A stretch of DNA of 64,000 nucleotides, taken from NCBI RefSeq assembly GCF_001787335.1, contig NZ_CP014674.1, positions 566,501-630,500 of the forward strand. The letters are read 5' to 3'. The position numbers and the translations under genes were made by a program. Positions within the stretch are counted from its first letter, which is position 1. Each line of letters begins with the position of its first letter. Origin of the DNA: Kozakia baliensis. GTDB taxonomy: Bacteria; Pseudomonadota; Alphaproteobacteria; Acetobacterales; Acetobacteraceae. Below the pieces are notes generated by a model that was given only the letters and a program-made list of their open reading frames with translations, had not been told where the DNA came from and searched no databases. Positions 1-64,000 of this stretch are shown piece after piece.

Positions 1-2
1 GG

Positions 3-869
3 GACACCCTGGCGGAGGGGCTGGATCCGGAGCGGCTGGATGTGCCGCCCTGGCTCTGGACGTCCTGGCGTGGGCGCGCGCGCTCCATCGCGGAGGGCCT
101 GTACCGCGAAGCGCCACTGGATCTGACGATGAAGCCCGATGTCGCCGCGCCGGAAGGGGGCGAGATTTTGCCGAACGGCAGCGTGCGTTTCACCGCCGGC
201 ACACGTGTGGTCGAATTGCCGGGCTTCGAGGAAGGGCATTTCTGGGTGCAGGACGCGGCGGCTTCCATGCCGGCGCGTTTGCTTGCACCGCAAGCCGGGC
301 AGCGCATTGTCGATCTATGCGCCGCACCCGGCGGTAAGACGGCTCAACTCGCTGCGGCGGGCGCGGATGTTATTTCGGTGGAGCGCGATGCCGGGCGCGC
401 GGAGCGGCTGCATGAAAATCTTCGTCGCCTGAAGCTGGACGCCACATGCGTGACGGCGGATGCGGAAAAATGGCGGCCCGATAGCCCGGTCGATGCCGTG
501 CTGCTCGATGCGCCCTGTTCGGCCACGGGCACGTTTCGTCGCCACCCCGACGTGCTTTGGGTCAAACGTCCGCGCGATGTGACCAGCCTTGCGGAAGGGC
601 AGGATAAGCTGATCGACGCCGCGCACGATATGCTGCGCCCGGATGGCGTCCTGCTTTACGCGGTTTGTTCCTTACAGGATGAGGAAGGCCCGCAGCGCGT
701 CGAGGCGGCTTTGACGCGAGGCTGGGAATTACTGCCTTTTTCGCCGGAAGAACTTTCCGCCATGCCGAAGGCGCGGACCAAGGAGGGGTATTTCCGCACG
801 CATCCCGGCATGTGGCAGGAGTTCGGCGGCATGGATGGATTTTTCGCAGCGCGATTGCGAAAGGTTTAG
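3..869 (+). CDS. RsmB/NOP-family rRNA (cytosine-C5) methyltransferase, 5' end missing
   Basis: S-adenosylmethionine-dependent RNA m5C methyltransferase acting on rRNA in the cytoplasm. The reading frame is open from the left window edge, so the gene starts upstream. What is present is the catalytic domain. Counting from the GTG at 42, the SAM-binding motif I (DLCAAPGGKT) is at residues 91-100, motif IV (DAPCSATG) has its cysteine at 159, and motif VI (AVCSLQ) has the second, nucleophilic cysteine at 209. Full family members are about 430 residues with an N-terminal NusB-like RNA-binding domain; that domain would lie outside the window. The GTG at 42 is an internal codon, not a start, because conserved-looking sequence continues before it in the same frame. 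rpe follows 72 bases downstream on the same strand. Family assignment is firm; the exact paralogue (rsmB or another) is not. Confidence 0.9.
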   Translation, partial: DTLAEGLDPERLDVPPWLWTSWRGRARSIAEGLYREAPLDLTMKPDVAAPEGGEILPNGSVRFTAGTRVVELPGFEEGHFWVQDAAASMPARLLAPQAGQRIVDLCAAPGGKTAQLAAAGADVISVERDAGRAERLHENLRRLKLDATCVTADAEKWRPDSPVDAVLLDAPCSATGTFRRHPDVLWVKRPRDVTSLAEGQDKLIDAAHDMLRPDGVLLYAVCSLQDEEGPQRVEAALTRGWELLPFSPEELSAMPKARTKEGYFRTHPGMWQEFGGMDGFFAARLRKV

Positions 870-941
870 AGAGGGCAGATTTTCGTGAGCAGGGCGCAAG
901 ATGGCTTGCGCAACCATATTCCTTTGCCGTTAAGGTAAGGT

Positions 942-1616
942 ATGCCTGCACTTAAAACGCCCCTGATCGCCCCGAGTATTCTTTCCGCCGATTTCGCCCG
1001 CATGGGTGAGGAAGTGGAAGCCGTCGTCAGAGACGGTGCGGATTGGCTGCATCTCGATGTCATGGACGGGCATTTCGTCCCGAACATGACTTTCGGCCCA
1101 GGTATGATCGCGGCTTTGAGGAAACATACGGACAAGCCGTTCGACGTGCATTTGATGATCGAACCGGCGGACGCTTTCATCGACGCTTTTGCCAAAGCGG
1201 GGGCGGATCACATCCATGTGCATATCGAAGAAAATCCGCATGTGCACCGCACATTGCAGCACATCCGCTCCCTGGGGAAAAAAGCTGGGATCGCCATTTG
1301 CCCCGGCACGCCGCCGGAAGCGCTGAGCTATATTCTCGACCTCGTGGACATCATCTTGGTCATGACTGTCAATCCGGGCTTTGGCGGGCAAAAATTCCTT
1401 GAAAGCCAAGTGCCGAAAATCCGTACGCTACGTCAGATGGCGGATGCGACCGGGCGCGATATCCGTATCGGCGTCGATGGCGGCATCGATGTGCATACCG
1501 CGCGCCAAGCCACCGAGGCTGGCGCGGATATGATGGTGGCAGGGACTTCCATCTACGGCCAACCCGACTATGCTAAGGCAATCTCAGCCCTGCGTGACGC
1601 CGGTCGCACAGGCTGA
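942..1616 (+). CDS. rpe: ribulose-phosphate 3-epimerase
   Basis: Interconverts D-ribulose 5-phosphate and D-xylulose 5-phosphate in the pentose phosphate pathway, a major carbon route in acetic acid bacteria. The 224-residue TIM barrel has the normal family length. The metal-binding set is visible: His37 and Asp39 in HLDVMDG, His70, and Asp179 in VDGGID. The phosphate-binding NPGFGGQKF motif is at about 144-152. The ATG is preceded by a purine-rich TAAGGT stretch. It sits between the rRNA methyltransferase and the heparinase-like gene on the same strand. No missing catalytic residue was seen. Confidence 0.96.
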   Translation: MPALKTPLIAPSILSADFARMGEEVEAVVRDGADWLHLDVMDGHFVPNMTFGPGMIAALRKHTDKPFDVHLMIEPADAFIDAFAKAGADHIHVHIEENPHVHRTLQHIRSLGKKAGIAICPGTPPEALSYILDLVDIILVMTVNPGFGGQKFLESQVPKIRTLRQMADATGRDIRIGVDGGIDVHTARQATEAGADMMVAGTSIYGQPDYAKAISALRDAGRTG

Positions 1617-1643
1617 AGCTTACTGCTCGGGAAATGCTAAAGG

Positions 1644-3500
1644 ATGCTGCGACGCTGGGCGCGTGACGCCCGTCTATCATTGGCGAGATTGCCGAGCTTT
1701 CCGGGACTGGCGCGTGCGCCCAGCGCGCCCGTCCATACGATTCGCGAACTCTGGCCGGGAAACCCGGATGACGGCGCGCTTTTGGTAACGGGCCGTTTTC
1801 GTTTCGAAAACCGGGTCTATACGCTCGATACCCAAGATTGGGAGCATCGCAACCTTCCCACGGCGGCGCGCAAGTGGCTGCATGGTTTCACATGGCTGCG
1901 TGATCTGCGTGCGCTCGGAAGCGATGAAGCGCGACTTTGCGCTCGGGCGATCGTCGCAAGTTGGCTGGATCAGCCGCCGATCGACCCCTTGGTGCTGGAC
2001 GCAAGTGCGACAGGCGCACGTATCGCCGCCTGGATGGGGCATTACGATTTTTTCGCAGCCTCGGCGGATGACGCATTCCGCCAGCTTCTGATGGATCGTG
2101 TGCTCGTCGAAGGCCGGTTGATCGCGGCATTGCTGCCTCTGCCGCCGAATGGCTGGCAGAATCTGACGGCGTTCAAGGGGCTTTTGGCGGCGGCGGTCAC
2201 TATTCCAAGCCAAACGGGATTTTTGTCTCGTTTCTTGCGCTATCTGGATCAGGAACTCGAACATCTGCTGCTGCCGGATGGGTGCGTTTGCGAGCGCAGT
2301 CCGGAAGCGCAGTTTCAGGCCGCGCGTGAACTGGCGGAAATGAGCGCGATCATGCGCATGGCGCAAATGCCGCCTGCCGAGAGCGTAACCAAGGGTTTGG
2401 CCTGGATTTGCCCGGTTCTGCGCGCTATGCGCCATGCCGATGGCGGCTTGGCGCTCTTCAATGGCGCGGTCGAACACGATCAATCCTTTATCGAAAACGT
2501 CCTTCAACAAGGCGCGCGGCAGCGTCTGCTCGCGCCCGCCATGCCGGATGGCGCGTTTTGGCGGCTATCGCCCGGCAAGGCGTTGCTGATTGTCGATGCC
2601 GGCGTGCCCGCTCCCTCCGGCTACGACCGCATGGCGCATGGCGGGCCGCTCTCTTTCGAATTTTCCTATGGGCGGCAACGGCTGTTCGTCAATTGCGGCA
2701 GCGCGCAGGCCGGGGCCTGGGAGCAAGCACTGCGTGAAACGGCGGCCCATACCACCATGGTGCTCGATGGGCGTTCCTGCGTCGATTTCGGACCGGATGG
2801 CGGGTTGTCTCGCCGACCAGCCCATGTAACGGCCTCGCATCAGACGCAGAGCGGCGCGCATTGGCTCGATATGGCGCATGACGGCTATCGGGCCAGCCTG
2901 GGCGCGACATGGCAGCGGCGTCTTTACATCAATGCCGAGGGCGAGGATCTGCGCGGGCAGGAAGTGGTGGAAGGAGAGCGGGAAGTCTCTCTGGCGTTGC
3001 GTTTCCATCTTCATCCCAGCGTGGAAGCGCAGCTTTCGCCCGATCATGATGAAGTGCTCATGCATGCTGGTGGCATGATATGGCGTTTCCGTCAGGAAAA
3101 CGGCGTCCTGAGCCTCGAAGAAAGCGTTTATTTCGGGGGAGAAAAGCCGGTTCGTACGCTCCAGATCGTTGTGACCGCACCGAAGCCGCCGGAACCGGAG
3201 CCAGAGCCGGAAGTGGAGCCAGAATCGGAACCGGAGGCCGAGACAGCGCTGGAAGCGGAACCCGCCGTCGAGGAAACGGAGAACGTCAGCAACGAAACGC
3301 CTTCGGATGTTGAAGCCACGGAAGGCGAAGCGGAAAACACTCCGGTTGAAGAGACGGAGAACGCGCCGCCTGCTGAGGGGACTGAAAGCGTTGCGCCTCA
3401 GCCTGCCGAACAGGCGCCTGCGCCAGACGCGTTTTCTTCCGTGCCCAAAAAATCAGGTCGTCAGGTGATCCAATGGGTCATGGAGCGTGTGCCTGAATGA
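1644..3500 (+). CDS. heparinase II/III-like protein with acidic Pro/Glu-rich tail
   Basis: 618 residues. The first ~300 residues are largely helical and resemble the alpha/alpha-barrel part of polysaccharide lyases. Residues ~310-505 match the beta-rich heparinase II/III-like domain (for example the FSYGRQRLFVNCG and HTTMVLDGRS segments). From ~512 to ~598 the protein becomes a low-complexity Pro/Glu/Ala tail, ending in a basic KKSGRQVIQWVMERVPE segment. No signal peptide is evident. The substrate is unknown; in alphaproteobacteria this gene commonly lies near rpe and purH and is presumed to act on a cell-surface polysaccharide. Its stop overlaps the next gene's ATG by four bases, so it is translationally coupled to a GT4 glycosyltransferase. 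The start is uncertain because AAAGG abuts the ATG too closely for an ideal ribosome site. Confidence 0.82.
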   Translation: MLRRWARDARLSLARLPSFPGLARAPSAPVHTIRELWPGNPDDGALLVTGRFRFENRVYTLDTQDWEHRNLPTAARKWLHGFTWLRDLRALGSDEARLCARAIVASWLDQPPIDPLVLDASATGARIAAWMGHYDFFAASADDAFRQLLMDRVLVEGRLIAALLPLPPNGWQNLTAFKGLLAAAVTIPSQTGFLSRFLRYLDQELEHLLLPDGCVCERSPEAQFQAARELAEMSAIMRMAQMPPAESVTKGLAWICPVLRAMRHADGGLALFNGAVEHDQSFIENVLQQGARQRLLAPAMPDGAFWRLSPGKALLIVDAGVPAPSGYDRMAHGGPLSFEFSYGRQRLFVNCGSAQAGAWEQALRETAAHTTMVLDGRSCVDFGPDGGLSRRPAHVTASHQTQSGAHWLDMAHDGYRASLGATWQRRLYINAEGEDLRGQEVVEGEREVSLALRFHLHPSVEAQLSPDHDEVLMHAGGMIWRFRQENGVLSLEESVYFGGEKPVRTLQIVVTAPKPPEPEPEPEVEPESEPEAETALEAEPAVEETENVSNETPSDVEATEGEAENTPVEETENAPPAEGTESVAPQPAEQAPAPDAFSSVPKKSGRQVIQWVMERVPE

Positions 3501-4666
3501 AGGTGCGGCATGGCGCCTCACCTGCGCAACGACGTTTGAAAATTCTTGAAATCACCAACGTCGATTTCTCGTTGCGCCAGTTCCTATGGCCTTTGATGCG
3601 CGGCCTGCGTGCGGCCGGATGCGATGTCATAGGAGCCTGCGCGGAAGGCCCGCAGCTTGAAGTCGTACGAGCGGATGGCTTTACGGTGCGGGCCGTGCCT
3701 TTCGCGCGCAATCTGTCGCCCGCGGCGCAAATGCGCGCGTTCTGGGCTGTGTATCGGCTCATTCGACGTGAAAAACCGGATATTGTGCACGCCCACATGC
3801 CGATCAGCGGCATTCTGGCGCGCGTGGCGGCTTGGCTTTGCCGCGTGCCGCTGGTCGCTTATACTTGCCATGGTTTTCTGTTCAATCAGCCTGGTTCGCG
3901 CAAAAGGCGCGGATTGGCACTGATTTTGGAATGGATTGGCGGGCAAGTGACCGATCTTTATCTGACGGTCTCGCAAGAAGAAGCGCGTGACGCTCGGCGC
4001 CTGCATATCAACCGCCGCGCTCAAGCCATCGGCAATGGGCGCGATCTTGAGCGTTTCAAGCCGGACGCCCAAGCGCGGCAAAGCATACGGCGGGAGTTGG
4101 GCGTTTCCCAGGGGCGCACGGTGCTGATCGCCGTGTCGCGCTTGGTGCGGCATAAGGGTTATCCGGAATTACTGCGCGCCATGGAATTGGTGCCTGAAGC
4201 TGAGCTTTGGATCGTGGGAGAGCGCCTTCCTTCGGATCATGGGGAGGATATGGCGCGTTTCCTGGCGGAAGCGGGGCAAAGGCTTGGCGAGCGTTTGCGC
4301 CTTCTAGGCTATCGCGAGGATATTCCGGCATTGCTGGCCGCTGCGGATATTTTCGTACTGCCTAGTCATTTCGAAGGGCTGCCGATGTCTATCATCGAAG
4401 CCATGCTTTGCGGATTGCCTGTTGTGGCGACGAATATCAAAGGCCCGCGTGAACAGGTGCTGGATCGGCAAACCGGCATTTTGGTGCCGCCGGGCCTCGC
4501 GGCTCCATTGGCGCAGGCATTACAGCGTTTAGCCCACGATCCCGCCTTGCGCGCCGAGATGGGGCAGGCGGGGCTTGCGCGGGCGCGCATGCTTTATAAC
4601 GAGAAAGAAATCGTCGCGCGGACCGTGAATTTACTGCTCCAGTCCGCGCGCAACGCCAAGCGTTGA
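3497..4666 (+). CDS. GT4-family glycosyltransferase
   Basis: 389-residue retaining GT-B glycosyltransferase. The N-terminal acceptor half carries HAHMPISG at ~98-105. The C-terminal nucleotide-sugar half carries VSRLVRHKG (~213-221) and the EX7E signature Glu293/Glu301 in PSHFEGLPMSIIEAM. These features are typical of enzymes adding a sugar to a lipid-linked or surface glycan in the cytoplasm. The ATG overlaps the stop of the heparinase-like gene (ATGA), so the two form a coupled pair. The downstream tyrS is convergent with one base between the stops and no room for a separate terminator. Donor and acceptor cannot be inferred. Confidence 0.9.
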   Translation: MKVRHGASPAQRRLKILEITNVDFSLRQFLWPLMRGLRAAGCDVIGACAEGPQLEVVRADGFTVRAVPFARNLSPAAQMRAFWAVYRLIRREKPDIVHAHMPISGILARVAAWLCRVPLVAYTCHGFLFNQPGSRKRRGLALILEWIGGQVTDLYLTVSQEEARDARRLHINRRAQAIGNGRDLERFKPDAQARQSIRRELGVSQGRTVLIAVSRLVRHKGYPELLRAMELVPEAELWIVGERLPSDHGEDMARFLAEAGQRLGERLRLLGYREDIPALLAAADIFVLPSHFEGLPMSIIEAMLCGLPVVATNIKGPREQVLDRQTGILVPPGLAAPLAQALQRLAHDPALRAEMGQAGLARARMLYNEKEIVARTVNLLLQSARNAKR

Positions 4667-4667
4667 T

Positions 4668-5942
4668 TTAGGCGGGGCGCACCAGAAGATGGTGCTTCTT
4701 GCCCGATGAAAGCTTCACCACGCCGTCGATCAGATCGGAACGGGTGACGCTCTGATTCTCGTCCTTGACGGGAACATCGTTGATGCGTGCGCCACCACCG
4801 CGAATGAGGCGGCGAGCCTCGCCATTGCTGGCCACGATGCCGGATTCAGCCAGTAGGCGGAACGCTGGAATACCTTCATCGAACAAGATAGCAGGCAGAT
4901 CGCGGCTTGGCAGTTCCGCCGCCAGCGCGCCTTGCTCGAAAGTACGACGCGCCGTTTCCGCTGCGGATTCGGCTGCCGCGCGGCCATGGCAGATGGCCGT
5001 GGCTTCGGTGGCAAGTATTTTCTTCGCTTCGTTGATCTCCGCGCCTTCCAGCGCACCAAGCCGTTCACATTCTTCCAAAGGCAGTTCGGTGAAGAGTTTG
5101 AGAAACCGTGCCACATCGGCGTCTTCAGTATTGCGCCAGAATTGCCAATATTCGAAAACCGGCAGCTTTTCGGCGCTAAGCCACGTCGCGCCCTTGGCCG
5201 ACTTGCCCATCTTCGCACCCGATGCCGTCGTGAGCAGGGGAGTGGTCAGGCCGAAAACCTGCTTACCATCGGTGCGGCGCGTCAGGTCGATACCCGCAAC
5301 GATATTGCCCCACTGGTCCGAGCCGCCCATCTGCAGGGACACGCTGTAGCGACGGTTGAGTTCGCGAAAATCGTAGGATTGCAGGATGGAGTAATTGAAC
5401 TCCAAAAATGTCAGGCCCTGTTCGCGGTCCAGGCGCTGCTTGACGCTTTCGAAGGAAAGCATGCGGCTGACGGAGAAATGCACGCCGACATCTTGCAGCA
5501 GGTCGATATAGGAAAGCTTGTCCAGCCAATCCGCATTATTGGCGAGCAGCGTATCGGACGGCCCTTCGCCGAAATTCAGGAATTGGCGAAGGCTGCCTTC
5601 GATGCCTTTGAGATTATGCGCCAGCTTCTCCGGGCTCATCAGCGCGCGCGCTTCGTCGCGAAAGGACGGATCGCCGATTTTCGCCGTGCCGCCGCCCATA
5701 AGCGCGATCGGTCGGTGCCCATGGCGTTGCAACAGGCGCAACATCATGATCGAAAGCGCATTGCCGACATGCAAGGAATCCGCCGTCGGGTCGAAACCGA
5801 TATAGCCCGAAACCGGTCCGGCCAGCATCGCCTCGTCCAGTGCGGCGAGGTCCGTGCATTGGAAAATATAGCCGCGCGCCTCGGCTTCACGGAGGAATGG
5901 GCTTTTGAGCGTGCTCTCAGGCATGGCAGGTCCATCGGTCAT
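4668..5942 (-). CDS. tyrS: tyrosine--tRNA ligase
   Basis: Class I aminoacyl-tRNA synthetase charging tRNA-Tyr. At 424 residues it has the usual bacterial TyrRS length. The HIGH-like motif appears as LHVGNAL at ~57-63 and the KMSKS-like loop as KMGKS at 244-248. The tyrosine-site segment [10 protein letters not shown] is at ~204-213. The C-terminal S4-like RNA-binding domain (~355-424) contains [15 protein letters not shown]. The first Met at 5942 is used here; an alternative Met six codons later (MPESTLKS) is equally possible. It lies downstream of the alpha/beta hydrolase, separated by an intrinsic terminator, so it probably has its own promoter in the ~40 bases after that hairpin. Confidence 0.97.
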
Positions 5943-5982
5943 TCGTACGGCAGCCTCCTATCACATGTGAGGCGCAAATAAA

Positions 5983-6016
5983 AAAGCGCTGCCTGGATCG
6001 CTCCAAGCAACGCTTT
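5983..6016 (-). terminator. intrinsic terminator of the alpha/beta hydrolase gene
   Basis: Read on the minus strand, a 15-bp stem (two G-T wobbles) closes a GCGA tetraloop of the stable GNRA type and is followed directly by TTTTATTT. It lies just past the hydrolase stop and before tyrS. Confidence 0.85.
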
Positions 6017-6042
6017 CATGGTTCAGGCCGAGCGGTAGCCGA

Positions 6043-6708
6043 TCAGTCGGCAGCGAGCGCCAGTGAGCGGCGCGCGCGCATGGTCATGACATGATCTTCC
6101 AGTGCGGCGGCGACCTTATCCGCCTCGTTGGCGAAAATATGGTTCGCGCCTTCGAAGATGCGGTAATCGACCTGCACGTTCTTTTGGGTGTTCAGCTTGT
6201 CCACTAATTTGCGGATGCCGGTTTCTGGAGCAAGCTCGTCCTTATCGCCCGCGATCATCAGACCACCGCACGGACAGGGTGCGAGGAAGCCGAAATCATA
6301 GTCGTTCGCCGGAGGGGCGACGCTGATCCAGCCGCTGATTTCTGGGCGGCGCATGAGAAGCTGCATACCGACGAAGGCGCCAAAGGAATAACCCGCGATC
6401 CACAATTCGTTGGAATTCGGGTTGACCATCTGCATCCAGTCGAGCGCTGCCGCCGCATCGGATATTTCTCCGATGCCGCCATCGTAACGGCCCTGACTAC
6501 GGCCGACGCCGCGCGAATTGTAGCGCATGACCGAGAAGCCCATTTTCTCGAAAGCGCGATACATGGAATAGGTGATGCGGTTGTTCATCGTGCCGCCATG
6601 CAGCGGGTGCGGATGCAAAACCAGGGCGAGCGGCGCGTTGGGCTCGTCCGAATGATGATAACGACCCTCGAGCCGGCCGTCGGGGCCGGCGAACATGACT
6701 TCTGGCAT
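6043..6708 (-). CDS. alpha/beta hydrolase (dienelactone hydrolase/YeiR-like, function unassigned)
   Basis: 221 residues with a serine-hydrolase fold. The oxyanion segment HPHPLHGGTMNN is at ~32-43. The nucleophile elbow AGYSFGAF places Ser at 108, the GDKDELAP turn provides the acid Asp (~155-157), and FEGANHIF gives His190, so the triad is complete. This short form without a lid or signal peptide is widespread in alphaproteobacteria and cytoplasmic; its substrate is not known. It is alone on the minus strand between a terminator and a ~490-base region with no convincing gene. A 25-codon open frame with a good Shine-Dalgarno lies ~150 bases upstream on the same strand. Confidence 0.88.
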   Translation of the reverse strand: MPEVMFAGPDGRLEGRYHHSDEPNAPLALVLHPHPLHGGTMNNRITYSMYRAFEKMGFSVMRYNSRGVGRSQGRYDGGIGEISDAAAALDWMQMVNPNSNELWIAGYSFGAFVGMQLLMRRPEISGWISVAPPANDYDFGFLAPCPCGGLMIAGDKDELAPETGIRKLVDKLNTQKNVQVDYRIFEGANHIFANEADKVAAALEDHVMTMRARRSLALAAD

Positions 6709-7194
6709 TAAGATGCTTCCGGGTTGTTTTTCCGCCGTCGATTGGCATGGCGGCGGTTCGATTTATCGCAAGGGGCGAGCGGAGACGATGCCGCGTTCAG
6801 CGCTGCCCGAAAAATACGGTGAAAACGCCTCATATCCATCGATGAACAGAGACGCTAAGTGCTAGCCGTATTGTTTGAAGTGTGGATGCCGCGTGGAAAG
6901 GACGCCATAACGGGCTTCGATCGGCGTAAACGCGCGCATAGACAAGCTCCTCATCGTGGCAGATAGGCGTGCTACCGTATGTAGCGGCTCTATCTTGGCG
7001 GATCGTGTTTTCCCTTGCCGATACATGATCCAATCGGGGCCGGAAAAATGGCGAACCGCTTTCGATGCGGCGTGTATAACGATGTTGAGAGACAAAATTC
7101 CACAGAAATCGACAGAAAATCGCCATTTCGATTTCTGCCGCTGTCGGAACGATTGATGCTTGCGTCTCTGAGCGACAAACCGATCTATAGACAC
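6709..7194. other. intergenic region between divergent hydrolase and cysteine desulfurase genes
   Basis: 486 bases between divergently transcribed genes. Longer open frames here run across the cysteine desulfurase on the opposite strand and have no family features. The only candidate coding element is a 25-codon minus-strand frame (6862-6939). No tRNA or confident promoter hexamer pair was recognised. No iscR-like gene precedes the sulfur cluster. Confidence 0.5.
6862..6939 (-). CDS. possible 25-residue peptide or leader
   Basis: A short open frame starting MRAFTPIEARYG and ending in KQYG. Its ATG is preceded by AGGAG with a 7-base spacer, the best ribosome site in this intergenic region. 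The stop is ~150 bases upstream of the alpha/beta hydrolase on the same strand, so it could be a leader peptide or an orphan small protein. Chance is a real alternative: there is no homology information and no membrane or domain feature. Confidence 0.22.
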   Translation of the reverse strand: MRAFTPIEARYGVLSTRHPHFKQYG

Positions 7195-8283
7195 ATGACC
7201 GCTTATCTCGACGCCAATGCGACGGAACCGCCACGTGAAGCCGCTCTCGCCGCGCTGCTCGACGCCGCCCGCCTGACGGGAAATCCTGCTTCGGTTCACG
7301 GCCCGGGTCGCGCCGCCCGCCGAGCGCTGGAAGAGGCGCGGCGCGATATCGGCGGCGTATTCGGGATCGACGCCGATCATGTGGTGTTCACGTCTGGCGG
7401 CACCGAAGCCAATGCTCTGGCGGTTCACGCTTTCGGCCAGGGACGTCGCATCCTGATCGGCGCAACGGAGCACGACGCCATCCGTTCCGCCGCGCCTCAT
7501 GCCGAGATCGTGCCGGTGCGTGCCGATGGGCAACTGTGCCTAGAAGCGTTGGAGCAAATGTTGTCCAAGGATAGCGACGCGCTGGTCTGCATTATGGCGG
7601 CGAATAACGAGACGGGGATTTTGCATCCACTGCCCGAGATCAAGGAATTATGTCGCAGTTGTAACGTTCTGCTGCATGTGGATGCCGTGCAAGGGGCTGG
7701 GCGCCTGCCGTTCGATCTCGACGGCATAACCAGCGCTGCCATTTCGGGGCATAAATTCGGCGGGATCAAAGGGGCAGGGGCGCTGCTGTTGCGCGAAAGC
7801 GGGCATATCGAGCCGCTCCTGCGCGGCGGCGGGCAAGAGCGTGGGCGGCGCGGCGGCACGCCTGCCTTGCCCGCGATCGTGGCGATGGCGGCAGCGCTGA
7901 AGGAAGCGCAACATCAGAATTGGGAAAGCATCGCCTCCTGGCGCGACCGGATCGACCAGGCCGCACGGCAAGCTGGTGCACGGATTGCAGGCCAGAGCAT
8001 TGCACCGCGTCTGCCGAACACCACATCCCTGATACTCGATGGCGTATCGGCCCAAACGCAACTCATGGCGCTCGATCTGGCGGGTTACGCCGTTTCCGCC
8101 GGCTCGGCCTGTTCTTCCGGTAAGGTCACGCAATCCCATGTTCTGACGGCTATGGGTCTGGAGGAGGCAGCAGGGCAAGCGGTTCGCGTCTCGCTTCCTT
8201 GGAATGTGACGGCAGCGGAAGTGGACGGGTTTATTGCTGCCTATACGACGATGGCGGCAAGATTAGGAAAGCGGCGCGCATGA
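7195..8283 (+). CDS. cysteine desulfurase (NifS/IscS-type, first of a tandem pair)
   Basis: PLP-dependent class V aminotransferase that removes sulfur from L-cysteine as an enzyme persulfide. 362 residues from the ATG at 7195, chosen because the family begins M-x-Y-L-D-x-N-A-T. An earlier in-frame start at 7015 would add 60 residues with no family match. His93 (TEHD) stacks on the cofactor, Lys187 in SGHKFGG forms the Schiff base, and Cys306 in SAGSACSSGK is the persulfide cysteine, so the enzyme looks catalytically intact. The stop overlaps the next desulfurase by four bases (ATGA). The pair may divide sulfur delivery to Fe-S clusters and to MnmA. Confidence 0.93.
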   Translation: MTAYLDANATEPPREAALAALLDAARLTGNPASVHGPGRAARRALEEARRDIGGVFGIDADHVVFTSGGTEANALAVHAFGQGRRILIGATEHDAIRSAAPHAEIVPVRADGQLCLEALEQMLSKDSDALVCIMAANNETGILHPLPEIKELCRSCNVLLHVDAVQGAGRLPFDLDGITSAAISGHKFGGIKGAGALLLRESGHIEPLLRGGGQERGRRGGTPALPAIVAMAAALKEAQHQNWESIASWRDRIDQAARQAGARIAGQSIAPRLPNTTSLILDGVSAQTQLMALDLAGYAVSAGSACSSGKVTQSHVLTAMGLEEAAGQAVRVSLPWNVTAAEVDGFIAAYTTMAARLGKRRA

Positions 8284-9449
8284 TCTACCTCGACAACCAA
8301 GCGACGACGCCCTGCGACCCCCGCGTGCTTGAAGCCATGCTGCCCTATTTCACCGAGCATTTCGGCAATCCGCATAGTTCCGGCCATCGCTATGGAAATA
8401 AAGCCGCAGAGGCCGTGGAAGCCGCGCGCGCGCAGGTTGCCGAGTTGCTTCATGCTCAGCCGAGGGAAATCATTTTCACCTCCGGCGCGACGGAAGCGAA
8501 TAATCTCGCCATAAAAGGCGCGGCGCGGCATTTGCGGGGCTGGGGCGATACACGTCGCCGCGTCATTACGGTCGCGACGGAGCATAAATGCGTGCTCGAA
8601 GCCGTACGCGATCTGGCGCAGGAAGGCTTCGATACCGTTACTCTGCCGGTGGCGCGCAATGGGCGGCTTGACCCCGAATTGCTGAAAGAAGCGCTGCAAA
8701 CGCCGACTTTGCTGGTCAGCATCATGGCCGCCAATAACGAAACGGGCGTTTTGCAAGATATCCCCGCGCTCTCGGCTTTGGTGCGTGAAGCAGGCGCGTT
8801 GATGCATAGCGATCTGGCGCAGATGGCGGGAAAGCTGCCCTTTTATAGCGAGCATGTCGATCTGGCGTCGCTTTCGGGACATAAGATTTACGGGCCGAAG
8901 GGAGTTGGCGCGCTTTATGTGCGGCATCGCCCCCGGGTGCGGTTGCAGCCGTTATTCTCCGGCGGTGGTCAGGAGCGTGGTTTTCGTTCCGGCACGTTGC
9001 CGACGCCTCTGATCGTCGGGCTGGGCGTGGCGTGCGCCCTGGCGCGCGAGAATATGGAAGATGAAGCCGTGCAGGCGGCGGCGCTGCGCGATCGTCTGTT
9101 CGGGCGCTTGGCGGAAATTTTGCCAGGCTTGGAGCAGAATGGCGATCCGGCCCATCGTCTTCCTGGTGCGATAAATGTGCGCCTGCCGGAAGGTTTGACC
9201 GCGTTGGATATGATCGCCCATATGCCGGACGTCGCGGTTTCCACTGGATCGGCCTGCTCTTCAGCCGAAATCGTGCCCTCCTATGTGCTGACGGCGATGG
9301 GCTTATCGGCGGAGGAAGCAGCACGGAGCTTGCGTCTATCGGTCGGACGTTTTACCTCCTCCGCCGATATTGCGCGCGCCGCCGAAATGTTTCGTGATGC
9401 CGCGCTGGTTGAAGCCCCTTTGCAGGACGGATCGAAATGCCCCACATGA
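8280..9449 (+). CDS. iscS: cysteine desulfurase (IscS-like, second of a tandem pair)
   Basis: 389 residues from the ATG that overlaps the preceding stop; upstream in-frame codons belong to the first desulfurase region. It starts [16 protein letters not shown], the classic IscS opening. Key residues are His102 (TEHK), PLP lysine Lys202 in [10 protein letters not shown], and persulfide Cys326 in [10 protein letters not shown]. It is closer to group I IscS enzymes than its neighbour, but divergent enough from it that this is not a recent duplication. Its 3' end overlaps the ferredoxin gene by 13 bases, indicating one operon. It likely supplies sulfur for Fe-S assembly and, given the context, for tRNA 2-thiolation. 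The symbol is by similarity; biochemical division of labour is inferred. Confidence 0.93.
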
Positions 9450-9751
9450 CCTTCATCGAACAAGACGGAACCCAGCGCGAGGTCGATGCGCCGGTCGGAT
9501 TGTCGGTGTTGGAGATCGCGCATAAGCACGATATCGATTTGGAAGGTGCATGCGAAGGTTCGCTAGCCTGCGCGACCTGCCATGTCGTGGTCGATCCTTC
9601 CTGGGCGGACAAGCTCTCCGCACCGACCGACGATGAAGAAGATATGCTCGATCTCGCTTTCGGATTGGAAAAAACCTCCCGTCTAGGGTGCCAGATCGTC
9701 ATGACCGACGCGCTGGACGGCTTAGTCGTGCGTCTGCCCAAGACGGCCTGA
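9437..9751 (+). CDS. fdx: ISC-type 2Fe-2S ferredoxin
   Basis: 104-residue adrenodoxin/ISC-class ferredoxin, an electron donor in Fe-S cluster assembly. The four cluster ligands are Cys39, Cys45, Cys48 ([10 protein letters not shown]) and Cys85 (SRLGCQI), the CX5CX2C...C spacing of vertebrate-type ferredoxins. An acidic DDEEDM helix at ~65-70 is the usual docking surface. It overlaps the upstream desulfurase by 13 bases and precedes mnmA by 24 bases. iscU, iscA and hscAB are not in the window. Confidence 0.95.
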
Positions 9752-9775
9752 TTTTTTTATCGAGTAAGGAACGCC

Positions 9776-10837
9776 ATGCGCATCCTCGTAGCCATGTCTG
9801 GTGGAGTGGACAGTTCGGTGGTTGCCGCGATCCTCAAACATGAGGGTCATGAGGTGATCGGCGCGACGCTGCAACTCTACGATCACGGCCAGACGGCAAA
9901 ACCCGGTGCGTGTTGCGCTGGGCGCGACATCATGGATGCGCGCGCCGTGGCGGACCGGTTGGATATCCCGCATTACGTAGTCGATGCCGAGGCGCGTTTT
10001 CGGCAAAGCGTGATCGAAAGCTTTGCCGATAGCTATGCGCGCGGCGAAACCCCCGTTCCTTGCGTGGCCTGCAACCAAGGCGTGAAATTCACCGATCTGC
10101 TCGGCATGGCGCAGGATTTGGGCTGCGAGGCGATGGCGACGGGGCATTATGTGCGCCGCATTGAAGGCGATACGGGCGCCGAACTTCATCGCCCCGTTGA
10201 TCTTTCGCGCGATCAGTCCTGGTTCTTGTTCGCAACTACGCGCGAGCAACTCGCTTTCCTGCGCTTTCCGCTTGGCGATGTGCCGGACAAGGCGGTGGTG
10301 CGTGCGCGGGCCGAAGCGTTCGGGCTGTCGATCTCCGCAAAGCCCGATAGCCAGGATATCTGCTTCGTGCCGAGCGGATCCTATGCCGAGGTAGTCGAAA
10401 CGTTGCGGCCGCAAACGCATGGCTCCGGCGAGATCGTTGATGAGACGGGCCGTGTGCTGGGGCAGCATGAAGGTATTGCGCGCTACACGGTCGGGCAAAG
10501 CAAGCGTCTGGGCGATATTCATACCAAAGACGGCACACGCCAGATGGTGAAGCGTATCGACGTGGCCAACCGCCGTATCGTCGTAGGGCCGCGTCAGAGC
10601 GCGGGCCGTACTGAACTTGCGCTGCGCGATATGAACTGGCTGGTCGATGCGCCACCGGAAGGTTTGCGCTGCATGGTGCAAATCCGGGCGAGGGAGCCGG
10701 TGCGCGAGGCCTGGGTCATACCCACGGAAAATGGTGCGGAAGTTCGCCTGAACGAAGCAGCCATGCCCGCACCGGGGCAGGCTTGTGTTCTCTATCATGA
10801 CAGCCGCGTTCTCGGCGGTGGATTTATTCGGGCTTAG
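9776..10837 (+). CDS. mnmA: tRNA-specific 2-thiouridylase MnmA
   Basis: Makes s2U at wobble position 34 of tRNA-Lys, -Glu and -Gln using ATP and a sulfur relay that starts at a cysteine desulfurase. The PP-loop SGGVDSS is at 8-14. The nucleophilic Cys99 lies in PCVACNQGVKF and the second catalytic Cys196 in SQDICFVPSGSY. 353 residues is normal length. An AAGGA ribosome site lies 7 bases before the ATG. Its position directly behind two desulfurases and a ferredoxin suggests a dedicated sulfur supply. Confidence 0.96.
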   Translation: MRILVAMSGGVDSSVVAAILKHEGHEVIGATLQLYDHGQTAKPGACCAGRDIMDARAVADRLDIPHYVVDAEARFRQSVIESFADSYARGETPVPCVACNQGVKFTDLLGMAQDLGCEAMATGHYVRRIEGDTGAELHRPVDLSRDQSWFLFATTREQLAFLRFPLGDVPDKAVVRARAEAFGLSISAKPDSQDICFVPSGSYAEVVETLRPQTHGSGEIVDETGRVLGQHEGIARYTVGQSKRLGDIHTKDGTRQMVKRIDVANRRIVVGPRQSAGRTELALRDMNWLVDAPPEGLRCMVQIRAREPVREAWVIPTENGAEVRLNEAAMPAPGQACVLYHDSRVLGGGFIRA

Positions 10838-10840
10838 AAA

Positions 10841-11500
10841 ATGAATCGTCTGCTGATCGGAACGCGTCGTTACTCTTCCTGGTCGCTGCGTGGATGGTTG
10901 GCCGTGCGGGTGGCCAAGCTGAACGTGCTCGATCAAGTGATCCCGCTGCGTGGTGGCGGACAGACGGTGGAAATTCACCGGATTTCTCCGAATGGTATGG
11001 TGCCGTTTTTGGAGCATGACGGTGCTCAGGTTTGGGAAAGCCTCGCCATTTGCGAATATTGCGCAGAGTTCGCGCCGTCGCTTTGGCCTGCCGAGCGCAT
11101 TGCACGCGCTCATGCGCGCAGCATCGCCGCTGAAATGCATGCTGGTTTTTGTGGTGTGCGACAGGCGTTTCCGATGAATCTCGGGCGAGATCGGCAGCCA
11201 CGCCCGCAACTCGATGAGGCCGCGCAGAAGGATATCGCTACGATCGACCGCATTTGGAGCGAAACACGCGAAAGATACGGCGCGGGGGGAGGATATCTTT
11301 TCGGCAGCGAGTTGACAGTTGCGGATATCATGTTCGCGCCAATCGTCACGCGCTTTCGTAGCTATGCGATCGCTTTATCTCCACGTGCACAGGCTTATGC
11401 CGAGGCGATCCTGGCGCATCCGTTTCTGCGCGAATGGTATGAACTCGCGCAAGCGGAGCCGAAAGAATGGCTGCTGGATTCCTACGAAAGCCTTGTTTGA
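10841..11500 (+). CDS. glutathione S-transferase family protein
   Basis: 219 residues with a thioredoxin-like N-terminal domain beginning LLIGTRRYSSWSLRGWLAV and an all-helical C-terminal domain. The cis-Pro/SNAIL-like segment reads NGMVPFLEHDG followed by WESLAICEYCAE (~47-70), the usual glutathione-binding pattern. It starts three bases after the mnmA stop, so it is probably the last gene of the sulfur operon. The substrate is unknown. It ends 12 bases from the convergent flagellar genes. Confidence 0.85.
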   Translation: MNRLLIGTRRYSSWSLRGWLAVRVAKLNVLDQVIPLRGGGQTVEIHRISPNGMVPFLEHDGAQVWESLAICEYCAEFAPSLWPAERIARAHARSIAAEMHAGFCGVRQAFPMNLGRDRQPRPQLDEAAQKDIATIDRIWSETRERYGAGGGYLFGSELTVADIMFAPIVTRFRSYAIALSPRAQAYAEAILAHPFLREWYELAQAEPKEWLLDSYESLV

Positions 11501-11512
11501 AGCCGTCACTCA

Positions 11513-11893
11513 TCAGGCGCTAACAACGTTAAAAGCCTGCTCGCCCGCCACGTAACCTGAATGGTAACAACCAGAGCGGCCATATAATTGTTGCTTGGTG
11601 TTATCGCACGAAGCGACCAACAAGCGCGCGATATGGCTCTGCGCCTCAAGAGCAATCGCCACAAGTCGCTCGTTTTCCGTTGTTAAATCGCTCAGTTGTT
11701 TCAAGCTGTCTTTCTCTAAAGCGGAAAGCGCGGAGGCTTGAAAGGATGCCGCATGATATTCTGCAAGACGAGCCGCCAAGATTTGCTTTTGCGGCAATAG
11801 CGCCAAGGCTCCTGGAATATCTCCTTCGCTCAAAGCACGATTTTCTTGTTCGAGAAGCGATATAAGGGGCAAAAAGATGGAAGGAACGCTCAT
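11513..11893 (-). CDS. FlgN-like flagellar chaperone candidate
   Basis: 126 residues, mostly predicted helix, with a heptad-like N-terminal two-thirds (LISLLEQENRALSEGDI, KQILAARLAEYH). This resembles FlgN-type export chaperones, which hold hook-associated proteins. There is no signal peptide or membrane segment. Its ATG overlaps the stop of the rod-binding gene by four bases, so it is the last gene of a flgI-flgJ-like-flgN-like operon. Homology cannot be proved by eye; size, helicity and context are the evidence. Confidence 0.6.
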   Translation of the reverse strand: MSVPSIFLPLISLLEQENRALSEGDIPGALALLPQKQILAARLAEYHAASFQASALSALEKDSLKQLSDLTTENERLVAIALEAQSHIARLLVASCDNTKQQLYGRSGCYHSGYVAGEQAFNVVSA

Positions 11894-12186
11894 TTCTTTT
11901 CCTGCATAGCGAGCATTTTCTGGTAAATCGCCGTAGCGAGACCGAGGCCGCCCGTATGTTCCATTTCTTTGGCAACTTCGTTGATCAGCATCGGCTTAAA
12001 CTGTTTCTCTCCTGCGCCGCCATCGAACATTCCTCCACTTTCATCGACCGTGGCGAACATGGGTTGAAGCATTTGATTGATCGTCATCGCTTCGAAATCT
12101 TGAGCCGCCTTCCAGGTTTTGGCCTGTGATTGTTCGGAAGTGGCGTTCGAAAAGTGGCTTGTCGAGACAGGTGGAATATTCGTCAT
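11890..12186 (-). CDS. rod-binding protein, FlgJ N-terminal domain (CheL-like)
   Basis: 98 residues corresponding only to the rod-binding N-terminal half of FlgJ. The signature AAQDFEAMTINQMLQPMF (~27-44) is followed by GGAGEKQFKPMLINEVAKEM and GGLGLATAIYQKML. The peptidoglycan hydrolase half found in enteric FlgJ is absent, as is normal for alphaproteobacterial CheL-type proteins, which cap or scaffold the rod in the periplasm. It overlaps flgI by four bases upstream and the FlgN-like gene by four bases downstream. Confidence 0.88.
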   Translation of the reverse strand: MTNIPPVSTSHFSNATSEQSQAKTWKAAQDFEAMTINQMLQPMFATVDESGGMFDGGAGEKQFKPMLINEVAKEMEHTGGLGLATAIYQKMLAMQEKK

Positions 12187-13301
12187 CGCATTTCCAAATC
12201 CGCTTGAAGCGCACCATCCGCTTTAATCGCCTGTAAAATGCTGATCATGTCGCGCGGCCCGACGCCAAGCGCATTCAACCCGCTCACCAGATCGCGAAGC
12301 GTCGCGCCGCTCTGCAATACTGCCAGGCGGTGGTTCTTCCCGGTATCGACGTTGATATTGGTGCGCGGCACAACGGCGGTCTGGCCATTCGAGAATGGCC
12401 CAGGCTGGGAAACCTGCGGTGTCTCCGTAACCTGAACGGTCAAATTGCCCTGCGCGATGGCCACCGTGCTGATTCGGACATCATTGCCCATGATAATCGT
12501 GCCGCTGGCCTCATCAATGACAACCTTCGCAGGGCTATCAGGGCGAACGAGCAGATCTCCGATTTGCGAAAGAACCGAAACCGCATCCCTGCCGCGCATA
12601 TCGAGCAGAATCGTTCGTGGGTCCTGCACCAGAGCCAACGAACCGAACGTGCGGTTGATCACGCTGGCGATCCGTGAGGCGGTTGTCAGATCCGGGTTGC
12701 GCAAACTCATATGAAGGTGGGCATGCGCGCTCAAATCGAAAGGCACCTCACGCTCCACGATGGCCCCATTGGTGATGTGGCCATTGGTCGGGATATTGCG
12801 CGTAACGGATGCCGCGGCACCTCTCGCCGAAAATGCATTCGTGGCCAATGATCCTTGTGCCACGGCATAAACTTCACCGTCCGCCGCCATGAGAGGCGTA
12901 ACGAGGAGGGTTCCGCCCAAAAGAGAAGAGGCGTCTCCCGTGGCCGAAACGGTGACGTCGATCCTATTGCCGCCATGAGAAAAGGCGGGGAGGTCCGCCG
13001 TCACCATCACTGCCGCCACGTCATGCGTTTGGAGTTGGGTCTCGTAATTGCGGATATTCACGCCCAATCGGTTCAGCATGCTGATCAGCGTTTCGCGCGT
13101 GAACATCGTGTTCGTCAGCCGGTCTCCTGTGCCGTTGAGGCCAACGACCAAGCCATATCCGATGAGTTGGTTGGCGCGTACGCCTTCCATATCGGTGATG
13201 TCCTTGATCCTCACGGTTGCAGCATCGGCATGAAGCGCGCCGAAGGCCAGGAGCGGAAACATAAGGACGCATCGGAGGAATGATCTCAGCTTACGAGGCA
13301 T
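12183..13301 (-). CDS. flgI: flagellar basal-body P-ring protein FlgI
   Basis: 372 residues forming the P-ring around the flagellar rod in the periplasm. A cleavable signal peptide (LRCVLMFPLLAFGALHADA) precedes the conserved VRIKDITDMEGVRANQLIGY opening; GLVVGLNGTGD and the C-terminal ALGVGPRDMISILQAIK are typical. The start at 13301 is chosen to give a standard signal peptide; an in-frame ATG at 13334 would add 11 residues, and neither has a strong Shine-Dalgarno. It is divergent from dksA with a ~260-base spacer and heads a three-gene flagellar operon. flgA and flgH, often adjacent, are not in the window. Confidence 0.94.
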   Translation of the reverse strand: MPRKLRSFLRCVLMFPLLAFGALHADAATVRIKDITDMEGVRANQLIGYGLVVGLNGTGDRLTNTMFTRETLISMLNRLGVNIRNYETQLQTHDVAAVMVTADLPAFSHGGNRIDVTVSATGDASSLLGGTLLVTPLMAADGEVYAVAQGSLATNAFSARGAAASVTRNIPTNGHITNGAIVEREVPFDLSAHAHLHMSLRNPDLTTASRIASVINRTFGSLALVQDPRTILLDMRGRDAVSVLSQIGDLLVRPDSPAKVVIDEASGTIIMGNDVRISTVAIAQGNLTVQVTETPQVSQPGPFSNGQTAVVPRTNINVDTGKNHRLAVLQSGATLRDLVSGLNALGVGPRDMISILQAIKADGALQADLEMR

Positions 13302-13563
13302 GAAAAGAGCAAGAAACTTCGCCGGTTGAACCATGGAAGAATTCTTGCACGGCAGGAGTAAATAAATGCTGAACGCAAATCGACGAACGCGATAAGTACC
13401 ACTGAGGTGTGCTTCGGGCTTGGCGTCTTGCGTTTGCGCAGTTATAAGCCGCGCAAACCCGGCCGCGCGCTGTGGTGGTTTCCTACTCTTTCGGGATGTG
13501 ACGAAAGAGCAAGGTCGCTTTCTACAGCGTGCACCCATCGCCCTGCCTTAAGGACAGACGTGG

Positions 13564-13977
13564 ATGATCACGCTCCCCCCGGATTATCGGCCTACTGACG
13601 CAGAAGATTTTATGAATCCGCTTCAGGTGGAATACTTCCGTCAGAAATTGCTGCGTTGGCGCGCAGATCTTCTAAAAGAAGCTGACGGTACACTGGCAAG
13701 TCTTTCCGAAGGCGGCATCCATGAAGCCGATGTGACGGATCGCGCCAGTGTCGAGACGGATCGCGCTCTGGAACTCAGAACGCGCGACCGTGCCCGCAAA
13801 TTGATCGTAAAGATCAATATGGCCCTCCAGCGCGTCGAGAACGGCACTTACGGCTATTGCGAGGAAACGGGAGAGCCGATCGGCCTCAAGCGCCTGGAAG
13901 CACGCCCGATCGCGACTTTGTCGATCGAGGCGCAGGAACGCCACGAGCGTATGGAAAAAATTCATCGCGACGACTGA
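13564..13977 (+). CDS. dksA: RNA polymerase-binding transcription factor DksA
   Basis: Binds the RNA polymerase secondary channel and works with ppGpp on stable-RNA and amino-acid promoters. 137 residues: a coiled coil with tip aspartates Asp56 and Asp59 (EADVTDRAS), then the zinc-finger region. Only one cysteine (Cys99 in YGYCEETGEPIGLKRL) remains of the four that bind zinc in the E. coli protein, the pattern known from alphaproteobacterial DksA. AAGGA lies nine bases before the ATG. tRNA-Thr follows. Confidence 0.95.
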   Translation: MITLPPDYRPTDAEDFMNPLQVEYFRQKLLRWRADLLKEADGTLASLSEGGIHEADVTDRASVETDRALELRTRDRARKLIVKINMALQRVENGTYGYCEETGEPIGLKRLEARPIATLSIEAQERHERMEKIHRDD

Positions 13978-14047
13978 TTAATTGACTGGAATGCGTTTCT
14001 TAGGGGTTGCAGCCAAGCGACCAAAAAGCTAGGAAGCGCACCAAGTT

Positions 14048-14122
<75 letters not shown>

Positions 14123-14328
14123 TTTTCCAAAATCGAAAATTTGTTTCTTCTAACTCGGATGAGAACGCTCATCGGAGCCTGAACGCGTTTCGACGTGCGA
14201 TTGGCATGCGCGCTTGCGTCGTTTTCCATAGGAAAATTTTACCCACAGATTCCGTGGATGCCATCGTGGGTAAGGTTGTGGATTACGGGTACAAACGATG
14301 TGGAATGCGGCGATCGATCGGCCAATGG

Positions 14329-14364
14329 AAAAGGGCGCTGACCGATGATCATGCGCCCTTTTTC
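14329..14364. terminator. intrinsic terminator, usable in both directions
   Basis: A 10-bp AAAAGGGCGC/GCGCCCTTTT stem with a 14-base loop, flanked by a T run on each strand. It ends three bases from the stop of the minus-strand 61-residue gene. It also closes any plus-strand transcript from the tRNA region. Confidence 0.75.
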
Positions 14365-14366
14365 GA

Positions 14367-14552
14367 TTAAATGGCGGTTGTGCCGCCACTTGGTGAAGCT
14401 TTGATCCGATTTAGGACATCCAACCAGTAACCCTGCAACTTGATGTCCTCCATCTCCAGAGCCGTCTGATATTGGCGTCGTGCAAATGTCGCCGCCTCGG
14501 CTCCTTGAGTTTGGATAAGATTCTCAGCTTCATGCGCTGGATCTTTTTTCAC
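14367..14552 (-). CDS. small hypothetical protein, 61 residues
   Basis: An acidic-to-neutral helical small protein starting MKKDPAHEAENLIQTQG and ending SPSGGTTAI. The start is the GTG at 14552: a full AAGGAGG sits five bases before it, an exceptionally good ribosome site. An upstream in-frame ATG at 14573 would place that site inside the gene. No signal peptide, membrane segment, cysteine or known motif is seen. It lies 60 bases downstream of the catalase gene on the same strand, behind a weak terminator-like hairpin, and ends at a strong terminator. Function unknown. Confidence 0.65.
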   Translation of the reverse strand: MKKDPAHEAENLIQTQGAEAATFARRQYQTALEMEDIKLQGYWLDVLNRIKASPSGGTTAI

Positions 14553-14579
14553 TTTAACCTCCTTTAAGGACAAGAAAGA

Positions 14580-14605
14580 CCGACGCTGAGAAGAATCTGC
14601 GTCGG
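14580..14605 (-). terminator. probable terminator of the catalase gene
   Basis: On the minus strand CCGACGC, a 12-base loop and GCGTCGG are followed by TCTTTCTT. The U-tract is interrupted, so it may be partial and allow read-through into the 61-residue gene. Confidence 0.5.
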
Positions 14606-14612
14606 GACCGAA

Positions 14613-16724
14613 TTAGACAGCGTGCGTTTTGGGTTCACGCGCCCAGAAGCGCAGATCGCGGCATTTCTCGATGAACTTAGTAGCATCCGCTGCTTTTTGC
14701 AGCAACAGGATACCGTCATCCAGATCACTCTTGGTAATGCCTGCTTTTTCCAGCAACGGCGCTGCATCTTCACCGAATCCGATGAATTTCGCATGGGCGA
14801 AAGCATCGGCAACGAAGTCGCGGGCTGTGGATTCGCCCAGGAGCAGCTTCGTTCCTTCGGCGGAGGTCAGCACGATAACGGCATCGTAGAGCACAGACGG
14901 ACCGCCAACGATTTTCTGTCCGGCAGGGCGAAGCTTACCGTCTGTGGTCTTAACGCCGCCGACAGCCGGAGCGACAAGCTCCACAATCGTATTCTCCGTC
15001 TTTGCAGCCGCCAGAACGCCGTCCAGCAATGCCGCATCGGTGTCGTCCGTTACGAGAACCCCGATTTTACGACCGGAGAAATTGCCAGGCCCGTTTTTCA
15101 CGATGCTCAGCGCAGGTGAGGGAGGCAGGTTCGTAATGGGTGTACGAGCCGGAGGTGCGGCTTGCGGCAGCTTTTCCAAACGCAGGCCTTCCGCAACGCC
15201 TTTAGCAAGCGTTTCATCGACGTTCAGAAGATGCGAGACGACGCGCGAGCGAATGGCCGGATTTTCGCATTTGCTGAGTTCGAACACGAACGCATTCTTG
15301 ATATGCGTCTGCTCTGGCTGCGTCTGGCTGATGAAGAACTGACGCGCTTGGCTGTAATGATCGGCGAAGCGTTCACCACGTTCACGCGTCTTCGGGCCGT
15401 CGATCTGCTCGGCGTTGGCATTATAACCCGTCTTCGGGTTTTCACGCGGCCCGGCGCCCCAGGAATTCGGCTCGTAGTTGGCACGACCCTTCGGGTTGTG
15501 CATCGCCATATGGCCGTCCTGCTGGAAATTGTGGAACGGGCATTTGGGCGCATTTATGGGGATATGCGTGAAGTTCGGGCCACCGAGACGCTTGGTTTGG
15601 GTGTCCAAATAGGAGAAATTACGTCCCTGCAGCAGCGGATCATTCGTAAACCCGATACCGGGCACCACATTCTGCGTGCAGAACGCAACCTGCTCGGTTT
15701 CCGCGAAGAAATTATCGACCACGCGATCCAGAACAAGACGCCCGATGCGGCGGATCGGAAGGATTTCTTCAGGAATCAGCTTGGTGGCATCCAGAATATC
15801 GAAGTCGAACTTATCCGCGAATTCATCGTCGAATAGCTGAACGCCAAGTTCCCATTCCGGGTAATTGCCGGAAGTGATCGCATCCCAAAGATCGCGCCGA
15901 TGGAAATCGGGGTCCGCGCCATTGATCTTGAGAGCCTCGTTCCACACGACCGACTGCAAGCCTTGCTTGGGCTTCCAATGGAATTTGACGTAGGTGGATT
16001 TGCCCTGCGCATCGATGAGGCGGAAGCTATGGACGCCGAAACCTTCCATAAAGCGGAAAGAACGCGGAATAGCCCGGTCGGACATGATCCATAGAAGCAT
16101 ATGGACCGTTTCCGGGGATAGCGAAGCGAAGTCCCAGAAATTGTCATGCGCCGACTGTGCCTGTGGGAAGCCGCGATCGGGCTCTTCCTTTACGGCGTGC
16201 ACCATGTCCGGAAATTTAATGGCGTCCTGAATGAAGAACACCGGGATATTGTTGCCGACCAGATCCCAGTTGCCCTGCTCGGTATAGAGCTTAACGGCGA
16301 AGCCACGCACGTCACGTGCGAGATCGAACGATCCTTTGTTGCCGGCCACGGTCGAGAAGCGCACGAAGGCGGGAACGCGTTCGCCGACTTTGCTGAGCAC
16401 GCTCGCGGTCGTGAGATCGCCCAAAGAGTCGGTTAGCTCGAAAAAGCCATGTGCGCCGTAGCCGCGTGCATGCACGACACGCTCTGGAATGCGCTCATGA
16501 TCGAAGTGGAATATCTTTTCGCGGAAGTGGAAATCTTCCAGCAGGGTGGGGCCGCGCGCGCCTGCCTTATAGGTGTTCTGATCATCAGCGACGGGGGTGC
16601 CTTGCTGGGTGGTCAGGGTAGGGATATCGCCTTCCGCAACCTGATGCGTTGCACCCTGGGGGCCGCGCTGTATGGTCTGATCGTCGATCGTCACCTTCTT
16701 ACGCTGCGTCTCTTCGTCGCTCAT
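14613..16724 (-). CDS. katE: large-subunit catalase (HPII/KatE type, clade 2)
   Basis: Heme catalase degrading H2O2. 703 residues from [10 protein letters not shown] at 16724; an earlier in-frame start would add 17 residues without family support. The distal His lies in [11 protein letters not shown], the distal Asn in [11 protein letters not shown], and the proximal heme-ligand Tyr in [10 protein letters not shown]. After residue ~540 comes the extra C-terminal flavodoxin/DJ-1-like domain ([11 protein letters not shown]...[10 protein letters not shown]) found only in large-subunit catalases, so the length fits clade 2. Strict aerobes oxidising ethanol or sugars have a clear need for it. The upstream spacer to the divergent DUF3465-like gene is 143 bases. 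Confidence 0.96.
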
Positions 16725-16867
16725 CGCTTCGTCTCGCTTGCCTCTAAATGAGATTAAAAGGCAAACGTCTTTCAATGGCGTAGAGTTGCGCGTCTAACTT
16801 GAGCTTATTCTTATTTGCCCAAGGATGCGGATGAGAATTATTATCAAATAAAAGGACAGTAATCATT

Positions 16868-17323
16868 ATGAGAAAATTCATTCCGCTTTGCGGATTACTT
16901 TGCATTCTGACAAGCGGAACTGCAATAGCGCAAACGGATATACCCGCCTCTTGCGACAATAGGAAGTTTTTGGCGGACCAACGGAATTTCGAGCAAACGG
17001 GCCCGACGCGGGTCGATCTTGCCGAGCATATTTGCGGAACGGTCAGCGGTGTCACGGCCCGCGCCCGTCATACCCGTAGCGGCGTTCATAGCTTTTTCTA
17101 CGTGACGGTCGGGCAAAACCAGACCATTCGCATCGTCTCCGACCTGGATCGGATGAATGCGCCGGAATGGCCATGGGTGAGAAAGGGCGATCAGGTCGAT
17201 ATTGCCGGGCGCTACTATTATGACAGCGAACGTAGCCAAGGCATCGATTGGACGCATCATGGCACGGGGCGTCATTGGCATGTGCCGGGTTACGTGACGG
17301 TTAACGGCACGCGGTATCAATAG
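16868..17323 (+). CDS. secreted DUF3465-like protein
   Basis: 151 residues with an N-terminal signal peptide (RKFIPLCGLLCILTSGTAIA, cleavage near AQT). The mature part has two cysteines (~30 and ~56) that could form a disulfide. It ends in the DUF3465-type pattern: a small barrel-like core with GDQVDIAGRYYY, then GIDWTHHGTGRHW and GYVTVNGTRYQ. The family has no known function; the Trp-Thr-His-His cluster suggests metal or ligand binding, which is inference. AAGGA precedes the ATG by ~12 bases. It is divergent from the catalase and shares a terminator with clpA. Confidence 0.75.
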   Translation: MRKFIPLCGLLCILTSGTAIAQTDIPASCDNRKFLADQRNFEQTGPTRVDLAEHICGTVSGVTARARHTRSGVHSFFYVTVGQNQTIRIVSDLDRMNAPEWPWVRKGDQVDIAGRYYYDSERSQGIDWTHHGTGRHWHVPGYVTVNGTRYQ

Positions 17324-17328
17324 GATAG

Positions 17329-17360
17329 AAAAAAGGCCGGGCTTAAACCCGGCCTTTTTT
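17329..17360. terminator. bidirectional intrinsic terminator
   Basis: A perfect 13-bp AAAAAAGGCCGGG/CCCGGCCTTTTTT stem with loop CTTAAA lies between the convergent DUF3465-like and clpA genes, giving a T run in both directions. Confidence 0.92.
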
Positions 17361-17365
17361 GTCTG

Positions 17366-19705
<2,340 letters not shown>

Positions 19706-19859
19706 AATTAGGCGCTCCTCTCAGTCCGCTTCGCCGTCAATGGACGGCAAGACGGACAGCCATGGTCCCATAAAGGGTATCTTGTCGCGCTCTCGCGTGA
19801 CATGCCAGCGTGAAACAGCATGGTGCGCGAAAGTTTTTTCCAGCCCTGCTTTTCAGGGC

Positions 19860-20216
19860 CTATGCTTTTTCGATTGTGCATTGCAGCGGATGTTGGTTCT
19901 GGCGCGCCAGATCCATGACTTGCGTCACTTTATTTTCCGCCACCTCATAGGTGAAAACGCCGCAAACGCCGACGCCGCGCTTATGCACGTTCAACATGAT
20001 GTTGGTCGCTTCGTCGCGCGATTTGCTGAAAAAGCGCTCTAAAACGTGAACGACGAATTCCATCGGCGTATAGTCGTCGTTCAGCATCAATACTTTATAC
20101 ATCGCCGGTCGGCGCGTTTTGGGGCGCGTCCGGACGACGACGTTCGTTTGAAGCTGGTCATCGTCGCCTCCGTCCTCTCCGTTGCGGCGAGGCGGATTCT
20201 GGGCGGCATGCGCCAT
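19860..20216 (-). CDS. clpS: ATP-dependent Clp protease adaptor ClpS
   Basis: N-recognin that binds N-end-rule substrates and delivers them to ClpA. 118 residues from [13 protein letters not shown] at 20216, preceded by a GAGG ribosome site. Longer in-frame starts would add ~54 residues with no match. A disordered N-terminal arm is followed by the core [20 protein letters not shown], whose Asn-Asp pair binds the substrate amino terminus, and [20 protein letters not shown]. Gene order clpS-clpA is the usual one. Confidence 0.95.
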
Positions 20217-20468
20217 ACCCGCCTCTGTGTCGCGAATATCGACGTGGACGCAAGAACGGACAGCCATTGGCTCGACGATAGATTGCAGCATTGTCAGCAC
20301 CATATGGGATCGGATGACATCGATAAAAGACCTTATCATGGGAATACGTCCAGGCAGAACGGAACGGCGACAGCTCACCTTATTTTAACCAATTTGCTGC
20401 ATAACATTGTGGACGACAGTAATTTCCTCTGTCTATCATAAGAAAACCGTCAACACCGGGGCATTCAC

Positions 20469-21629
20469 GTGAAGCAGTTCGTGCAAGATCACAATGCATC
20501 TTCATACAGACTGCACCCGGACTCCAAGCGATCGAGAATAAAATTGCACAAGAAGCATTATGGCCTCGCCTTGACGAGTCTCGTGTTTGGCGGTGGCCTG
20601 ACAGTGCCGCTTGGCGCGGCGCATGCGCAGTATGTCGGTCATGTCAGTAGTTTCGTGATGGACGCCAATAGTGGAGCGGTCCTGTCCCAGTCGGACCCGG
20701 ACTTGCAACGCTATCCTGCGTCTTTGACGAAAGTGATGACGCTCTATCTCGCGTTCAAAGCGTTGCGCGCAGGGCAGATCACGCTCGATACGCCAGTTCC
20801 CGTTTCGATTCACGCTTCTACGATGGCGCCGTCCAAGCTCGGTTTGGTCCCCGGGACGTCCTTCAATGTCCAGCAGGCCATTTTCGGGCTCGTGACCAAG
20901 TCCGCAAACGATGCGGCTTGTGCATTGGGCGAATTGCTCGGTGGCGGGGACGAAGTGCGTTTCGCCAACATGATGACGCAGCAGGCGCGAGCGCTCGGTA
21001 TGTCGAACACGACATTCCGCAATGCTTCCGGCTTACCCGATCCGGAGCAGGTCACGACCGCCCGCGATCTCGGGACGCTGACACAGCATATGGTGCAGGA
21101 ATTCCCGGAATATTATCATTATTTTTCAACGCCCATGTTCTACTTCCATGGACGGATGATTCCCAATCATAACCCGATGCTGAAAACCTATGCCGGGGCG
21201 GATGGCCTGAAAACCGGCTATACCGATTTAGCGGGGCATAACCTGATTACCTCAGCCATGCGCAGCAATGTGCGCCTGATCGCCGTGGTAATGGGAACGC
21301 GCTCCAATATGCAGCGCAACAATGCGATGACGGCAATGCTGAACAAAGCGTTTGCCGATGAGGGCGTGGCGCCTGTCGCACCGCTTTCTCCGCCCGTGGT
21401 GTTGGCGCGAAACACGCGTTCCTTCCGTCACGCGCATCGTTTCGCTATGCCTTCCTCGCAACTACTGGCGAGCCAGTCGATGGAAGTGGCGGAAGCACCG
21501 ACAGGTCCGCGCCGCTATGCGCCCATCCATCGCGTTCACCGTCATGTCGTGACAACCGCCAGCGTGCGGATGGCGTCCATCCGTCGCGTGGGGGGCGCGC
21601 ATAAGCGGCCTTTGCATCGTAAGGGCTAG
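20469..21629 (+). CDS. D-alanyl-D-alanine carboxypeptidase (penicillin-binding protein, S11 family)
   Basis: Periplasmic peptidoglycan-trimming enzyme. 386 residues from a GTG at 20469. A long basic N-terminal region precedes a membrane-crossing signal (YGLALTSLVFGGGLTVPLGA, cleavage near AHA-QY). The three active-site motifs are present: Ser85-x-x-Lys88 (SLTK), SAN at 145-147, and KTG at 248-250. The PBP5-type C-terminal beta domain is missing. Instead there is a basic His/Arg-rich tail (~305-386) that may bind the wall or membrane. The unusually long region before the signal sequence could mean a later start. Confidence 0.9.
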   Translation: MKQFVQDHNASSYRLHPDSKRSRIKLHKKHYGLALTSLVFGGGLTVPLGAAHAQYVGHVSSFVMDANSGAVLSQSDPDLQRYPASLTKVMTLYLAFKALRAGQITLDTPVPVSIHASTMAPSKLGLVPGTSFNVQQAIFGLVTKSANDAACALGELLGGGDEVRFANMMTQQARALGMSNTTFRNASGLPDPEQVTTARDLGTLTQHMVQEFPEYYHYFSTPMFYFHGRMIPNHNPMLKTYAGADGLKTGYTDLAGHNLITSAMRSNVRLIAVVMGTRSNMQRNNAMTAMLNKAFADEGVAPVAPLSPPVVLARNTRSFRHAHRFAMPSSQLLASQSMEVAEAPTGPRRYAPIHRVHRHVVTTASVRMASIRRVGGAHKRPLHRKG

Positions 21630-21713
21630 GCTTTTTCCCGGCGTTTCGTCTTCATCCTCGCTTAATGCGAGCGTGCCTCTTGCTCCTAGAGCCTCGAAAG
21701 CGCATTTTCTATC

Positions 21714-21734
21714 GCGATAATGTTAGCTTATCGC
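21714..21734. promoter_or_regulatory. perfect inverted repeat upstream of map
   Basis: GCGATAA, 7 bases, TTATCGC: seven-base arms without mismatch, 39 bases before the map start. No T run follows, so it reads as an operator-like site rather than a terminator. The binding protein is unknown. Confidence 0.4.
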
Positions 21735-21772
21735 TGAAGTAAGGCGGAACGAGATAAAGAGAGGCTCTTTGT

Positions 21773-22579
21773 ATGGACGGGGAAACTGGTGACCGCGGTA
21801 TCATCCTGCACGATCAGGTGGATTTTGTAGGTCTCCGGGCGGCAGGTCAGCTTGCGGCTGCGACTCTCGACATGATTACGTCTCATGTCGTTCCGGGTGT
21901 TACGACGGAAGAACTCAATCGCCTTGTGCATGAGTTTACGCTCGATCATGGTGCACGCCCCGCACCGTTGAATTATCGCGGCTTCCCCAAATCGTGCTGC
22001 ATTTCGATCAACCATATCGTTTGCCACGGTATTCCGGGTGAACGCCGCCTAGCCGATGGCGACGCCGTTAATATCGACGTCACCTCCATCCTCGACGGCT
22101 GGTATGGCGATACGTCTAGAATGTTTCTCGTCGGCAATGCGCCTCGCAAAGCGGTCAAGCTGGTGGATGCGACTTACAAGGCGCTGATGATCGGCATTGC
22201 CGAAGTCGCGCCGGGTAAAACGCTCGGCGATGTCGGGCATGCCATCCAAAAATATGCCGAGGGGCAGCGTCTTTCCGTCGTGAGAGATTTCTGCGGACAT
22301 GGGATTGGACGCGACTTTCATGCGCCGCCGAACGTGCTACATTACGGGAAGCCGGGACAGGGCGTTGTTCTTCGAGAAGGCATGGTTTTCACCATCGAGC
22401 CGATGTTGAATCTGGGCCGCCCAGACGTCAAAATTCTAGAAGATGGGTGGACAGCGGTCACGCGTGATCGCTCCTTATCCGCACAGTTCGAACATATGGT
22501 GGGCGTGACGGCGGATGGTTGTGAAATCTTCACGCTCTCTCCCGCTGGCTACACGAAGCCGCCTTATCTGCCGTCCTGA
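21773..22579 (+). CDS. map: type I methionine aminopeptidase
   Basis: Removes the initiator methionine from nascent proteins. 268 residues. All metal ligands are visible: Asp102 (NIDVT), Asp113 (YGDTS), His176 (CGHGIGR), Glu209 (TIEPM) and Glu240 (QFEHM); His85 (CHGIPG) is the catalytic histidine. There is no N-terminal zinc-finger extension, as expected for a bacterial type I enzyme. AGAGAGG lies nine bases before the ATG. ggt begins 19 bases downstream. Confidence 0.96.
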   Translation: MDGETGDRGIILHDQVDFVGLRAAGQLAAATLDMITSHVVPGVTTEELNRLVHEFTLDHGARPAPLNYRGFPKSCCISINHIVCHGIPGERRLADGDAVNIDVTSILDGWYGDTSRMFLVGNAPRKAVKLVDATYKALMIGIAEVAPGKTLGDVGHAIQKYAEGQRLSVVRDFCGHGIGRDFHAPPNVLHYGKPGQGVVLREGMVFTIEPMLNLGRPDVKILEDGWTAVTRDRSLSAQFEHMVGVTADGCEIFTLSPAGYTKPPYLPS

Positions 22580-22598
22580 AACGACATAGGAATTGCTT

Positions 22599-24428
22599 GT
22601 GCCACGTCTCGTGCTGTCTGCCTTCGTTACGCGTGCTCTTTCGTTGAGTACTGTTTGCAGTCTTCTTCTGGCGCAGGCGGCTCAGGCCGCGCCTAGCCTT
22701 AGTAACGATCACGATCCTCTGGCTTACGGCACGGTCAGCGAAAAGATTCGCCCGGTGGCACCGGCGGTCGGGACGCATGGCATGGTGGTTTCGGTGCAGC
22801 ATCTTGCATCCGAGGTCGGCGCTAAAATCCTCGCATCGGGCGGTAATGCCGTCGATGCCGCCGCGGGCGTGGCTTACGCCCTGGCCGTCGTTTACCCGGC
22901 CGCCGGGAATATCGGCGGTGGCGGTTTCATGACATTGCGCCTGCCGACCGGACGCATGACTTTCCTCGATTTCCGTGAACATGCACCTCTCGCGGCAACG
23001 TCCACGATGTATCAAGATGCGCAGGGCAACGTTGATTCGAAAGCATCCATTTCTGGCTGGAGAGCTGTCGCTGTGCCAGGAACCGTTGCCGGAATGGACG
23101 AAATTCTGAAACGTTGGGGCCGTCTGCCGCGTCAGCAGGTTATGGCTCCGGCTATCGCCTTGGCGCGAAACGGTTTCGTGTTGAGTCAGGCCGATGCCGA
23201 TTTGCTGCATACGAGTACCGATGTTTTCCGGCAGGACCCATATGCGCGCAAAATTTTCTTGCACCCCGACGGTACGCCTTTGCAGGCTGGGGATCGGCTG
23301 GTGCAGAAAGACCTCGCTCGCAGCCTGTCTTTGATTGCGGCGAAAGGCGCAGATGCTTTTTATAAAGGGCCGATCGCCAAGCAAATTCTCGCGGCCAGCA
23401 AGGCGGGTGGCGGTATTCTGCAGCCAGCCGATTTCACCTCCTATAAAACACGCGAGTTGACGCCGATCCGCTGCCAATATCGCGGCTATGTCGTCGATAC
23501 GGCACCGCCTCCGAGCGGCGGTGGCGTGGCGTTGTGTGAAATCCTGAATATTCTCTCCGGTTACGATCTTCAGAAGCTGGGCCTACGGACGACAGCGGGT
23601 GTGCAACGCCAGGTCGAGGCCATGCGCCATGCTTATTCGGACCGACGCGATCTTGGCGATCCGGCTTTCGTGCAGAATCCCATCGCGCATTTGATCGATC
23701 CGCAATACGCCGCGCAGATTCGCGCCGGTATCCCGCGCGATCATGCTTTGAATTCGGATAGCCTTGTCGCAGGCGTGCCACTTCCTCAGAAGATTTCTGC
23801 TTCCCAGGAGGAGCAGAGAGAAAAGCACGAAACCACTCAGTTCTCGGTCATGGACAATACCGGAATGGCGGTCTCGACCACTTACACACTCAACGGCTGG
23901 TTTGGTGCGGGTGTGATAGGCGGGCGAAGCGGCATCTTTCTGAACGATGAGATGGACGATTTCTCCGCCAAGCCGGGCGCATCCAACATGTTCGGTATCG
24001 TCGGGTCCGCCGCCAACGCCATTGCGCCGGGTAAGACGCCGCTTTCCTCCATGTCGCCTACCATTGTCTCACGTGACGGGCAGGCAGTTATGGTGATTGG
24101 TAGCCCTGGCGGTTCACGCATCCCCACCATCACACTGGCGGCGATCCTCGGCGTTATCGATAGTGGGTTGGATATCCAGCAGGCCGTCGATCTGCCGCGT
24201 ATCCATGAGCAATGGAAGCCGGAATCCATCGAGGCCGAGCCTGGTGCGTTGGGCGAGCAGGTAATTTCTGAACTGACGCAAGAAGGTTATAAAATTTCTC
24301 CGCATCGCCCTTGGGGCATGGCGGAAGGTATTCTCGTCGGTCATCCAAGCCTGAAAGCACCTGTTACGGGAGCGCTTTACGGCGGTTGGGATCGCCGCCA
24401 TGACGGCGGTGCGGCGGATGGTCTGTAA
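22599..24428 (+). CDS. ggt: gamma-glutamyltransferase
   Basis: Periplasmic N-terminal-nucleophile hydrolase that cleaves glutathione and transfers gamma-glutamyl groups. The GTG at 22599 is chosen because TAGGA lies at good distance; a TTG two codons earlier is possible. A signal peptide (LSLSTVCSLLLAQAAQA) is followed by the large-subunit region with GGNAVDAAAG and GNIGGGGF. The autoprocessing site before Thr412 in TTQFSVMD creates the small subunit, which contains NDEMDDF and the GSPGGSRIPTIT oxyanion segment. 609 residues is usual. The SRP RNA gene follows 56 bases downstream. Confidence 0.95.
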   Translation: MPRLVLSAFVTRALSLSTVCSLLLAQAAQAAPSLSNDHDPLAYGTVSEKIRPVAPAVGTHGMVVSVQHLASEVGAKILASGGNAVDAAAGVAYALAVVYPAAGNIGGGGFMTLRLPTGRMTFLDFREHAPLAATSTMYQDAQGNVDSKASISGWRAVAVPGTVAGMDEILKRWGRLPRQQVMAPAIALARNGFVLSQADADLLHTSTDVFRQDPYARKIFLHPDGTPLQAGDRLVQKDLARSLSLIAAKGADAFYKGPIAKQILAASKAGGGILQPADFTSYKTRELTPIRCQYRGYVVDTAPPPSGGGVALCEILNILSGYDLQKLGLRTTAGVQRQVEAMRHAYSDRRDLGDPAFVQNPIAHLIDPQYAAQIRAGIPRDHALNSDSLVAGVPLPQKISASQEEQREKHETTQFSVMDNTGMAVSTTYTLNGWFGAGVIGGRSGIFLNDEMDDFSAKPGASNMFGIVGSAANAIAPGKTPLSSMSPTIVSRDGQAVMVIGSPGGSRIPTITLAAILGVIDSGLDIQQAVDLPRIHEQWKPESIEAEPGALGEQVISELTQEGYKISPHRPWGMAEGILVGHPSLKAPVTGALYGGWDRRHDGGAADGL

Positions 24429-24447
24429 CGCGACGTGCAATTGCCTC

Positions 24448-24477
24448 TTGCACAACATGGGTGAAATGGTGTTAAGC
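24448..24477 (+). promoter_or_regulatory. probable promoter of the SRP RNA gene
   Basis: TTGCAC, an 18-base spacer and TTAAGC end seven bases before the first base of the RNA. Hexamer matches are modest but the spacing to the mature 5' end is right. Confidence 0.4.
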
Positions 24478-24484
24478 ATCCCGC

Positions 24485-24580
24485 GGGAGGTCGGCTGTGG
24501 ACGGGTACCTTGCCAACCCGGTCAGGTCCGGAAGGAAGCAGCCGCAGTAAGTTTCGCTCGGGTCATACGTTCGGCCTCCC
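24485..24580 (+). ncRNA. ffs: signal recognition particle RNA (4.5S type)
   Basis: 96 bases folding into one long hairpin. The 5' GGGAGG pairs with the 3' CCTCCC, and the conserved apical domain GGTCAGGTCCGGAAGGAAGC binds Ffh. This is the small bacterial SRP RNA without an Alu domain. It lies between ggt and dnaX, a frequent bacterial position (beside dnaX). Confidence 0.95.
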
Positions 24581-24614
24581 ACCTTCCTTTCTTTATGGTC
24601 TATATCGGCATCGT

Positions 24615-26618
24615 ATGAACGGTAGCGATTTGGATCATTCTTCCCCAGACGATATGCCTTTGCCCCCGAACGAAGGGGGTGGCTTTTTCGATGCACCGGA
24701 ACCGGCTGCGCCGCCATCGGCGACGCCCTATCGTGTGTTGGCGCGGAAGTATCGGCCCCAAAATTTCGATGATCTGATCGGGCAGGACGCCACTGTGCGA
24801 ATCCTGCGTCGTGCTTTTCAGCTTGGGCGCGTCGCGCATGCCTTCATGCTGACCGGCGTGCGCGGAGTCGGCAAAACCACAACCGCGCGCATCATCGCGC
24901 GCGCGCTGAACTGCATCGGCGTGGATGGCAAAGGTGGGCCAACGGCCGAACCGTGCGGCGTCTGCGCGAATTGCACAGCCATCCTGGCCGACCGCCATCC
25001 GGATGTGCTGGAAATGGATGCCGCTTCCCGCACCGGCGTGGACGATGTGCGCGAGATCATCGAGGCGACGCGTTTTCGCCCGATGCAAGCGCGGATGAAA
25101 GTTTTCATCATCGACGAGGTGCATATGCTCTCGCGCAATGCGTTCAATGCATTGCTCAAGACGCTGGAAGAGCCGCCTGCGCAGGTGACGTTCATTTTCG
25201 CGACGACGGAATTGCGCAAAGTCCCGGTCACGGTGCTGTCGCGCTGCCAACGCTTCGATATGCGCCGTGTGCCGCAGGAACTTCTGGCGCAGCATTTCGG
25301 GCGAATCGCGGAAAAGGAAGGCGCGCATTTCTCTGAAGATGCCCTAGCGCTGATCGCCCGCGCGGCCGATGGTTCGGTGCGCGATGGGCTTTCGCTTCTC
25401 GATCAGGCCATCGCGCAGGGCGAAGGCGAGGGCGCTGCCTGCGTCGAAGCGCCCATGGTGGCCGATATGCTCGGTTTGGCCGACCGGCAATTGGTGTTCG
25501 ATCTTCTGGACGCGATCATGCGCGGACGCACGGACGCGGCGCTGGACATCACGGGACAGACCTATGCACGCGGGGCGGATCTGGGCGTCTTGCTGACGGA
25601 TCTGCTGGAGTTGCTACATACGGTTTCCCGTCTCAAGGCCATTCCCGCTTTGCGCGATAGTCGGGAGTTGCCGGAGGCGGAACGCCAGCGCGGTAGCGAG
25701 TTCGCCGATCGTCTTTCCGTTGCGACATTGGGTCGGGCCTGGCAGATGCTGCTGAAGGGGTTGAACGAGGTCGAGGCCGCACCTGACCGGCGTAGTGCTG
25801 CCGAAATGGTGCTGATCCGGCTTTGCCACGCCAGCACCTTGCCGACGCCCGATCAATTGGCGCGTCGTCTGGCTTCCGGAGTGTCGGAAATATCGGCATC
25901 TGGCGGTGAACGCCCTGACGATGGCGGCGGGACGAACGCCATGGCTTCCACCTCCTTGCCGCAAGGGCAAGAAGGTAGCGGCCCGCGCGCTTCCTTGAGG
26001 CTCGTGGCGAATGGTGGAGTGGTTTACGAACAGCCGCCACAGCTTGCGCCCGAGCCGCAACTGACCGCACCGGATTCCACGCCGCAAAGCGAAGAGAGCG
26101 AGAATTTGCCGCCCTTGCGCTCATGGCGTGAGATGGTGGCGTTTGTCGGGCGTGTTTCCGAGCCGATTCTGCACGGCATCTTGCGCAATGGCGCGCATTT
26201 GGTGCGTTTCGCGCCGCCAGAAGTGGCGATTCGGATGCAGGAAGGCACGCCGCCTCGCACCGAAGCGCGGTTGCAGGCGCTGTTGGAGCGTTATTATCCC
26301 GGCACATGGCGCATCGTTCCTTCGCGTGAGGAAGGCGAGCCGACGATCGATGAGCAGGGCGCGGAGGTCATCGAACTTCGGCGTCAGGAATTGCATGCCC
26401 ATCCGTTGTTGAAGGCGATTTTGGAAGCGTTTCCGGACGCCTCCGTGGGTGAGCCGCGCGATATGTCGCTCGATGAATATGGTTTGCCGCCGGAAGAATT
26501 GGAGGAAGTCACCCAATTCGGCGGCGGAGATGATGTGCCGGACCTGGAATTCGCACCTTTGGATGCTGATCTTCTGGACGATGACGATATGCGGGACCAT
26601 GAAGGCCCCGGCTATTAG
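24615..26618 (+). CDS. dnaX: DNA polymerase III subunit gamma/tau
   Basis: AAA+ clamp-loader subunit of the replicase. 667 residues from the ATG at 24615; an in-frame upstream start would lie inside the SRP RNA and is rejected. Walker A GVRGVGKT is at 81-88, the zinc site is Cys100, Cys114, Cys117 and Cys120, and the Walker B FIIDEVHML follows. The proline-rich linker (~475-505) leads to the tau-specific domain V that contacts the polymerase. I saw no obvious slippery A-run giving a gamma form. It begins the dnaX-ybaB-recR run. Confidence 0.96.
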   Translation: MNGSDLDHSSPDDMPLPPNEGGGFFDAPEPAAPPSATPYRVLARKYRPQNFDDLIGQDATVRILRRAFQLGRVAHAFMLTGVRGVGKTTTARIIARALNCIGVDGKGGPTAEPCGVCANCTAILADRHPDVLEMDAASRTGVDDVREIIEATRFRPMQARMKVFIIDEVHMLSRNAFNALLKTLEEPPAQVTFIFATTELRKVPVTVLSRCQRFDMRRVPQELLAQHFGRIAEKEGAHFSEDALALIARAADGSVRDGLSLLDQAIAQGEGEGAACVEAPMVADMLGLADRQLVFDLLDAIMRGRTDAALDITGQTYARGADLGVLLTDLLELLHTVSRLKAIPALRDSRELPEAERQRGSEFADRLSVATLGRAWQMLLKGLNEVEAAPDRRSAAEMVLIRLCHASTLPTPDQLARRLASGVSEISASGGERPDDGGGTNAMASTSLPQGQEGSGPRASLRLVANGGVVYEQPPQLAPEPQLTAPDSTPQSEESENLPPLRSWREMVAFVGRVSEPILHGILRNGAHLVRFAPPEVAIRMQEGTPPRTEARLQALLERYYPGTWRIVPSREEGEPTIDEQGAEVIELRRQELHAHPLLKAILEAFPDASVGEPRDMSLDEYGLPPEELEEVTQFGGGDDVPDLEFAPLDADLLDDDDMRDHEGPGY

Positions 26619-26630
26619 TGGAGAAATAAT

Positions 26631-26954
26631 GTGAAGAACTTGGCAGGCCTGATGAAGCAGGCATCGCAAATGCAGGCTAAGATGGAAGAGGTGCAGAACA
26701 GCCTGAATGCGCTGACCGTGGAAGGGGCCGCTGGCGCCGGACTGGTGAGCGTGACCCTGACGGGTAAGGGCGATATGCGTGCAATTCGGATTGATCCGAA
26801 ATTGGCCGATCCGAATGAAGTCGAGATGTTGCAAGACCTGATCATGGCCGCTTTCGCCGATGCGCGTGCTAAGGTCGAGACTGCGAACGCTGAAGAAATG
26901 CGCAAGGTGACGGGTGGTCTCGATCTTCCTGCGGGCCTGAAATTCCCGTTCTGA
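26631..26954 (+). CDS. YbaB/EbfC family nucleoid-associated protein
   Basis: 107-residue DNA-binding dimer starting at a GTG with GGAG upstream. The opening [20 protein letters not shown] and the core [14 protein letters not shown] and [15 protein letters not shown] are family hallmarks. It is 12 bases after dnaX and four before recR, the canonical order. Confidence 0.94.
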
Positions 26955-26958
26955 CATC

Positions 26959-27564
26959 ATGAATCACCGCATGGGCGGCGGCGATGTGGAGCGTCTGATT
27001 CAGATGCTCTCGCGTTTGCCGGGCTTGGGGCCACGCTCGGCCCGCCGGGCGGCGCTAAGCCTGTTGCGCCAACCTCAGACAAAACTGCTGCCGCTTGCGC
27101 ATGCGATGGAGGCCGCCGCGCAAAGCGTGCGCACATGCTCGGTCTGCGGCACGCTTGACAGCACCGATCCTTGCTCGATCTGTTCGGACCCACAACGCGA
27201 TCATGGCTTGATCTGCGTCGTGGAGAATGTCGGGGATTTATGGGCGTTGGAGCGCAGCATGGTGCATCGCGGCACTTACCAAGTGCTGGGTGGCACGCTG
27301 TCCGCTTTAGGCGGCGTCGGGCCAGACGATCTGAACACGGCGTCGCTCTTTGCGCGTGTTGCGGGCGGTCAGGTGCGCGAGGTCATTCTGGCGCTGGGCG
27401 CAACCGTCGAGGGGGCCACAACGGCGCATTGGCTTCAGGAACGCCTCATATCGAGCGGTGTGGCGATCACGCGCGTCGGGCATGGCGTGCCGATCGGCGG
27501 CGCGTTGGATGTGCTGGATGACGGCACATTGGCCGCAGCGCTTTCGGCCCGGAGACCTGCGTGA
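26959..27564 (+). CDS. recR: recombination mediator protein RecR
   Basis: Works with RecF/RecO to load RecA on gapped DNA. 201 residues with a helix-hairpin-helix region (LSRLPGLGPRSARR, 17-30), a four-cysteine zinc finger (Cys60, Cys63, Cys72, Cys75) and a Toprim domain with VVENVGDLWALE. The TGATG junction couples it to the SDR gene. Confidence 0.96.
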   Translation: MNHRMGGGDVERLIQMLSRLPGLGPRSARRAALSLLRQPQTKLLPLAHAMEAAAQSVRTCSVCGTLDSTDPCSICSDPQRDHGLICVVENVGDLWALERSMVHRGTYQVLGGTLSALGGVGPDDLNTASLFARVAGGQVREVILALGATVEGATTAHWLQERLISSGVAITRVGHGVPIGGALDVLDDGTLAAALSARRPA

Positions 27565-28310
27565 TGGACTGGCCGATCCCTGCCGACATACCGCGCGCTG
27601 CTCTCGTGACGGGCGGGGCCAAGCGGATCGGACGCGCTATGGTCGAAGCGTTAGCGGCGCAGGGATTTGCCGTCGCCATTCACTATCGTTCCAGCCGAAA
27701 GGAAGCGGAGGCGCTGCTTGCCGATATCGGTGGGCGCGGGTGCGTCGTTGAAGCGGATTTGGCGCAGGAAGCGGAAGTTCTGTCCTTGGCTGCAACGGTT
27801 GAGCGTGAACTCGGCCCGATGGGCGTCTTGGTCAATAATGCTTCGGTTTTCGAGCGGGACGAATGGAACGATACTACCCGCGAATCGTGGGATCGGCATT
27901 TGGAACCAAATCTGCGTGCGCCATTCGTGCTGACTCAGGCCTTCGCAAATAGTTTGCCGAAGGAAGCGCACGGTATGGTGTTGAATATTCTGGACCAGCG
28001 CGTCTGGAATCTGACGCCGCATTTCATCAGCTACACTGTTTCCAAGTCGGCGTTGTGGACGCTGACTCAATCGCTCGCTTTAGCGCTGGCGCCGCGGATT
28101 CGGGTCAATGCCATCGGTCCCGGTCCTGTTTTGCCGGCGCCGGGGCAGAGTGACGCGCATTTCAACACGATGCGCGACAAAACTCCGCTCGGCATCGGCG
28201 CGACACCGGAAGAGATCGCGCGCGCGGCGCTTTCCTTGCTGTGTTTGCCGTCCGTCACAGGGCAGATGGTGGCATTGGATGGCGGCCAACATCTACAATG
28301 GCGGGCCTGA
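27564..28310 (+). CDS. short-chain dehydrogenase/reductase, pteridine-reductase-like
   Basis: 248-residue NADP(H)-dependent reductase. The nucleotide motif is TGGAKRIGRA, followed by HYRSSRKEA, whose basic residues favour NADPH. NNASVF and the catalytic Tyr-x-x-x-Lys in SYTVSKSAL are intact, and the tail ends with the GGQHLQW type common to FolM/PTR1 relatives. A role in dihydropterin or dihydromonapterin reduction is suggested by this resemblance only. The start is the ATG in the TGATG overlap with recR. The stop abuts the stop of the convergent lipoprotein gene. Confidence 0.85.
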   Translation: MDWPIPADIPRAALVTGGAKRIGRAMVEALAAQGFAVAIHYRSSRKEAEALLADIGGRGCVVEADLAQEAEVLSLAATVERELGPMGVLVNNASVFERDEWNDTTRESWDRHLEPNLRAPFVLTQAFANSLPKEAHGMVLNILDQRVWNLTPHFISYTVSKSALWTLTQSLALALAPRIRVNAIGPGPVLPAPGQSDAHFNTMRDKTPLGIGATPEEIARAALSLLCLPSVTGQMVALDGGQHLQWRA

Positions 28311-28859
28311 TTATTTGAGCACGGCTTCTTGGTAGTTTTCTTCGACCAACGAAATCGGTGCATCGTCCGAGGCGCGGCGCAGTAAGGCGCGGTTCCGCAG
28401 AATCGTGCCGGATGGCAAATTCGTCGAACTCGTCTGTAAAGCCTCGCGACGAAAATGCAGCGCTGCCACCGCACGCCCGAACGGGATGTGGGTGGTCGTC
28501 AGAATATGCACCATCTCCGGCGTCAGCCGACTCGGCACATACCAATTCCAGGCTTCCGAGAGCAGAAGCGTGCCGCATTGCAGCCTGACATGTCGTACGC
28601 CAATCGGTTCGTCGGGGGCGACAGCAAGAATGGATCGAATGTCGGGGCTTATCGTGTCCTCGCGCTCTACCGGCAGGACGATGGCCTGCATCGTCGTGCC
28701 AGGGCGGAGGCGGTCGCAATGCGCCTGAAGAACAGCCGTCGCGCTAGGTTGAGCGGCCAATTCCTTTTGAAAGTCGGACGTGGAGGGTTCCATGCAACCT
28801 GCCAGCGCGAAGCACCAAAGAAAAAGGCCGGGGAGACCGGCCTTTTTCGTCGAGATCAA
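28311..28859 (-). CDS. lipoprotein with chorismate-lyase (UbiC)-like fold
   Basis: 182 residues. A lipoprotein signal with lipobox LAGC places the acylated Cys at 22. The mature domain (~40-182) resembles chorismate pyruvate-lyase/UTRA proteins: GVRHVRLQCG (~87-96), AWNWYVPSRLTPEM (~103-116), IPFGRAV (~125-131), then LLRRASDDAPISLVEENYQ (~159-177). In UbiC the segment after the strand carries a second catalytic arginine; here that position is Trp104, so lyase activity is doubtful. Export by a lipoprotein signal is odd for a chorismate-binding fold. The ATG overlaps the FYDLN-protein stop (ATGA). A terminator-like hairpin lies within its first codons. Function unknown. Confidence 0.7.
   Translation of the reverse strand: MISTKKAGLPGLFLWCFALAGCMEPSTSDFQKELAAQPSATAVLQAHCDRLRPGTTMQAIVLPVEREDTISPDIRSILAVAPDEPIGVRHVRLQCGTLLLSEAWNWYVPSRLTPEMVHILTTTHIPFGRAVAALHFRREALQTSSTNLPSGTILRNRALLRRASDDAPISLVEENYQEAVLK
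28821..28847 (-). terminator. intrinsic terminator-like hairpin inside the lipoprotein signal-peptide codons
   Basis: A perfect AAAAAGGCCGG/CCGGCCTTTTT 11-bp stem with a five-base loop lies ~13-39 bases after the lipoprotein ATG. The stem is nearly the same as the clpA-side terminator at 17329-17360. On the coding strand it ends in TTTTTCTTT, so it looks functional. Confidence 0.55.
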
Positions 28860-29185
28860 TTCTCGTGCTCGTCGTTGTCCGTGTTGACTTCGATATCCGT
28901 GCTGAGATCGTCGTCGTCATCATCGAGGTCGGACGTGTCTTCCATGACATCGTCGCCGCTGTCGTCATCCGTATCCAGATCGACATCGACGTCCTCGTCG
29001 TTTTGATCCTTCGCGTCACTCTTGACCTGATCCGGCGGCACTTCGCCACCGCGCTTGGGCCGGGGAAGATCCGTCGGTTGTTCCGTGCCGCATTTGGGGC
29101 AGATCGCCGGGACGCGATTCAGGTCGTAGAAACGTGCACCGCACGAGACGCAAACACGTTTCAGACCGAGTTCTGGTGTTGCCAT
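28856..29185 (-). CDS. TIGR02300/FYDLN-acid family protein
   Basis: 109 residues from MATPELGLKR at 29185. Two CxxC pairs (VCVSCGARFYDLN and AICPKCG) form a zinc ribbon, followed by a basic PRPKRGG stretch. The last ~50 residues are almost entirely Asp/Glu/Ser/Thr, the acidic tail that names the family. The family is alphaproteobacterial and of unknown function; zinc ribbon plus acidic tail suggests contact with nucleic acid or a basic protein partner. It is the first gene of a pair with the lipoprotein. Confidence 0.88.
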   Translation of the reverse strand: MATPELGLKRVCVSCGARFYDLNRVPAICPKCGTEQPTDLPRPKRGGEVPPDQVKSDAKDQNDEDVDVDLDTDDDSGDDVMEDTSDLDDDDDDLSTDIEVNTDNDEHEN

Positions 29186-29360
29186 GATAAAGCCTGTCGA
29201 TCCTGAACCGGTTAATGGAAAATACGGCACGAAGCCGCAAAGCACGCGCCCATGCCAGCTTGAGGCGGGGATGTCAAACCTAATGACACGGAATAATGTT
29301 TTCCATTACGGAAGACCAATTCGCCAGCAAGGTGATTGACAGCAATCCTCCCTCATCGGA

Positions 29361-30716
29361 ATGAACGTCACTATGCAACGACATCATCACGCTTCCGCCG
29401 CCCCGCTCTCCGTCTCACGTAGTTCCGTGCCGTTGTCGGGCACCATCGCCGTGCCGGGTGACAAATCCATCAGCCATCGCGCTTTGATGCTTGCGTCCCT
29501 GGCGGAGGGACGCACCACCATCACAGGTCTGCTGGAAGGCGAGGACGTATTGCGTACGGCGCAGGCCATGCGCGCGCTCGGTGCGAAGATTACGCATGAG
29601 GGCGAAAAATGGATTGTCGAGGGCCGTGGCGTCGGTGCGCTGTCCGAGCCGGAAGATGTTCTGGATATGGGAAATTCCGGCACCGCGGCTCGATTGCTTT
29701 CCGGCATCTTGTCGTCGCACGGGATCACCAGCATCATGACCGGAGACGCCAGCCTGCGCAGCCGACCGATGCGGCGCGTCACCGTACCGCTTGCGGAAAA
29801 CGGCTCTTGCTTCGTCACACGCAAGGGCGAGCGCTTGCCGATGGCGATTGTCGGCAGCAGGCAGGCCACACCGATTTCCTATCGACTCCCGGTGGCTTCG
29901 GCGCAGGTGAAATCGGCGATTTTGCTGGCGGGATTGAACGCACAGGGCGAAACCCGCGTCGAGGAACCGGTCGCGACGCGCGATCATACCGAAAATATGC
30001 TGCGTCATTTCGGCGTGCCGGTGCAGATCGATAAGATCCCCGAAGGCGGCCGCTTGATCAGCCTGACAGGCCCGGCGGCACTGAAGGCACATGATGTCGT
30101 GGTACCGGGCGATCCGTCATCTTCCGCATTTCCGATCGTGGCAGCGCTTTTGGTACCGAATTCTGAGATCGTGATCGTCGGTGTGGGCTTGAACGTATTG
30201 CGGACGGGCCTTTTCGCGACATTGCGGGAAATGGGTGCGGTTCTGCTCGTCGAAAATGAGCGGATCGAGGGTGGCGAGCCTGTGGGCGATTTGCGTGTCA
30301 AAGCCAGCGCACTGCATGGCGTGGATGTGCCGCCGGAGCGGGCGCCTTCGATGATCGACGAATATCCGGTTTTGGCGGTGGCCTGCGCTTTCGCAAACGG
30401 TAGTTCGCGTTTGAGAGGGTTGGAGGAACTTCGTGTCAAGGAAAGCGACCGCCTGAGCGCGACGGTGGCGTTGCTTGTTGCGAACGGCGTGTCGGTGCGG
30501 GTCGAAGACGATGACATGATCATCGATGGTCGCGACTCCAACAAGCCGATCGGTGGCGGCACGGTCGAGACGAAAATGGATCATCGCCTGGCGATGAGCG
30601 CCATTGTCCTAGGCTTGGCGGCGGATTTGCCGGTTCATGTGGACGATACCGCCTTCATCGACACCAGCTTCCCCGGCTTCGTCTCGCTCATGAACGGGCT
30701 GGGAGCCGGTTTGTGA
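29361..30716 (+). CDS. aroA: 3-phosphoshikimate 1-carboxyvinyltransferase (EPSP synthase), class II-like
   Basis: Sixth step of the shikimate pathway. 451 residues. VPGDKSISHRALM is at ~31-43, the loop DMGNSGTAARLL at ~102-113, SAQVKSAILLAGLN, RDHTE, the catalytic PSMIDEYP and the LRVKESDR segment follow in order. The backbone resembles class II enzymes of the CP4 type, yet the position where CP4 has its glyphosate-tolerance alanine is Gly107 (GNSGT). Its stop overlaps the cmk start by four bases; aroA-cmk-rpsA is a classic proteobacterial run. Confidence 0.96.
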   Translation: MNVTMQRHHHASAAPLSVSRSSVPLSGTIAVPGDKSISHRALMLASLAEGRTTITGLLEGEDVLRTAQAMRALGAKITHEGEKWIVEGRGVGALSEPEDVLDMGNSGTAARLLSGILSSHGITSIMTGDASLRSRPMRRVTVPLAENGSCFVTRKGERLPMAIVGSRQATPISYRLPVASAQVKSAILLAGLNAQGETRVEEPVATRDHTENMLRHFGVPVQIDKIPEGGRLISLTGPAALKAHDVVVPGDPSSSAFPIVAALLVPNSEIVIVGVGLNVLRTGLFATLREMGAVLLVENERIEGGEPVGDLRVKASALHGVDVPPERAPSMIDEYPVLAVACAFANGSSRLRGLEELRVKESDRLSATVALLVANGVSVRVEDDDMIIDGRDSNKPIGGGTVETKMDHRLAMSAIVLGLAADLPVHVDDTAFIDTSFPGFVSLMNGLGAGL

Positions 30717-31339
30717 CACGTTTGATCATTGCGGTTGATGGCCCTGCGGCAGCAGGGAAGGGCACGCTCGCCAAAGCGCTCGCGGCATCATTGAATCTGC
30801 CCTATCTCGATACCGGGCTGCTTTATCGTGCCGTGGCGCGTCAGATGCTGTTGAAAAATCTCGATCCAGTAACGGAGAGCGGCGAGGAAGCAGCACGGAA
30901 TCTTCAGCCGCAAGATCTGTTGCGGCAGGATCTTCGCGTGCCGGAGATCGACCGCGCAGCCAGCACGGTCGCGACGCAACCGCTGGTGCGAACGGCGCTG
31001 CTGCAACGCCAGCGCGATTTTGCTGCCGCGACGGGAGGCGTCGTGGATGGGCGCGATATTGGAACCGTCGTTTTTCCGCAGGCCGATGTTAAGCTGTTTG
31101 TCACCGCCTCGGCACGTACGCGCGCGCTGCGCCGGCATTACCAGTTGCATGGCGATGCGACGTTGTCGGACGTCGCGTTGCAGCGCTTGATCGAGGAGAT
31201 CGAAGCGCGGGATCAAAAGGATGCGTCACGCGCCGTTTCACCGTTGCGGCGCGCCGAGGACGCCATACTGCTCGAGACGGACGATCTGGATGCTGGAGCC
31301 GTGCTTCAGAAGGCGCTGAGCATCGTTCGCAACCGCTGA
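30713..31339 (+). CDS. cmk: (d)CMP kinase
   Basis: Phosphorylates CMP and dCMP. 208 residues with P-loop GPAAAGKGT at 10-18, DTGLLYRAVA for nucleotide-monophosphate binding, VVDGRDIGTVVFP and the lid-like ARDQKDASR. The start is the codon overlapping the aroA stop. rpsA follows after 245 bases that probably hold its promoter and leader. Confidence 0.95.
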   Translation: MTRLIIAVDGPAAAGKGTLAKALAASLNLPYLDTGLLYRAVARQMLLKNLDPVTESGEEAARNLQPQDLLRQDLRVPEIDRAASTVATQPLVRTALLQRQRDFAAATGGVVDGRDIGTVVFPQADVKLFVTASARTRALRRHYQLHGDATLSDVALQRLIEEIEARDQKDASRAVSPLRRAEDAILLETDDLDAGAVLQKALSIVRNR

Positions 31340-31584
31340 ATCGCGTTCAATCACCTTCTTTTTAAGTCATTTTTGCGGTTTTAGTTGACATGGGCGGCCC
31401 GGTAGGTGTCTGTCCCCATCAACGCATGATCGTTCATGCGGCTTGTCCTTCCGCGGCAAGTGCTTACTCATCACGGCCCTGCTCTCAGAGAGCGAAAAGG
31501 GGCAAGTCGTTCGCGCGATAATAGCGAGCGCTAACAAAAGACCGGTGCGATGATTATCGTCCGGCCCAGGATTACAGGAACCAC

Positions 31585-33297
31585 ATGGCTTCAGCCACCA
31601 CTACAGCTCCCGCCGCTCATGGCGGAGAGGATTTTGCCGCTCTTCTCGACGAGACCCTCGGCCGCGATACCGGCTTTGACGGCTCCGTCGTTACGGGCCG
31701 CGTGATCCGCCTGACCGACGAATTCGCGATTGTCGACGTTGGTCTGAAGAGCGAAGGGCGCGTCGCCCTCAAGGAATTCGGCCCGCCGGGCGCTACGCCC
31801 GACGTCAAGCCGGGTGACGTGATCGAACTCTACGTCGAGCGCTACGAAGATCGTGACGGCTCCATCGTGCTGTCGCGCGAGAAGGCACGCCGCGAAGAGG
31901 CTTGGACGTCTCTGGAGCGCGCTTTTGCGAACAACCAGCGCGTCAACGGCACGATCTACGGTCGCGTCAAGGGCGGCTTCACCGTCGATCTGGGCGGCGC
32001 CATGGCGTTCCTGCCGGGCAGCCAGGTGGATATCCGTCCGGTTCGCGATGTCGGCCCGCTGATGGGTCAGCCGCAGCCGTTCCAGATTCTGAAGATGGAC
32101 CGTGCGCGTGGCAACATCGTCGTGTCCCGTCGCGCCGTGCTCGAAGAGACGCGTGCAGAGCAGCGTTCGGAACTGATCCAGGGCCTCAAGGAAGGCATGA
32201 TCCTGGACGGCGTGGTCAAGAACATCACCGATTACGGCGCGTTCGTGGATCTGGGTGGCGTCGACGGCCTGTTGCATGTGACCGATATCGCTTGGAAGCG
32301 TATCAATCATCCGTCCGAAGCTCTGCAGATCGGTCAGCCGGTTCGCGTGCAGGTTATCCGCTTCAACTCGGATACGCAGCGCATTTCTCTCGGTATGAAG
32401 CAGCTTGAGGCTGATCCGTGGGAGAACGTGGCGATCAAGTATCCGCCGGGTGCGCGTTACACGGGCCGCGTTACGAACATCACCGACTACGGTGCATTCG
32501 TGGAGCTGGAGCCGGGCGTCGAAGGTCTGGTGCACGTTTCCGAAATGTCCTGGACGAAGAAGAACGTCCATCCGGGCAAGATCGTGGCTACTTCTCAGGA
32601 AGTCGATGTCATGGTTCTGGACGTGGACAGCGCCAAGCGTCGTATCTCGCTCGGCCTGAAGCAGGTTCAGCGCAATCCTTGGGAGCAGTTCGCGGAAGAG
32701 CACAAGGTCGGTTCGACGATCGAAGGCGAAATTCGCAACATCACCGAGTTCGGTCTGTTCATCGGTCTTTCCGCGGATATCGACGGCATGGTTCACATGT
32801 CCGATCTTTCTTGGGACGAGCCGGGCGAAGTCGCCATGGCGAAGTACGAGAAGGGGCAGGTCGTCAAGGCCAAGGTGCTGGATGTCGACTCCGAGAAGGA
32901 GCGCATTTCGCTCGGCATCAAGCAGCTTCAGGAAGATCCTGCGGCCGATACGCTGTCGCGCGTCCATAAGGGCGAGATCGTGACCTGCGTTGTGACCTCG
33001 GTGCAGACCAACGGCATCGAAGTGAAGGTCGATGACGTTTTGAGCGGCTTCATCCGTCGCGCTGAACTGGCCCGTGATAAGGCTGAGCAGCGTCCGGAAC
33101 GCTTCGCAGTAGGCGAGAAGGTCGATGCGAAGATCGTCTCCGTCGATCGCGCTTCCCGTAAGCTCGCGCTGACCATCCGTGGTCGCGAAGTTGAGGAAGA
33201 CAAGCAGGCGATCAACGAATACGGCTCGTCCGACAGCGGTGCTTCGCTGGGTGACATCCTGGGTGCCGCGATCCGTCGCCGCAACACGGAAGCTTAA
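31585..33297 (+). CDS. rpsA: 30S ribosomal protein S1
   Basis: mRNA-binding protein of the small subunit that helps initiation on weak ribosome sites. 570 residues with six consecutive S1/OB repeats; the VVKNITDYGAFVDLGG, VTNITDYGAFVELEPG and IRNITEFGLFIGLSAD strands mark repeats 3-5. The last ~30 residues are a flexible tail. Codon choice is markedly biased toward GTC/CTG/CGT, as expected for a highly expressed gene. The 245-base upstream gap contains a TTGACA (31384-31389) without a convincing -10 hexamer. Confidence 0.97.
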   Translation: MASATTTAPAAHGGEDFAALLDETLGRDTGFDGSVVTGRVIRLTDEFAIVDVGLKSEGRVALKEFGPPGATPDVKPGDVIELYVERYEDRDGSIVLSREKARREEAWTSLERAFANNQRVNGTIYGRVKGGFTVDLGGAMAFLPGSQVDIRPVRDVGPLMGQPQPFQILKMDRARGNIVVSRRAVLEETRAEQRSELIQGLKEGMILDGVVKNITDYGAFVDLGGVDGLLHVTDIAWKRINHPSEALQIGQPVRVQVIRFNSDTQRISLGMKQLEADPWENVAIKYPPGARYTGRVTNITDYGAFVELEPGVEGLVHVSEMSWTKKNVHPGKIVATSQEVDVMVLDVDSAKRRISLGLKQVQRNPWEQFAEEHKVGSTIEGEIRNITEFGLFIGLSADIDGMVHMSDLSWDEPGEVAMAKYEKGQVVKAKVLDVDSEKERISLGIKQLQEDPAADTLSRVHKGEIVTCVVTSVQTNGIEVKVDDVLSGFIRRAELARDKAEQRPERFAVGEKVDAKIVSVDRASRKLALTIRGREVEEDKQAINEYGSSDSGASLGDILGAAIRRRNTEA

Positions 33298-33331
33298 TTT
33301 CGCTCCAAAGCATAGTTTTTGGAAGAAATGG

Positions 33332-33360
33332 AAAGGGGTCGCGAAAGCGGCCCCTTTTTT
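33332..33360 (+). terminator. intrinsic terminator of rpsA
   Basis: An 11-bp AAAGGGGTCGC stem (one G-T) closes a GAAA tetraloop and is followed by TTTTTT, 35 bases after the stop. Confidence 0.93.
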
Positions 33361-33440
33361 CGTTAAATATGCGTTTCTTACTTCATGTTTTTATTTTGAG
33401 AATTGCAGGCCTTTTGTCTTTTTGTCGGATGGTATACGCT

Positions 33441-33470
33441 TTGTAAAATTTCTTGGTAAATTGGTATAAA
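33441..33470 (+). promoter_or_regulatory. candidate promoter of the glycosyltransferase cluster
   Basis: TTGTAA, an 18-base spacer and TATAAA in a ~120-base stretch far richer in A and T than its surroundings, 42 bases before the first gene. It is the best -35/-10 pair in this gap. Confidence 0.45.
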
Positions 33471-33511
33471 TTGTACATTTTTGAACGAGCGGATACGTAA
33501 TCGAGGATTTG

Positions 33512-36500
33512 ATGGCTGTTATTTACAATACAAACTACACCCATAATCCCAATTCGTATTTGACTTTAGCTATCGAACGAGCCGCCCGGTCGTTATTTGG
33601 TGAAGATCAGGTCGTACTTGCTGATAATATGACGCTTGCTGCTTACGCAGGCTCCGGCGAGCATGACACGCTGATCTGTATCGATGGGCAGCGCATCAAT
33701 CTACCGCTTATGCGGCGCATACGTCCCGCGTTCAAAACGATGATCCTTTGGACATTCGAAGATCCGTTCATGCGGGACTTCAATGTCGAAAACGCGGATC
33801 TCTTCGATTTCGTTTTCACCAACGATCCGTCTTGCGCCGAATATTATCGGGGGAAGGGCCATTACCTTCCTCTGGCTGCCAGCTCCTCCATTCACAAAAG
33901 GCCGGTCAAGGCCGCGAACGATCTCGATTACGATATCTTCTTCGCAGGCACGATGTGGCCCAATCGCGTGGAGACGTTACGCCATGTCATCGCGGCGTTC
34001 CCACAGGCCCGTTTGAAGCTGATCTGCCCAGGGAACGAATTTCTTCCGCCACTGCCGGCAGATCTGGCGGAATTGGCGATCCAGCGTCCCGTCAGTCATG
34101 AGGCGTTCGTCGATTTCGCGAATGCGAGCGCCGTAACGCTGACGATGTTTCGCGATTACGCCAGCCATGGCGATACCAGCCAGGCGACGGCGCCTGGACC
34201 TCGCTTTTACGAGTTGGCGCTGGCAGGAACGGCTCAGGTGGTCGAAGCGCCTGAGAGCATGGGCAGCGTTTATTTCGACGAAATCGATGGCATCAAACTC
34301 GCGCGTGATATCAATGGTGTTGTCGCGGCCGTTGCTGAACTGCTCGGCGATAAGAAATTACGCTATCGTTCCGCATCCAGTGCGCAGAAATCCGTTGCCG
34401 CGCATCATCTATATGAAAACCGTCTGCGCCGTATGGCGGAGATTTCCGGCGCGAATTTCAAGCGGCATGCTCAAGGCATAGCGCTTGCGCCGCGTCGTCG
34501 CCGTCTTCGCGTTCTGATGTGCACGCATTCTACCATCTATGAGCAAGCCTGGGGCGGCGTCGAAGTTTACCAGCAAGCGCTTTGCTCTTTTCTTGGGCGC
34601 GATATCGAGTTCTTCTATTGGCTGCGTCGTGGAACGCATTGTCGTCTTATGACGGCCAACGGTCAGGAGATTGAACGCTTCGATGTGCCTGAAGTCGGCT
34701 GGACGGATGCGATGTGCGATGCACCGGAGGAAATGGCGTTTTCCAATGCCATCAGCCAATATAATTTCGACATCGTGCATTTTCAGCATCTCGGGCATCA
34801 TGCCCTTTCCCTGCCGATTATCGCGAAGGCCTGTGGCGCGGGTGTTCTTTTCTCAGCCCATGATTTCTGGTTGGTTTCTTCGCGGTACAATCTTCTCAAC
34901 CAAGAATTGCGATACGTCGAAGACGAAGTGAAATCAGTTACCGCGCAAGATATCGTGCTGAAGATTACTGAGAATATCGAATATGGCGGTGAACAAACCC
35001 GCCGCGCTTTCATCGCGTATATGTTGCATTCCGTCGATGCCATCATGTTTGGCACGGAACATTCCCGCAATCTGACGGAAGAAATCTATCCGGTTCTAAA
35101 ACAGAAAAAGAGCCTCATCTTCGGCATTCCCTCGCCGGAAAACACCGTCCCTGTGGTGGCTAAAAAATACGAACCGCTCGGCGAGCGCCGCTTGGGTGTT
35201 GCGATCGTCGGTAACTTCCTGCGCACCAAGGGCGCGGACACCATTTTAAGCCTGATTGAGATCGCGCATCCCGATCACTTCGAATTCCATATTTTCGGGT
35301 ATGTTCATCCTGAATATGACGCAGTGCTCAATGCTCATGTCCGCCCTAATGTTAAGGTTTATGGGCGTTATTCGATGGGCGATATCGATGCGCTAAAAAT
35401 CGCCGATGTAGCTTTGAATCTTTCGATCTGGCCGGAAACCTATTGCATTTCGCTTTCCGAAGCCTGGCAAAACGGCCTTATTCCTATCGTGACGGATATC
35501 GGTGCACTCGGAGATCGTGTCACCGACGGGGTGAATGGGTTCAAGGTGCCGGTCGGGCGGCCCAGCATGGTTCTGGAACGACTGGAATTGCTGCGCTCTT
35601 CGGAGAATATGCGTCGTGAGATGATGGGCAACATCTCACCTAAACTTTGGACGCAGGCTGGAGCCTACGGTCGCACGCTGCTTGAACTCTACAACGAACT
35701 TGCTCCCACGCGCGAACTCGGCTTGTCGGAAATGCATATCGATGCCGGGCAAGTGCATTTGCTGCCGCACACCTCCTGGCGTCATCAAGCGCCGCCTCGG
35801 CATATCTTCGATCCACCGACGACACGCGATTTGTCGATCGAATTGCCTGAACCGGTGCATGATTGGTTTTCGATTCAGGGCGCGCATTACTATATCGATG
35901 ATGTTTGCCATTTCGTTTTCTCTGAAAACGAGGCAATGGATTTTGAAGGCGCTTACGAATTTCATATCCGTGGTTGGTATATCGTCCCCGGTATAAGTTC
36001 ATCCGGCACGCTCTATACCGTGCTGATCGGCGACGATGACAAGCCGATGATCTTCCTGCCCTGCATTCGCGAAGCGCGGAGCGATGTGCAGAGCATCCAT
36101 GCTGATGCGCCACGGCGCTCCGGTTTTGTCGGTCAAGCAGGCCTGCGCGGTAAATGGTGCGAAGGCAATTACCGTGTCGGTCTGGTCAATATCGTCAACG
36201 GAAGCGGCGCATTCATGCTTACCTCCGTGCGAATCACCGTCGATGGTGGAAAAATCACCGCGATTGATCGGGAGTCCGTTTCGAATGGCCGGATATTGGC
36301 TGATTTCGAGCGAATTGCGCATGGCGATGGCCAACTTCGCGGCATCAAGCTTTTCGATGTGAAGCGCTCAGGCGTGCATCGCTACGAAAACGGCCCGATG
36401 GAACATTATATCGATATTCTGCCCGGATTGTTCGGCGATCCGGTGGAGGAACTCGGGGCAAGAAGCGAATTCGCTATTAAAGGCTGGGCCTACCTGCATC

Positions 36501-36856
36501 ATTTGCAGCGTGCCGGCCTGATCTATCTGGCTTGCGTGAATGAGAAGAGGGAAGAGGTTTTTCTCTTCGGCATTGAACGTTCGACGCGGCATGACGTGCA
36601 AGAAGTGTTCTCCGACGCACCGTTGCGCTCCGGCTTTTACGGAAAGCTGAAGTTTCAAGAGGGTTATGCCGCGCAAATGAACGGCGATTACCGCTTGTGC
36701 ATCGTCAATCTTGTCGATGATCTGATCGGTATCAAAGCTCTCGATATTGTCCTGACAATCGATAACGGCATGGCGACGGCGGTGATGCGTAGTGAATTGA
36801 CGGACGGCGTGGTCACGAAGGTCGATTCTCTTATTCAGCAACGCATTGTCGCGTAA
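33512..36856 (+). CDS. fused CgeB-like/GT4 glycosyltransferase with two C-terminal beta-sandwich-like repeats
   Basis: 1114 residues from the ATG at 33512 (GAGGA five bases upstream). Part 1 (~1-320) is a CgeB/YkvP-like GT-B enzyme: WTFEDPFMRD at ~81-90, YLPLAAS at ~119-125, DIFFAGTMWPNR at ~142-153, TAPGPRFYELALAG at ~227-240. Part 2 (~333-735) is a GT4 enzyme with WGGVEVYQ, GNFLRTKG and the EX7E pair Glu642/Glu650. Part 3 has two ~125-residue repeats (~792-914, ~965-1089) sharing GW, R-x-DV and SGF motifs with identical spacing. No signal peptide or membrane segment. It probably adds two successive sugars to a cytoplasmic acceptor; the acceptor is unknown. First gene of a three-gene cluster. 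Confidence 0.88.
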   Translation: MAVIYNTNYTHNPNSYLTLAIERAARSLFGEDQVVLADNMTLAAYAGSGEHDTLICIDGQRINLPLMRRIRPAFKTMILWTFEDPFMRDFNVENADLFDFVFTNDPSCAEYYRGKGHYLPLAASSSIHKRPVKAANDLDYDIFFAGTMWPNRVETLRHVIAAFPQARLKLICPGNEFLPPLPADLAELAIQRPVSHEAFVDFANASAVTLTMFRDYASHGDTSQATAPGPRFYELALAGTAQVVEAPESMGSVYFDEIDGIKLARDINGVVAAVAELLGDKKLRYRSASSAQKSVAAHHLYENRLRRMAEISGANFKRHAQGIALAPRRRRLRVLMCTHSTIYEQAWGGVEVYQQALCSFLGRDIEFFYWLRRGTHCRLMTANGQEIERFDVPEVGWTDAMCDAPEEMAFSNAISQYNFDIVHFQHLGHHALSLPIIAKACGAGVLFSAHDFWLVSSRYNLLNQELRYVEDEVKSVTAQDIVLKITENIEYGGEQTRRAFIAYMLHSVDAIMFGTEHSRNLTEEIYPVLKQKKSLIFGIPSPENTVPVVAKKYEPLGERRLGVAIVGNFLRTKGADTILSLIEIAHPDHFEFHIFGYVHPEYDAVLNAHVRPNVKVYGRYSMGDIDALKIADVALNLSIWPETYCISLSEAWQNGLIPIVTDIGALGDRVTDGVNGFKVPVGRPSMVLERLELLRSSENMRREMMGNISPKLWTQAGAYGRTLLELYNELAPTRELGLSEMHIDAGQVHLLPHTSWRHQAPPRHIFDPPTTRDLSIELPEPVHDWFSIQGAHYYIDDVCHFVFSENEAMDFEGAYEFHIRGWYIVPGISSSGTLYTVLIGDDDKPMIFLPCIREARSDVQSIHADAPRRSGFVGQAGLRGKWCEGNYRVGLVNIVNGSGAFMLTSVRITVDGGKITAIDRESVSNGRILADFERIAHGDGQLRGIKLFDVKRSGVHRYENGPMEHYIDILPGLFGDPVEELGARSEFAIKGWAYLHHLQRAGLIYLACVNEKREEVFLFGIERSTRHDVQEVFSDAPLRSGFYGKLKFQEGYAAQMNGDYRLCIVNLVDDLIGIKALDIVLTIDNGMATAVMRSELTDGVVTKVDSLIQQRIVA

Positions 36857-36865
36857 AACTTGGTT

Positions 36866-39850
36866 ATGTTCGATGCCATGACGATCGAAAACAATAGTTC
36901 ATCGTTCAGACGCCCACGTTGGCACGAGATCGACGAAGCATGGTATCTGCGTCAGCATCCTGAAATCATGGAGGCTATCGGTACCGAAGAAATCCCTGAC
37001 ATTGTGGCCTATTTCGAAAAGATCGGTCAGGGATATGGTCATTCTCCCAACTGCTATTTCGATGAGTTGTGGTATCGGCAAACCTATCCCGAAGTTCAGC
37101 GCGAGATCCTACGGGGACATTATCGCTCGGGTTTCGAACATTATTGCCAGACCGGCTACCGCGATCACTCGCCCCACTGGTTATTTTCCGAGCAGGAATA
37201 TCGCCGTCGCTACCCCGAATTGACGCAAGTTCTGTTCGATCGGGAAGGCTTTCTCAACGGTTACGATCATTATCTTCAACTGGGCCTGTCCCAGGGGCGC
37301 ATCGGGCATCGTTTTTTCGATCCCGAACTCGCCTGGATGATGAGCGAAAAATATCCTGAATGTTTTGACGGTGCCGAAGGGGTTTTCGGCTCCTATATCG
37401 ATCTGCCCGCAACCCTGCCGGATGCAGAGCGCGTCTCGTGGTATTTCGATCCGGTCTGGTATCTTCAGCGCTATCCCGAAGTCGCCCTTGAGATTGCGCA
37501 GGGACGCTATCGTTCCGCGCTACATCATTACCTGACCAATCCCTCGCCCCGGCAATACGACCCGCAAGAGCATTTTTCGGAAGCGCATTACCAACACGCT
37601 CATGCCGATGTCATGCCGAGCGTAGAGCAAGGTATTTTCCGCAACGGCTATGAACATTTTCTGCGTTTCGGCGAGCGGGAAGGGCGTAGCCCGGCGGACG
37701 GTATCGATCTCGTAAAATATATGTCTCGCCCGCGCGTGCGGGCGGATGTGCAGCACGGGCTTTACGCGGGTCCCTTCGCGCATTGGATCGCGACGCGCCT
37801 GCATCATCCGGAGATCTTGGAAGAAGCCAGCATGCCTTCCGAGGCGCAAACGCGCGCCTTGTTTCTGCGGGAAGCGGAAGCATTATTGCCGCTATTGGCG
37901 CGACAGGGTTTAAACTTCAGCCACCAGGGTCTGCCCGAGATCAGCGTGATTATGGTCGTGCACGATCAGATTGCCTTAACGCTCCAGGCGCTCGCCTCGT
38001 TACGCGGCAATTACTCGGGCGAGATCGAGCTTCTACTGGTCGATTCCGGCTCTCACGATCAGACGGCCGAAATCGAAAAGATCGTGAAGGGCGCGCATAT
38101 TCTGCGCTTCCGCCACAATATCGGTTATCTGGACGGATGTAACAAAGCTCTCGCGCGGGCGAGCGCGCCTGTTGCGTTGTATCTGAACAACGATCTGCGT
38201 CTGTATCCGCATGCCATCGCCAATGCCGTGACGCGCCTTCACGCCGAACCCGATATCGGCGCGGTCGGTGCAAAGCTCGTGCGAACCAATATGCGTTTGC
38301 AGGAAGCGGGTTCGATTATCTGGCGCGATGGCGCGACGTATGGATATCGCCGCGAGGACGATCCGAACATCGCCGAAGCCAATTTCGTGCGTGATGTCGA
38401 TTATTGTTCCGCCGCCTTTCTTATGGCGCGCACCGATATCCTGAAAGATCTTGGCGGGTTCGACACGATATATCGCCCCGCTTATTTCGAGGACGCCGAT
38501 CTGTGTTTGCGTATCGTGCGCTCCGGTGCGCGCATCGTCTACGATCCGTCCGTCATGGTCGAGCATCTGGAGTTTGGCAGTTCCGGCGCATTGCGTTCCC
38601 AGGCGATGATCCGAGCCAATCACCGTATCTTCGCACGGCAGCATCAGGATTATCTGCGCCAACAGCAGCCCGCTCATGTGCGTAATGCTGTTCTGGCGCG
38701 TGAGCATCGCGATAGGCGTAAGAAAATTCTGGTGATCGAAGATCGTCTGCCTTTGCGATCTTTGGGATCGGGCTATGTGCGTTCGAACGATATCATCCGC
38801 ACCATGGCGCGCTTGGGATACCAGGTGACGGTTTTTCCCGTCCTGTCCCGAGAAACCACGCTCGTCGAGCGCAGCAGGGATTTTCCGGAGAGCGTCGAAC
38901 TGATCGATACGCGCGATTTAAACCATTTCGCGGATTTCATTCAGGAGCGAGCCGGATATTACGATCTGGTCTGGGTCGGGCGCACGCATAACATGGCGCG
39001 GCTTCTTCCGATCATGAATGAAACCAGCCGTTATCTGCCGGTCGATGGCACAATTCTCGATACGGAGGTGGTCGCAGCGCCGCGGAGTCTTGAGCGTGCC
39101 GAAGTTCTCGGTCTCAACCCGCCAAGCGGCAGTTTGGAAGAATTGCTGCGCGAGGAATTGGAATGTGCGCGCTATTGCCGACGGGTCGTCGCCGTCAGCG
39201 ATCATGATGCGAGCCTGATCCGGCGCGTGGATTACGAGAATGTCTCCGTTCTTGGCCATAGTCTGCGGCCGCGCCCGACGGCGCGCGCTTTCGCCGAGCG
39301 TCACGATCTTCTGTTTGTCGGCGCACTGCACGACGAAGAATCGCCCAATTACGACAGCTTGCTTTGGCTCTTGCGCGATGTCATGCCGATCCTCGATCCG
39401 CTTTTACCGCCCGATATTGTGCTGACTGTAGCGGGCTATGTTCATCCTTCGGTCGATGTAAGCGTTTTTGCCTACTATCCGCGTGTCAACCTTGTGGGCG
39501 CGCTCAAAGATCTGACGCCGCTTTACGACCGACATCGCATTTTCGTGGCGCCTACGCGTTTCGCTGGCGGTTTGCCCTACAAAATCCATGAAGCCGCATC
39601 GTTCGGTTTGCCCGTGGTGGCAACGGAACTGCTCGCTGAGGAAGTGGGATGGGAGAACGGCCAGCAGATTATGTCGGCCTCGAGCCGTGATCCCGCAGCC
39701 TTCGCGCAAGCGATCGCCCGACTCTACCATGACGAAGCGCTCTGGTCCCGAGTGCGCCAGGGTGCTCTGGAAGAGATCGGGCGGGATTGTAGCCCGAAAC
39801 GCTTCGAAAATAGCCTGGAAGAAATTCTACAAAATTGCCTTGTGCCATAG
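36866..39850 (+). CDS. WY/YPEV-repeat GT2-GT4 glycosyltransferase
   Basis: About 994 residues; start uncertain (TTG 36860, ATG 36866 or ATG 36878, none with a good ribosome site). Residues ~20-300 hold about six ~42-residue repeats of the form FD-x-x-WY-x-x-x-YPEV...HY-x-x-x-G-x-x-x-GR, a non-catalytic module found before some glycosyltransferases. Residues ~358-575 are a GT2 domain: ISVIMVVHDQ, the NND metal site at ~441-443, and YFEDADLCLR at ~541-550. Residues ~620-985 are a GT4-like domain with DLLFVGALHDEESPN and PTRFAGGLPYKIHEA. It is 9 bases after the previous gene, so co-transcribed. Donors and acceptor are unknown. Confidence 0.88.
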   Translation: MFDAMTIENNSSSFRRPRWHEIDEAWYLRQHPEIMEAIGTEEIPDIVAYFEKIGQGYGHSPNCYFDELWYRQTYPEVQREILRGHYRSGFEHYCQTGYRDHSPHWLFSEQEYRRRYPELTQVLFDREGFLNGYDHYLQLGLSQGRIGHRFFDPELAWMMSEKYPECFDGAEGVFGSYIDLPATLPDAERVSWYFDPVWYLQRYPEVALEIAQGRYRSALHHYLTNPSPRQYDPQEHFSEAHYQHAHADVMPSVEQGIFRNGYEHFLRFGEREGRSPADGIDLVKYMSRPRVRADVQHGLYAGPFAHWIATRLHHPEILEEASMPSEAQTRALFLREAEALLPLLARQGLNFSHQGLPEISVIMVVHDQIALTLQALASLRGNYSGEIELLLVDSGSHDQTAEIEKIVKGAHILRFRHNIGYLDGCNKALARASAPVALYLNNDLRLYPHAIANAVTRLHAEPDIGAVGAKLVRTNMRLQEAGSIIWRDGATYGYRREDDPNIAEANFVRDVDYCSAAFLMARTDILKDLGGFDTIYRPAYFEDADLCLRIVRSGARIVYDPSVMVEHLEFGSSGALRSQAMIRANHRIFARQHQDYLRQQQPAHVRNAVLAREHRDRRKKILVIEDRLPLRSLGSGYVRSNDIIRTMARLGYQVTVFPVLSRETTLVERSRDFPESVELIDTRDLNHFADFIQERAGYYDLVWVGRTHNMARLLPIMNETSRYLPVDGTILDTEVVAAPRSLERAEVLGLNPPSGSLEELLREELECARYCRRVVAVSDHDASLIRRVDYENVSVLGHSLRPRPTARAFAERHDLLFVGALHDEESPNYDSLLWLLRDVMPILDPLLPPDIVLTVAGYVHPSVDVSVFAYYPRVNLVGALKDLTPLYDRHRIFVAPTRFAGGLPYKIHEAASFGLPVVATELLAEEVGWENGQQIMSASSRDPAAFAQAIARLYHDEALWSRVRQGALEEIGRDCSPKRFENSLEEILQNCLVP

Positions 39851-39922
39851 CCTTTCAAAGTGTGGACCTGACCATTATGGCCAAGCGGAGATATCTGTTG
39901 AGCCTGGAAACGGAAAGTTGTG

Positions 39923-40936
39923 ATGTCGGTAGTCGATAAAGCCCAAGACCCGCAGGTGGCCGGCCCCAAACAGCAACGCGTGTTGGTGTGCAGTGGTGGC
40001 CGCTACGAATCGCAGGCCAATGCGCAGATTCGCGAATCCATTATGGATGGATGGGCCGAATGTTTCGGTGAGGAAAACGTAACGGCGGTTCATATCAGCG
40101 GCGCTGCAGCTTCCGTCGCTCGCTTACAACCGACAATCGTTTTCGCCATCGGCTCCTATCTTCCGGAAAGCACCTATTTCGGCGAGGTCTGCCGCGAGGC
40201 GAAGAAGATTGGCGCGGTAACGGTATTCTGGGCTACCGAAGATCCCTACGAGCAGGATGCGAATTACCGCATCACCGATGATTTCGACGTCATATTCTCA
40301 TGTGATCGGTGGGGGCATAATTTCTATCAGCGTAAGCGCGTGTTTCATCTGCCGTTGGCCGCAAGCCGCAAACTGCATTACGTGCCGATCGATGCCGACA
40401 TCGAAAAGAATATCGACGTGCTGTTCTGCGGTGTCGCTTTTACCAGCCGCAAAGACATCGTGCGCAATCTGATGCCGACCTTGCGCAACTTGAACATTAA
40501 GATCGTAGGGCCAGGTTGGGCGGAATTGGGGATCGGCTTCTCGGATGCCCGTATCGATAAGGCTCAACTGATCGAGCTCTATCGGCGGGCGAAATTGGTG
40601 CTCAATCTGGGACGCTCTCTTCATTTCGAAAACAAGCGCTTCATGATCTCGCCTTCGACGCCTGGACCGCGCACGTTCGAAGCGGCCGCCGCCGGTGCGT
40701 TTCAAGTTTTCCATGAAGATACCTACGAACTGCGCCGTTATTTCAAGGCGGACGAGATTCCGACCTTTTCGAACAAGATCGACTTCGACCGGCTGATTGC
40801 GCGCTATCTCGATAACCCCAAATTGCGCCTGGAGACGGCGCAACGCGCACAAGCCCGCACCTTGGCTGAACATACGTATGGGAACCGTATTCGGGACGTG
40901 ATTGACGTACTGGAAAAGGAAAAGCTGCTGCCGTAG
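39923..40936 (+). CDS. CgeB-like glycosyltransferase
   Basis: 337 residues from the ATG at 39923 (GGAAAG upstream). Stand-alone relative of the N-terminal part of the first cluster gene: VFWATEDPYEQD, FHLPLAASRK, DVLFCGVAFTSRKDI and STPGPRTFEAAAAGAFQVFHE line up in the same order as that protein's motifs. GT-B fold without signal peptide. It ends the cluster before a strong hairpin. As an ancestral duplication it may use a similar donor; the reaction is not known. Confidence 0.87.
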   Translation: MSVVDKAQDPQVAGPKQQRVLVCSGGRYESQANAQIRESIMDGWAECFGEENVTAVHISGAAASVARLQPTIVFAIGSYLPESTYFGEVCREAKKIGAVTVFWATEDPYEQDANYRITDDFDVIFSCDRWGHNFYQRKRVFHLPLAASRKLHYVPIDADIEKNIDVLFCGVAFTSRKDIVRNLMPTLRNLNIKIVGPGWAELGIGFSDARIDKAQLIELYRRAKLVLNLGRSLHFENKRFMISPSTPGPRTFEAAAAGAFQVFHEDTYELRRYFKADEIPTFSNKIDFDRLIARYLDNPKLRLETAQRAQARTLAEHTYGNRIRDVIDVLEKEKLLP

Positions 40937-40947
40937 CAGAGTGAAAG

Positions 40948-40974
40948 GCGAGGGGGAGCTTATGACCCCCTCGC
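40948..40974. terminator. hairpin terminator between the glycosyltransferase cluster and ilvA
   Basis: A 9-bp GCGAGGGGG/CCCCCTCGC stem with a nine-base loop and a short TTTG tail, between two convergent stops. The T run is short, so strength is uncertain. Confidence 0.65.
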
Positions 40975-40981
40975 TTTGTCG

Positions 40982-42193
40982 TTAGCCTCTGATCAGCGTG
41001 TAATGCGCGCGTAGATCGGCTTCGATTTCATCGGCATGTTGGCCGTCGCGTGCTTCGATCATGATTTCAAGCTCGGCTGTTTGCACCGAGGGGGCCGCAA
41101 ACAAGCGCTGATGCGAGACTTCGATAATATTGCCACCTGCATTGCCGATCCGCGCGGCGATATCGGCCAGCACACCCGGTCGGTCAGGGATTTGAAGAAT
41201 CAGGGATAGGAGACGGCCATCCCGACGCAAGGCGCGTAATAGCGTGTTAGCGAAAACGCGCGTGCCGATATTGCCTCCGGTGATGGGCAAGGCGACGCGT
41301 TGGCCTTGGAATTTTTCGGGATAGGTGAGAATGGCTGCCAATGCTGCCGCTCCTGCGCCTTCGGAAACCTGCTTCGCCTGTTCCGCTAACAAAGCGATGG
41401 CGGATTCGACCTGTAATTCCGAAACGACCAGCACATCGCTGAGCAGAGGCCGCACCGTATCGAGACATTGGTTTCCGAGTTTCGCGACGGCAATGCCTTC
41501 CGCGATAGTCGAGCCGCCCCGTGTGACGACTTCTTCTCCTGGAAAAGCCGAAAGCGACGCATAGTTCTCGACTTGAACCCCGATGATTTTCAGATCGGGC
41601 CGCATATGAGCCGCCGCGACGGCCGTGCCGCTGATCAGCCCGCCGCCGCCCATCGGCACGATCAGCGCGTCCAACTCCGGCGCATCTTCCAGCAATTCGA
41701 TGGCGATCGTGCCTTGGCCGGCCATCACCTCAGGATCGTTGAATGGATGGACCAGTACCAAGCCTTCCCGTTGACGCAACACTTCCGCGACTTGAGAGGC
41801 TTCGGAAAAATCTTCACCCTCGGTGACGACGCGTGCGCCCCAGCCGCGTGTGCGCTCGACCTTGGCGCTCGGCGTGTGGCGCGGCATGACGATCGTGGCT
41901 TTGATGCCCAATAGGCTGGCATGGCGTGCCACGCCCTGGGCGTGATTGCCCGCCGAGACGGCGATCACGCCGCGCTGGCGTTCTTCTTCCGTAAGGAGAG
42001 CCAGCTTATTCGCCGCACCGCGTTCCTTGAACGAGGCGACAGCCTGGAGATTTTCCAATTTCAACCAAATGTCCGCGCCGGTAATTTTCGAAAGCGCGGG
42101 GCAGGGAATAGTCGGCGTACGAATAATGCGAGACGCGATCCGCTCGTGAGCAGCGAGGATAGTGGAAAAATCGATCGCGTCTGTCGCAGGCAC
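40982..42193 (-). CDS. ilvA: threonine ammonia-lyase with C-terminal ACT domain
   Basis: PLP enzyme turning threonine into 2-oxobutyrate, the entry to isoleucine synthesis. 403 residues. PLP lysine Lys56 lies in ASFKERGA, SAGNHAQGVA at ~80-89 binds substrate, and the glycine loop MGGGGLISG at ~181-189 binds the phosphate. A single ACT domain (~325-403) suggests feedback control by an amino acid. The single-ACT form is shorter than enteric IlvA (two ACT), so it could also be a catabolic-type enzyme. greA lies 13 bases upstream on the same strand. Confidence 0.9.
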   Translation of the reverse strand: MPATDAIDFSTILAAHERIASRIIRTPTIPCPALSKITGADIWLKLENLQAVASFKERGAANKLALLTEEERQRGVIAVSAGNHAQGVARHASLLGIKATIVMPRHTPSAKVERTRGWGARVVTEGEDFSEASQVAEVLRQREGLVLVHPFNDPEVMAGQGTIAIELLEDAPELDALIVPMGGGGLISGTAVAAAHMRPDLKIIGVQVENYASLSAFPGEEVVTRGGSTIAEGIAVAKLGNQCLDTVRPLLSDVLVVSELQVESAIALLAEQAKQVSEGAGAAALAAILTYPEKFQGQRVALPITGGNIGTRVFANTLLRALRRDGRLLSLILQIPDRPGVLADIAARIGNAGGNIIEVSHQRLFAAPSVQTAELEIMIEARDGQHADEIEADLRAHYTLIRG

Positions 42194-42206
42194 TTTTCGT
42201 AAACCT

Positions 42207-42680
42207 TTATTTGTAAGTCACAGTCAGGATTTCATACGTCTTGTCGCCACCCGGCGTCGGCACGGAGACGCTATCGCCCACGCTTTTGCCGATCAGCGAT
42301 TTGGCGAGCGGCGAGGAAATGGAAAGACGGCCTAACTTGATGTCGGCCTCATGAACCCCGACGATCTGGTAGCTGCTTTCCTTGTCGGTCTCTTCATCGA
42401 CCAGTTCGACATGCGCGCCGAATTTGACCTGATCGCCCGAAAGCGTCGAAGGATCGATGACTTCCGCCGTGGAAATCAGTTCCTCAAGCTCAAGAATGCG
42501 ACCTTCGATAAAGGATTGCCGATCGCGCGCCGCATGATATTCGGCGTTTTCCGAAAGATCGCCATGAGCGCGTGCTTCGGCAATGGCGCGAATCACGGCA
42601 GGGCGATCTTCGCTTTTCAATCGGCGCAGTTCGTCCTCAAGACGGAGTAACCCCCCACCGGTCATCGGAATCTTCTGCAC
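42207..42680 (-). CDS. greA: transcription elongation factor GreA
   Basis: Stimulates RNA polymerase to cleave backtracked transcripts. 157 residues: N-terminal coiled coil with [19 protein letters not shown] and the tip [15 protein letters not shown] whose acidic pair enters the active site, then the FKBP-like C-terminal domain ([23 protein letters not shown]...). greA next to carAB is a common alphaproteobacterial order. The 256-base upstream gap to carB holds inverted repeats. Confidence 0.95.
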
Positions 42681-42857
42681 AGCGCATCCCCAAAACGAGT
42701 TCAGCCCGCTCGCAAAGCGCCGAACCGATCTTCGACGCCGTGCGAGAGGACAATTAGAGCGGATAACCTGTCATCCGCTTTCAGTTTGATCGCTTAAGCT
42801 AAGATTTGCGGGCGACAACTTCAAGCGGGAAGGCAAAAACCATTTGGTTTTCCAAGC

Positions 42858-42929
42858 GATTTGCCGAACTTAGTTTTACTCATTCCGGCAAATCGGCTGC
42901 GTCATAGGCCTTGAAGCCACAACGCAGCC
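42858..42929. repeat. two abutting inverted repeats downstream of carB
   Basis: GATTTGCCG/CGGCAAATC (arms at 42858-42866 and 42886-42894) is followed without a gap by GGCTGCGT/ACGCAGCC (42895-42902 and 42922-42929). They begin seven bases past the carB stop. No T run follows either stem. A third small inverted repeat, AGCGGAT/ATCCGCT, lies at 42758-42779 nearer greA. Confidence 0.6.
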
Positions 42930-42936
42930 CGCGCGA

Positions 42937-45900
42937 TTAGAAAGCGCGCTTGAAGTAGGACTGCAACGGCGCGACGCCGAGTTCGCCGTCCTTCATCGCG
43001 GAAATGGCGTAGATCGCCGCACGCGCCCCGGCCAGCGTGGTAAAGTGCGGCACGCCGCCAAGCAATGACGAACGGCGGATATCGAAGCTGTCTCGCACCG
43101 CCTGCGCACCCTGCGCCGTGTTGATCACCATCTGCACATCTCCAGAGCGGATGGCGTCCACGCAATGCGGGCGGCCTTCCAGCACCTTGTTCACGCGTTT
43201 GACGGTAATGCCCGCTTCCTCAAGTCGTGCCGCCGTGCCGCGTGTAGCCATGATGGAGAAGCCCATCTCGATCAGCTTGCGGCCGAGCGCCGCCACCTGA
43301 GACTTATGCCCGTCGCGCACTGAGAGCAGTACGGTGCCGGATTGCGGCAGCTTTACCCCCGCCGCGAGTTGAGACTTGGCGAAAGCGCGCTCGAAGCTGC
43401 TGTCCAGCCCGATCACTTCGCCGGTCGAGCGCATTTCCGGGCCGAGGATGGTGTCCGTATCCGCGAAGCGGTGGAACGGGAACACGGCTTCTTTCACCGC
43501 GACATGCGGCGCGATTGCATCGCCATCCAGCTTGAATTCGGAAAGCTTCGCACCGGCCATGACGCGTGCGCCGATCTTCGCCACCGGAACGCCCGTCGCC
43601 TTCGCCACGAACGGCACGGTGCGGGAAGCGCGTGGGTTCACTTCCAGCACGAATACTTCGCTGTCCTTGATCGCGTATTGCACGTTCATCAGCCCGACGA
43701 TGCCGAGTTCGCGCGCCATGGCTTCCGTCTGCGCTTTCAGTTCCGTCACGATGGCGGGCGAAAGCGTGTAGGGCGGAAGCGAGCAGGCGGAGTCGCCCGA
43801 GTGAATCCCGGCTTCCTCGATATGCTCCATCACGCCCGCAACATAGACATCCTTGCCGTCGGAAATGCAGTCCACGTCGGCTTCGATGGCGTCGTTGAGG
43901 TAATGATCCAGCAAGATCGGACCGGAGGAGACTTCCGCGCCCGCAAGCTGAAGCGTGCTGCGGATGTAGCGTTGCAGCCCGGCGCGGTCATGCACGATCT
44001 CCATCGCGCGGCCGCCAAGCACATAGGACGGGCGAACGACCACGGGATAACCGACGCGCTCGGCAATGGCTTCGGCTTCGCTAGGATTGCGGGCGATGCC
44101 GTTTTCCGGCTGAAGCAGACCGAGCTTGCGCAGTAGAGCCTGGAAGCGCTCACGGTCCTCGGCGCGGTCGATGGCATCGGCAGGCGTGCCAAGCAGGGGA
44201 ATGCCTGCGGCTTCGAGCGCGCGGGAGAGCTTGAGCGGGGTTTGGCCACCATATTGAACGATGCAGCCCAGAACCTCGCCGCCTGCCTGTTCGGTGCGGA
44301 TCAGACTAATGACGTCCTCATCCGTCAGCGGCTCGAAATAAAGCCGGTCGGAAGTGTCGTAATCGGTCGAGACGGTTTCGGGATTGCAGTTGACCATTAC
44401 CGTCTCGAACCCGGCTTCGCGCAGGGCATAGGCGGCATGAACACAGCAATAATCGAACTCGATGCCCTGGCCGATGCGGTTCGGGCCACCGCCGAGGATG
44501 ACGATCTTCTTGCGGTCGGTCGGCCGGCTTTCGCATTCCGGCGTGCCGAACCCGCCCTCATAGGTGGAATAAAGATACGGCGTGTCGGAAGCGAATTCGC
44601 CCGCGCAGGTATCGATGCGCTTATAGGCCGGGGTCACGCCCAGCTTCGCGCGCAAAGCCGCTACGTCTTCCGGCTTCTGATCCGTCAAGCGCGCAAGCTG
44701 ACGGTCCGAGAAGCCGAGCGCCTTGATGCGGCGCAGATCGCGCGCGGTATGCGGCAAACCATTCGCGGCGATGTCGTTTTCCGCCACCACGATATCGTGC
44801 AACTGGTGCAGGAACCATGGCTCGAAACGGCAGGCGGCGTTGATGTCTTCCAGCGTCAGCCCGGCGCGCATGGCCTGAGCGGCCATAAGAATGCGCTCGG
44901 GGCGCGGTTCGGACAGGGCGGCGCGATATGCGTCGAGCGAGCCGTCGCCCGGGGCCTCCACCGGATCGAGACCGTTCAACCCCGTCTCCATCGAGCGCAG
45001 TCCCTTCTGGAGCGCCTCGGCGAAGGAGCGTCCCACCGACATTGCTTCACCGACCGATTTCATGGACGTCGAAAGCAGTGCAGGCGCGCCAGGGAATTTT
45101 TCGAAGGTGAAGCGCGGAATCTTCACCACGACATAATCGATGGTGGGCTCGAAGCTGGCGGGCGTGGTTTGCGTGATGTCGTTCTTGAGTTCGTCCAGCG
45201 TATAGCCGACGGCCAGCTTCGCCGCGATTTTCGCGATCGGGAAACCCGTCGCTTTGGAAGCCAGCGCGGAGGAACGCGAAACACGCGGGTTCATCTCGAT
45301 GACGACCATGCGGCCATCTTCGGGATTGATGCCGAACTGCACGTTGGAGCCGCCCGTTTCCACGCCGATCTTGCGCAAACACGCGATCGAAGCGTCGCGC
45401 ATGCGCTGATATTCCTTGTCGGTCAGCGTCATGGCGGGGGCGACGGTGATGGAGTCGCCCGTATGGACACCCATCGGATCAATATTCTCGATGGAACAGA
45501 TAATGATGCAATTGTCCGCCTTATCGCGGACGACTTCCATCTCATATTCCTTCCAGCCGAGTACGGATTCTTCGATCAGCACTTCGGTGGTGGGGGAGGC
45601 ATCAAGGCCGCCGAGAACGATCTGATCGAATTCCTCGCGGTTATAGGCGATGCCGCCGCCCGCGCCGCCCATGGTGAAGGAAGGGCGGATAATGGCGGGC
45701 AGACCCACCTCGGCGAGCGCCGTGCGAGCTTCGTCGAGCGTATGGGCGATGGCGCTGCGCGGGCTTTCGATGCCGATCTCGTCCATGGCCTCCCGGAACT
45801 TCTGCCGGTCTTCCGCGCGGTCGATCACCTCCGCGTCCGCACCGATCAGTTCCACGCCATGCTTCTTCAAGAAGCCGGATTTATCGAGCGCCATGGCAGC

Positions 45901-46191
45901 GTTCAGCGCGGTTTGGCCGCCCATGGTAGGCAGAACGGCGTCGGGCTTTTCCTTGAGGATGATGCTCTCGACGAATTCCGGCGTGATCGGCTCGACATAG
46001 GTGGCGTCGGCCAGTCCGGGATCGGTCATGATCGTAGCCGGGTTGGAGTTGATGAGGATGACGCGGTAGCCTTCCTCCTTCAACGCCTTGCACGCCTGGG
46101 TGCCCGAATAGTCGAACTCGCAAGCCTGTCCGATGACGATAGGGCCAGCGCCGATGATGAGGATTGACTGGATATCTGTGCGTTTGGGCAT
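42937..46191 (-). CDS. carB: carbamoyl-phosphate synthase large subunit
   Basis: Uses ammonia from CarA, bicarbonate and two ATP to make carbamoyl phosphate for arginine and pyrimidines. 1084 residues: two homologous ATP-grasp halves (first [19 protein letters not shown], second [17 protein letters not shown]), an oligomerisation region in between, and a C-terminal methylglyoxal-synthase-like allosteric domain (~940-1084). Normal length, no disruption. It starts three bases after the carA stop and is followed by greA after 256 bases. Confidence 0.97.
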
Positions 46192-46194
46192 GAT

Positions 46195-47562
46195 TCAGGC
46201 GGCCTTCTTGTCCATGAGGGCGACGAAGCGCTCGAAAAGGTAAAAGCTGTCGGACGGTCCAGGGCTGGCCTCGGGATGGTATTGCACCGAGAAAGCATCG
46301 TAACGGGTGCTACGGATGCCTTCGTTGGAACCGTCGAACAGGCTGGTATGGGTGATCTTCACATCGTCCGGCAGGGATTGGTCATCCACCGCGAAGCCGT
46401 GATTCTGACTGGTGATCTCGACGCGACCAGTGGAGAGATCCTTCACCGGTTGGTTGGCGCCGCGATGGCCGCGTTCCAATTTATAAGTGCGAGCGCCAAG
46501 GGCTTGCGCGAGAAGCTGGTGGCCGAGGCAGATGCCGAACACGGGGATATTGGCTTCCAACACGCCTTTGATGGCGGGAACGGCATAAACCGCCGTGGCC
46601 GCCGGATCGCCCGGGCCGTTGGAGAGGAAAACGCCTTCTGGCTTATGGCGCAGAATTTCTTCCGTCGTAGCGGTGGCGGGCACGACCGTGACCTCGCATC
46701 CCGCCGTGACGAGGCAGCGCAGGATATTGCGTTTCGCACCGTAATCGACGGCAACGACGCGGCGTTTGACGGGGCGGGCAGGGTCAGGCTTTTGCCAAAC
46801 GCCGAGGTCCCACTGAAAGCTTTGCGCGCAGGTGACGTCTTTCGCGAGATCCATGCCTTCGAGACCGGCCCAGTTCTTGGCCTGCGCCTTGAGCGCGTCG
46901 ATATCGAACACGCCATCCGAAGGGTAGGCCAGCACCGTGCTCTGCGGGCCGTCATCACGCAGGCGGCGGGTGATCTGGCGCGTGTCGATGGCGGAAATGC
47001 CGGGAAGATCGTGGCGCTTCATCCAATCCGAGAACGGTGCGGAGGAGCGCCAGTTGGCGGGGGCGGTAACATCTTCCTTCACGACCGCGCCGCGTGCGGC
47101 GACGCGCGGTGCTTCGTCATCTTCCGCATTCGAGCCGACATTGCCGATATGCGGGAAGGTGAAGGTGACGATCTGGCCGGCGAAGGACGGGTCCGTCAGC
47201 GTTTCCTGATAGCCCGTCATACCGGTGTTGAAGCAGAGTTCGCCAACGGATTTTCCGGTGGTGTGCGCACCGAAGCCGCGTCCCCACAGGACCGTGCCAT
47301 CGGCGAGAACGAGCGCGGCGGTGGCGCCATCGGGACGAGCGTCGGTCACGTCGTGGTTTTCCTTCTGGGAGGTGGGCGCATGAGGCGCTTCTGGGTTAAG
47401 ATCATGCAGCGCAATGCCGGGCTGGCGCAGGAGGGCGGCCCAATGTTTGGCGGGAATGGTGCGGGATTGCCGCCATTTGCGAATGGCTTCGGTGCCGACG
47501 CCGGTTAGGGCGGCAAGTTGATCCGCCCCTCCCGCCTTTGCAATGATGTCTTCAATATCCAT
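46195..47562 (-). CDS. carA: carbamoyl-phosphate synthase small subunit with N-terminal helix-turn-helix extension
   Basis: Glutaminase subunit of carbamoyl-phosphate synthase. From the ATG at 47562 (GAGAGGGA just upstream) it has 455 residues. Residues 1-~55 (MDIEDIIAKAGGADQLAALT... IRKWRQSRTIPAKHW) look like a YdaS/Cro-type DNA-binding helix-turn-helix. A linker (~56-71) leads into ordinary CarA (LVLADGTVLWGRGF, then SQNHGFAVDD). The triad is Cys345 (GICLGHQ), His429 and Glu431 (YHPE). A second possible start, GTG at 47349 with AGAAGGAAA upstream, would yield a 384-residue protein of standard length. So both a fusion and a plain CarA may be made. carB follows three bases downstream. Two palindromes lie in the upstream spacer. 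Confidence 0.92.
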   Translation of the reverse strand: MDIEDIIAKAGGADQLAALTGVGTEAIRKWRQSRTIPAKHWAALLRQPGIALHDLNPEAPHAPTSQKENHDVTDARPDGATAALVLADGTVLWGRGFGAHTTGKSVGELCFNTGMTGYQETLTDPSFAGQIVTFTFPHIGNVGSNAEDDEAPRVAARGAVVKEDVTAPANWRSSAPFSDWMKRHDLPGISAIDTRQITRRLRDDGPQSTVLAYPSDGVFDIDALKAQAKNWAGLEGMDLAKDVTCAQSFQWDLGVWQKPDPARPVKRRVVAVDYGAKRNILRCLVTAGCEVTVVPATATTEEILRHKPEGVFLSNGPGDPAATAVYAVPAIKGVLEANIPVFGICLGHQLLAQALGARTYKLERGHRGANQPVKDLSTGRVEITSQNHGFAVDDQSLPDDVKITHTSLFDGSNEGIRSTRYDAFSVQYHPEASPGPSDSFYLFERFVALMDKKAA

Positions 47563-47619
47563 TTGGCGTTCCCTCTCGGATGCGCGATTGGTTGGTGCTA
47601 GATAGTCGTTTGACGCGCG

Positions 47620-47640
47620 GATGGGAAGTTTTTTCCCATC
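47620..47640. promoter_or_regulatory. palindrome 1, candidate carA operator
   Basis: TGGGAAGTTTTTTCCCA (47622-47638): six-base arms around a five-base spacer, extended here by two more pairs to GATGGGAA/TTCCCATC. On the minus strand its TTCCCA, 17 bases and TATCTA resemble a weak carA promoter, so a bound protein could block the -35 region. Confidence 0.6.
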
Positions 47641-47663
47641 TTTGCAAAGGCGGATCGAAGGGC

Positions 47664-47680
47664 TGGGAAGTTTTTTCCCA
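47664..47680. promoter_or_regulatory. palindrome 2, identical copy
   Basis: The same 17 bases as palindrome 1. Centres are 42 bp apart (four helical turns), so both sites face the same side of the DNA. It lies 36 bases before the yqeY start. Confidence 0.6.
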
Positions 47681-47715
47681 AGTTCCTTGTCGTGGTCCGC
47701 AAAGAGGAGAGAGCA

Positions 47716-48168
47716 ATGTCCCTGAGAGAACAGATTTCCGCCGATCTGAAGACCGCCATGAAAGCCAAGGAAATGGACCGCGTGGCGCAGATTCGTGGCA
47801 TCACGGCGAAGATCAAGGATCTCGACGTGGCGGCGCGCGCCAAGGGCGGCGAGATCGGCGATGCGGATATCGTTCCGATGCTTCGAAGCATGATCAAATC
47901 CCGCACCGAATCGGCCACGATGTATCGCGATGGCGGTCGTCCGGAACTGGCCGAGAAAGAGGAGGCGGAAATCACGACGATCAAATCCTACCTTCCGCCG
48001 GAGATGGATGATGCGGCGCTTGAAACGGCCATCAATGAAGCTGTGGCCGAAACCGGCGCGTCCAGCATGAAGGATATGGGCAAGGTGATGGGCGTTCTGA
48101 AAGCCCGTTTTGGCGCATCGCTCGATATGGGTCGTGTGAACGGCGTGGTGAAGGCCAAGCTGTCCTGA
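47716..48168 (+). CDS. GatB/YqeY domain-containing protein
   Basis: 150 residues of the YqeY family (helical, related to the tRNA-binding tail of GatB), starting MSLREQISADLKTAMKAKE at an ATG with AGGAGAG upstream. The middle has PMLRSMIKSRTESATMY and the end AETGASSMKDMGKVMGVLKA, the known signature. A role in tRNA-related metabolism is assumed for the family but unproven. It is divergent from carA, five bases before dnaG, and likely co-transcribed with dnaG and perhaps rpoD. Confidence 0.92.
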   Translation: MSLREQISADLKTAMKAKEMDRVAQIRGITAKIKDLDVAARAKGGEIGDADIVPMLRSMIKSRTESATMYRDGGRPELAEKEEAEITTIKSYLPPEMDDAALETAINEAVAETGASSMKDMGKVMGVLKARFGASLDMGRVNGVVKAKLS

Positions 48169-48172
48169 TCCC

Positions 48173-49978
48173 ATGGCGTTAGATTCGGCCTTTCTGGATG
48201 AAGTGCGTGCCCGGGTGCCGATCGCCTCGGTGATCGGGCGACGCACGAAGCTTACGCGCTCGGGCCGTAACTGGAAGGCGTGCTGCCCTTTCCATGGGGA
48301 AAAGACGCCCTCCTTTTACGTTTATGACGATCATTTTCATTGTTTCGGCTGCGGCGCGCATGGGGATGTCATCTCCTTCGTCATGCAAAGCGAAGGGCGC
48401 AGCTTTCCCGAGGCGGTGGAACAGTTGGCAGGCGAAGCGGGGCTTGAGATGCCACGCCAGGACCCACGAACCGAAGCGCGCGCGCGTGAAGCCAAATCTC
48501 TCGGCGAAGTGCTGGAAGCCGTGCAGGCGATCTATCGCCGCAAGCTGCATCAGCCCGAAGGGCGGGAAGGGCTGGCCTATCTGCGTAAGCGAGGGCTAAG
48601 CGACGAGACGATCGAGGCGTTCGGCCTCGGTTGGTCCGGCGATGGCCGTGGCGGTTTGCTCGAAGAGCTGCGCGGTCAGAACGTCACGCCAGGCCAGTTG
48701 ATGCAGGCCGGATTGATGCGCGTCGATGAGCGGGGCGAGGTGCGTGGGGAATTGTTCTTCTCTCGCGTCATGTTCCCAATCCGTGATCGACGCGGGCGGC
48801 TCATTTCTTTCGGTGGGCGTATTCTGGGCGATGGCCAGCCGAAATACGTTAATGGCCCGGAGACAGCACTGTTCTCCAAACGTCGCAATCTGTTCAATCT
48901 CGATCTGGCGCGCCAAGCCTTGCGCGATCCGAAGCAATCTTTGCTGGTGGTCGAAGGTTATATGGACGTCATTGCGCTGTATCAGGCGGGATTTCGCGCG
49001 GCGGTCGCTCCGCTGGGAACCGCCTTGGGCGCAGAGCAGCTTGAAGCATTGTGGCGTGAGGCGGAACAGCCCATCATTTGCCTGGATGGCGATGCGGCGG
49101 GAAGCCGGGCGGCTCTGCGCGCGGCCGAGACGGCTCTGCCTTTGGTCTCGCCGGAACGTTCCTTGCGTTTCTGCCGTCTGGACGCGCAGGACGATCCAGA
49201 CAGTCTGATTCGACGGGAAGGGCCGGAGGGGATGCGTCGCGCTCTGGCGAGCGCGGTGCCATTGGCTGACGAATTGTTCGGCCTCATGAGCGCGGGCATG
49301 CCAGACCCTAGCCCGGAGCAACGCGCGGCATTGCGGGCGCGGTTGGAGGCGGCGGCGGCTTTGATCGGCGACCGCAATCTGGCGGGTGAATATCGCCGGA
49401 CGCTGCTGGATCGTTTCTTCTCGGCCTTTCGAAAGGGTGGAAAAGGTAAGCCTCCATCGGCGCGCGGCCCTATCGTGCCGCGTGGCGCGTTGGAAGACGG
49501 TGCGGCGGAGCGCCTCAAGATATTGACGGCCATCTTGCTGGCGCATCCCGATGTGCTGCCGGATGTGGAGCAGGCCTATAGCCTGTTGGAATTGCCGCCC
49601 GATCTCGACGAATTGCGCGGGGGTTTGCTGGATTGGCTGGCCGAGCAGCCGCCAACCGCTCCGATGACGCAAAGCGGATGTTTGGACTGGCTGGCGCAGC
49701 ATGGGTTGGAAGAGGCGGCGCAGGCTGCGTTGGAAGGGAAGCTGCCCCGTGTGGCACGCCGGGAAGCGGGCGAGGATTTGCTGGCGGTCAATGTGCGCCA
49801 GCAATGGTGGCATTTCTACGGGTTGGTCAACTTCCCCGCTTTCGAAGCGGAAGTGATGCAAGATATGCGGCGCGCCTTGCTGGATCCGTCTTTGGATCGC
49901 TTTCCGGAAGGGCTGAATGCGCGTATGCAGGCGCTCGAAAAAGTGAGGCGTGGCGAAAGCGTCGAGGATGACGATTAA
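48173..49978 (+). CDS. dnaG: DNA primase
   Basis: Makes RNA primers for replication. 601 residues: zinc-binding domain with Cys38, His41, Cys57 and Cys60; polymerase core with Toprim motif EGYMDV at 261-266 and metal aspartates in LDGDAAG (Asp305, Asp307); then a less conserved helicase-binding C-terminus (~430-601). It is four bases after yqeY, in the familiar yqeY-dnaG-rpoD macromolecular-synthesis order. Confidence 0.96.
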   Translation: MALDSAFLDEVRARVPIASVIGRRTKLTRSGRNWKACCPFHGEKTPSFYVYDDHFHCFGCGAHGDVISFVMQSEGRSFPEAVEQLAGEAGLEMPRQDPRTEARAREAKSLGEVLEAVQAIYRRKLHQPEGREGLAYLRKRGLSDETIEAFGLGWSGDGRGGLLEELRGQNVTPGQLMQAGLMRVDERGEVRGELFFSRVMFPIRDRRGRLISFGGRILGDGQPKYVNGPETALFSKRRNLFNLDLARQALRDPKQSLLVVEGYMDVIALYQAGFRAAVAPLGTALGAEQLEALWREAEQPIICLDGDAAGSRAALRAAETALPLVSPERSLRFCRLDAQDDPDSLIRREGPEGMRRALASAVPLADELFGLMSAGMPDPSPEQRAALRARLEAAAALIGDRNLAGEYRRTLLDRFFSAFRKGGKGKPPSARGPIVPRGALEDGAAERLKILTAILLAHPDVLPDVEQAYSLLELPPDLDELRGGLLDWLAEQPPTAPMTQSGCLDWLAQHGLEEAAQAALEGKLPRVARREAGEDLLAVNVRQQWWHFYGLVNFPAFEAEVMQDMRRALLDPSLDRFPEGLNARMQALEKVRRGESVEDDD

Positions 49979-50233
49979 GACACAGTTTTAACCTCGTATG
50001 CGGGGAAATGTGCCTTCGCCCTTGACTTCAACGGTCGGATCGCGCACCTGCACGCTGCCGAAATTGCTGGCGTGAGGCTGGTGGATCGCAACAGATTAAA
50101 GACGGAAACGCCGCCCGGTCATGCGGATGAGTAGCCACGACGTGCCTAAGAGTGGGTACGGCGTTGTTAGGCGTTTCCCCAACAGGTTGACGCGGTGCTC
50201 GGCCCTGGGGCGAGCGGGAGCAGGGAGAAGGGT

Positions 50234-52189
50234 ATGGCGACGAAAACAGCCACGGGAACGGAGCGGAACGCGCAGGAGCAGGATGGCGATACCAGCGTCC
50301 TCGACACGCAATCCGGTGCGGTCAAGCGGCTGATCGCCAAAGGGCGCGAGCGCGGCCACATCACCTTCGATGAGCTGAACGCGGTTCTTCCTCAGGATCA
50401 GATGTCGTCGGAACAAATCGAAGACGTCATGGCCATTTTCTCGGAAATGGGCATCCAGGTCGTCGAGAACGAGGACAACGAAGAGAGCGAAGCGGAAGAA
50501 GAGAAGGCCGAAGAGAAGGAAGAGGCCGCCGAAGGGGAAGAAACGCCTACCGGTAACGTTAGCGAGAATGCAGGTCGCACGGATGACCCGGTGCGCATGT
50601 ATCTGCGCGAGATGGGCTCGGTCGAACTGCTCTCCCGCGAAGGCGAAATCGCCATCGCAAAGCGCATCGAGGCTGGCCGCGATGAAATGATCGGCGGTCT
50701 GTGCGAAAGCCCGCTGACGTTCCGCGCCATTATCTCATGGCACGATCGCCTTAAGGAAGGCGAAATGTTGCTGCGCGATATCGTCGACCTCGAAGCCAGC
50801 CAAGGCGGCGGCGCTCCTGCCGAGGGGGAAGACCCGGACGCGGAACCGGCGGAAGAGGCGGAAGATAATTTCGATGCCGATGGCGCTGGTGAAGATGGCG
50901 CCGAGCAGGAAGGCAGCGGCCTGTCGCTCTCCGCGCTTGAAGAGAAGCTGAAGCCGGAAATTTTGGCGCGTTTCGAGTCGATCGAGCCGCTTTACCATGA
51001 GTTGCGCCGCGTGCAGGTCAAGCGCATTGAAACGCTGACCAGCGGTGAGGAAAGCACGGATCGCTCCGAGCAGGCTTACGAGCAGCTTCGCACCGAATTG
51101 GTGGCGATGGTCGAGCAGGTTCATCTGCACAACAACCGTATCGAAGAGCTGGTGCTTCAGCTCAAGATGCAGTTTCAGCGTCTGAACAATCTGGAAGGGC
51201 GCATGCTGCGTCTAGCGGAAAGCTGCCGCGTCTCGCGTGAAGACTTCCTGCTGAAATATCGCGGCTACGAACTCGATCCGAACTGGCTGGAAACGGTTTC
51301 GGCGCTGCCGGCGAAGTCTTGGAAGAATTTCACCACCAAATACCGCGAACAGATCGCCGATCTGCGTGCGCAGGTGGCTGAACTGGCGCACAGCACCGGC
51401 TTGCCGGTGGGCGAGTTCCGTCGTGTCTATGCCGTGGTATCTCGTGGCGAGCGTGACACTACACGCGCGAAGAAAGAGATGATCGAAGCCAATCTGCGCC
51501 TCGTGATCTCGATCGCCAAGAAATACACCAATCGCGGCCTGCAATTCCTGGATCTGATTCAGGAAGGCAATATTGGCCTGATGAAGGCGGTCGATAAGTT
51601 CGAATATCGCCGTGGTTATAAATTCTCCACCTACGCCACATGGTGGATTCGTCAGGCGATTACGCGTTCCATCGCCGATCAGGCGCGCACCATCCGTATT
51701 CCGGTGCATATGATCGAGACGATCAACAAGCTTGTGCGCACCTCGCGCCAGATGCTGCACGAAATCGGGCGCGAACCGGCTCCGGAAGAGTTGGCCGAAA
51801 AGCTTGGCATGCCGCTGGAAAAAGTGCGCAAGGTTCTTAAAATCGCCAAGGAGCCAATCTCTCTCGAAACGCCGATCGGCGACGAGGAAGACAGCCATTT
51901 GGGTGATTTCATCGAGGACAAGACGGCGGTCATTCCGCTGGACGCCGCGATTCAGACCAATCTGCGCGAAGCAACCACACGCGTTCTGGCGTCGCTGACG
52001 CCGCGTGAGGAACGTGTGCTGCGTATGCGCTTCGGCATCGGTATGAACACGGACCATACGCTTGAGGAAGTGGGTCAACAGTTCAACGTGACTCGCGAGC
52101 GTATTCGTCAGATCGAAGCGAAGGCGTTGCGTAAGCTGAAGCATCCGAGCCGAAGCCGCAAACTGCGTTCCTTCCTTGACGATAACTGA
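50234..52189 (+). CDS. rpoD: RNA polymerase primary sigma factor RpoD
   Basis: Housekeeping sigma-70. 651 residues from the ATG at 50234, preceded by GGGAGAAGGG; an in-frame start at 50195 would add 13 residues. Region 1.1 (~20-75) is followed by a very acidic linker (~78-105), region 1.2 ([20 protein letters not shown]), a long acidic non-conserved insert, region 2 ([21 protein letters not shown] and [12 protein letters not shown]), region 3 and region 4 ([17 protein letters not shown] to [18 protein letters not shown]). The 255-base gap after dnaG contains an inverted repeat GCCTAA/TTAGGC at 50144-50172 and possibly a promoter. Confidence 0.97.
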
Positions 52190-52195
52190 TCGGTC

Positions 52196-52783
52196 ATGAA
52201 GACAGATTGGCTGGCATCGCCCGGGCGCCCCACGACCCGCATCGCTGTGGACGTCACGTTCCTGGATATGCGGAAGGCGCCCGTCGCGCCACCATCGGCC
52301 CTGCCGGGCGGTTATCGTTTGGCACTGTGGGAAAAGCCGGATGTCGAGGGATATCTGGCGCTTTACGATGCCGTCGGGCGTTCTTATTGCTGGTGGATGC
52401 GTCACATGATGCCGCCACATGACCTGGAAGTTATTCTGCATCATCCCGATTTTATTTTGATGCGTCTGCATGGTCCGCAGGGCGTGGCGGGCTTCTTTGA
52501 GTTGGACGGGCGCATTCCCCGCTTTCCCTATCTTGCGCATCTGGGCCTGATTGAAACGGAACTCGGGAAGGGGTTGGGTCGCCCATTGCTGGAGGCCTCG
52601 ATCCATCAGGCATGGTCCAAGCCTGTCGAGAATTTGCGCGTCAATACATGCACGGCGGACCATCCGAGGGCGCTTTCGGCGTATTTGAAGGCGGGCTTCC
52701 GCAAAACGCATGTCGCGCGGGAAGAGTGGGATATTCCGGACGATCTCCACATACCGATCCCCGAAGCGTTTAAAATAGGCTAA
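52196..52783 (+). CDS. GNAT-family N-acetyltransferase
   Basis: 195 residues. The acetyl-CoA-binding motif A is recognisable as YLAHLGLIETELGKGLGRPLLEA (positions ~116-138, quoted in part: GKGLGRPLLEA), with NTCTADHPRALSAYLKAGF as motif B. The N-terminal part is unusual for GNAT, so the substrate (protein, antibiotic or metabolite) cannot be guessed. It begins six bases after rpoD and may be read by leakage from it. Confidence 0.82.
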   Translation: MKTDWLASPGRPTTRIAVDVTFLDMRKAPVAPPSALPGGYRLALWEKPDVEGYLALYDAVGRSYCWWMRHMMPPHDLEVILHHPDFILMRLHGPQGVAGFFELDGRIPRFPYLAHLGLIETELGKGLGRPLLEASIHQAWSKPVENLRVNTCTADHPRALSAYLKAGFRKTHVAREEWDIPDDLHIPIPEAFKIG

Positions 52784-52945
52784 CCGCCTTTTTCCCTTGC
52801 TCTGCCAGCTTTTTCGTGCTTTACGCCGCGCTTCCCTGCCGGGCGAAGGCATCGCGCCGGCTATACCCATGCTTCGTGGAAAGAGCGTCGTGCGGTCTTT
52901 GTCGAGACTGCCGATCGGGTTGAACTCATCCGAAGGGAGCCATAA

Positions 52946-53401
52946 ATGCCGTTGTATGAAAGCGTGCTGATTGCGCGTAACGACGTGTCTCAGGCGCAGG
53001 TCGAGAGCATCGTCGAGCAGATCGAAACCCTCCTGACGCAGGACGGCGGATCGATCGAGAAGCGTGAATTCTGGGGCCTGCGTTCGCTGGCCTATCGCAT
53101 CAAGAAAAACCGCAAGGGCCATTACGTTCTGCTGGGCCTGAACGCCCGTCCGGACCAGATCCGCGAGCTGGAGCGTCAGCTGAGCCTGAACGAAGACGTG
53201 CTGCGCGTGCTGACGCTGCGCGTTGACGCGATCGACGAGACGCCGTCTCCGGTCCTGTCGCGCAAGGGTGATGACCGTGGCGGTTTCCGCAGCGGTGGTC
53301 CGAAGCCTTCGGGACGCTTCGATAGCGGCCGTGGCGGCCGTCGTAGCGAAGATCGCGAAGAATACCGCGCCCGTGAGGGTGCAGACCAGGGAGCGGAGTG
53401 A
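52946..53401 (+). CDS. rpsF: 30S ribosomal protein S6
   Basis: Small-subunit protein that pairs with S18. 151 residues: a ~100-residue ferredoxin-like core ([41 protein letters not shown]) plus a Gly/Arg-rich basic tail that is not present in E. coli. AAGGGAG precedes the ATG. First gene of rpsF-rpsR-rplI. Its 162-base leader may hold the S6:S18-binding RNA that represses this operon in many bacteria; two CCGA elements lie at the end of it. Confidence 0.96.
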
Positions 53402-53406
53402 TCGAC

Positions 53407-53691
53407 ATGTCCGATACCGATACCAACACCGAAATCAACCCGGCCGCTCGTCGCGTCGCGGTTGGCGCGCGTCGTCCCTTCTATCGTCGTCGCAAATCCT
53501 GCCCGTTCTCCGGCCCGAACGCGCCGAAGATCGATTATAAGGATGTGCGTCTGCTGAGCCGCTTCCTGTCGGAGCGCGGTAAGATCGTGCCGAGCCGTAT
53601 CACAGCCGTTTCGGCCAAGAAGCAGCGCGAGCTGGCGCAGGCGATCAAGCGCGCCCGCTTCCTCGCCCTGCTTCCCTACGTGATGAACTAA
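53407..53691 (+). CDS. rpsR: 30S ribosomal protein S18
   Basis: 94 residues from the ATG at 53407; GGAG stands at good distance before it, whereas the upstream in-frame GTG at 53398 overlaps rpsF. A short acidic/Thr-rich lead is followed by the conserved [20 protein letters not shown] and the C-terminal [20 protein letters not shown]. Confidence 0.95.
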
Positions 53692-53701
53692 GGGGGCTGG
53701 C

Positions 53702-54286
53702 ATGTCACAGACCGAATTGATCCTGCTGCAACGCGTCGAGCATCTCGGCCAGATGGGCGATCTCGTCCGCGTCAAGCCGGGCTATGCACGTAACTTCCTG
53801 CTGCCGCAGGGCAAGGCGCTCCGCGCAAACGCGCAGAACCGTCAGCGTTTCGAGACCGAGCGCGCGCAGCTTGAGGCACAGAACCTCAAGCGCCGCGAAG
53901 AGGCCGAGCGTCTGGCCGAGCGTATGCATGGCCTAACCGTTGTCATCATCCGCCAGGCGGGTGACAGTGGCAGCCTGTATGGCTCCGTCAGCACGCGCGA
54001 TATCGCGCTGGCAGCGACGGCGGCGGGCCTGACCGTCAACCGTAACCAGGTTATCCTGGCTCACCCGATCAAGCTGCTGGGCCTGACGGAAGCGCGCATT
54101 GCGTTGCATCCTGAAGTTTCCATCCCGCTGACCGTCAACGTAGCGCGTTCGGAAGAAGAAGCCGAGCGTCAGGCGCGCGGTGAAGCGATCAGCCAGGAAG
54201 AAGACGAATACGTCTTGGAAACCGAAGCTGAGACGGATGAGCTGGTGGGGGAAGAAGCTCCGGCTGAAGTCGCACCGCAAAACTGA
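53702..54286 (+). CDS. rplI: 50S ribosomal protein L9 with acidic tail
   Basis: Large-subunit protein of 194 residues. The N-terminal globular part ([22 protein letters not shown]) and connecting helix ([20 protein letters not shown] region) are normal, as is the C-terminal domain ([28 protein letters not shown]). About 45 residues beyond the usual end form a Glu-rich tail, seen also in other alphaproteobacteria. Last gene before a strong terminator. Confidence 0.95.
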
Positions 54287-54315
54287 TTTTTCAGTTTTCC
54301 GGCTGACGTTCGAGG

Positions 54316-54350
54316 AACCCGGTAGAGCTATGCTCTACCGGGTTTTTTCT
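54316..54350 (+). terminator. intrinsic terminator of rpsF-rpsR-rplI
   Basis: A perfect 13-bp AACCCGGTAGAGC/GCTCTACCGGGTT stem with a three-base loop, followed by TTTTC. Confidence 0.95.
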
Positions 54351-54423
54351 TTTTGCGCCAAAGCGTTGACGGCATCCATCGGAAGGCGTTTTGTTAGCGC
54401 CGCTATAAAAAAGGAGAGTGGGC

Positions 54424-55650
54424 GTGTCATTCTTGTTCAATCAGGTTTTGAAGCGTTTCGTGCGTGAAGGAACGCTCGATATCGTTATGCCCGATGGCAC
54501 GACACGTCATTACGCAGGGCAGCGCCCCGGTCCGAGCGCTACGATTCACATCAAAACCGAAAAGGCACTGCGTGCGCTGGTCGTCAATTCCGGCCTGGCC
54601 TTTGGAGAAGGTTGGATGGATGGCGAGATCGAAGCGGTTGATTGTTCCCTGGAAGATGTTCTGCGCGTCTTGATGCTCAACATGCAGAACACGGGCCATA
54701 TTTTCAATCGCTTCGAAGGCGGTGTGCGCTTTCTCTCACGGCGCGTGCGGCAGTTTAACGGCGCAAGACGTTCACAGCGGAACGTGGCGCATCATTACGA
54801 TCTCAACGGCACGCTTTACGACCTGTTCCTCGATAAAGACCGGCAATATTCCTGTGCCTATTTTCAACGCGATGACATGACGTTGGAAGAAGCGCAACTG
54901 GCGAAGAAACGCCATATTGCAGCCAAGCTGAAGCTGGACCGCCCCGGCTTGGAAGTTCTGGATATCGGTTGCGGCTGGGGTGGTTTGGCGCTGACCTTGG
55001 CGCAAGAGTTCGGCGCGCGGGTAACGGGCATTACCCTTTCGCAGGAGCAGTTGCAGGTTGCGCGTCAGCGCGCGAAGGAAGCGGGGCTGGAGCAGCAGGT
55101 CCGCTTCGAATTGCTCGATTATCGCAAGGTCAAACACCAGTTCGACCGGATCGTGTCGGTCGGCATGTTCGAGCATGTCGGCATCGGTCATTACGACCGT
55201 TTTTTCCAGAACGTATCGCGCTGCCTCAAACCGGATGGCATTGCGCTTCTACATTCCATCGGCAGAATGGATGGCCCGGGCTCGACCAATCCTTGGATCA
55301 ATAAATATATCTTCCCCGGTGGCTATTCCCCCGCTTTGAGCGAGGTTTTCCCTGCCGTCGAACGTTCGGGATTGTGGGTGACGGATTGCGAGGTTCTACG
55401 CCTGCACTACGCCAAAACCATTGCCATCTGGCGCGAACGTTTCGAAGCCAACCGGGATAAGATTTGCGCGCTCTACGATGAACGCTTCTGCCGGATGTTT
55501 GAGTTCTATCTCGTCGGAGCCGAGCTTTCTTTCCGGCTGCAAGGTCATATGAACTTCCAGCTACAGTTCACGCGCGCCATCGATGCGGTGCCACTGACCC
55601 GCGATTATATGTTCGAAGCCGAGCAGGCGATGATCAGCCGCGGTTCATAA
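54424..55650 (+). CDS. cfa: cyclopropane-fatty-acyl-phospholipid synthase family protein
   Basis: SAM-dependent enzyme adding a methylene bridge to unsaturated membrane fatty acids. 408 residues from the GTG at 54424; AAGGAG lies seven bases before it, while a GTG at 54418 sits too close. N-terminal lipid-binding region (~1-115), then the methyltransferase core with EVLDIGCGWGGLALTLAQ at ~176-193, the MFEHVGIGHYDRFF segment and DCEVLRLHYAKT near the end. Cyclopropane lipids help acid and ethanol tolerance. Its end overlaps the convergent rsmA by 17 bases. Confidence 0.93.
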   Translation: MSFLFNQVLKRFVREGTLDIVMPDGTTRHYAGQRPGPSATIHIKTEKALRALVVNSGLAFGEGWMDGEIEAVDCSLEDVLRVLMLNMQNTGHIFNRFEGGVRFLSRRVRQFNGARRSQRNVAHHYDLNGTLYDLFLDKDRQYSCAYFQRDDMTLEEAQLAKKRHIAAKLKLDRPGLEVLDIGCGWGGLALTLAQEFGARVTGITLSQEQLQVARQRAKEAGLEQQVRFELLDYRKVKHQFDRIVSVGMFEHVGIGHYDRFFQNVSRCLKPDGIALLHSIGRMDGPGSTNPWINKYIFPGGYSPALSEVFPAVERSGLWVTDCEVLRLHYAKTIAIWRERFEANRDKICALYDERFCRMFEFYLVGAELSFRLQGHMNFQLQFTRAIDAVPLTRDYMFEAEQAMISRGS

Positions 55651-56479
55651 CCAGTTCGGCCAAGCGCGCGAACTCGGCCACGCTGAGCGTCTCGGCGCGG
55701 CGGGTTGGCGCGATATCGGCTTCGTTCAATAAAGCCTCGCCCCCAATGGGCTTGAGGGAAGCGCGCAGCATCTTGCGCCTTTGCCCGAACGCTAAGCCGG
55801 TGACATGCTCCATCGTGCGGAACAAAGCCGGGGAAGGTTGTTCCGCGTATGGCTTGAGGCCCACGACTGCGGACTCAACTTTGGGCGGCGGGGAGAAGGC
55901 TCCGGCGGGAACGCGCAAAAGAAGCGAGCATTCCGCGCACCATTGCGCCAGCACGGCCAGGCGTCCGTAGGCGCTGGTGTCTGGGGAGGCGCAGATGCGT
56001 TCGGCGACTTCCGCCTGGAACATCAGCGTCATGCGCTCCCAGGACGCCGCCTGCCGGAGCCAGCCGATCAGTAGGGGCGTGCCGACATTGTAAGGAAGAT
56101 TGGCGATGATCTGCCGTGGCGCGGGGCAGAGCGTTGCGGTATCCAACGCCATGGCGTCCTTCTGGACGATATGAAGGCGCTGGGGAAAATAGGCAGCGAG
56201 TTCATCCAGAAGCGGCCAAGCGCGCTGGTCGATTTCAACCGCATAAACATCTTCGACCGGCGTTGCCAGCAATGCGCGTGTCAGACCGCCGGGACCAGGG
56301 CCGATTTCCACGACATGCCGCCCACGAAGGTCGCCCCCCAAGGCGGCGATACGCGCCACAATGGAGGGATCGAGCAAGAAATGCTGGCCGAGTGCTTTTT
56401 TCGCATCCAGACCATGCGCCTTGATGACGTCGCGTAGGGCTGGAAGCGTTTCGGGCAAGCGATTTTCCGCCTGGTTCAT
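55634..56479 (-). CDS. rsmA: 16S rRNA dimethyladenosine transferase (KsgA)
   Basis: Dimethylates A1518 and A1519 in helix 45 of 16S rRNA. 281 residues. GQHFLLDPS at ~31-39, SAM motif EIGPGPGGLT at ~58-67, acidic VEID at ~81-84, and the adenine-binding NLPY at 127-130. The start overlaps the surA stop by four bases. The usual neighbour pdxA is absent between surA and rsmA here. Confidence 0.96.
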   Translation of the reverse strand: MNQAENRLPETLPALRDVIKAHGLDAKKALGQHFLLDPSIVARIAALGGDLRGRHVVEIGPGPGGLTRALLATPVEDVYAVEIDQRAWPLLDELAAYFPQRLHIVQKDAMALDTATLCPAPRQIIANLPYNVGTPLLIGWLRQAASWERMTLMFQAEVAERICASPDTSAYGRLAVLAQWCAECSLLLRVPAGAFSPPPKVESAVVGLKPYAEQPSPALFRTMEHVTGLAFGQRRKMLRASLKPIGGEALLNEADIAPTRRAETLSVAEFARLAELVMNRG

Positions 56480-57888
56480 CCCTGCTGCTGCGCTTTGGTC
56501 GTGTTGCGCATCTCAATCACGGAGCGGCGTTGAAGATCGCGCTCCATTTGGCGCGATGCCTGCTCCACACGCTCGTTCATCAACGCATCGGCAATTTCGC
56601 TTGGCGATTGCTGCGCGATGTTTTTCTGTTCTTTCGAGCAGACCATCAACAGCGCAATGCCATCCGTGGAAACGAGCGGATGAGAGGATTGTCCAGGCGC
56701 CAACGTGCTCAGAACGGAGCGCATCTGCGGGTTGATGCGTTCCAGAACCAGCGCGCCCGGATCGCTCGGATGTTTCTCACCCAGCGAGTGGTTCAACGCT
56801 TCCATGGCCGCACAGCCATGCGTGGCTTGAGCGGCCTGGGCGGCGTGTTGCAGAGCGAGTTTCTGCTGGTCCGTCGGCGCTTGCGGATTCAAAGGCGCGC
56901 TGAAGGGGAAGAAAGCCTGACGGAGCGTCATGACCGTTGCCAATTGATGGCCGATCGTGCGTTTGCCGTTGGTGGTGACGATCACATAACCACCCGCGAC
57001 CTTGATCGGGTTGGAGATCGCGCCTTCCGGCATCTGACGAACGATATCCACCACTTGCGGATCGAGACTATCTTCCTGCACCCAGCCCATCGCGCCACCA
57101 TCCAAAGCGGTTTGGGACTGCGAGAACTGCGCCGCGACGATCGGGAAGGGCGCGCCGTTACGCAATTGGGTGATGATCGTCTTGGTGAATTCCAGTTCCG
57201 ATTCGGAATGACGCGGATCGGCAACGGGGATGAAGATTTCACTGATATTATATTGCGGGCGGCCTTCCTCGGAGCGTAGCGCTTCTTCACGCTGGGCGAT
57301 CTGGCGAGCCGTGATGCGCCCCCGACCGCCGATTTCTTCACGCAGCACCTGCATCCAGCCAAGCTGCACGCGGATCTGGTCAATCAGGGTCGTCAGCGAA
57401 ACGCCGTCCTGCGCCAACCGATTGCGCAAGGCGTTCTTCTGCATGCCGTTGCGGCTTTCGATCCCGCCGATCGCCTGGGCGATCTGTTCCGGCTCGATAT
57501 TGATATGCCGCTTGAGGATTTCCTGCGTTTTGATCCGCTCGTCGATCAACTGATGGATGATCTGCGGACGCAGGCGCTGCATCAATTCCGGGCTGATGGA
57601 CAAGCCGGTGGAAAGCGCGAACAAGCGGCCGCGATTATCGACATCGCGCTCGGTTAGAACCTGCCCGTTGATGATCGCCAGGATTTCGTCTTCCGGCGGT
57701 GTTACGGGCGGTTGTTCCGCTTGGGTTTTATCCGTCTTCTTCGCATCGGCATGATGGCGATGCGATGTCACCGCGCCCGCGAAGCACGGAACGGCGATGG
57801 TGGCGAGAAGACAAAGGCGTGCCAGGCGATGCACGAGGCGTCCGGCTGGCGGCCGACCGCTGATGGCGGCGTGGTCGATAGGGGTCAT
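56476..57888 (-). CDS. surA: SurA-like periplasmic chaperone/peptidyl-prolyl isomerase
   Basis: Escorts outer-membrane proteins, including LptD. 470 residues: signal sequence (LARLCLLATIAVPCFAGAV, ~22-40), SurA N-terminal chaperone domain (~66-185, with EILAIINGQVLTERDVD), a clear parvulin domain (~213-308, ISEIFIPVAD and GGAMGWV), and a second, degenerate parvulin-like region (~325-450). It begins ten bases after the lptD stop, matching the typical lptD-surA order. Confidence 0.93.
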   Translation of the reverse strand: MTPIDHAAISGRPPAGRLVHRLARLCLLATIAVPCFAGAVTSHRHHADAKKTDKTQAEQPPVTPPEDEILAIINGQVLTERDVDNRGRLFALSTGLSISPELMQRLRPQIIHQLIDERIKTQEILKRHINIEPEQIAQAIGGIESRNGMQKNALRNRLAQDGVSLTTLIDQIRVQLGWMQVLREEIGGRGRITARQIAQREEALRSEEGRPQYNISEIFIPVADPRHSESELEFTKTIITQLRNGAPFPIVAAQFSQSQTALDGGAMGWVQEDSLDPQVVDIVRQMPEGAISNPIKVAGGYVIVTTNGKRTIGHQLATVMTLRQAFFPFSAPLNPQAPTDQQKLALQHAAQAAQATHGCAAMEALNHSLGEKHPSDPGALVLERINPQMRSVLSTLAPGQSSHPLVSTDGIALLMVCSKEQKNIAQQSPSEIADALMNERVEQASRQMERDLQRRSVIEMRNTTKAQQQG

Positions 57889-57898
57889 TAAGGATCCG

Positions 57899-60211
57899 TC
57901 AGCCGTTAATTCCGAAAGTGCCGATCGTTTTGAATGTCAGATTGAACAGCACCGTCGTATTCCGCTGCTGCCCGCCGATGGAGGTATATTGCTTGATGGC
58001 CAGGATGTCCAAGCCGAAGCAATCGTTACTATAGCCGACATCGCCGCCCAAGCTGACAAATTCATGGCGCGAAAGCGAGCGACGCCCGTAAATCGAGGCA
58101 TGATACTGGCTGAACTGCGTCGAGAAGCCCGCCGTCACTTCGTTGGTCGGCGTATAATAGACGCTTGTCGGGCCTGTGGGGCGGAAATCGGTCGCATAAT
58201 AATAGTATGGCGTGACCGGCTCATAAATATAGCCCGCATTGACGTGGAAAATCGGAACGCCCGCGCTCAACAGCCCTTCGCCATAGTCGAAATGTTTGCG
58301 CCAGGGATCGTAACGCCCGCGCGCCGTCAGATCGATATATTGATTGGGGCTGACGCGCACGCGCGCCACGGGGTCGGAAAGATGATGTGATAAACCGGAG
58401 TAAGGAATCCGGTTATGGTCGATATGCTGTTGGATGCTCTCGCCCGCGAGAAAATCGACGACATGCCCGCGCCACGTCCAGTTGCCGTGCACGCCGATAT
58501 TACCGCGGATGCCGCCATCGAGCCGGTCCGTGCCGGTGTAGCGGTTGAGCGCGAACAACGTGCTATCGGTGAATTCGTAGGCTAGACTGTCTTCGTTCGG
58601 CATATAGCTGTTGGCGCTGTTGCCCATGTTCGGCGCAGCGATCGCCTGGACGATCGGTTCCAAAACCTGCGCGCCATGTCCGTGCGCGAAACTGCGCAGG
58701 AAAGGCCAGTTCATTTTCAAGGCGATGGTCGGCAGCACTTGTCCCGTCGTATGGGAACGATAGGTCGCATAGTAGGTGGGCTGCTGATAGAGGCGATCGG
58801 CATGATAAACGGTTGCGTCCAATCGGGCGGTCAGCAGCCAAATTTGCCCCAGCCGGTTATGAAACGGCCGTTCCCAATTCATCTCGATCTGGCCGCGCTG
58901 GTCCCGCACGCCTTCAGGGCGATAGACGTTGAAATCCGTCGTCTTGGCAGAGAATGTGCCGCCAAGCGCATCGGGTTGCCCTTGGAAAGCATAGGTGAAA
59001 CGTGGCAGCACGAAAGGCAGATCGGAATTTCGGATCACGCCTTGGTTAAGGCCCTGATAGAACTGGGTGTCGAGACGCGCATAGGAACCGACGCCGAAGC
59101 CTTCGAGGAAGGCGTTGGAACTCAGCATTTCATCGCCGTAACCGGAGATACGGTAGTCGCGCATGTAGTTGGCGGATGAAGCCAGATTCAAATTTACGCC
59201 GCCGCGCCAGTTCCGGTCGATATTGAAGACAGCGGACCCGCGAACATATCCTTGAATGCCCGAATCGTTGGTGCCTGCGACGGTATTGCCGAACGTATTG
59301 ACGTATTGCCCTTCGTGATGAGTGTCATACGCAAGGCCGCCAATGAAGTTGATGCGGCCGAAATTGAGATTGTTACGATATTGGCCGCTGATCTGCGGCC
59401 CGGTGCGCGTCGAGACCAACCCCTGGACCGTCAGATCCTGTTGTTGGTCGATGGCCCAGAAATAGGGAATGGTGAAATAGGTGCCGAGATAACGGTCATG
59501 GGGGCTGATGCCCGGCATCAAGAAGCCGCTCTGGCGCTTTACCGTTGGATCCGACATGGAGAAGAGCGGCAGATACATGATCGGCAGCCCCAGCATATCC
59601 AGATAGGCATGGCTGAATTCGATGCGATGATGTTCCGCGTCCTGCGTGGCGTTATAGGCGCGCAATTGCCAGAAGGGCGGCCATTCCGGGTGCTTCGCGC
59701 AAATCTCGCAGGCCGTATAGACGGCGTGGCTCATGTCATTGACTTGCCCAGCCGTGCGCCGCATGCCGTTCGCCGCCATCTTGGCGTTATCCTGCATCCT
59801 TAGATAGATAGCACGCGCGATCCCGTCGTGCATGCCGTTGCTGAGTTCGACATAATCGGCATAGCTGGTGCTGCCGTCCGGCTCTACCATCGCGACATGA
59901 CCGGTCGCCGTCATGACGCCGGTATTGCGATCATAGACGATCTTATCCGCGCGCATGGCGTGTTCACCCTGCCAAACCTGCACATTGCCCGTCCAGGTCA
60001 CGACGCCGTTCTTTGCGTAGGATTCCTGATCCGACAGGTAGGTGACGGGATCGGATTGCGAAGTTGGCTTGCCCATGGCGATGGTCGGGCCGGTCTGGCG
60101 TTGCATGGTGGCCTGTGCTTCCTGCAACGAGACGAGCGTCGCCGTTCCGGCCAGCATCGAAGCGGCCAGCCAGCGTTTGCGTCCCTTACGTCCGACAAGC
60201 GCGATCGACAT
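57899..60211 (-). CDS. lptD: LPS-assembly protein LptD
   Basis: Outer-membrane beta-barrel that inserts lipopolysaccharide in the outer leaflet. 770 residues from the ATG at 60211, whose first base overlaps the lptG stop (TAATG). Signal peptide (KRWLAASMLAGTATLVSLQEA), OstA/LptA-like periplasmic domain (~60-190, VVTWTGNVQVWQGEHAMRAD), then the barrel with many aromatic alternating strands. Two cysteines in ACEICAKHPEW (~165-175) may form a disulfide, although the canonical LptD cysteine set is not obvious. Confidence 0.94.
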   Translation of the reverse strand: MSIALVGRKGRKRWLAASMLAGTATLVSLQEAQATMQRQTGPTIAMGKPTSQSDPVTYLSDQESYAKNGVVTWTGNVQVWQGEHAMRADKIVYDRNTGVMTATGHVAMVEPDGSTSYADYVELSNGMHDGIARAIYLRMQDNAKMAANGMRRTAGQVNDMSHAVYTACEICAKHPEWPPFWQLRAYNATQDAEHHRIEFSHAYLDMLGLPIMYLPLFSMSDPTVKRQSGFLMPGISPHDRYLGTYFTIPYFWAIDQQQDLTVQGLVSTRTGPQISGQYRNNLNFGRINFIGGLAYDTHHEGQYVNTFGNTVAGTNDSGIQGYVRGSAVFNIDRNWRGGVNLNLASSANYMRDYRISGYGDEMLSSNAFLEGFGVGSYARLDTQFYQGLNQGVIRNSDLPFVLPRFTYAFQGQPDALGGTFSAKTTDFNVYRPEGVRDQRGQIEMNWERPFHNRLGQIWLLTARLDATVYHADRLYQQPTYYATYRSHTTGQVLPTIALKMNWPFLRSFAHGHGAQVLEPIVQAIAAPNMGNSANSYMPNEDSLAYEFTDSTLFALNRYTGTDRLDGGIRGNIGVHGNWTWRGHVVDFLAGESIQQHIDHNRIPYSGLSHHLSDPVARVRVSPNQYIDLTARGRYDPWRKHFDYGEGLLSAGVPIFHVNAGYIYEPVTPYYYYATDFRPTGPTSVYYTPTNEVTAGFSTQFSQYHASIYGRRSLSRHEFVSLGGDVGYSNDCFGLDILAIKQYTSIGGQQRNTTVLFNLTFKTIGTFGING

Positions 60212-61362
60212 TAACCATCCTCCAGGTGCAGCAGCAGCGTCACCGCCAAGCAAAGTCCCGCGCCAGTCGGCGCCCATGCGGCGAGCACCGGCGGCAATGC
60301 GCCCGACTCGCCGAACTGCGCAGCCACCTTCGAAATGGTGAACAGCGCGAAGCCGGCGGCAATGCCGGAGCCGAGCATACGCGCTACGCCGCCACGCCGT
60401 GTTGGACGCATTGAAAATCCTGCGGACACCAATGCCATTGTTCCACAGAGAATGGGAAGCGCTAGAAGTGTCTGAAAATGCAAGCGATGACGAATTGACG
60501 AAAAGCCTGACCGTTCAAGCAAGTGGATAAAGCCCGGCAACTCCCAGAACGAAAGCGTTTCAGGGGAGGCGAAACTTTCCTTCACGCGGGTCAAGGTCAG
60601 GTTGGTCGGCAAATCGTAACGACCGATTTTAACCGGCAGGTGGTCTGGGCGGACGGTCGAGGCATCTTCGAGCCGCCACATTCCTTTCGCCAAAAAGCCG
60701 TTCGGCGCTTCGATTCGCAGAACCAGATGATCATGATCGTCGAGACGAAAAATACTAACCTCGTTGATGTGCAAAACGCCTTCCTGAAGGCGCACGTCGC
60801 GCGCATGAAGGATGGCGACGCCACGCCCCTCGGCGGTATCGTCGGACTGGCGTAACCACAAAGCGCCGCCATTTAAGGTCAGCGGCCCGCCACCGGTTTT
60901 GAGATACGTCTCGTCAAGCAGTTCCGCTTTCCGGAACATGATGGAGGAAAGCGGCGAGAGCGCGCCCATCCCCAACAGCCCGACGATAATCGCGCAAGCG
61001 AGGGGGGCCGCGAGAAACTGCCAAGCCGAGATGCCCGCCGCACGCGCCACGATCAGTTCCGACGAGCGTGTCAAACGCCAAAAGCAGACGATCCCGCCCA
61101 GCAATATGCCGAACGGCATGATCGTGATCATGAAATAGGGCACATGCAGTCCGGCGATCTCGGTCACCAGGCTGGTCGGCACATCCGGCTTGGTGGCGAC
61201 ACGGCGCAGTAGATCGATGAAATCGAAAAGGGAGACCAGCCCGGTTAGGGCCGCGATCATGGCGAGAACGAACAGGGTGAACAGCCGCGCGATATAAAGC
61301 GAAAGCGTTACCGAAACACCCGCCGTCGATCCGCGTATGACGGCCAGCGTCTTACGCCCCAT
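60211..61362 (-). CDS. lptG: LPS export ABC transporter permease LptG
   Basis: Inner-membrane subunit pulling LPS from the membrane with LptF and LptB. 383 residues: membrane segments at the N-terminus (~20-120), a periplasmic beta-jellyroll (~150-290) and three membrane segments at the C-terminus. RSSELIVARAAGIS after the second segment is the coupling region shared with LptF. It overlaps lptF by 11 bases. Confidence 0.93.
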   Translation of the reverse strand: MGRKTLAVIRGSTAGVSVTLSLYIARLFTLFVLAMIAALTGLVSLFDFIDLLRRVATKPDVPTSLVTEIAGLHVPYFMITIMPFGILLGGIVCFWRLTRSSELIVARAAGISAWQFLAAPLACAIIVGLLGMGALSPLSSIMFRKAELLDETYLKTGGGPLTLNGGALWLRQSDDTAEGRGVAILHARDVRLQEGVLHINEVSIFRLDDHDHLVLRIEAPNGFLAKGMWRLEDASTVRPDHLPVKIGRYDLPTNLTLTRVKESFASPETLSFWELPGFIHLLERSGFSSIRHRLHFQTLLALPILCGTMALVSAGFSMRPTRRGGVARMLGSGIAAGFALFTISKVAAQFGESGALPPVLAAWAPTGAGLCLAVTLLLHLEDG

Positions 61363-62503
61363 GTCGATCGCCTTTTAGGCGGGCGCGCAATTCCGGCAAG
61401 AAAAGCAGAACACCGCAAAAGAGTGCGGGCAGAACTGCGGTCGCCCAGATCAGCGGAACAAGATGCAGGTTACGTCCTGCGAGATTTTGCAGCATCAGCG
61501 ACAAAGCCAGCAGCCCCACCACCACCAGCACGGCGGTAAGAGGTCGGGTGATATTGCCATGGCGGGAGAAAGCGCCGCTCAATACCGTAAAGAGCGCGAT
61601 CATGGCGAAGGACATCGCTGTTAGCGGCGAGGTTAGGCGACGCCATGCTTCGACTGCGAACTTCCCCCGATCTCGCGCGGCGACTTCATGCGGGTCCGGG
61701 TTCAGCAATTCACGGATCGACATTTCCGCCGCGTCGCGCACTTCGGCGGTGTCATGTTTATTTTGCGTCAGGTCGATGGTGTTGCGTGTGAAAGTCAGCA
61801 CGTTCAAGCGCCCGGTATGGCGGTCGATTTCCTGGCGCGACCCGTTGAACAGCACCACACGGGGCTGGTCGTTAACCACTACCATGGTGCCGCGCTCCGC
61901 CAGGATCGTCGCGCGTGCATCGGGATCGCGGTCGTCCTCGACCAGAACACCATGCATCTCGCCGCTACGATCCCGCGTGCGGACATAGACCGTCATATCT
62001 TTGGAAAGCTGGGTGAATACGCCGTCCTGAAGCAAAAAAGCCGCCATTTTGTTGCGAATCTGAAACTCGTAGCGGCGGAAAGCGTGGTACGAAACCGGGA
62101 CCAGCCACAAATTGAGAATATAACACAACAATGTCGCAAAAATGGCGCAACTGATGCCAGGACGCGCCAACTCGAATGGCGACAGGCCCGCAGCACGCAT
62201 GACCGTCAATTCCCGGTCGCCCGACATGCGCTGGTAACCGAACAACACGACCAGAAACGTGGTGATCGGCAAAATGACCGCCACGAAGGACGGCAGCATC
62301 ATTGAGGTGAGCTCTAAGAACACGCGCAACGACAGGCCGCGATCCACGACGAGCGATACGAAGCGGAGCGATTGCATCAGCCAGATCAACGCTACGGCGC
62401 CGCCGGTGATCCCTGCCAATCCCAAAAGGAGTTGGCGGATGACATAGCGATCGAGCAGCGGCAATTGGAAGCGACGCGGTGAAGAAGCGGCCGATGAGGA
62501 CAT
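61352..62503 (-). CDS. lptF: LPS export ABC transporter permease LptF
   Basis: Partner of LptG. 383 residues from MSSSAASSPRR at 62503; an earlier in-frame start would add 11. Same layout as LptG: YVIRQLLLGLAGITGGAVAL membrane start, SGDRELTVMRAAGLSPFELA coupling helix (quoted in part), periplasmic domain ~150-280, and C-terminal membrane segments. First gene of lptF-lptG-lptD-surA-rsmA. Confidence 0.93.
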   Translation of the reverse strand: MSSSAASSPRRFQLPLLDRYVIRQLLLGLAGITGGAVALIWLMQSLRFVSLVVDRGLSLRVFLELTSMMLPSFVAVILPITTFLVVLFGYQRMSGDRELTVMRAAGLSPFELARPGISCAIFATLLCYILNLWLVPVSYHAFRRYEFQIRNKMAAFLLQDGVFTQLSKDMTVYVRTRDRSGEMHGVLVEDDRDPDARATILAERGTMVVVNDQPRVVLFNGSRQEIDRHTGRLNVLTFTRNTIDLTQNKHDTAEVRDAAEMSIRELLNPDPHEVAARDRGKFAVEAWRRLTSPLTAMSFAMIALFTVLSGAFSRHGNITRPLTAVLVVVGLLALSLMLQNLAGRNLHLVPLIWATAVLPALFCGVLLFLPELRARLKGDRHGA

Positions 62504-62592
62504 GGGAGTGATGTCTAGCCTTCCGTCACGTCGCACAAAAGCGGCAAAACATCGCGTAATGATGCAAGCGCCACGAAAATCGACGATTTAAT

Positions 62593-62949
62593 TTAGCGAT
62601 GTTTAAGCCAGCGGTCGCCGCTATGGCGACTATGCGCCACGAAAAAGCCCAGCAGCGCGCCGACAGCCGCAAAACCGGCGGTCCAGATGGAGGGCGCGAT
62701 CAGAAGGGTGGAAAGCGCGGGCGCTGCGATCAGACCCGTGCCGGTGCTCAAAAAGGTTTCGGCTCGCGTCGGCCCGAACAAGCGCTCAGCGCCGCAGCCG
62801 GGGCAGATTTCCTCCGTGCGGCGCATCTTATGGTGGCAGGCCGGGCATAAAACGAGCGTATCGATCTCCGGCGTCATCGCCGGTTTATTTTGCAAGCGCG
62901 TGGGCAGACGCGTCACATTGCTCTGCGGCGGAAACATGGTTTTCAGCAT
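62593..62949 (-). CDS. zinc-ribbon membrane protein, unknown function
   Basis: 118 residues from an ATG at 62949; alternative starts are 62937 and 62877 (94 residues), and none has a good ribosome site. CPACHHKM and CPGCGAERLFGP form a four-cysteine zinc ribbon. Two hydrophobic segments follow, around GLIAAPALSTLLIAPSIW and AAVGALLGFFVAH, ending in a basic tail. So a small membrane protein with a cytoplasmic ribbon is likely. It is 46 bases after ccmI and may belong to that operon. Confidence 0.65.
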   Translation of the reverse strand: MLKTMFPPQSNVTRLPTRLQNKPAMTPEIDTLVLCPACHHKMRRTEEICPGCGAERLFGPTRAETFLSTGTGLIAAPALSTLLIAPSIWTAGFAAVGALLGFFVAHSRHSGDRWLKHR

Positions 62950-62995
62950 AGGAGCCAAACTGCCGCGATCCTGCTTCGCAATGCAATCTCGAATT

Positions 62996-63724
62996 TCAAT
63001 GCGCCTGATCGTGCTCGCCGGTCGCGATACGCCCTTCCACCGCCATACGCCACGGCGCATTAGGCGGGGCGGCATCCAAAGCGCGGCGATAAAGCGCCAA
63101 GCTGTCGGCGCTGATATGGCCATCGCGCTGGCTTTGCAGTTCTGCAATGCGCAGAGCCAGTTCGGGCGCGAATTTCACGGCCAGCGCCGCGCGATAATCC
63201 TTCAACGCCGCATCGATCTGCCCGCTGGCTTCCTCAACCTGCCCCAGCAAAGCGTGGCCTTGCGCATAGCCAGGATTATCCGGAGTCATCGTCGCGACTT
63301 GTCGGTTCAGCTTGGCGAAAAGCGCGGCCATGCGCGGGTCCACGCGTTTGGCGACCAGATCGTGCGGTTGCGGCGGCAGGGAAGGGTGGCCGTTGACGAT
63401 ATATAAAATGAACGCAAAGACCGGAAGCGCCACGATCAATGCGCCCACGCGCCACCGACCACTCGTGTTGAGTTTGGCTTCCGCCAATTTATCGGCCGCC
63501 AGGAGGCGGCGCTGCACTTCCAGGCGAGCGCTTTCGTAATCGGTGGGGTCGATCAATCCGCCAGCCAGATCGCGATCCAGCTCCGCCAACTGCCCCCGAT
63601 AAAGCGCTAAAGCCGAAGCGCGTTCGTCCGCCATGTTGCTCGGCGTTCCGCGCAGACGGCGCAAGCCCGCAAGCAACGGCAGCAGCGCCAGCGCGCCGAT
63701 CAACAACAAACCTAACCAGACCAT
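62996..63724 (-). CDS. ccmI: cytochrome c biogenesis protein CcmI
   Basis: Membrane chaperone that presents apocytochrome c to the heme-ligation machinery. 242 residues: an N-terminal membrane segment (VWLGLLLIGALALLPLLAGL), a cytoplasmic helix region (ALYRGQLAELDRDLAGGLI), a second membrane segment at ~93-110 (GALIVALPVFAFILYIV), and a periplasmic TPR-like part (~150-240, GHALLGQVEEASGQIDAALK). It starts four bases after the ccmH stop. Confidence 0.92.
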   Translation of the reverse strand: MVWLGLLLIGALALLPLLAGLRRLRGTPSNMADERASALALYRGQLAELDRDLAGGLIDPTDYESARLEVQRRLLAADKLAEAKLNTSGRWRVGALIVALPVFAFILYIVNGHPSLPPQPHDLVAKRVDPRMAALFAKLNRQVATMTPDNPGYAQGHALLGQVEEASGQIDAALKDYRAALAVKFAPELALRIAELQSQRDGHISADSLALYRRALDAAPPNAPWRMAVEGRIATGEHDQAH

Positions 63725-63728
63725 ATGT

Positions 63729-64000
63729 TCAATCTTGTCCTGTCGCGTTCGAAAGTTCCGCGACCCGACGCCGCTCTTCCTCGCTCAATGGCGGCGCTTC
63801 GTGGCGGCGGCGCAACATCGTCGCCGCTGCGGCCAGACCGGCCAAAAGCGCTAAAACCGGCATTGCCCAAAGCATGACCGTGCCGACGCTCAATCGCGGT
63901 TTCAGGCGCACGAATTCGCCGTAACGGGCGGTCATCCAGGCCATGATCTGCCGGTCGCTCTCGCCCCTCGCGACATGCTCGCGCACTACATGCCGCAGAT
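63729..64000 (-). CDS. ccmH: cytochrome c biogenesis protein CcmH, 5' part outside the window
   Basis: Thiol-reductase that keeps the apocytochrome heme-binding cysteines reduced. The frame stays open to the window edge; only the last ~90 residues are here. EHVARGESDRQIMAWMTARYGEFV (first 20: EHVARGESDRQIMAWMTARY) and the following RLKP are typical of the region just after the LRCxxC motif, which itself lies beyond the edge. A membrane segment (VMLWAMPVLALLAGLAAAA) follows. Confidence 0.9.
   Translation of the reverse strand, partial: LRHVVREHVARGESDRQIMAWMTARYGEFVRLKPRLSVGTVMLWAMPVLALLAGLAAAATMLRRRHEAPPLSEEERRRVAELSNATGQD

Follow-up and report, generated by a model that had tools for sequence, protein, structure and literature searches.

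The analysed window, a stretch of 64,000 nucleotides from Kozakia baliensis, contains a carA gene whose product carries an additional N-terminal domain, here called the head, joined to the enzyme by a linker that is disordered in the structure model (Table 1). We refer to the gene as HTH-carA (HTH, helix-turn-helix). The divergent neighbour is presumably yqeY, the name used in the earlier note.

Table 1. Features of the HTH-carA region, in window coordinates
Feature	Position	Strand	Basis
carB, 3 bp downstream of carA, presumably one operon	42937..46191	-	used as query
HTH-carA, 455 aa, carbamoyl-phosphate synthase small subunit	46195..47562	-	TIGR01368 442.6 bits, cut-off 307
Linker, residues 57-81, low model confidence	47320..47394	-	pLDDT <50 at residues 58-73
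Internal GTG, codon 72, possible start of head-less CarA	47347..47349	-	duplex -4.0
Internal Shine-Dalgarno-like AGAAGGA	47360..47366	-	read from sequence
Cro-like HTH domain of CarA, residues 1-56	47395..47562	-	NF046037 60.8 bits and structure model
Shine-Dalgarno-like GAGAGGG of HTH-carA	47571..47577	-	sequence; predicted anti-Shine-Dalgarno duplex -6.3 kcal/mol
Proposed -10 element TATCTA, 17 bp after TTCCCA	47599..47604	-	sequence and type B profile
Proposed -35, TTCCCA, right arm of proximal operator	47622..47627	-	inferred from type B profile; non-consensus
carA-proximal operator (putative), TGGGAA-N5-TTCCCA	47622..47638 (8-bp arms, 47620-47640)	none	sequence, genome search and orthologous sites
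Distal operator (putative), identical 17-mer, between proximal operator and yqeY	47664..47680	none	second sites in 92/139 orthologous loci
yqeY, divergent neighbour of carA	47716..48168	+	name from the earlier note

The enzyme part of the protein is intact, scoring above the TIGR01368 cut-off, and residues C345, H429 and E431 are invariant in 34 of 34 sequences. C345 and H429 stand at a common offset (76) from Cys-269 and His-353 of the E. coli enzyme, residues that are named in the accessible portion of PMC6245113. The N-terminal 54-residue domain belongs to the NCBIfam family NF046037, 'carph-isopro', with 60.8 bits for the whole protein and 66.5 bits for the head alone against a curated cut-off of 38. 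Gathering cut-offs were not met for Pfam YdaS_toxin (PF15943; 26.6 bits, cut-off 30) or P22_Cro (PF14549; 19.5 bits, cut-off 30.2). AlphaFold2 models the head as a four-helix HTH (pLDDT 81) with the recognition helix at residues 24-33, and the solved fold nearest to this model is Xfaso 1 Cro (3bd1; VIA Z 8.4, rmsd 2.0 over 59 residues; Foldseek E 0.03). The resemblance is one of modelled fold and not a significant sequence-structure match. The head evolves under purifying selection, with a median dN/dS of 0.34 over 5943 close pairs, a value raised by saturation. A search for plasmid relatives of the head gave no match, and the phage relatives amounted to 10 weak matches, some with repressor annotation. 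The protein thus meets the trigger-enzyme criteria of an intact enzyme domain and of a DNA-binding-type domain on the same polypeptide, the latter by an open frame running through head and CarA, with binding itself inferred.

The spacer between the starts of HTH-carA and yqeY, 151 bp long, contains TGGGAAGTTTTTTCCCA twice, at a start-to-start distance of 42 bp. The earlier note had described two identical 17-bp palindromes, six-base inverted repeats of which the first extends to eight, and the sequence bears this out: the proximal palindrome has arms of 8 bp and the second has arms of 6 bp. The genome-wide search that the note had proposed returned exactly these two sites for TGGGAA-N5-TTCCCA in the whole genome (3,505,604 bases), both in the carA-yqeY spacer, and the backwards-read control pattern had 0 exact matches in the same genome. 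When two mismatches are allowed the motif becomes unremarkable, with 4 matches in the window against 2.08 expected and 133 in the genome against 50 for the reversed control (a single additional site has one mismatch); the signal is therefore the exact pair. Further regulon sites in the genome were considered and rejected, because the two-mismatch matches resemble background.

Across the family, a head above the NF046037 cut-off was found in 142 of 150 Acetobacteraceae genomes and was fused to CarA in 141 of these. We analysed 139 HTH-carA loci from the other genomes; the remaining two of the 141 are G000 and G009, and the G009 locus (L130), although outside the count, has the site pair. The loci derive from 143 fetched matches, 136 of which were classed as CarA-fused by script, three by eye (L196, L235 and L240) and four as not CarA-fused; those counted include L235, with a frame change after the head, and L240, a contig copy with head and linker only. 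By a criterion of at most 2/12 mismatches within 260 bp upstream, at least one site is present in 131 of the 139 loci, so that the lack of conservation by which the earlier note could have been refuted was not observed. A site with no more than one mismatch precedes 124 of the genes, and at least two sites are found in 92, leaving 47 with one or none; several of the eight loci without a site have CCGGAA-type arms. The reversed pattern was found upstream in only 1 of 136 HTH-carA loci. Among the named loci, 31 of 36 HTH-carA genes have a site with at most one mismatch, versus 0 of 44 head-less carA loci, mostly from Sphingomonadales and other alphaproteobacteria (one of them, L075, offers just 172 bp of upstream sequence). 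A divergent yqeY lies within 700 bp in 41 of these 44 loci, as in the window, so the sites follow the head and not carA or yqeY. The site is also kept in all four fused loci that lack a near divergent yqeY.

Within the family, carA of genus g29 (G028 and G115) has no head at its start, and its upstream region shows no site even at three or fewer mismatches. Eight family genomes have no head match; a whole head-less carA is present only in that of G028, the others having a cut carA or no clear one. G115, the one genome of the 142 in which the match is not fused to CarA, has a head-less CarA and encodes a separate 82-aa protein (L312) that matches NF046037 with a sequence unlike that of the CarA head. 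Exact sites number 130 across the 139 genomes, and 107 of them lie upstream of HTH-carA. Eleven of the remaining 23 belong to one dispersed repeat element in G071 (for example, L329-L334), and we rejected these as regulatory sites, as the repeat happens to contain TGGGAA-N5-TTCCCA. A possible dependence of the second operator base on residue 32 of the head was likewise not accepted. Sites are of the G type in 115 of 129 loci with Q at residue 32 and in 1 of 8 with S, A or T (Fisher 5e-6), but on the tree there are 6 changes and 5 independent pairs, of which 1 is on supported branches; with 5 rows left out of this test, the link is not independent of descent and is kept as a lead only.

In our view the two palindromes probably serve the carA promoter as operators to which CarA's own head binds, making HTH-CarA a single-target autorepressor, with both binding and repression inferred. 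The earlier note had named the HTH fused to CarA as the obvious candidate ligand, and the association of sites with the head, including their joint loss, lends support to that proposal. One could instead envision that the palindromes are bound by a regulator of pyrimidine or arginine genes that is not linked to CarA, and that the head has some other role. carA is a usual target of such regulators, and binding by the head has not been demonstrated; however, an unlinked regulator does not readily explain why the only two exact sites of the genome are both at carA, why so large a share of the exact sites elsewhere lies at HTH-carA, or why the sites follow the head. The earlier note had offered an unrelated pyrimidine or arginine regulator as the alternative, and an arginine regulator of the ArgR type finds no candidate: ArgR (PF01316) was detected in 0 of 20 genomes, the window's own and 19 relatives, with 9 of 14 control genomes positive, and regulation of carAB through ArgR and ARG boxes thus fails on the presence of ArgR. 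A search for PyrR-like proteins with PF00156 gave unspecific matches. We think that an unlinked regulator is improbable.

The placement of the sites relative to the predicted promoter falls into two plans. Type A comprises 82 loci, in which 11-15 bp separate the end of the proximal site from the ATG and the site fills a 17-bp spacer between putative -35 and -10 elements. TTG is found at -6 of the proximal site in 74 of the 82 loci (background 1.4%) and at 0 of 57 distal sites, and A occupies the second base of the -10-like hexamer after the proximal site in 75 of 82 (background 19%), giving the layout TTGnnn - 17-bp operator - TANNNN. This putative promoter fits the Gluconobacter motif of PMC5756330, in which a -35 of ttGnnn occurs in 72% and the -10, nAtnnn, is weak; the passages of that source available to us do not mention carA. 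Because the type A ATG lies near the expected start of transcription, these mRNAs look leaderless, and the first start has little Shine-Dalgarno complementarity (8.7% of 80 starts reach -5 kcal/mol or better). The other plan, that of the window, is represented by 38 loci (type B), 24 of which have TA 17 bp after the TTCCCA arm (background 2%), and here the operator is inferred to overlap the -35 position. A consensus promoter scan of positions 47450-47800 found no promoter. Judged by the type A and B profiles, the palindromes do sit on the predicted carA promoter, where the earlier note had expected one.

The spacing between paired sites varies. The 42 bp between centres in the window is correct, but the earlier note's reading of it as four helical turns does not hold as a rule: the other genomes provide 90 pairs, with a spacing of 37-40 bp in 68 (modes 39 and 38) and of 41-44 bp in nine (one at exactly 42), the others being at 33, 36, 48-50, 55 and 82 bp. 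Four exact turns are a local fact, and the spacing is not phase-locked. In several type A loci (for example, L171, L190 and L230), a conserved sequence resembling CCCTCTA-TATAGGG lies between yqeY and the distal operator and is perhaps a yqeY promoter.

Both promoter plans suit repression best. The possibility that binding of the head to the sites activates carA, or that the head plays a dual part, draws on the type B arrangement, in which the site overlaps a poor -35, and on the centre of the distal type A site, which by our reckoning lies near -61, a known activator position. Against this, type A has a normal promoter (TTG, 17 bp, TA) with the site inside the spacer, where a bound dimer should block, and activation seems to us no more credible than an unlinked regulator. 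A role of the palindromes for yqeY, or for both divergent genes, is suggested by the distal site being closer to yqeY, but the 41 head-less loci with the same divergent neighbour and no site, together with the four fused loci that have the site without that neighbour, make this very unlikely. A terminator, a repeat element or chance can hardly be entertained: the distal site gives one terminator-like match, where shuffled sequences lead one to expect 0.3, but it lies between two divergent gene starts and has no Rfam match, and the conservation with the head and the control counts have already refuted this reading in the main. An RNA leader was also rejected, there being no Rfam match and a fold no better than that of shuffles.

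Autorepression by HTH-CarA could operate as follows. Dimers of the Cro-like head would bind each palindrome, and the proximal dimer would block RNA polymerase, its site being the -35/-10 spacer in most relatives and overlapping the -35 in the window. Repression would cover carA and, where it is co-transcribed as in the window, carB; the distal site presumably assists by cooperative binding. Comparison of the genomes establishes the conservation of the sites, their link with the head, their loss with it and their place in the predicted promoter, and from these the binding, the effector and the sign of control are inferred in the absence of binding or expression data. As to the signal, our first guess, a conjecture, is that the assembly state is sensed, that is, free CarA or alpha-beta as opposed to oligomers. 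In the presence of UMP the E. coli enzyme is an alpha-beta unit, and ornithine makes it tetrameric, according to the portion of PMC6245113 available, and because its assembly shifts with these ligands, pairing of the heads could conceivably report the pyrimidine and arginine state.

A second isoform of CarA may also be produced. An in-frame ATG lies between head and enzyme in 98 of 132 loci (132 of the 136 entered this analysis), and some of the 34 without it have GTG or TTG. At the best internal ATG, Shine-Dalgarno pairing reaches at least -5 kcal/mol in 56% of cases, versus 12% at other linker codons, a fraction slightly favoured by picking the best ATG per locus. The ribosome-binding site at the internal start suggests two isoforms, and the internal start is common, not universal, among HTH-carA loci.

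The head is not confined to CarA. Fusion to CarA outside Acetobacteraceae was seen in none of 44 loci examined (28 + 16; judged by eye or, for 19, by family search), and in other alphaproteobacteria the head is joined to Nnr (NAD(P)H-hydrate epimerase/dehydratase), Ccr (crotonyl-CoA carboxylase/reductase), HisZ-like proteins, PyrB (aspartate carbamoyltransferase), ArgB (acetylglutamate kinase), PDH E1 alpha and SerA (phosphoglycerate dehydrogenase). The loci with such fusions are L161, L168/L335-L337, L355-L361, L372 and L373-L387. The enzymes were recognised with Pfam and NCBIfam; HisZ scores under the NCBIfam cut-offs in two of three cases, and some fusion heads fall slightly under that of NF046037. 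The head also stands at the N-terminus of Mitofilin-like or Mitofilin-domain alphaproteobacterial proteins in 4 of 9 searched (L118, L143, L146 and L170).

Of 18 genomes in the order to which G321 belongs, 15 have a head match (6 above the cut-off). The matches lie in frames of 454-466 aa, like the two identified HisZ fusions, and are counted here as HTH-HisZ. All 15 loci have two 17-bp palindromes, ATTCAT-N5-ATGAAT with at most two mismatches, 39 bp apart in every case, and the reversed control gave 0 of 15. Every one of the 15 has TTG 15 bp before the proximal palindrome, and TATATG follows at 17 bp. Since the loci represent three genera of one family and six are nearly identical, there are fewer than 15 independent cases. 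By its sequence layout, HTH-HisZ is an independent replica of the HTH-CarA geometry (6-5-6 sites about 39 bp apart in a putative promoter beside the start), with different arms. Among the other enzyme fusions, 5 of 10 (two of them HisZ) show a perfect match to the 6-5-6 form at a distance of up to 130 bp, with 0.70 expected in total from shuffles. A loop of 3 also yields 6 such palindromes in 4 loci, and 6-5-6 sites at fusions beyond HisZ are therefore a lead only. The Ccr fusion has no exact site by the 6-5-6 criterion; a repeat, CGTCAA...TTGACG, seen by eye only, is common to two upstream regions. G261 carries two head fusions, PyrB (L361) and Nnr (L161), and both are preceded by an exact 6-5-6 palindrome, a different one for each. 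Upstream of the ArgB fusion (L360) lies TTTACTAAAAAAGTAAT, with one mismatch, and by eye TTGACA and TAAATT with a partial palindrome between them, much like type A.

One hypothesis, which we put forward tentatively and would not yet bet on, is that a modular Cro-like head has been grafted repeatedly onto alphaproteobacterial enzymes that act as control points (CarA, HisZ, PyrB, ArgB, SerA, Nnr, Ccr and PDH E1 alpha). Each enzyme would thereby repress a single target, its own gene, by way of paired 17-bp operators of the 6-5-6 form spaced at about 39 bp. The assembly state would be the sensor, and for CarA an internal start would let one mRNA also yield enzyme that lacks the head. A head that is indeed modular would offer a short natural route to a self-controlled enzyme, the operator arms differing from one fusion to another. 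Autorepression by HTH-CarA, if true, would explain the control of carbamoyl-phosphate synthesis in a whole ArgR-less family, the enzyme being its own repressor; the exact operators and the HTH-HisZ replica are testable objects.

We found no report of the function or operator of the HTH-CarA fusion in the literature (subscription journals were mostly uncovered), no paper using the name carph-isopro and no operator described for NF046037. The CarA head is a clear member of that family, whose name gives no function. Phage Cro repressors have short palindromic operators inside promoters. The head has its modelled fold in common with those of Xfaso 1 (3bd1), P22 and N15, but it scores below the Pfam P22_Cro and YdaS cut-offs and has no phage context. 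HTH-CarA is best explained as a new variant of trigger enzyme, its DNA binding and effect on transcription resting on comparative evidence alone. As far as the available part of PMC8249747 goes, PutA, BirA and NadR are trigger enzymes that each carry a DNA-binding domain and, like HTH-CarA with its inferred binding, combine enzyme and transcription factor on one polypeptide; PutA, as we propose for HTH-CarA, has a single target and binds between divergent genes, its own among them. HTH-CarA differs from all three in its enzyme and in its DNA-binding domain, and its effector and direction of control are not known. Enzymes also regulate carAB in E. coli, where PepA and PyrH act on the P1 promoter, a parallel to the proposed role of HTH-CarA (PMC6245113, seen in part). 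PepA and PyrH are unlinked and without a dedicated head, and PepA wraps about 230 bp, whereas HTH-CarA is the carA product itself, equipped with a head, in a setting where ArgR is absent.
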